Positions 1 to 23,165 of a stretch of DNA of 23,165 nt are shown in pieces. Position 1 is the first letter of the stretch. Each line of letters starts with the position of its first letter. Made by a program: the position numbers and the translations under genes. Source of the DNA: a virus; IMG/VR virus record IMGVR_UViG_3300034200_001512, positions 1-23,165 of that record. One strand, written 5' to 3'. The notes under the pieces are model-generated. The model saw nothing but the letters and a program-made list of their open reading frames with translations, ran no database searches and was not told the origin of the DNA.

Positions 1-19
1 AACAGAGGAGACTTTTCCC

Positions 20-1555
20 ATGACGACCGGTTATCAGTTTGTCGGACAGCAAGACCTGTCCAAGATTCGTGAACGCCTTGAGCGCATGGCGAAGTCTTTC
101 AACGCCATTGGCTATCAGGGAATGCAGAACGCTGGCCGTACAGGCATCAGCGCTCTTACCATTGACTCCGCTGACCCTGTAATGTACGCAATCTGCGCAC
201 AGGAAAAGCAGCTCAAGTTGATGAAGAATGTTAAGACACTTAAGGCTACTCAGCCAGTGTACTTCTACAAAGTTCAAACAGCTATCGCTACACAGGGCCT
301 TGACCTTGCTGGCTTTGAAAACTTCATGCCACAAGAAGACCAAGCTCAGTACGAACAAGTTGCTGAACCACTCAAAATCTATGGTATCAAGAAGACTCTT
401 GGTGACATGGTTCGCTTGACTAACGAAGCAGGCGGATTCTTCGATGGCATCGACATCGAAAAAGAAAATGAGCGCAACGCTGCTATGGCTCTTTCAACAC
501 AGTTCGAGCGCGACGGTTATGCTGGCGGCGACTACTATGTTGACGCTGCGGGCCAAATCGACGTTGAAACTCCCTTGAAATTCCTCGGCAACCGCCGCAT
601 TCCAGCTATCCGTCAGCTCCGTGGTATTCAGAACAATATCCGCGAAGGTGAACGCGCTACTCGTGGTGTTACACCTGACTTCGTTGCTTACGGCAACTCT
701 TTCTCAGTTGTTCAGGACCTCAAGGGCAAAGCTCTTGACCAAGAAGTTCTTGACGATACAACTACTGCAGTTGTTTCTAACGCTGGTGAAGTTTCAGAAG
801 CTCACGCTACTCCAGCTCAGATTGCTGAGTTCCGTAAGACCTTCTTCGGTCTACAACGTGGTGACATCGCTCAGAACTTCGCTATTCGTGGACCTGACCT
901 TAGCAACGCTGAAGAAGGCGGTTTCGCTATCATGTCAGTTTCTGGTCTTGTTAAGTTCATTCCTGCTATCTACAAGCACTCTGTTCGTCAGAAGGCTCTT
1001 CCAGTAACAGGAACTAACGGCGTTCCTCCAGCAACCCCAGTTATTGCTTCTGCAGCTTTGACTGTTGGTTCAGTTGGTTCAGAACTCAAAGTTGGCGACA
1101 AGGTTAAGTTCTTGGTTCAGGCTACTTCAATCTTCGGAATCAGCTCACCTGCTATGTCAGCAGAGTTGACTGTAACTGTTGACGGACAGGGCGTTGACCT
1201 CTCCATCGCAGCTCAGGCTGACGCTGAAGCCTTCATGGTCTTCATGACTCCTCGCGAAGCTGCTGGTAAAGCTGGTTCAGAAGGATTCGTTGGTAAGGTT
1301 GTTAAGGCTGCTTCTGGAGCTACTGCATTCAAGTATGTTGGCGCTGTTATGCCCGGCTACGAATCAGTTCTCTTCATGCCTTCATCTGAAGACCGCGTTA
1401 AACTCGCTGTTCTTGGTAACCTCCTCAACAAGTCTGACCTTGGCCGTCAAGGTTTGGCTCTTGAGAGCGTGTTCAGCTCCTACTTGGCAGTGGTTCTCCA
1501 CAAGCCACGTTCGTTCGCTGTCCTCGACAACGTCAAGCAACGCCGCCGTATCTAA
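20..1555 (+). CDS. Probable major capsid protein (HK97-fold type) with Ig/FN3-like insertion
   Basis: This 511-residue protein is probably the major capsid protein that forms the icosahedral head. I see an AGAGGAG ribosome binding site 9-16 bases before the ATG, a soluble mixed alpha/beta sequence with no signal or membrane segment, and very strong codon preference (GCT, GTT, TTC, AAC) shared only with the sheath gene. It is followed by a strong terminator, as is common for capsid genes. Residues about 330-425 (starting near PPATPV, with many short beta-type Val/Thr runs and SPAMSAELTVTV) look like an Ig- or FN3-like domain inserted near the C-terminus, a feature known in several large-phage capsid proteins. 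The C-terminus is basic (KQRRRI). The identification rests on size, codon bias, position upstream of the tail module and overall character, not on a diagnostic motif. Another abundant head protein is the main alternative. Confidence 0.72.
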   Translation: MTTGYQFVGQQDLSKIRERLERMAKSFNAIGYQGMQNAGRTGISALTIDSADPVMYAICAQEKQLKLMKNVKTLKATQPVYFYKVQTAIATQGLDLAGFENFMPQEDQAQYEQVAEPLKIYGIKKTLGDMVRLTNEAGGFFDGIDIEKENERNAAMALSTQFERDGYAGGDYYVDAAGQIDVETPLKFLGNRRIPAIRQLRGIQNNIREGERATRGVTPDFVAYGNSFSVVQDLKGKALDQEVLDDTTTAVVSNAGEVSEAHATPAQIAEFRKTFFGLQRGDIAQNFAIRGPDLSNAEEGGFAIMSVSGLVKFIPAIYKHSVRQKALPVTGTNGVPPATPVIASAALTVGSVGSELKVGDKVKFLVQATSIFGISSPAMSAELTVTVDGQGVDLSIAAQADAEAFMVFMTPREAAGKAGSEGFVGKVVKAASGATAFKYVGAVMPGYESVLFMPSSEDRVKLAVLGNLLNKSDLGRQGLALESVFSSYLAVVLHKPRSFAVLDNVKQRRRI

Positions 1556-1568
1556 TCTTTTGATTAGA
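1551..1568 (+). repeat. Perfect inverted repeat at the capsid stop codon
   Basis: TCTAATC and GATTAGA (7 bp each) flank TTTT and overlap the TAA stop of the capsid gene. The hairpin sits six bases before the terminator stem. It could stabilise the 3' end of the capsid mRNA or assist termination; that role is inferred. Confidence 0.55.
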
Positions 1569-1573
1569 TTCTT

Positions 1574-1605
1574 AAAGAGGCCGCCCTTCAAGGTGGTCTT
1601 TTTTT
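1574..1605 (+). terminator. Rho-independent terminator after capsid gene
   Basis: A 12-bp stem (1574-1585 with 1592-1603, three G-U pairs) and a six-base loop are followed by an uninterrupted T tract ending at 1605. This closes the capsid transcription unit and separates it from the small genes downstream. Confidence 0.88.
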
Positions 1606-1652
1606 ATTGATTGGTAGAGTGTTTTTGTTGTAGTGTAAGTTAGGAGGTCTTT

Positions 1653-1901
1653 ATGAAGGTTTATGCTTTTCCCGTTGTTGATTATTACACTTATGACGGT
1701 AAGTTGCTTGTGACTGGTGCCCTCTATAGTGAAGAAGGTAAGTTTCTTGTGTCAGTTAACGGGATTGGCCTGAAGGGGTTTCAAGAAAAAGTCGAAGAGA
1801 TATGTAAGGTTAGGAGCTATGAGCCTGAGTATTCTCACCAAGCTCCGCAGTGGCTTATTAGAAAGATAATGGAAGCTAAAAATGAACAACAATCGAATTG
1901 A
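1653..1901 (+). CDS. Hypothetical protein, 82 aa
   Basis: Not recognised. It is a small soluble protein, MKVYAFPVVDYYTYDGK at the N-terminus, rich in aromatic residues in its first 15 positions and then predicted to be beta followed by helix (FQEKVEEICKV). A good TAGGAGG ribosome binding site lies 7 bases before the ATG. It is the first gene after the capsid terminator, so it needs its own promoter, but I see only a poor candidate upstream. Its 3' end overlaps the next gene by 20 nt, which suggests translational coupling. Lack of Cys pairs, membrane segments or known motifs gives no hint of function. Confidence 0.72.
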   Translation: MKVYAFPVVDYYTYDGKLLVTGALYSEEGKFLVSVNGIGLKGFQEKVEEICKVRSYEPEYSHQAPQWLIRKIMEAKNEQQSN

Positions 1902-2145
1902 GTGCAATCTTTCAATTGATGCTACAAGTTTAGTACAGATGTCTTTTCGGGCGTCTCTGTTTGGCTATTCGGTCAAAGTAGTATTAAATCTAAAAGATTG
2001 GAAAATACATCGCAAAGTCAAGTCTTGGTTTGTGTTTGCTCATGTAGGGCCTGTCTATTTTAAAGTAGTGGACGAAAACAAACTGACTGACTACATTAAT
2101 AAAGTCTTACAGGATAATGAAGATAAGCTTCATTCTGAGATGTAA
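1882..2145 (+). CDS. Hypothetical protein, 87 aa
   Basis: Not recognised. This soluble protein of mixed charge has alternating hydrophobic segments in the middle (SVKVVLNLKDWKIH, WFVFAHVGPVYFKVV), suggesting a small beta-sheet fold, and an acidic helical C-terminus. The ATG at 1882 has GGAAG six bases upstream and lies inside the last codons of the preceding gene in another frame, so the two genes are probably translated together. The AT-rich gap of 55 bases after it carries a TAAAAT element that probably starts the fibre transcript. Confidence 0.68.
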   Translation: MNNNRIECNLSIDATSLVQMSFRASLFGYSVKVVLNLKDWKIHRKVKSWFVFAHVGPVYFKVVDENKLTDYINKVLQDNEDKLHSEM

Positions 2146-2159
2146 TAAAGAAAAAATGT

Positions 2160-2165
2160 TAAAAT
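2160..2165 (+). promoter_or_regulatory. TAAAAT late-promoter-like element before fibre gene
   Basis: TAAAAT lies 35 nt before the collar-fibre ATG and partly overlaps the left arm of a short inverted repeat (AATTG ... CAATT). The same hexamer is found in the gaps before at least five other virion genes in this window. A weak TTGACG lies just downstream rather than upstream, so this is not a standard sigma70 site. Confidence 0.4.
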
Positions 2166-2200
2166 TGACGAGTGCAATGCAATTAAAAGGAGAAAAATAA

Positions 2201-2965
2201 ATGGCTAACGTAGCGTTGCTTGCGACCGTAGCAGATTCTAAAGCTTCTCAACAAGCCGGTGGTGCATCGGCTCTCATGCCCTCTGGTGTAATTCTTCCGT
2301 TCGCAGGTTCGACCCCTCCTGTGGGATGGTTATTGTGCAACGGTTCTGCAATTTCAAGAACAATCTATGCAGAACTTTTCGATGCCATTGGAACCTTGCA
2401 TGGCTCTGGCGACGGGTCGACAACATTTCATTTGCCCGATTATCGTGGTCGGTTTCTTCGTGGAGTGGACTCTGGAGCGGCTCGTGACCCAGACAGAGCG
2501 ACACGCTCAGCAGCAAATAGCGGCGGAGCAACTGGAGATAGTGTTGGCTCTGTGCAGTCAAACGCAACCGCTAGAAATGGTTTAAGTGCATCATCCGGCG
2601 CTCAAAGTGCTGACCATGCTCATACAACATCAACCGGTGGTGCGTCAGCAAATCATAGCCATGGAATTGGTGGAGACGGGACGCATCGACATGTTAATGG
2701 TGGATATGAGAAAGCAAGAGGCGACGGTGGTAATACTAGCTATAATACCTTGACACACTTCGATTGGAGACAACACGACAGATACAGTAACTATGAAGGA
2801 TGGCACAGCCACGCTGGTGGAACTGGAGGGCACAGTGTTGACCACGGTCACACAGGGACTTCTGGCGGAGTTAGCGCGAATCACAGTCACTCTGTTACAG
2901 TTGCCGCTGGCGACAATGAAACACGACCACACAATGCTAATGTTCATTATATAATTAAAACTTAA
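2201..2965 (+). CDS. Tail fibre protein with phage tail collar domain and HxH repeats
   Basis: This 254-residue protein resembles the C-terminal end of T4-type tail fibres. Residues about 26-88 form a phage tail collar domain: MPSGVILPFAGSTPPVGWLLCNG, then LPDYRGRFLRGVD. After a Gly/Ser/Ala-rich linker come repeated histidine pairs (DHAH, NHSHG, THRH, WHSH, DHGH, NHSHS). In T4 gp12 and gp37 such HxH pairs line the trimer axis and bind metal ions. It ends with GDNETRP and YIIKT, the conserved end of this family. It lacks a long shaft, so it is either a short fibre or the distal tip of a multi-protein fibre. The ribosome binding site is AAAAGGAG. A decayed relative lies on the opposite strand at 4454-4868. 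Confidence 0.9.
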   Translation: MANVALLATVADSKASQQAGGASALMPSGVILPFAGSTPPVGWLLCNGSAISRTIYAELFDAIGTLHGSGDGSTTFHLPDYRGRFLRGVDSGAARDPDRATRSAANSGGATGDSVGSVQSNATARNGLSASSGAQSADHAHTTSTGGASANHSHGIGGDGTHRHVNGGYEKARGDGGNTSYNTLTHFDWRQHDRYSNYEGWHSHAGGTGGHSVDHGHTGTSGGVSANHSHSVTVAAGDNETRPHNANVHYIIKT

Positions 2966-2984
2966 CCAAAAGAAGAGGTTTGAT

Positions 2985-3329
2985 ATGAAATTGTTTTTGA
3001 AAAAAGGTGAATTAAAATGGTCAAATCGTGGCTGTCATGTTCTTGACGAGCAAGGCTTTGCTGTTTTTCTTAAAAACGATTTTGAAGTTGAATTTGATGA
3101 TGAAAAAACATTTGAATATGTAAAATCAATTGTCATCAGTGACAGAGAATTGAAGGAACAAGAAAACAAAAAGCCAGCTTTAATTGTGTCAGAAATTACA
3201 ATAATTCCAATAGTTGCTGAGAGGCCAACTCTTCAGGAACCAATCGAGCCGTTTATGCCCCCTGATGTTGAAATAAAAATTGAAGTAATGCCTCCGATGC
3301 CTGACTTTGACTCCGAAATAAAAAATTAG
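2985..3329 (+). CDS. Hypothetical acidic protein, 114 aa, possible fibre accessory
   Basis: Not recognised. It starts 19 bases after the fibre stop with AGAGG as ribosome binding site, so it is probably co-transcribed with the fibre. The N-terminal half has short beta-type stretches (MKLFLKKGELKW, FAVFLKNDFEVEF). The C-terminal 40 residues are acidic and proline-rich (PTLQEPIEPFMPPDVEIK). A gene directly after a fibre often encodes a fibre assembly chaperone or tip adhesin, but nothing here proves that role. It converges on the opposite-strand ATPase gene, leaving only 14 bases between stop codons. Confidence 0.7.
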   Translation: MKLFLKKGELKWSNRGCHVLDEQGFAVFLKNDFEVEFDDEKTFEYVKSIVISDRELKEQENKKPALIVSEITIIPIVAERPTLQEPIEPFMPPDVEIKIEVMPPMPDFDSEIKN

Positions 3330-3334
3330 GATAG

Positions 3335-3356
3335 GAGCTGAAATTACTTCCAGCTC
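3335..3356 (-). terminator. Weak hairpin between converging genes
   Basis: On the minus strand a 9-bp stem (GAGCTGGAA with TTTCAGCTC, one G-U pair) and a GTAA loop cover the ATPase stop codon. A T-rich stretch follows only after about 8 bases. On the plus strand the stem has an A-C mismatch. It may reduce read-through between the converging genes. Confidence 0.4.
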
Positions 3357-4336
3357 GTTAAGCCTTCTCTTTCTTTCATAACTTCAATGGCAGATTCTTC
3401 TAGGCTTATTCCCTCAATATCATGCCTCACAAGTGCTTCAATAACATGGTCTGGAGTCATGCCTTTACCTGTAAAGGCTGACTTCTGTTCATCGTTTAAT
3501 TGCAGGCCAGAGATGTTTTCGATGAGGTCGAACACTTCCTCGTCTTTTGGCGGCATAACTCGAATGATTTTATTGAAACGTCCAGGACGATTGGTGAGCT
3601 GTGGGCCGAGCTGTTCAATAAAGTTAGTGGTGCAGATAATCAGTGTTGGTACTTTAAACAGACCAGCGACACCATCAAGGAAGTTCAAACAGCTTGGGTT
3701 GTAAATCGAAGAGTTGTTCGCGTAATCCCGACGACCAAAGTCTTCGATGATAATAACCAGCTTTTTCACGTCCTCTGCATATGCTTCCAAAAACATTGTC
3801 GTGAGTCTTTGGAAGTTTACATCACCGCCGACCTGAATGACAGCCGCACCTTCTTGTCCCAGCGTTTGGCGGCAAAAATGGCGAATTAAAGCAGACTTGC
3901 CCATGCCGGGGTCTGAATGCAGCAAATATGCTCGTTTGTTCTTTTTGAACTTTGCTGAAATTTCTTCGGATTTGCTAAAAAAGTTGTTGAAAAGTTTGGT
4001 CATGTACTTGCTTGTCTCAGTCTCAAAAAACTTTTCCTCTTCGAGCTGAATAGCTTTCAAGCCTTTTTCTTCGTCATAAAAATGAATGCCGCAACGAATT
4101 TGATATTTTTCCTTAAACTCGTACTCGGACTCCATTTTCTTTTTGGCTTGCTCTTTGAGGAACTCTTTCATTTCATCTGGAGCTTCTTGAACCGCTGACT
4201 CTTCAATCTCACCGTAATCAATGGTGTATGTGATAACTTTGTCTTCGTGAAAAATAAATGAAGAGCCAGTGACTGGCAATTCAACTCCGTTTTCGATTTT
4301 GGCAGTAGAGAGTATCTTAAGTTTATGATATTTCAT
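3344..4336 (-). CDS. AAA-family ATPase, 330 aa
   Basis: This is a single-domain AAA ATPase. Visible motifs are Walker A (SDPGMGKSA, Lys147), Walker B (LVIIIEDFG, residues 193-201, ending in Glu-Asp), sensor 1 (CTTN, Asn238) and Arg-finger candidates in TNRPGRF (Arg250, Arg253). The first 135 residues are a charged, probably helical N-domain of unknown fold. The overall pattern, with IICTTNFIEQLGPQLTNRPGRF, is like BCS1/proteasome-type AAA proteins. The ATG at 4336 is preferred because it has an AAAGGGA ribosome binding site and its own promoter-like site just upstream. The reading frame stays open upstream into a decayed fibre gene, so a longer start at 4642 is possible but unlikely. Substrate and role are unknown. 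A remodelling or assembly role together with the ClpX-like protein at 4834-5748 is inference. Confidence 0.88.
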   Translation of the reverse strand: MKYHKLKILSTAKIENGVELPVTGSSFIFHEDKVITYTIDYGEIEESAVQEAPDEMKEFLKEQAKKKMESEYEFKEKYQIRCGIHFYDEEKGLKAIQLEEEKFFETETSKYMTKLFNNFFSKSEEISAKFKKNKRAYLLHSDPGMGKSALIRHFCRQTLGQEGAAVIQVGGDVNFQRLTTMFLEAYAEDVKKLVIIIEDFGRRDYANNSSIYNPSCLNFLDGVAGLFKVPTLIICTTNFIEQLGPQLTNRPGRFNKIIRVMPPKDEEVFDLIENISGLQLNDEQKSAFTGKGMTPDHVIEALVRHDIEGISLEESAIEVMKEREGLTSWK

Positions 4337-4366
4337 AGCATTCCCTTTCTTTGTTAATGCAAAGAG

Positions 4367-4395
4367 AATGTAAAGACAAGGCAGGTAAAAGTCAA
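4367..4395 (-). promoter_or_regulatory. Sigma70-like promoter for the AAA ATPase
   Basis: On the minus strand TTGACT (4395-4390), a 17-bp spacer and TACATT (4372-4367) place transcription start near 4360, about 24 bases before the ATPase ATG. This supports the start at 4336 rather than fusion with the upstream fibre remnant. Confidence 0.6.
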
Positions 4396-4396
4396 T

Positions 4397-4426
4397 AAAA
4401 AAAACATTGTAAATTAGTACAGTGTT
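4397..4426 (-). terminator. Terminator-like hairpin with T8 after fibre remnant
   Basis: On the minus strand AACAcTGTA pairs with TACAaTGTT (one mismatch, six-base loop) and is followed by eight T residues. It would end transcripts of the decayed fibre gene immediately before the ATPase promoter. Confidence 0.55.
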
Positions 4427-4453
4427 TATTAGGTAAGTGTATGACGTAAAATA

Positions 4454-4868
4454 CATCTTAATGATGTACTTTACGCCCCTGTTGGTAGGACGAGTTTCAT
4501 TATCGCCAGTGATGGCTGGTGTGGAGACGGAACCAGAAGCGGTAACGCTATGACTGTGGTCCGTACTCATTCCTGCTGAAGCAGTGGGGACATTCGACCC
4601 CCCACATGTTGAGATTGCCTGTTCCGGATTGAACTTGGACATTCTTATATTGAACCGTATTGTGGTCGTGTGTATGATTTTGTGATTGATTTAGCGTGTT
4701 TGCCGCAACTCCTGTGAATCTTGGTCGAGAGTTCACCAACCCATTCTTAGCTGTCTTACCAACTTGATGGCCGCCGACGGAGACGAAGTCTCCCCATAGG
4801 CCATGTTCCTCACCAGCGCAATATAAGCCGCTTTCAAAATCTCCACTCAGCAACACCAGTCTTAACAC
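4454..4868 (-). pseudogene. Decayed tail-fibre collar C-terminus, opposite strand
   Basis: Read on the minus strand, this encodes the C-terminal part of a second collar/HxH fibre: ANTLNQSQNHTHDHN, then SGTGNLNMWG, then after a frameshift GSNVPTASAGMSTDHSHSV, and finally GDNETRPTNRGVKYIIK, which parallels the end of the intact fibre at 2201-2965. The frame breaks in a run of six G (plus-strand C run 4598-4603); five G would restore it. There is no collar domain or N-terminus: the open frame begins inside the last codons of the ClpX-like gene with only a weak GTG start. There is also no stop after YIIK; the frame continues into the ATPase region. A 13-bp inverted repeat with one mismatch (4445-4457 with 4463-4475) covers the last codons. 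I read it as a truncated remnant or a recombination donor cassette, not a working gene. Confidence 0.7.
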
Positions 4869-5748
4869 ACCAATTATTCAAAACAAATTGTCTTGGCTTG
4901 GGATTCATGGCAGGAGCATCAAACTGAGCCATCAAAAACACATCGTCCAATACATTCTGCAACCCTCGTGCTCCTAATCCCTTATCCAAAGCATTCTTAA
5001 CAATCTCTTCTACAGCACTCTCTTCAATAACCAACTCAATTCCCTCACTCTTAAACCACTCACTGTAGCTCTTCAAAACACTGTCTTTACTGTCTAACAA
5101 AATCTTTCTTAAGTCTTCAGCCTTCAAAGCTTCTAAGGAAGCAACAACACTAAACCGCCCCAAGAACTCAGGAATCATTCCGTACTTCACTAAGCTATCT
5201 GTCTTATGTTCTTCCAACCCAACAAACGCTCCAGAACAAATAAACAAAATATTACCAGTGTGAAGTTTTCTAGGGATATTGTTTATCTCATAGCCAATCT
5301 CACTTCCCTCTAATAACTTCAATAGACTCTGCTGCACGCCAACTCCATTGACATCAGGAGAGCCGTCATGGCTGCTCTTTCTTCTAATCTTGTCAATTTC
5401 ATCAATATAAACAATAGCTTTTGATGCTACTTCATCATTAAACTCACACATTGCACACAATTCACTAATGATTTCAGTGACATCTTTACCTGCATAGCCA
5501 GCACTTGTAAACTGAGTGGCGTCTACCATCATAAATTTACAATTCAAGAACTCAGCCAACTTCTGTACAGTAAAAGTCTTGCCACTCCCCGAAGGCCCTA
5601 TCATCAATACATTCGACTTCTTAATATTTGCTCCATGGCGTGTTCTCTTGTAGTGGTTGTAGGCAGCAACAGATAGAGCCTTTTTGGCTTTATCTTGTCC
5701 AACAACAAAAGCATCTAGATAGTTTTTAACGTCTTTAGGAGTAAACAT
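4834..5748 (-). CDS. ClpX-like AAA+ unfoldase lacking zinc domain and ClpP-docking loop
   Basis: This 304-residue protein follows the ClpX AAA+ core closely: VVGQDKAKKALSVAAYNHYKR (residues 15-35), Walker A GPSGSGKT (51-58), pore-1 loop GYAG (84-87; GYVG in ClpX), Walker B IVYIDEIDKI (112-121), VQQSLLKLLEG (138-148), NILFICSGAFVGLE (166-179), Arg finger in PEFLGR (193-198) and sensor 2 GARGL (259-263). Two parts of bacterial ClpX are missing. The N-terminal Cys4 zinc domain is absent, since the protein starts at the AAA+ core. The long stretch between GAFVGLE and the IPEFLGR motif that carries the IGF loop for ClpP binding is cut to about 12 residues. It probably unfolds or remodels proteins without ClpP. 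The ribosome binding site is CAAGGAC. Its 3' end overlaps the fibre remnant, so its last 10 or so residues may be a recombination product. Confidence 0.9.
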   Translation of the reverse strand: MFTPKDVKNYLDAFVVGQDKAKKALSVAAYNHYKRTRHGANIKKSNVLMIGPSGSGKTFTVQKLAEFLNCKFMMVDATQFTSAGYAGKDVTEIISELCAMCEFNDEVASKAIVYIDEIDKIRRKSSHDGSPDVNGVGVQQSLLKLLEGSEIGYEINNIPRKLHTGNILFICSGAFVGLEEHKTDSLVKYGMIPEFLGRFSVVASLEALKAEDLRKILLDSKDSVLKSYSEWFKSEGIELVIEESAVEEIVKNALDKGLGARGLQNVLDDVFLMAQFDAPAMNPKPRQFVLNNWCVKTGVAEWRF

Positions 5749-5757
5749 AGAAAGTCC

Positions 5758-5786
5758 TTGATTGTAGGTCAGCAGTGCTTTATAAC
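5758..5786 (+). promoter_or_regulatory. Sigma70-like promoter for the 5808 gene cluster
   Basis: TTGATT (5758-5763), a 17-bp spacer and TATAAC (5781-5786) give a close match to the host vegetative consensus. Start of transcription would be near 5793, leaving a leader of about 15 bases with the GGAGG site at 5798-5802. Confidence 0.68.
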
Positions 5787-5792
5787 ATTTTA
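5779..5792 (-). promoter_or_regulatory. Divergent promoter-like elements for the clpX-like gene
   Basis: On the minus strand TAAAAT (5792-5787) is followed by TGTTATAAA (5787-5779), which matches an extended -10 element. No good -35 is seen. The TAAAAT lies 38 nt before the clpX-like ATG, within the spacing seen for virion genes. It overlaps the -10 of the plus-strand promoter, so the two directions should compete. Confidence 0.42.
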
Positions 5793-5807
5793 GATGTGGA
5801 GGCGCTA

Positions 5808-6062
5808 ATGAAGGGTCGCTTGACTGACAAAGAAAAAGAAGAATTACGTAAGTTATTAGAAGAACAAGAAAAACCTCAAGACGACAGTTGGTTGATGGCA
5901 GACCACTATGCCAAGTTGTCTAAGAAAGAAAATCCCAAGAACTATGGCTGTAAACTTTGTGACAAGACTCACTTCCCTAAAGACTGTCCTAACAGAAAGA
6001 AAGTAGAGTCAAAGCCCAAGTACACTTATAGCTATTACAACCATGACGATACTGGAGACTAA
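5808..6062 (+). CDS. Small zinc-knuckle protein, 84 aa
   Basis: This is a charged small protein with a helical N-terminus (TDKEKEELRKLLEEQEK) and a probable zinc-binding knuckle, Cys48-x2-Cys51-x3-His55-x4-Cys60 (CKLCDKTHFPKDC). The spacing is one residue short of the classical CCHC knuckle (x2, x4, x4), so zinc binding is likely but the fold is not assured. A tail rich in Tyr and Lys follows. CCHC knuckles usually bind single-stranded nucleic acid. The ATG at 5808 is chosen because GGAGG lies 5 bases upstream; an in-frame GTG at 5775 would start upstream of the predicted transcript start. It is the first gene after a sigma70-like promoter and is followed by the next gene after two bases. Confidence 0.75.
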   Translation: MKGRLTDKEKEELRKLLEEQEKPQDDSWLMADHYAKLSKKENPKNYGCKLCDKTHFPKDCPNRKKVESKPKYTYSYYNHDDTGD

Positions 6063-6064
6063 TC

Positions 6065-6367
6065 ATGCCATTAGTTGGAGATAAACTTAAAAGTAAGATG
6101 CAGCAGACTCTTGAAAAGTCTCTTAAAGAACAGTTTGCAAAAGACGCCAAGGATAACGCTAAGGCAGAAGAGATGTGGAAGAAAATGGCAGCAGCCATTG
6201 CCGAAATTGCAGTTGATATTGTACAGACAATTCAACAAGATGCAGAAGTAGCTCCCGGTATTCCAATCACAGTCAACCCCGGCATCCCTACAGCAGGCAG
6301 CCCTGCAGCCCAGACAACAGTAGGCCCCGGTACAGGTACGACAACGTCTACTGGAAAGATTTTGTAA
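6065..6367 (+). CDS. Hypothetical protein, 100 aa, helix plus Gly/Pro/Thr-rich tail
   Basis: Function not known. Residues 1-60 are a charged amphipathic helical region (MPLVGDKLKSKMQQTLEKSL, then AEEMWKKMAAAIAEIAVDIV). The last 38 residues are a low-complexity tail rich in Gly, Pro, Thr and Ala (PGIPTAGSPAAQTTVGPGTG). As far as I recall, small proteins with a helical head and a GIP...SPAAQT...GPGTG-type tail occur in other tailed phages next to virion genes, so a minor structural role is possible. GGAGA lies just upstream, and the gene starts two bases after its neighbour, so the two are surely co-translated. Confidence 0.72.
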   Translation: MPLVGDKLKSKMQQTLEKSLKEQFAKDAKDNAKAEEMWKKMAAAIAEIAVDIVQTIQQDAEVAPGIPITVNPGIPTAGSPAAQTTVGPGTGTTTSTGKIL

Positions 6368-6371
6368 GTCT

Positions 6372-6399
6372 ATTGGCTACTTCGTTTAATGTGGCCAAT
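6372..6399 (+). terminator. Hairpin without clear T tract in the 6368-6516 gap
   Basis: ATTGGCTAC and GTGGCCAAT form a 9-bp stem (one G-U pair) with a ten-base loop, just after the stop at 6367. No T run follows, so factor-independent termination is doubtful. The rest of this 149-base gap is AT-rich and holds TCTATTGAC twice (6443-6451 and 6482-6490) and a near copy at 6369-6377. No convincing -10 pairs with them. Confidence 0.35.
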
Positions 6400-6516
6400 A
6401 TAAGTCATCAAAATATTTAAGTTTTATTAAAACAACAAAATTTCTATTGACCAACTGAACTTTTTATCTCAAGTTTCAGCCTCTATTGACGATAAGAATA
6501 GTAATGGAGGTGATGT

Positions 6517-7005
6517 ATGACAAAGTTCAACCAAAGACTTGCAGCAGCTTTCATCCACCCAATTGAGAACTATGAGCTTGTTGGAACATCTGAGGGCGAG
6601 TCTGCTTGTGCGTGCGGCCACCCTATCAGAAACATCTACACTGTGGCCTGCAATGGTCACGAGGTTGAGTTGGGAAGTGAGTGTATTGAGACTTATGCAG
6701 GACTTGAGGGCGTCCGTCAGCAAGTTCAGGCTCAACGTGAGCGTGAGAAAGAATTGGCTAAGGCTCATAAGGAGCACTTGGAAAACCAAGAGCTGCAGGC
6801 TCTGTTGGCGGAATACTCTGCCCTTCTCTCTCCCTACAGAGAGAAAGTCCAGAACAGAGTCAGAATTCCCTATGAGATTTACAGGCTCATCCACGGTGGT
6901 GGCCTGAAACTCTCTGGCCTCAAGTCCCTCAAGGGAAAAATTGCCAGAGTGCAGAAAGAGCTGAGAAGAGCCAAGGCTATCATTAATACTGTCAATGTGG
7001 CGTAA
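6517..7005 (+). CDS. Zinc-binding coiled-coil protein, 162 aa
   Basis: Residues 31-56 hold a probable metal site: CACGHPI (Cys31, Cys33, His35), ACNGHEV (Cys45, His48) and LGSEC (Cys56). The C-x-CG ... G-S-x-C arrangement recurs in many phage proteins of unknown function and resembles a small treble-clef or zinc ribbon. Residues about 66-100 are a strongly charged helix, likely a coiled coil, and the C-terminal part is basic (KLSGLKSLKGKIARVQKELRRAK), compatible with nucleic acid binding. The ribosome binding site GGAGGTGAT is close to a full anti-Shine-Dalgarno match, so expression should be high. Two small genes follow at short spacing. Function is not assigned. Confidence 0.8.
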   Translation: MTKFNQRLAAAFIHPIENYELVGTSEGESACACGHPIRNIYTVACNGHEVELGSECIETYAGLEGVRQQVQAQREREKELAKAHKEHLENQELQALLAEYSALLSPYREKVQNRVRIPYEIYRLIHGGGLKLSGLKSLKGKIARVQKELRRAKAIINTVNVA

Positions 7006-7015
7006 GGAGACTGCT

Positions 7016-7150
7016 ATGCTTATAGATAAACTTGGAATCATTGGATTAGTAGGGGCACTTGCCGCACAACTTGCGGCGATTGTTGCCATAGCAGTCTATG
7101 CTCCGTTAGTCGTGTCTGTACCACTGATTGTGGCACTTATTATCTTTTAA
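7016..7150 (+). CDS. 44-aa hydrophobic membrane protein
   Basis: This very short gene reads MLIDKLGIIGLVGALAAQLA and continues hydrophobic to LIIF, then TAA. Residues about 7-28 and 31-44 could form two membrane segments with a short turn at YAP. AAGGAG lies 8 bases before the ATG, it starts 10 bases after the previous stop, and the next gene's ribosome binding site begins at its own stop codon, so it fits an operon exactly. A small holin-like or membrane-modulating role is possible because a muralytic enzyme gene lies 600 bases downstream, but there is no direct evidence. The organised spacing and lack of stop codons argue that it is real. Confidence 0.72.
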   Translation: MLIDKLGIIGLVGALAAQLAAIVAIAVYAPLVVSVPLIVALIIF

Positions 7151-7160
7151 GGAGAAACCC

Positions 7161-7412
7161 ATGAAGTTCACCTACACACTAGAAAGCAACGACAGTATCA
7201 CTTACACAGTCATCGAAGAGACTGCAGGGGTGTTCATTGGCTACACACCAGAGCAAGTGGCTAAAGTAGCCGAAGACCTATGCCCCAACTACCAGTCCCA
7301 TAACTTTTCCAATTTGTTTTCAGATATTTACTTTAACTATTGCGTCAGGAAACTCCTTAAGGGAGAGTCTATCCCCAATACCTACACTAAGGCTTTTGGC
7401 GAAATAGTTTGA
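7161..7412 (+). CDS. Hypothetical protein, 83 aa
   Basis: Not recognised. It is a small, acidic, soluble protein starting MKFTYTLESNDSITYTVIEE, with a beta-rich N-terminus and helices around EQVAKVAEDLCP and IYFNYCVRKLL. The start at 7161 is chosen over an upstream in-frame start because AAGGAG lies 7 bases before it. It closes the operon that begins at 6517. A sigma70-like promoter for the next unit overlaps its stop codon. Confidence 0.7.
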   Translation: MKFTYTLESNDSITYTVIEETAGVFIGYTPEQVAKVAEDLCPNYQSHNFSNLFSDIYFNYCVRKLLKGESIPNTYTKAFGEIV

Positions 7413-7437
7413 CTTACACGCATTTTGACAGTAAAAC
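7409..7437 (+). promoter_or_regulatory. Sigma70-like promoter before the 7459 gene and lysin
   Basis: TTGACT (7409-7414), a 17-bp spacer and TAAAAC (7432-7437) give a good vegetative-type promoter, with start near 7444 and an AGGAGGT ribosome binding site directly following. It would drive the Cys-rich membrane protein, the transglycosylase and the 135-residue protein. Confidence 0.58.
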
Positions 7438-7458
7438 ATCACTAGGAGGTATACGATT

Positions 7459-7752
7459 ATGATTGAAGGACTTGTTGCTACTGGACTGTTGGCTCTTTTT
7501 GTTGGACTTAGTGCTAGGACTCCAGAGGTGCCAAACCACAACACCCAATACTGTGTGGCTGCCCCTACTCGCTCTAACCCCAAGCAGGAAAGAGTTGTTT
7601 CAGTAGATGAAATTGTACAAGACTCCAGTTGTCCAAAGGGCGCTCAGTGTATTCGTCAAGGAGAGCTTAAAGTAGTCAAGAACTGCTCTAAGGGGTCTAT
7701 GACACCAGCACCCTCAAAACAAACACCACTCTCAGAACGTAAGGCTAAGTGA
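7459..7752 (+). CDS. Membrane-anchored Cys-rich protein, 97 aa
   Basis: Not recognised. Residues about 3-18 (EGLVATGLLALFVGLS) form one hydrophobic segment, either a signal anchor or an uncleaved signal peptide. The rest is hydrophilic with four cysteines (32, 58, 64, 76), an even number that suits two disulphides in the periplasm, and a basic, Pro/Ser/Lys-rich C-terminus. AGGAGGT precedes the ATG. Its stop codon overlaps the ATG of the transglycosylase by one base (TGATG), so the two are translationally coupled and probably act together at the envelope. A spanin-like or lysis-accessory role is a guess, since no lipobox or coiled coil is visible. Confidence 0.72.
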   Translation: MIEGLVATGLLALFVGLSARTPEVPNHNTQYCVAAPTRSNPKQERVVSVDEIVQDSSCPKGAQCIRQGELKVVKNCSKGSMTPAPSKQTPLSERKAK

Positions 7753-8633
7753 TGATTAAGTTTATTGCTTTGGCTGCATCAGTTGTGGCAACTTCTTTTG
7801 GTTTTGCACAAGAAGAAACCCCTAACCTACAGCCGCCCGAATGTCTACAGCCAAATATTGACTTTTGGCATAGCGTTTACACGAAATACACCAAACATGA
7901 CCTTATCGTCTTCAATAAAGAGACAATGGAAATTTATGGTGTGTACCCTAGACCTAAAGGAAGCAAACGAGCAATCAGAGCAGCTAAAAGAAAACTTATC
8001 CACAAGTACGCCAAGACTCTCCCCAAGGCAGAAAGAAAGAATGTTTCTATTCAGGGAGGAGCACGCGGCTTATTCGAGAAGGGTTTACTCAACTTCGGGG
8101 TTCACTACCCTGCCATAGTAGAAGAACTAGAGAAGCACAACATGCCTCCTCAGATTGCCCTATTGCCATTCGTAGAGTCAGCCTACAACTCTAAGGCAAC
8201 AAGTCCAGTTGGTGCAGTTGGTATGTGGCAGATTATGCCTAAGACAGGCAGAATGTATGGAGTCAAAAACAAAAAACACCTTAGAAACCATGAAGTAGCC
8301 ATGAAGACAGCTATTAAGATTCTTAAAGCTAATAAAGAGCTACTGGGAGATTGGACACTAGCTATCAATGCTTACCATTCAGGCCCTGGCAGACTCCTTA
8401 AGGCTTCCGACATAGCGAAATCTAAGGACATTTGTGAAATACTCAACTTTATGGACGCAAATGACGTTAAGATAAAAGGCTACAAGTTCCACAGTAGAAA
8501 CTATGTAGCTCAATTGTTTGCAATAGAAAAAGCAGTTTTTAATGTAGAAGAAGAGGGGGTAATAGAAGATGAAGATGAATCCACAACAGAATATTACGAA
8601 TCAGGACTTGGACTTGCTAGGCCCTTCAGGTGA
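7752..8633 (+). CDS. Exported lytic transglycosylase (SLT/MltD-like), probable phage lysin
   Basis: This 293-residue enzyme should cleave the MurNAc-GlcNAc bond of peptidoglycan. Residues 1-19 are a Sec signal peptide (MIKFIALAASVVATSFGFA, cleavage before Gln20). The catalytic SLT domain carries LLPFVESAYN with catalytic Glu142, then SPVGAVGMWQIMPKTG, then AINAYHSGPGRL near 203-214, all matching MltD-type transglycosylases. The acidic C-terminal 35 residues (EDEDESTTEYYESG) are outside the domain. The ATG at 7752 is preferred to the adjoining GTG at 7749. An exported enzyme would not need a canonical holin for transit, but it does not lie in the tail module, so a lysin role is likelier than a virion-borne cell-entry role. 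It overlaps the next gene by 65 nt. Confidence 0.9.
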   Translation: MIKFIALAASVVATSFGFAQEETPNLQPPECLQPNIDFWHSVYTKYTKHDLIVFNKETMEIYGVYPRPKGSKRAIRAAKRKLIHKYAKTLPKAERKNVSIQGGARGLFEKGLLNFGVHYPAIVEELEKHNMPPQIALLPFVESAYNSKATSPVGAVGMWQIMPKTGRMYGVKNKKHLRNHEVAMKTAIKILKANKELLGDWTLAINAYHSGPGRLLKASDIAKSKDICEILNFMDANDVKIKGYKFHSRNYVAQLFAIEKAVFNVEEEGVIEDEDESTTEYYESGLGLARPFR

Positions 8634-8976
8634 GATTCTTCATTTGGAGGACGTGGCTAGTATTAGGGCTATCACCATCAATAACTTGATGGATGATACT
8701 TACTTTGTGACAGTAGTAGATGTGCAAGGAACAACTAGACATAACTACCTATGTACTTTTAAGTGTCTTAACTACTTAACTTTAATGTTGTTTGTAGAAG
8801 ATGAAAAAGAAGATAAGACACAAATTACTATTAATTTTGAGTCTTTAATGACTTTGTTGACAAAGTCACGTAATCTTGGTTATAGTGAAGCTGCTGGAGA
8901 CGCAGAAGAAGGCGAAGAGTCTGAGAGCGCCATGGAGGCACTCATGAGCCGCGAGTCCAACGCAATGCTTAATTAA
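8569..8976 (+). CDS. Hypothetical acidic protein, 135 aa
   Basis: Not recognised. The first 90 residues look like a compact beta-rich domain (ILHLEDVASIRAITINNL, YFVTVVDVQGTTRHNYLCTF). The last 35 are strongly acidic (AAGDAEEGEESESAMEAL). The likely ATG at 8569 has GAGGGGG nine bases upstream; an ATG at 8575 is an alternative. The 65-nt overlap with the transglycosylase is long for this compact genome. It suggests that either this start or the lysin C-terminus evolved by extension. Confidence 0.68.
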   Translation: MKMNPQQNITNQDLDLLGPSGEILHLEDVASIRAITINNLMDDTYFVTVVDVQGTTRHNYLCTFKCLNYLTLMLFVEDEKEDKTQITINFESLMTLLTKSRNLGYSEAAGDAEEGEESESAMEALMSRESNAMLN

Positions 8977-9010
8977 GGTTGCATGCTTACGAGACTTGGT
9001 TGCATGCTTA
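8977..9010 (+). repeat. Two 13-bp direct repeats spaced 21 bp, operator-like
   Basis: GGTTGCATGCTTA occurs at 8977-8989 and 8998-9010, exactly identical, with a 21-bp period, about two helical turns. Each copy contains the palindrome GCATGC. They fill the gap before the dUTPase gene, where a dimeric regulator could bind the same DNA face twice. Confidence 0.7.
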
Positions 9011-9025
9011 AATTGCAACTTTTCT
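8998..9025 (+). terminator. Possible weak terminator upstream of dUTPase
   Basis: GGTTGCA (8998-9004) pairs with TGCAACT (9014-9020, one G-U pair) across a nine-base loop and is followed by TTTCT. The stem uses the second direct repeat, so DNA binding and RNA folding could be linked here. The stem is short, so termination would be partial at best. Confidence 0.35.
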
Positions 9026-9039
9026 AACAGGAGGTTGAA

Positions 9040-9600
9040 GTGAACTTTTCAGATGAAACCTTAAACAAGCTTAAGGCGCTGCAGGTAGACCCTGCTACTC
9101 TATCCCAAGAAGAATACTTTCTAGCGACCCATATCCAGATGCCCCGTATTATCTATAAGGGTAACAACAATCTATCTTTGCCTGCCTACCAAACAGAACA
9201 GTCATCTTGCTTTGATATTCACGCAGACGAAGACACGCAGGTTCTCCCCCAAAGCATGGCTATCATTCGCACGGGTCTATACCTGACCATGGAAGAGGCG
9301 GCTCATTTCATTAACCTCAACCCCGCAGTCATGAATATCGCTCTAATCCTAAGAGAAAGGTCTGGCTTGGCAGCCAAAGGTATTTCGCTTGGCGGTGGCG
9401 AGATTGATAGAGATTACCTTATTGAGAATAACCCAGAAAATGAAATTAAAGTAATACTCCGTAACCATTCAAATTCAGTGCTTTCTGTCCCGGTAGGAAC
9501 AAGAATCTGTCAGGCTAAGTGGGAATTGGTGTTGCGCGACCCCTTTCTTGATGTTAAGAACAATAAACGCACCGGCGGTCTAGGAAGTACAGGCAAATGA
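9040..9600 (+). CDS. dut: dUTPase (dUTP diphosphatase), 186 aa
   Basis: This enzyme should hydrolyse dUTP to dUMP and pyrophosphate, keeping uracil out of phage DNA. The trimeric dUTPase motifs appear in order: motif 1 CFDIHAD (57-63), motif 2 RERSGLAAKGI (105-115), motif 3 EIDRDY with catalytic Asp123 and Tyr126, motif 4 GTRICQAKW (153-161) and motif 5 RTGGLGSTG (177-185), with Leu in place of the usual stacking Phe. The protein is longer than the usual 140-155 residues because of an N-terminal extension of about 30 residues, an insertion near 84-98 (EEAAHFINLNPAVM) and a short one after motif 3 (IENNPEN). It starts with GTG, with AGGAGG five bases upstream, and overlaps the next gene by four bases (ATGA). 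Confidence 0.87.
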   Translation: MNFSDETLNKLKALQVDPATLSQEEYFLATHIQMPRIIYKGNNNLSLPAYQTEQSSCFDIHADEDTQVLPQSMAIIRTGLYLTMEEAAHFINLNPAVMNIALILRERSGLAAKGISLGGGEIDRDYLIENNPENEIKVILRNHSNSVLSVPVGTRICQAKWELVLRDPFLDVKNNKRTGGLGSTGK

Positions 9601-9992
9601 AACCAGCCAAGAAGATTCCAAAAGATTCAGCACAGCCACTCTATCTTGTTTCCCAAGAGACAAGAGAAGCTAGGCTTGTGCCCCCTTCTTGGAAGAAGCT
9701 TGTCTTGTACGTCTTTGAAGAAAAGCTATCGTCTAAGTCCAAGCCCACCTCATACGTCGTGGGCTATGACTCTCTCATAGAAAATCCCTCCCCAACAAAC
9801 CTCTTCTATGAAGGTCTATATGAGACTGAATTCGGCGGCAGACGCAGGATAAAGTCCGAAGAAGAATATCTATTTGTTTTTACTGAGAAAAATAAATTCA
9901 AATCACTTCATTTTAGTCAAAATACCCTGCAAAAGTGGACACTTACAAGGATTATTTCGGATAAAGACGAAATTAGTTCTATTTTAAGTTGA
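9597..9992 (+). CDS. Hypothetical protein, 131 aa
   Basis: Not recognised. It is a basic protein (MKPAKKIPKDSAQPLYLVSQ) with a likely beta-rich middle (KLVLYVFEEKLSSKSKPTSY, FYEGLYETEFGGRRRI) and a helical end. It overlaps the dUTPase stop by four bases (ATGA), so it is translated by coupling, and the purine-rich end of dut gives only a modest ribosome binding site. It is the last gene before the long 115-base gap that precedes the tail sheath. No metal-binding or membrane features are seen. Confidence 0.7.
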   Translation: MKPAKKIPKDSAQPLYLVSQETREARLVPPSWKKLVLYVFEEKLSSKSKPTSYVVGYDSLIENPSPTNLFYEGLYETEFGGRRRIKSEEEYLFVFTEKNKFKSLHFSQNTLQKWTLTRIISDKDEISSILS

Positions 9993-10057
9993 TTTTTCTA
10001 GCACATGTCTAACATAATTGTTATATTTCAATTTGACTCAGGTTTTTTCTGAAAATC

Positions 10058-10066
10058 TGATAAAAT
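10058..10066 (+). promoter_or_regulatory. TAAAAT element with extended TGn before tail sheath
   Basis: TGATAAAAT resembles an extended -10 element, 42 nt before the sheath ATG. It is followed directly by the palindrome CTACATGTAG. A TTGACT lies at 10033-10038, but the 22-bp spacing is too wide for sigma70. A second, weaker pair (TTGATT 9989, CATAAT 10013, 18-bp spacer) lies upstream. The 115-base gap has no gene. Confidence 0.48.
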
Positions 10067-10107
10067 CTACATGTAGCGTTTGGCCACAATATTCAGGAGC
10101 CATAGAT

Positions 10108-12927
10108 ATGACAATCGCATTTTCAGTTGGCGGGTCACGAGTTGTTACCCCCGGTGTTTATTCTGTATTTAAAGTACAAGACTCACTACTTAACGTAGTG
10201 GCATCTGCTCGTAATATTCTATTGATTGGTGAGGCTTCTGAAGGCGTTCCCGGCAACATGCTTGACCCAACGACTGCTTTCTTCAGCGACTACCCAACAA
10301 TGCAGGCTTTTTTTACATCAGGCCCAATGGTTGACGCTGCTCGCCAGTTGTTTACTGTTCAACCTTCTGCTGTATTCACTGGTTCAGTTGGCCGCGTTTA
10401 CGCTCAGCAGACTAACCAAGCTACCCGTGCAGAGAAAGCAGTTGCTTCTCCATCTGCATACGGAAAAGTTGTTGCCACCAAGTTTGGTGAGTCAGGCAAC
10501 TTCGTTAAATCACAAATCGTTGCTTCTCCAGAAGTTCTTCCTTCACTTTCGTTTCAGGTTTTGCCCGTTACAGTGAACATGGAAGCTGCAGTCTCTGGTG
10601 TTAAAGAGTCAGGCACTGCTGCTCTTTCCTTCACTGGTGTCGCAAGCTTTGCTTCTAACCTATCTACACTCTTGGGCGCTAAGGCTTCTGTCTCTGGCGG
10701 AACACTCCAAGACGTTGTCCCTACAGGCGCTGACCTTACCCTAGCAGTCTCAGGAAATGACGTAGTTGTTTCTAGTGACCTTGCTTGGAGCAATCTACCC
10801 AAAGTTGGCGAAGTTGCTATCATTCCTCACAGCTCTGGTCTTATTGGTGCTACTGACAAGAACATCGGTAGCTACGTTGTTAAGGCTGTTAGCGCAACAA
10901 CTGTTACTCTCGAAAAAGTCCGTCAGATGGACAACACAGGAGCTAACGCAGTTGCATGGGCTGCTCCAGAAGCAGTATCAACTCCTGTAACAGCAGGCAC
11001 TGCTCCATTCACTTATGCAACTGGCGAAATCATCTTCGTCAACCCTGTTAGCATTTCTGTTGTAGAAGCAGCTAAAGAAGGCTCAGGCGCTTCTCTTGAG
11101 TTGGCTGCAGCTTCTGCTTCTCTCTTGGGCGTATCAGCTCTTGCTCGTATGTCTGCTCGCTCAAACCTACTCAATGCAGCTAACGCTTCATTCGCTACTG
11201 TTTCTGCTTCTGCTGCTTCAGACACACTTACCGTTGCTCTTGGAGCAAACGCAGTATGGGTAGCTGTTCCTAAACTTGGCGACGTTGTCTATGTTTCACC
11301 AAGTTCACAGCTAGCAGGCGGCTCTAAGCAAAACGTCGGCCTCCATGTTGTTATGGCAGCTTCTCCTTCATCAGCAGTTCTTAAGAGACTTGATGGCGGC
11401 TCAGCAGCTTCTGTTTCTTCAGTCGCTGTTGCAGGTAACGAAGCTTTATTGCAAGCTGTTCCTTCAGCAATCAGCTCATCGGTTGCTGCTAAGAAGACAG
11501 TTTCATCAAAAGAAGCTCAAGTTTCAATGAACACCCTCAATACCCTCAGCGGCGAGAGATTCCCCTCTGACAAAATTGGAGGTAAGGTTGTTCTTGAAGT
11601 TTCATATGTCGGCTCAGCCGCTGTTGCTAAGGTTTCAATCGACTCTAACCGTCGTATGAAACTCGTTGCCGACACCGTAGAAGTTTCATTCCCAACAGGC
11701 AAGTACCCAACTCTCGCTTCTCTTGCTGACCACATCAGTGCTCAGTCAGGATGGTCAGCTCGCGTTGTTGACGCTACTTTCAACTCTGCAGCTCCTTCTG
11801 TCCTCGATATGGTAGACGAAGTTGCTTGTAAGTCACTCACATCAGAGCAGGCATTCTCAGGCCGCCTCAAGAATGACTACAGTGCTTGGACTTCATTCTT
11901 TGCATCAACTGTTTCAGTTGTTGACTTTGTTGCAGGCGCTCGCGCTACTAAGGCAGGCTTGCCAGCAGGCGAAGCTTCACAGTCATTCCTCCTTGGTGGA
12001 GCTAAGGGCGCTACTTCAAATGCAGACATCCAAGCTGCTCTTGATGCTGGCCTCAAGATTCCAACCGTTCAAGTTCTTCCATTGTTCTCACGCGATGCTT
12101 ACCTTGACGTTGCTGACGGCTTAACTGAGCCAGAGTCAACCTACTCCATCGACGCAGTCCACGCTGCCCTCAAGGCTCATGTTGCTACTGGTTGGTCTTC
12201 AGCTATCCGCCGTGAGCGCTTCGGTCTAGCTTCATTCTTCGGCTCATTTGAAGAGTCCAAAGCCAAGGCCCAGACACTCAACTATGAAAATGTCTCTATG
12301 ACATTCCAGTTGGCTCGTGCTACAGGCGCTGACGGTAATGCTCAGTGGTTCCTCCCATGGATGCTCCAGTGCTGTATGGCTGCAGGTCGTTCACAAGCAA
12401 TCCTTGGAACTCCCTTACTCCGTAAGTCATTCAACGTCCTCGATGTTAAGCATATCCCTGAGTCTTCAATCTACTCAGATACGCTTATGCGCGACTTCGA
12501 CCCCGCAAGCAAAGCTATGCTCGACGAAGCTATTGAAGCCGGCTTGTTGACTATGGGCGTTGTTGAAGGTGCAGGACTCCGTCTTGTGTCTCCAGACCTC
12601 TCAACCCGTAGCCGCGTCAATGACCCCAAGGCATGGGTTTATGAGCGTAACAACGTATCCTTTATCTTCATCGAAGTTATCCAGACTCTCAGAAGCGTTC
12701 TTGAGAACTACGTCGGCGAGAGAACTACAGACGTTACAACCTCTGAAGTTGCTTCTACTGTCGTCAACGTCCTTTCTTCGTTCGTTACAAGTGGTGCGAT
12801 TGTTGCATTCAGCCGCAACCCACTCGTTACGGACCTTGGAAATGGCTATGCGGTACAGGTTCAAGTTCGCCCTGCTGAGGCCCTTGAATTTATTTCACTT
12901 GATGTAACTGCGACAAGAAATCTTTAA
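10108..12927 (+). CDS. Tail sheath protein, oversized (939 aa), with duplicated insertion domain
   Basis: This is the probable contractile sheath subunit. The N-terminus (MTIAFSVGGSRVVTPGVYSV) is typical of sheath proteins, and the C-terminal part (NNVSFIFIEVIQTLRSVLEN, then a Val/Ser-rich strand region and VQVQVRPAEALEFISLDV) fits the conserved sheath C-terminal domain. At 939 residues it is much larger than T4 gp18 (659). The extra length lies in the middle, where residues about 210-271 and 371-428 are related: PKVGEVAIIPHSSGLIG matches PKLGDVVYVSPSSQLAG, with about 14 of 40 identities and no gaps. The ATG at 10108 is chosen for its CAGGAG site; an upstream in-frame TTG at 10018 would include promoter sequence. 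Codon bias is as strong as in the capsid gene. Tube and tape-measure genes follow. Confidence 0.88.
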   Translation: MTIAFSVGGSRVVTPGVYSVFKVQDSLLNVVASARNILLIGEASEGVPGNMLDPTTAFFSDYPTMQAFFTSGPMVDAARQLFTVQPSAVFTGSVGRVYAQQTNQATRAEKAVASPSAYGKVVATKFGESGNFVKSQIVASPEVLPSLSFQVLPVTVNMEAAVSGVKESGTAALSFTGVASFASNLSTLLGAKASVSGGTLQDVVPTGADLTLAVSGNDVVVSSDLAWSNLPKVGEVAIIPHSSGLIGATDKNIGSYVVKAVSATTVTLEKVRQMDNTGANAVAWAAPEAVSTPVTAGTAPFTYATGEIIFVNPVSISVVEAAKEGSGASLELAAASASLLGVSALARMSARSNLLNAANASFATVSASAASDTLTVALGANAVWVAVPKLGDVVYVSPSSQLAGGSKQNVGLHVVMAASPSSAVLKRLDGGSAASVSSVAVAGNEALLQAVPSAISSSVAAKKTVSSKEAQVSMNTLNTLSGERFPSDKIGGKVVLEVSYVGSAAVAKVSIDSNRRMKLVADTVEVSFPTGKYPTLASLADHISAQSGWSARVVDATFNSAAPSVLDMVDEVACKSLTSEQAFSGRLKNDYSAWTSFFASTVSVVDFVAGARATKAGLPAGEASQSFLLGGAKGATSNADIQAALDAGLKIPTVQVLPLFSRDAYLDVADGLTEPESTYSIDAVHAALKAHVATGWSSAIRRERFGLASFFGSFEESKAKAQTLNYENVSMTFQLARATGADGNAQWFLPWMLQCCMAAGRSQAILGTPLLRKSFNVLDVKHIPESSIYSDTLMRDFDPASKAMLDEAIEAGLLTMGVVEGAGLRLVSPDLSTRSRVNDPKAWVYERNNVSFIFIEVIQTLRSVLENYVGERTTDVTTSEVASTVVNVLSSFVTSGAIVAFSRNPLVTDLGNGYAVQVQVRPAEALEFISLDVTATRNL

Positions 12928-12959
12928 TCATGGTGGGGGTAAAATACCCCCATGATTAA
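12924..12959 (+). promoter_or_regulatory. Long hairpin with TAAAAT at its apex
   Basis: TTAATCATG (12924-12932) pairs with CATGATTAA (12951-12959), and GGGGTA with TACCCC, with a 3-base bulge and an AAA loop. TAAAAT (12940-12945) lies at the apex, 29 nt before the GTG of the first tube-like gene. No T tract follows, so it is not a standard terminator. It also covers the sheath stop codon. Confidence 0.5.
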
Positions 12960-12973
12960 GTTAGGAGACTAAA

Positions 12974-13549
12974 GTGGCAAGCACGAACAAATTACCAGCA
13001 TTCTTAGATGGAGCAAGACTCGTCATTGTAATAGACGAAAAGCCGTTTGCTTTTTGCGAGGCCCTTAGCTTCTCTGACAATATGGCTTCGCAGTTGACTA
13101 TGGGTATTGGTTCGTATAGCCCCCACACTAACGAGCCTATGATTTACTCAGCTCAGGCATCTCTCAGAGTATTGCGTTATACTACAGCGGCTTTGGGACA
13201 GAAAGCGCTTAGTAGAGGCGATGCTAATATTCCAGACATGAAAAGCAAGATGGACACAATTTCTGGTACAACAGGAATGACTAACGATAGAGCATCAGAC
13301 GGTAACTCCTTGATGATGCTTAATAGTTTTTCTCCAGTCAAAATGCTTCTAGAGTCTACTTTTGATATTAAAGTTTATACTCGCGTTGGAGAGGGTAAGA
13401 AACTATCAGAAAACCCTACGTATGTAATGAGGGACTGTTTAATTACAGACCTTTCTATTCGTTTTAACGTAGGCGCTCTTGTATCAGAAGATGTTTCTAT
13501 TCTTTGTCGTCTAATCGAAGACAAAGACGAACGTATTACTAAACAATAA
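12974..13549 (+). CDS. Tail-tube-like protein 1, 191 aa
   Basis: First of three related proteins that follow the sheath, in the position of tail tube genes of contractile phages. The family pattern is visible: FLDGAR (10-15), a VxVxxKPFAFCEALSF hairpin, IGSYSPH, and near the end STFDIKVY, then DCLITDLSIRF, GALVSEDVS. The alternating strand pattern suits the beta-barrel of a tube subunit. It starts with GTG with AGGAG upstream. Of the three copies it is the most charged at its C-terminus (IEDKDERITKQ). Whether this, or tube-like protein 2, forms the main tube cannot be told from sequence; the others may be initiator, terminator or connector proteins. Confidence 0.68.
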   Translation: MASTNKLPAFLDGARLVIVIDEKPFAFCEALSFSDNMASQLTMGIGSYSPHTNEPMIYSAQASLRVLRYTTAALGQKALSRGDANIPDMKSKMDTISGTTGMTNDRASDGNSLMMLNSFSPVKMLLESTFDIKVYTRVGEGKKLSENPTYVMRDCLITDLSIRFNVGALVSEDVSILCRLIEDKDERITKQ

Positions 13550-13561
13550 AGGTAACTAACA

Positions 13562-14236
13562 ATGGCAGCTCAAACTCCATTTTTTATGTCTGGCCCAAGA
13601 CTCCTCATCAAAGTTGATGGAGTAAAGGTTGCGTATGCTGTTGGCCTAGACCTTCGTGTAAGCAGAAACGTACAGATTGTAAACACACTCGGCAGCTTCG
13701 CTTCAGTTGCCATTCAGGCAACAATGTACAACGGCGTCTCTGGTAGCATGCAGATTGTTCGACTACTTGACTCGGCTTCTCGCACTTCGTTAAACACAAA
13801 CGCATCTGCCACCAAAGCCGCCGATAAAAAAACTTTACAATCACTTCCAGACCCTGCTTTAACAGGTCTTAAGAATCCAGCAACAGTAGAAACCGTGGGT
13901 ACATCAAATTCGACGATTAGTGCCACCGAAAACCTTAAAAGGCACTTAGACCCTGCTTCAGTTTTGGCGTCCTCTACTTTTGATATTGAAGTATGGCAGA
14001 TGTACCCATCAAACAGCGCAGTTGCAAGCAAAACTGGTTCTTTAAATAATGAAGGTGTTCTTGTAAAACACTTTACTGTGCAAAATTGCAGACTTAACTC
14101 TCGTTCAGCTAGTATTTCTGCAGGACAACTCCTTACAGAATCGTTCTCGTTTACTGGTACATTGCTAGTATCTGAAGACCGCGTGGGCGGCGAAGGGGAT
14201 GTTGCAGACTCATCTGCCTTTGGCTCGGCAGTCTAA
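13562..14236 (+). CDS. Tail-tube-like protein 2, 224 aa
   Basis: Second tube-like copy. It repeats FMSGPR (8-13), LLIKVDGVKVAYAVGLDL, a NTLGS turn, SGSMQIVRLLD, then STFDIEVW and VQNCRLNSRSASISAGQLLTESFSFTG, which align with the same segments in the preceding gene. A 15-base stretch, TCTACTTTTGATATT, is identical in the two genes (13355-13369 and 13973-13987), pointing to a duplication or strong constraint. A loop of about 60 residues (near 77-135, rich in Ala, Thr, Asn) is longer than in copy 1. AAAGG lies upstream. It is followed by a promoter-terminator overlap, so the abundant upstream mRNA ends here. That fits copies 1 and 2 being the highly expressed tube proteins. Confidence 0.7.
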   Translation: MAAQTPFFMSGPRLLIKVDGVKVAYAVGLDLRVSRNVQIVNTLGSFASVAIQATMYNGVSGSMQIVRLLDSASRTSLNTNASATKAADKKTLQSLPDPALTGLKNPATVETVGTSNSTISATENLKRHLDPASVLASSTFDIEVWQMYPSNSAVASKTGSLNNEGVLVKHFTVQNCRLNSRSASISAGQLLTESFSFTGTLLVSEDRVGGEGDVADSSAFGSAV

Positions 14237-14242
14237 TCTGGC

Positions 14243-14272
14243 TTGACTCTTTTAAGGCCCATGGTATAAAAT
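14243..14272 (+). promoter_or_regulatory. Promoter with -35, extended -10 and TAAAAT
   Basis: TTGACT (14243-14248) and TATAAA (14265-14270) are spaced by 16 bp, with TGG giving an extended -10; the overlapping TAAAAT (14267-14272) would be spaced by 18. This is the best plus-strand promoter in the tail module. Start would be near 14277, inside the left arm of the terminator described at 14269-14307. Confidence 0.68.
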
Positions 14273-14307
14273 ACCTCTAGATGACCTCTAGGGGTATTTC
14301 TTTTTTT
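14269..14307 (+). terminator. Rho-independent terminator after tube-like genes
   Basis: AAATACCTCTAG (14269-14280) pairs over 12 bp with CTAGGGGTATTT (14288-14299, one G-U pair) around a seven-base loop and is followed by C and seven T. It should end the sheath-tube transcript before the 107-residue gene. Confidence 0.87.
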
Positions 14308-14319
14308 AGGAGTAATATC

Positions 14320-14643
14320 ATGACTTTAGTGCAACTGTCTAAAAATACAAACAATAAATACTCCTCATCAGATACCTCTTTAAAGACGTTTACAGTACAT
14401 CTTAATGATGGCTCTGAGTTAGCTGTTAAGGCTGTTTCTTGGCTTATTTCCGATTATGGCAAAGTTTGCTTCTATATGCAGTCACCAGAAGAAATTGCAA
14501 AGATGTCGATGAAAGGCCAAGAGCCAATCGCCGTCTATGCAATTAGACGCAGCATGGTAGATAGCGTTGCGGAAGCAGGCGCTGTTACTGTTACGGTAAA
14601 AAGTCGGGGACGAAAACCCGTTAGAAGAAAAATCAAAAAATGA
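14320..14643 (+). CDS. Hypothetical protein, 107 aa, basic C-terminus
   Basis: Not recognised. The start at 14320 is chosen because AGGAG lies seven bases before it; the in-frame ATG at 14281 is the terminator loop. The protein (MTLVQLSKNTNNKYSSSDTS) has a beta-type middle (LKTFTVHLNDGSELAVKAVS, YGKVCFYMQSP) and a strongly basic C-terminus (SRGRKPVRRKIKK). It lies between tube-like copies 2 and 3 and overlaps copy 3 by four bases (ATGA), so it is translated with it. A minor tail or connector protein is plausible. The basic tail may hold it to an acidic partner or to DNA. Confidence 0.7.
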   Translation: MTLVQLSKNTNNKYSSSDTSLKTFTVHLNDGSELAVKAVSWLISDYGKVCFYMQSPEEIAKMSMKGQEPIAVYAIRRSMVDSVAEAGAVTVTVKSRGRKPVRRKIKK

Positions 14644-15176
14644 ACGGTACGAAGAACGCATGGAGAAAGTCGATGGAAGAACTCGGCCAGTCTTTTAAAG
14701 ACGCTGCCGAGCGTGACAAAGCTTTAGGTAAAAACCCTAAAGTATCTCTTCCGCAGTATATGTCAGGCGCTCGCGCTTACGTTGCTGTATCAGGAGAACT
14801 TGTCGCAGTCTGTCAAGATTTCAACTACACTATTGACTTTACTCCAGAAGAAACTCGCACTATTGATACTCACGTTCCATGGGATATTTCTGTAGGTCAA
14901 GTTTCTATTAGAGCTTCGTTGAGACAGCTTATTGACCCCGCAGAATCTCCTGAGTCTCAAGGTCTATGGGCAAACATGGCATCTATTATCCATCAGCCTT
15001 TGATTGAACTCGAAGTGTTTGATAAGCTCGGTCAGAAGATGTTTTATGCAAGAGGAATGTTTACAAGAATCTCAGGAAGTGTTACGATTGGTTCATTGTC
15101 AAACAGAAGTGTTGACTTTGTTGGAACTGCTTATGCTCACAACGTGACTCAGAGTTTCGTTCCTTATAAAAAATAA
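14640..15176 (+). CDS. Tail-tube-like protein 3, 178 aa
   Basis: Third member of the tube-like family, with a helical N-terminal extension of about 38 residues (KSMEELGQSFKDAAERDKAL) not present in the other two. It then follows the same plan: YMSGAR (40-45), AYVAVSGELVAVCQDFNYTI, VPWDISVGQVSIRASLRQLI, then LIELEVFDKLGQKMFYARGM and a strand-rich end with SVTIGSLSNRSVDFVG. It lacks the STFDI block of copies 1 and 2, so it is the most divergent. It starts by ATGA overlap with a poor ribosome binding site, which implies lower output than copies 1 and 2. A tube initiator or terminator, or a neck connector, is more likely than the main tube. Confidence 0.68.
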   Translation: MNGTKNAWRKSMEELGQSFKDAAERDKALGKNPKVSLPQYMSGARAYVAVSGELVAVCQDFNYTIDFTPEETRTIDTHVPWDISVGQVSIRASLRQLIDPAESPESQGLWANMASIIHQPLIELEVFDKLGQKMFYARGMFTRISGSVTIGSLSNRSVDFVGTAYAHNVTQSFVPYKK

Positions 15177-15194
15177 TTAACCCATGGTGATTTT

Positions 15195-15575
15195 ATGGAA
15201 CCATATTTGGCCGAGCGCATCGAAGCAGCCAAGAAAAAAGCAAAACAGATTATTGATGGAAAGATTGATGACGAGTCTGACTTGAGGCTCGTCTTTCAAT
15301 TTGTTTTATGTCAAAAGTACAACATGCCGATATTCGACCCATACTTTGAAGAAAGAACTCTTGACGAACTTATGTTTGAAGTCTATCTTCATAAGGAAGT
15401 TGCTGCCAAAGCTGACCCAGAATTAGCCAAAGAAGAAGCGGCTGATTACATCAGAGAGGAAGCAAGCAAGGATGAATACTGGGAAGACCTAGATATTCAG
15501 TCTGATGAAGATTTCCTAGAACAGGCAAAAAGAGACTTTGGTTTGAAACAGGAGAAAAAAGATGAGCAGCCTTAA
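15195..15575 (+). CDS. Probable tail assembly chaperone, first frame, 126 aa
   Basis: The position, between the tube-like genes and the tape measure, is where tailed phages keep the pair of tail assembly chaperones (lambda G and G-T type). The protein is small, helical and very acidic (EEAADYIREEASKDEYWEDL), as is usual for them. It begins MEPYLAERIEAAKKKAKQII with GGTGA as a modest ribosome binding site. It overlaps the next gene by 14 nt in the +1 frame, and the overlap holds AAAAAAG after AGGAG, so a +1 or -2 frameshift could make a fused product. The downstream gene also has its own good start, so separate translation is the simpler reading. Confidence 0.55.
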   Translation: MEPYLAERIEAAKKKAKQIIDGKIDDESDLRLVFQFVLCQKYNMPIFDPYFEERTLDELMFEVYLHKEVAAKADPELAKEEAADYIREEASKDEYWEDLDIQSDEDFLEQAKRDFGLKQEKKDEQP

Positions 15576-16086
15576 CCCTATTATCTTTATTGAGCTGGAT
15601 GTTGTCGGGACTACAACGGGTGAAAAGTATCAAGGGACTTTTGAACTCAAAAAGTTTCTTTCCCATAGAGATATGACTGACTCATCTCGTGTAGCCAACA
15701 GGCTGTCTACGGGTCTACGCCGCCCCCCTTCCTATAGTGTCCCTGCTCTTTTGGCGGGTATCAAGGATGCTCTTCAGAATATTCATGACGAAGTAGCTGT
15801 AGGAGTAGAAGATAAGGATAAAGTTGCTCTAGTGGCAAGTGACGAGGCAGTCCGTCGTGTAATCGAAGGAATTTTGCCTGAATTGAGAGATATTGACCAA
15901 CAAGCTGAATTTATTCAAATGCTTGCGGTTCTTAACGCTCATATCGTTAAAGCTCCTGACTGGTGGAAACCTAAGAACGAAGAGCTTGGTGGCTATCATT
16001 TGTTGGACTATACTCCTATTCTTGAACTTAACCGTCAGCTATCAGAAGCACAACGCCCCGTCGATAAAGAAGAAAAAGCCGAGTAA
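15562..16086 (+). CDS. Probable tail assembly chaperone, second frame, 174 aa
   Basis: This soluble protein sits directly before the tape measure gene. It begins MSSLNPIIFIELDVVGTTTG, followed by a beta-type segment with FELKKFLSHRDMTDSSRVAN, then helices (ALLAGIKDALQNIHDE, DEAVRRVIEGILPELRDI) and WWKPKNEELGGYHLLDY. It resembles a folded protein with a small N-terminal domain rather than a typical downstream extension. AGGAG lies seven bases before its ATG, inside the preceding gene, so translation is coupled. Function as a tape-measure chaperone is inferred from position; I recognise no diagnostic motif. Confidence 0.55.
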   Translation: MSSLNPIIFIELDVVGTTTGEKYQGTFELKKFLSHRDMTDSSRVANRLSTGLRRPPSYSVPALLAGIKDALQNIHDEVAVGVEDKDKVALVASDEAVRRVIEGILPELRDIDQQAEFIQMLAVLNAHIVKAPDWWKPKNEELGGYHLLDYTPILELNRQLSEAQRPVDKEEKAE

Positions 16087-16090
16087 GGCA

Positions 16091-16130
16091 TAAAATGTCA
16101 CTACTGTAATGGAGTACCTATAGTGTGACA
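16091..16130 (+). promoter_or_regulatory. TAAAAT element and start-codon hairpin before tape measure
   Basis: TAAAAT (16091-16096) lies 28 nt before the tape-measure GTG. TGTCAC (16096-16101) pairs with GTGACA (16125-16130), which contains the GTG start codon, enclosing the GGAG site at 16111-16114 in the loop. The stem is only 6 bp over a long loop, so any translational control would be weak. Confidence 0.4.
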
Positions 16131-19100
16131 CGCATAAACGTAGACCTATCAGACTTATTAGCCCCTATTAGGCAGATGCGCGAAGAGATTCAGAAGATGA
16201 ATGAAGCTCTTCGCTCTACTGTGCAATTGCAAGCACAGATGGCTGCCCATCAAAGGCAGGCGGCTGGTGGCTACTCTCCTACTAGAACAGGACTGGCTCT
16301 TGAAATACAGGACAGGATTGCTGCACGTGGCGGCCCTGTAGGCAACAATGTTTATGCAATTGGTAGTGGCGCTCCCATTCCTCCGTCTAACATTAATCCT
16401 ACAGGTAGCCCACTTGGCTCAATTCTTCCCAGTGCTCAATGGCAACTTTCTCGCGGTGGTGTAGGCTTAGCTCAAGCGTTTGCTGGACAAGCTGGCTTTC
16501 AGAATGATTTGGCCGCCAAAAGAGAGCGCGAAGAAGCAATTAAGATATTGTCGGGCAGTGCCAACACAACAGCAAAAATCCTATTAGATGTATCTAAGAA
16601 GATAGAGCAAGAAAGGGCTGCTGCTTCAGAGTCCCTTAAAAGAGCAACCGAAGAATACGGCAAAGCATCCGAGGCTGGAGCCAAAGACCTAGCCAAGTTT
16701 GCAAAAGAACTAGACCAAGCAGCCAAAACTTTTAATAAAGTCAATCAAAAGGCCGAACAGTTTGGCGAAACTTTAGATGACTTTATTAGAGCAGGCGGCC
16801 CCGGAGGCGGTGGAGGCGGAGGGGGCGGTCGTATACCCTCGTTCCGCGAAATGTGGGGTGGTTTATCTGGGTCAGAAAAAGCATTTGCTATTGGCGGAGC
16901 TGCATTAAAGGCCGCCTCGATAGGATTTAAGGGATATAGCGAGTACCAAGGCTTTAGAGCTTTGGGTATGGAACAAGATGTTTCTGTCAGGTCAAATCTT
17001 GCCAGAGACTTAATTTCAGCAAATCAATTAAGGTATCAGGAGTACATGGCACAAGTTGCTCCCACAACAGGAGAGCAATTTGTAAGGAATTTTGGAAATC
17101 TTTTAACTCCCGGCAAAAATACATTTAAATACTTAGGAATTAACAATAGAGCAAGACTCGAACAAGAAGCTACTTACTTTTCTAACCTAGACCGTCAAGC
17201 CGAAAAAGCCAGAACCGATGAGCAGTTTTATGGTAATTTAGGAGTCACTGCAGCAGCGGGCGCTACCACTAGTTTGGGTATGTTTTTAGCGTCTAAAGGC
17301 GGCCAAGAGATTGTAAAAGCCCAGCTAGCAAAGATAGCCCTCAAAGCAGGTACAGGGACTGTATTAGGTTCGGCTCTGCCAGTTATTGGCAATATATTGG
17401 GCGGAACATCGGGAGCTGTTCTTGGTGTAGGGTCGGCTTTAGTTGCTGGCTATCAAGGATATCAAACCTATAAAGCATCTCAGCAAAGGGCAGCTACAAC
17501 TCGTACTGGTCTAGAAGAAGGCGGAACGTCGTTTGCTGGCCTTGGAGATGTAGCTGCTACGGGGCAAAGAATAACTAAAATAGCCGAAATTGCGAATAAT
17601 GAAGAGCTATACAGACAACAAGAGTTGTCTTCTTTTGCTGCTAGAAAACTAGCAATGGGTATCGACGAAAACTTGGCTGCACTTAAAATGCAAACAGCAG
17701 CAACAGCCATGGCCGGCGGAGCAGCAGTAACAGGCTTTGAAGGATTGACTCCTGGAGCGGCAGACCGCTATGCAAGATTAGGCTATTCAATTCCAGAAGT
17801 TGGCAATATCTATAATACCTACGCTAGTATGATGGGGACAACTAGAGGGGCTGGCCGTCTTCTCGGATTAAGCCGCGCAGGCGTTGGCTCTGTTGAGCAA
17901 ATGGCAAGTAACGTGTTTGGTATTTCTGCTGTTTCTGGCAAGCAAGGGGATACTAAACAGCTTGAAAATATCTTTGCCAAGGCTTTTGAGGCAGGACTTA
18001 AAGGTGCTCCAGCTATTCAAAGATTCTCGCAAGCTGCTATGGAAATGTCTCAGGCATTAAAGATACAGTCGGCCACGGGTGCCGCAGGAATGTTAGGTAC
18101 TCTGACAGGAGCTATGGCTGGCGCTAAAGGCTCTGCTGCTTTTTATATGGAAGAAGCCAGAAGTGGCTTAACGGGTCTTGCAGGAGCCACGGGCGCTACA
18201 ACTGGACTTATGGGAACTTTGAAAGTCCTCTCAGGCGCTGCTTCTGGATTAGGTATGGGCACAGGCTTGGGAATGGTCAGCCGTTCTAATATAGTTCAAG
18301 CTCAAGAGGCTCTACAGCAGCTTCAAAAGAGCGACTATACTGAGATGACGGGTTTGGCTCGCAAGATGGTTGGCGCTCAGGTCGCTTCGGGCGTGTCGCC
18401 AGCTCAAGCTATTGCAAATGTTCGCAGAGCGCTAGAGGGTCAAGTTGCAGCACAGGCAGCTCCTTTTTCAGCTCAACTTGAGATGAAGGGCGAATCTCTC
18501 TCTGCTTTCCAAGATAAAGCAAAGCAGCTCGTTGCTCTGTCGAAAAACAAAGACCCCAAAGTAGCCGCAAAAGCCAAAGAAGATTTAAGAAACCTAATGT
18601 TCCGGTTTGAAGATGTAACTACGGGCGTAACCGGTCTTGAAGCGGAAGGTTCGTCAGCAGCTTTATTGTTAGGCCAAGTTGCAGCAGGAGACTTTAAGCA
18701 AGGAAAACAAATACTAGACCGCGAAAAAGGCAAGGGAGCAGCAAAAGCAGCAGCAGACTTCTCTACTGTTCAATACAAAAAGGTTTTGAACCAAGCAGCC
18801 CTCGCAGCTCAAGGAGCTATTAGTGGAGTAGTTTCTGAAAAAGACTTGTTGGAAACTGCAAAATCTCTGGGTCTAGAGGGAACTCCTGCAGAACAGATGA
18901 AGCAACTTAGAGATGCTGCAGGTATTTCTAAAAATGAAGAGTTTACTTTTAGTAAACTTTCTGGTGCAATGTCTGTGTTGGCAAACAAAGAAGGTGGTAT
19001 TGGCGGCAGAATCAGTATGCTTGAAGATATTGGTGATGAGGCTCTGAGAAAATTGGCCGCTGCCATAAAAGGAGTTCCGCCACCAACCAGTAATGCAATG

Positions 19101-19187
19101 CCCGCAAAACCCGGCGTTGGTGCCCCCAAAGCTCCAGCGCCAAATTTTACGCAAGGGCAAATTGATGTTCTTAAAAATATAAAGTAA
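16125..19187 (+). CDS. Tape measure protein, 1020 aa
   Basis: The largest gene in the window and the tail length ruler. The N-terminus is coiled coil (MTRINVDLSDLLAPIRQMRE, then KMNEALRSTVQLQAQMAAHQ) and a second heptad region lies at about 145-215. Residues near 224-236 are a run of glycines (GGPGGGGGGGGGR), a flexible joint. Two hydrophobic stretches at about 371-391 and 408-445 (GSALPVIGNILGG, GAVLGVGSALVAG) could cross the host membrane on DNA entry. The C-terminal half is Ala/Gly/Met-rich and helical. No lysozyme or peptidase motif is seen. Taking 0.15 nm per residue gives a tail of about 150 nm. The start is GTG with GGAG ten bases upstream. The hub and spike genes follow, as in other contractile phages. 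Confidence 0.9.
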   Translation: MTRINVDLSDLLAPIRQMREEIQKMNEALRSTVQLQAQMAAHQRQAAGGYSPTRTGLALEIQDRIAARGGPVGNNVYAIGSGAPIPPSNINPTGSPLGSILPSAQWQLSRGGVGLAQAFAGQAGFQNDLAAKREREEAIKILSGSANTTAKILLDVSKKIEQERAAASESLKRATEEYGKASEAGAKDLAKFAKELDQAAKTFNKVNQKAEQFGETLDDFIRAGGPGGGGGGGGGRIPSFREMWGGLSGSEKAFAIGGAALKAASIGFKGYSEYQGFRALGMEQDVSVRSNLARDLISANQLRYQEYMAQVAPTTGEQFVRNFGNLLTPGKNTFKYLGINNRARLEQEATYFSNLDRQAEKARTDEQFYGNLGVTAAAGATTSLGMFLASKGGQEIVKAQLAKIALKAGTGTVLGSALPVIGNILGGTSGAVLGVGSALVAGYQGYQTYKASQQRAATTRTGLEEGGTSFAGLGDVAATGQRITKIAEIANNEELYRQQELSSFAARKLAMGIDENLAALKMQTAATAMAGGAAVTGFEGLTPGAADRYARLGYSIPEVGNIYNTYASMMGTTRGAGRLLGLSRAGVGSVEQMASNVFGISAVSGKQGDTKQLENIFAKAFEAGLKGAPAIQRFSQAAMEMSQALKIQSATGAAGMLGTLTGAMAGAKGSAAFYMEEARSGLTGLAGATGATTGLMGTLKVLSGAASGLGMGTGLGMVSRSNIVQAQEALQQLQKSDYTEMTGLARKMVGAQVASGVSPAQAIANVRRALEGQVAAQAAPFSAQLEMKGESLSAFQDKAKQLVALSKNKDPKVAAKAKEDLRNLMFRFEDVTTGVTGLEAEGSSAALLLGQVAAGDFKQGKQILDREKGKGAAKAAADFSTVQYKKVLNQAALAAQGAISGVVSEKDLLETAKSLGLEGTPAEQMKQLRDAAGISKNEEFTFSKLSGAMSVLANKEGGIGGRISMLEDIGDEALRKLAAAIKGVPPPTSNAMPAKPGVGAPKAPAPNFTQGQIDVLKNIK

Positions 19188-19215
19188 TAAGAATAGAAAA
19201 ACATAAGGGATTTTT

Positions 19216-21141
19216 ATGAAAGTGAAATATTTAAATAATTCAACAAGATGGGAAGTTATTCTATTTGATTATATTGACGATGTTCCCACTTCAGACCCCC
19301 CTAAAGTCGCTGTCTACAGCGGAAACAGAGGCGTTGTTGGAATTAGCGTATCAAGGTCAAAAGCCTCTATTCAAAACACAGCCAGTATCAGTATCGTAGG
19401 TGAACTCAATGCTGCCTACACGGTTGGCAACTGGGTGATTATCAAGTCAAAAGTAGGTAAATTTAAAGAAAAGAGCGACGAAAAAAGCGCTTTTAAAGAC
19501 GTGTCTCCTCTAAAAGAGGGAATCATTAGATTCATCGGACAGATTACTACTATTCAGAACTCGTACTCTGTTGACGGTTCGGGCTTGCTAGTAAAAAGAG
19601 CTACCGTTCATATCAGAGAGTGGTCTAGTCTGCTAAACATTCCTGTTCGGATTGATGCGTATTCAGTTTCTAGCTATACTAATCAAACCCAAGAGGCGTT
19701 GGGTAGACTTAGTTTTGTTGATGGCAAGGTTTCAAAAGTAAACTACGTTCAGCCTAGAAATATTCAGTTTCAAAAACTTGCACAGCAGCTTATTGACCCA
19801 TTTGTGGGCGCTGGATTGGTATTGTCTATTATCGGTGGACTAAACACAGACTCTCAGACCGGAGCAAGTTTGGGCGTAGACTTAGGAGAGTATCAAAAGG
19901 TGGTTAGTATGTCTAGACTAACCTCAAGGATGCCTAGTCTCCCTCAAGAACTGCTAGACTATTTAGAATTGCCTAAAACAACTCAAACCAACAATGCGTT
20001 TGCAACGGGCTTTACTAATACACTACTAGGCGTAATGTACGCAAATTCATCTTTTGAGGGGTCTAAGTCAGGCGCGTTAGATGGATATGGCAAAGAGGAA
20101 CGCGACCCAAAATCTTTTAATGGATACTTTAATAGTTACAGTCAGTTAAAGTCAATGTTTTCAAATTATCAAGACAGGCCAGTAAAGTCAAACTTCTTTT
20201 CTTCTTTAGGGAAGGGTGCTTCTGCTTGGAGTCTAATTCAAGAGCACATTGACACTACGATTAATGAAGCCTTTACTGACATCTGGTATTTCAAGACAGA
20301 ATCAGGAGCTACTACCTCATTGCCGATGATTATTTTGCGAGACAAGCCTTTTGCCCTCAAGACTTTTTTAACAGACCCAGATAACCAAATTAAGCACACA
20401 AAGTGGACGGCGTTTGATGACCTTCCCAGAGTCTTTGTAGATGACGTAATGATACAAAGCGTGTCTACAACAAACAGCTTCTTTACTTCTCCTAACTTTA
20501 TTGAGCCTCAGTTGCAAACAGGCGAAGTCGGCTCGTCAAGAACAGATGACCCTACGACAATCCTAACAACAGCCGTACATCGTATTATTGATGATGGAGC
20601 GATTAATAGATTTGGAACTATTGAACATTATTGGAATACTGTTTATAGTGCTCCAACAGCTAAAACAAGCGAATCTGGCACTGTATATGTTCCGTGGTTT
20701 GAAGATACTAAAAAACTAATGTACTATTGGCATGCCTTGAGTTATCGTTTTGGAGATGCTAGTCTTACTTTGAAAGACAATGACTTGCCAATCATGGTTG
20801 GTTGCAATCTATCTTTCCCTATGGGCAAGAATGTATTGTGCGGTCACGTTGAGTCAGTAAGTTGGAGTTTTAGTATTGGTATGGATGGTTCAGCATCGAC
20901 GACAACAAACGTCCAGCTTTCTTACTTGTGTAAAGTAAAGAGCAAGCTAGAAGATGATAAAGATGCAGGAGGGTTAACTTTGATTGGACCAGCAGGCTTT
21001 ACTGATTTGACTGACCCAGAGCTTGCTGACTCTAACATTAGAGAAACATTTAAGTTTCCAGAATTTAAAACAGAAATACCTAAAACACAAGAATTATTAC
21101 CAAAATTAAATTTACCTAAGTTACCGAAAGCGCCATTCTGA
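19216..21141 (+). CDS. Probable baseplate hub protein (gp27/gpD-like position), 641 aa
   Basis: The gene lies directly before the spike gene and overlaps it by one base (TGATG), the arrangement of hub and spike in P2, T4-like and related phages. The N-terminal 150 residues are strand-rich (VGISVSRSKASIQNTASISI, YTVGNWVIIKSKVG, IIRFIGQITTIQNSYSVDG), in keeping with the hub's barrel domains that define an inner ring. The middle has helical and charged parts, and the C-terminal 50 residues are rich in Lys and Pro (TEIPKTQELLPKLNLPKLPK). I see no lysozyme or peptidase motif. The start has AAGGG upstream. The hub call is from position and strand pattern, so a different baseplate or tail-tube-end protein is possible. 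Confidence 0.6.
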   Translation: MKVKYLNNSTRWEVILFDYIDDVPTSDPPKVAVYSGNRGVVGISVSRSKASIQNTASISIVGELNAAYTVGNWVIIKSKVGKFKEKSDEKSAFKDVSPLKEGIIRFIGQITTIQNSYSVDGSGLLVKRATVHIREWSSLLNIPVRIDAYSVSSYTNQTQEALGRLSFVDGKVSKVNYVQPRNIQFQKLAQQLIDPFVGAGLVLSIIGGLNTDSQTGASLGVDLGEYQKVVSMSRLTSRMPSLPQELLDYLELPKTTQTNNAFATGFTNTLLGVMYANSSFEGSKSGALDGYGKEERDPKSFNGYFNSYSQLKSMFSNYQDRPVKSNFFSSLGKGASAWSLIQEHIDTTINEAFTDIWYFKTESGATTSLPMIILRDKPFALKTFLTDPDNQIKHTKWTAFDDLPRVFVDDVMIQSVSTTNSFFTSPNFIEPQLQTGEVGSSRTDDPTTILTTAVHRIIDDGAINRFGTIEHYWNTVYSAPTAKTSESGTVYVPWFEDTKKLMYYWHALSYRFGDASLTLKDNDLPIMVGCNLSFPMGKNVLCGHVESVSWSFSIGMDGSASTTTNVQLSYLCKVKSKLEDDKDAGGLTLIGPAGFTDLTDPELADSNIRETFKFPEFKTEIPKTQELLPKLNLPKLPKAPF

Positions 21142-22013
21142 TGAGTAATATACCTTATGCACCATCAATTTCGGTTGGAGAGATAGTCGCTGTTCAGGAG
21201 CCAACTTCTGATACAGATAGAGTGACCAAGTATTTTGTAAGGATTGAAACAGATAACGGAACATCAACATTTGTGTCAAACGTCGTTGCGTCTACCTTTA
21301 TTGGTGGAGTTGCAGACGGCTTTAAGATTTATCGTCGTCCAACTACAGTTGATGATAAACCATATGAAATCGACAATAAGACTCCATTTGGCGTAGGCGA
21401 AAGAGTTATCGTTGCCTTTATCAATAACGATATTAGACGTGGAATTATTATTGGCGGCTACAACAGAATCGTAGACCTAATAGAGCTCCCTGAGCCAGAA
21501 GAAAAGAAACCTCAAATGCGTTTTCAGTATTTGGGCATGATTTTTGATATTGACACTAAGGGACAACTTACGATTACCCATACAGGTGCCCCTAAGATTA
21601 CAGACAGCCCTAGCGATGTCCCTGAAATAGACGAAAAGAAAGTTTCAGTCTTAACACTAAAAGATGATTCAAGTTTTGCTTTTGTGGACGCTAATAAGCA
21701 ATCTATCGTGGTAGATGCAACTAAGAAAAAGATAGAAATATCTTCAGACAAAGAAAAAGTATCTATTGACCAAAAAGGCACTATTAAAGTTGAGTCTTCT
21801 AAAGAAGTTATCGTTAAGGCGCCCAAAGTTGCGTTGGGAACGTCTTCGACAGAATTACTTGATTTAATTGATAAATTGTTAGAAGCATTACAAAAGGCAG
21901 CCCCTCAGCTAGTGCAAACAGCAGTAGGGCCGGGAGCTATGGACCCTAATCTGATTACCGCTGTAGCAGAAATAAAAACTAAATTGTCTCAAATTAAAGG
22001 GAAAGTTGAATGA
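21141..22013 (+). CDS. Baseplate spike (gp5/gpV-like) with OB-fold and beta-helix
   Basis: This 290-residue protein should form the trimeric membrane-piercing spike. The N-terminal part (about 10-115) reads like an OB fold: SVGEIVAVQEPTSDTDRVTK, then VGERVIVAFINNDIRRGIII, a motif typical of gpV/gp5 proteins. Residues about 185-235 have the alternating pattern of a triple-stranded beta-helix (SIVVDATKKKIEISSDKEKV, TIKVESSKEVIVKAPKVALG). A C-terminal helical part (TELLDLIDKLLEALQKAAPQ) follows, as in other phage spikes. No lysozyme domain is present, unlike T4 gp5. The stop codon of the upstream hub gene overlaps its ATG by one base, so hub and spike are made in step. Confidence 0.85.
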   Translation: MSNIPYAPSISVGEIVAVQEPTSDTDRVTKYFVRIETDNGTSTFVSNVVASTFIGGVADGFKIYRRPTTVDDKPYEIDNKTPFGVGERVIVAFINNDIRRGIIIGGYNRIVDLIELPEPEEKKPQMRFQYLGMIFDIDTKGQLTITHTGAPKITDSPSDVPEIDEKKVSVLTLKDDSSFAFVDANKQSIVVDATKKKIEISSDKEKVSIDQKGTIKVESSKEVIVKAPKVALGTSSTELLDLIDKLLEALQKAAPQLVQTAVGPGAMDPNLITAVAEIKTKLSQIKGKVE

Positions 22014-22039
22014 CCTACGTCTTTTAAAATAGATGTAGG
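22014..22039 (+). promoter_or_regulatory. Hairpin with TAAAAT loop before last baseplate gene
   Basis: CCTACGTCT (22014-22022) pairs with AGATGTAGG (22031-22039, one G-U pair) around TTTAAAAT. TAAAAT (22025-22030) lies 19-24 nt before the ATG at 22049, and the right arm merges with the GGGGAG ribosome binding site, so folding of a read-through mRNA could limit access to it. A transcript starting at TAAAAT would lack the left arm. Confidence 0.5.
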
Positions 22040-22048
22040 GGAGTGACA

Positions 22049-23161
22049 ATGAATTTAAAGTCTTTAGTAAAACAAGCTGTAGACCAAGTAAAGACTAAGC
22101 TGGGGATTGGGCCTGCTCCTAAGCCCGAAGGAGGCGCTAACTCCGTTGCTCAATTATTAAAAGATGCTTATTCAGAAAAATCTCCTTTTTATTCTGTTAC
22201 AGCAGAAGACTGGTACAAGACATTCCCTTATAGATTTAAGATAGTTGTAAAAGGTAAGCCCACTTACTATTCTTTACCTATTCCCCCAGAAGCTCTAAGC
22301 TATCAAATGGTATCAGCATCTCAGCTAATTCCGACTCTTGGTGGAGTTGTAGAAGAAACGTCACCAACTGTCTTTTGGCAAATTGCCTTATCGGGAACAA
22401 CGGGTATTGGCATTAGTCGTTCATACTCAGATAAATCAAAAAGCTCAAATAACACAAGCAAGCCAGATGATAACGGCCCACCAGACACTTTCGATAAGCC
22501 AGCATCCGGTGAAAATAGTTTTAGAACTGTCCTCAAAGGCGGCCTTCTTGCTAACACTTTTAATAAGGTCGTAAACGCAACCGACGCAGTCATGGGCGCG
22601 TGGGGTCAAGGAGCTGAAGGTGCATTTGGTCTATTGGAAGGTCTTGCCTCGACAGCTCAAAGATACAATACATCAGCAGTTAAGAACTATATCCCCGAAG
22701 AAAGCCCCGGCTCTAAATTAGCCTCTGCCGTAGGATTGGACTTCTCTCGATTTGGTTCGCAAAAGCCAAACGCAACCAACGGCTACGTAGAAATTCATTT
22801 GTTGCATAACTTTTTAAACTCATATTCACACTTGAAAGAAAACGACCCCGATAATGTTAGTCTTTATTTTGAATCACAAAAAGACAACATGCAGTGGCAG
22901 GTTATCGTAAAGAATTTTGGCTTTCAGAAAAACGCAGCACAGCCATATTTATACAAATACAATATCGTTTTGCAAGGTTTTGACCTGTCTCAAGTTGGCG
23001 GAGGCCCTAGAACCCCAGTAGACAGGTTTGGAGCAGATGGCGACCTCGGAAGCGTTAGCTCATTTACTCTTAGCGGAGCGAGCGAGCGTGCTCAGTCCTT
23101 AACACGTAAAATAAGCACAAACCCACTAGGGTTGATTGCTTCTAAACCACCAATTATTTGA
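22049..23161 (+). CDS. Baseplate or tail protein, 370 aa
   Basis: This soluble protein lies directly after the spike gene. Its recognisable core is residues about 50-125: DWYKTFPYRFKIVVKG, then YYSLPIPPEALSYQM, IPTLGGVVEETSPTVFW and ALSGTTGIG. From memory I associate this pattern (short beta-sandwich with TLGGVVEE and SGTTG) with tail or baseplate proteins of large myoviruses, but I cannot check it. A linker rich in Ser and Lys (SYSDKSKSSNNTSKPDDN) follows, then a helical stretch and a second folded part (NGYVEIHLLHNFLNSYSHLK). The ATG at 22049 is preferred to a GTG six bases earlier because it is correctly spaced from GGGGAG. It ends four bases before the window ends. Confidence 0.65.
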   Translation: MNLKSLVKQAVDQVKTKLGIGPAPKPEGGANSVAQLLKDAYSEKSPFYSVTAEDWYKTFPYRFKIVVKGKPTYYSLPIPPEALSYQMVSASQLIPTLGGVVEETSPTVFWQIALSGTTGIGISRSYSDKSKSSNNTSKPDDNGPPDTFDKPASGENSFRTVLKGGLLANTFNKVVNATDAVMGAWGQGAEGAFGLLEGLASTAQRYNTSAVKNYIPEESPGSKLASAVGLDFSRFGSQKPNATNGYVEIHLLHNFLNSYSHLKENDPDNVSLYFESQKDNMQWQVIVKNFGFQKNAAQPYLYKYNIVLQGFDLSQVGGGPRTPVDRFGADGDLGSVSSFTLSGASERAQSLTRKISTNPLGLIASKPPII

Positions 23162-23165
23162 GGCT

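Follow-up and report, generated by a model that had tools for sequence, protein, structure and literature searches.

A phage clade of ClpX-like proteins without the zinc domain and the IGF loop, probably acting independently of ClpP

The ClpX-like gene and its surroundings

The DNA analysed here, called the window, covers positions 1 to 23,165 (23,165 nt) of the IMG/VR virus record IMGVR_UViG_3300034200_001512. On its minus strand, ORF P0001 encodes a 304-aa protein with a ClpX-like AAA+ core. The features of this gene are listed in Table 1. In the lineage of the window, the gene adjoins a run of structural genes. A scan for promoters and terminators around it gave nothing useful, the promoter-like matches being no commoner than in shuffled sequences.

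Table 1. Features of the ClpX-like gene and its protein (window coordinates).
Feature	Position	Strand	Basis
ClpX-like AAA+ protein without N-terminal zinc domain and IGF loop, 304 aa	4834..5748	-	sequence, profile and structure comparison
Shine-Dalgarno AAGGA, 6 bases from ATG; fixes the start at the AAA+ core	5755..5759	-	sequence
Walker A GPSGSGKT, aa 51-58	5575..5598	-	alignment to E. coli ClpX
Pore-1 loop GYAG, aa 84-87; Tyr invariant across the loopless clade	5488..5499	-	alignment
Walker B IVYIDEID, aa 112-119	5392..5415	-	alignment
RKH-loop region, shortened, aa 150-164; ClpX GGRKH motif gone	5257..5301	-	alignment
12-residue linker, aa 180-191, replacing the ClpX segment with the IGF loop	5176..5211	-	alignment
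Arginine finger PEFLGR, aa 193-198	5155..5172	-	alignment
Sensor 2 GARGL, aa 259-263	4960..4974	-	alignment
C-terminal EWRF, aligned with the final ClpX strand (PLLIY); the protein stops there	4837..4848	-	alignment

Other genes nearby showed features of their own. An AAA ATPase gene occupies an open reading frame of 432 aa (3344-4642), of which the N-terminal ~98 residues partly resemble the end of a tail-collar fibre gene. Its homology to contig G002 starts at residue 99, so that translation probably begins near 4348. This ATPase gene is flanked, on opposite strands, by a tail-collar fibre gene and the remnants of a second copy (2201-2965 and 4349-4868), which, together with further copies in G002, suggest a shuffling of fibre genes. 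A 969-aa protein (10018-12927) reads like a tail sheath and is conserved in the close relatives of the window; it had no match in Pfam or PHROG.

A ClpX core without zinc domain, IGF loop and RKH motif

A reading made from the sequence alone had described the protein as close to bacterial ClpX in its motifs, and all of these were found again (GPSGSGKT, GYAG, IVYIDEIDKI, VQQSLLKLLEG, PEFLGR and GARGL). The core features of ClpX, namely Walker A and B, arginine finger, sensor 2 and the pore-1 GYxG, are present. The same reading had noted that the protein begins at the AAA+ core and has no Cys4 domain. This was borne out, and a wrongly placed start hiding a zinc domain was ruled out: the Shine-Dalgarno sequence is well placed before the ATG, and the 57 open residues 5′ of the ATG contain no CxxC.

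The ClpX models TIGR00382 and NF003745 of NCBIfam matched at E values of ~1e-91 and 3e-84, with scores below the curated cut-offs (308 versus 359 bits and 284 versus 370.75 bits). HslU also lacks an IGF loop and a zinc domain. However, HslU has an I-domain and docks on HslV, whereas the phage protein has no I-domain insertion and scored much lower with the HslU profile (180 bits, cut-off 362) than with ClpX. An AlphaFold model was computed from 36 relatives (mean pLDDT 88); its best PDB matches were the ClpX subunits of ClpXP complexes, with TM up to 0.94.

The segment between GAFVGLE and IPEFLGR had been estimated at about 12 residues, too short for an IGF loop. It is exactly 12 residues long, compared with 45 residues, IGF included, in E. 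coli ClpX. Among solved structures, phmmer matched E. coli ClpX best. In the alignment with PDB ClpX (a DeltaN construct), query residues 180 and 182 fell on ClpX residues 195 and 230, so that ~34 residues with the IGF were skipped. We also looked for the loop elsewhere in the protein. It was absent, and the protein follows the ClpX core colinearly along its whole length. A change that had not been pointed out before concerns the RKH substrate loop, which is altered too. A new C-terminal docking tail, of HbYX or HslU-like type, was considered and rejected, because the pattern P-x-x-[IVR]-[YF] falls on the final strand of ordinary ClpX in the alignment.

A single clade of loopless phage proteins

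Two scans of viral contigs revealed ~20 close relatives, with 50-88% identity. Whether other phage ClpX-like proteins share the deletion had been raised with the original observation. All of the ~20 viral relatives lack the zinc domain, the IGF loop and GGRKH, and all have the same 12-residue linker. We measured the equivalent of E. coli residues 252-290 in 214 distinct ClpX/HslU-type proteins. The length was bimodal: segments with the motif had 36 or more residues, the others no more than 6, and none fell in between. One further segment of 7 residues was merely a truncated E. coli fragment. The IGF loop was missing only where the zinc domain was missing too, and it is still present in seven proteins that lack a full zinc-domain signature. 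The double loss shared by ~20 relatives and the bimodal length imply that the observation is more than chance.

In a maximum-likelihood tree from which the trait columns had been removed, the 18 loopless rows formed a single branch (support 100/100). This branch was nested, with modest support, among loop-bearing phage ClpX; thus, the loss of the IGF loop looks derived. The stem of the clade is long, ~1 change per site. Among the best 80 of 504 confirmed matches in bacterial genomes, none belonged to the clade, and all were ordinary ClpX with 36-43% identity. Within the collections searched, the loopless clade seems to be phage-only.

Conservation of the motor

Walker A, Walker B, the arginine finger and sensor 2 are retained in all members of the clade. 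The residue following the invariant pore-1 tyrosine is variable. In the three pairs with unsaturated dS, dN/dS was 0.03-0.11. The losses, the clade, the kept motor and the purifying selection can be read off the sequences themselves. The conserved motor and the low dN/dS speak for a motor that works and threads, and they speak against both decay and a pure poison.

The loss of three functional modules might indicate a decaying or vestigial copy of ClpX with no function. Such a copy would hardly be kept in ~20 divergent phages with all motor residues in place and with dN/dS well below 1 where it is measurable, and we consider decay very improbable.

The sequence-only reading had also proposed that the protein may poison host ClpX by co-assembly. 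As a dominant-negative subunit that lacks the IGF loop, it would assemble with host ClpX, lower the ClpP binding of the mixed ring and thereby block host ClpXP. In favour of this, the core is ~40% identical to that of bacterial ClpX, and ClpP binding depends critically on the IGF loops and is weakened by changes in them (PMC7112951). However, a poison could do without an intact motor, whereas here Walker B, the pore tyrosine, the arginine finger and sensor 2 are invariant. In addition, the long stem of the clade makes shared interfaces less likely. We do not favour this explanation and regard it as quite unlikely.

ClpP and other peptidases on the contigs

In a control set of phage contigs with ordinary ClpX, 15 of 22 encode a bona fide ClpP (198-275 bits). 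On the contigs of the loopless clade we found none, the best match reaching 120 bits; most of these contigs are fragments, which makes the absence weak for any single one. Among contigs of at least 100 kb, bona fide ClpP was present on 13 of 17 with ordinary ClpX and on none of five from the loopless clade, as raw counts that ignore kinship between phages. R192 of E. coli ClpP contacts the IGF backbone, and its change to Lys abolished ClpX binding (PMC7112951). This arginine is kept in 14 of the 15 bona fide ClpP proteins from phages with ordinary ClpX. A second ClpX was not found on any of the 16 clade contigs searched.

Clade contigs often carry divergent ClpP folds, most of them with signal-peptide-like N-termini by a simple heuristic; the same heuristic found no such N-terminus among 20 ClpP proteins of ordinary-ClpX phages. 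The signal-peptide-like serine proteases, one of them lipobox-like, are L094-L099, L287-L289, L291, L112:8307-9287, L114:8306-8974 and L116:4085-4705. In the ClpP-fold proteases of the clade, the catalytic Ser and His are retained, and the third residue aligns as Asp or Glu. The ClpP-like protein of G006 (L113:7865-9361) is apparently split by an intein-like insert within its 499-aa frame.

These folds bear on another possibility, that the unfoldase feeds a different peptidase. The partner could be a divergent ClpP-fold protein of the phage itself, or the HslV of the host, reached through the hydrophobic C-terminus as in HslU. ClpP-fold proteins are frequent on the clade contigs, and in one sub-lineage such a gene lies 1-2 kb upstream on the same strand; the C-terminus of the clade proteins is both conserved and hydrophobic. 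However, most of the ClpP folds, also where they are encoded close to the ClpX-like gene, would sit outside the cytoplasm, judging from their signal-peptide-like N-termini. The conserved C-terminus corresponds to the usual final strand of ClpX and has no added tail, and no match to HslV was found on the 22 clade contigs. Four contigs (G012, G016, G019 and G006) have a cytosolic-looking ClpP fold, but these four proteins differ in the pocket and in the R192 position. They might still dock in some other way, which speaks against ClpP independence. Overall, delivery to another peptidase seems unlikely.

Comparison with known systems

The protein shares the AAA+ core, the motor motifs and the fold with the ClpX of bacteria and with ordinary phage ClpX, such as those of Bacillus phage G (gp258) and PA5oct, at ~40% identity. 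Unlike them, it has no zinc domain, IGF loop, RKH motif or tail after the last strand. The loss of the loop is real but it is not the first of its kind. The proteins of phrog_5534 in N4-like phages (PEV2 gp31, Vibrio phi50-12 and phCDa; ~275 aa), often annotated as ClpX, also lack the zinc domain and the IGF loop and have a linker of the same 12-residue length; for the IGF loss, yeast Mcx1 is a precedent too. The phrog_5534 proteins are far more divergent: the first ~40 core residues are missing, and two of the three sequences compared have Leu in place of the pore tyrosine. The phrog_5534 profile scored our protein at 107 bits, compared with 377-496 bits for true members. In trees they joined the loopless clade, but on a very long branch of ~7-10 changes per site. 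A common origin with the clade is plausible from these data. In the PEV2 record, the run of genes around gp31, with the gp31 region included, is marked as transcribed early. A 569-aa HslU-like ATPase of Erwinia phage RAY (phrog_4339; L124:2492-4201) also has no IGF loop and likewise sits on a very long branch.

A functional parallel, drawn from published descriptions, is Mcx1, the mitochondrial ClpX of yeast. It lacks an IGF domain, and its role is taken to be that of an unfoldase alone (PMC10886707); ALA synthase is activated when Mcx1 partly unfolds it (PMC7077987). Mcx1 works without ClpP, as we propose for the phage protein; it differs in being eukaryotic and in having ALA synthase as its client. 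Similarly, a short or absent ClpP-binding loop in ClpIb and ClpB has been read as protease-independent action, and for ClpIb, whose loop is short, a function that does not involve ClpP was proposed (PMC10149685). However, these are two-ring Clp proteins of another subfamily.

A probable ClpP-independent unfoldase

The explanation that we favour is a phage-encoded unfoldase or remodeller of the ClpX type that acts without ClpP, like Mcx1, and we put its probability at roughly 0.7. There is good inferential support for the suggestion that the unfoldase is unable to deliver to ClpP, namely the loss of the IGF loop, the conserved motor residues and the absence of bona fide ClpP in the clade. From the sequence comparisons we infer a hexamer, an unfolding activity and independence of ClpP. 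The protein would most likely assemble as an ATP-driven hexameric ring, in which the pore-1 tyrosines would thread a client and unfold it partly or fully. The IGF loops make most of the contacts between ClpX and ClpP (PMC7112951). Because they are absent, the ring would not dock on ClpP, and its substrates would be released in a remodelled form. Since the zinc domain and the RKH motif are lost, the usual ClpX adaptors and tags are probably not used, and one or a few dedicated clients may be served instead. Ordinary ClpX itself remodels MuA without ClpP.

We searched the neighbourhoods in nine sub-lineages of the clade for a constant partner gene. Apart from the ClpX-like gene itself, no gene cluster was common to all nine. 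The nearest recurrent neighbours were the AAA ATPase, which recurs in four lineages (in the window at 3344-4348 by its likely start), and a 187-aa protein without a putative function, in three. The client is thus not readable from the gene context. Remodelling of the virion and disassembly of a host complex, both put forward in the sequence-only reading, are candidate roles. It is conceivable, though improbable, that ClpX was made into a dedicated, non-proteolytic tool for a single host or phage complex, perhaps through mixed rings with host ClpX that switch off ClpXP.

A literature search on phage ClpX homologues without ClpP found no paper treating the loopless clade. The finding is thus of a known kind, but a distinct phage clade that lost zinc domain, IGF loop and RKH motif, with a matching absence of bona fide ClpP, appears to be undescribed in the papers searched. 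In this clade, ClpP docking and the recognition of adaptors and tags were dropped together while the engine is still under selection. Its members are predicted to be compact single-ring unfoldases, in which remodelling without proteolysis could be studied. They also lead to a testable rule: phages whose ClpX bears an IGF loop tend to bring their own ClpP, and those with an IGF-less one do not.
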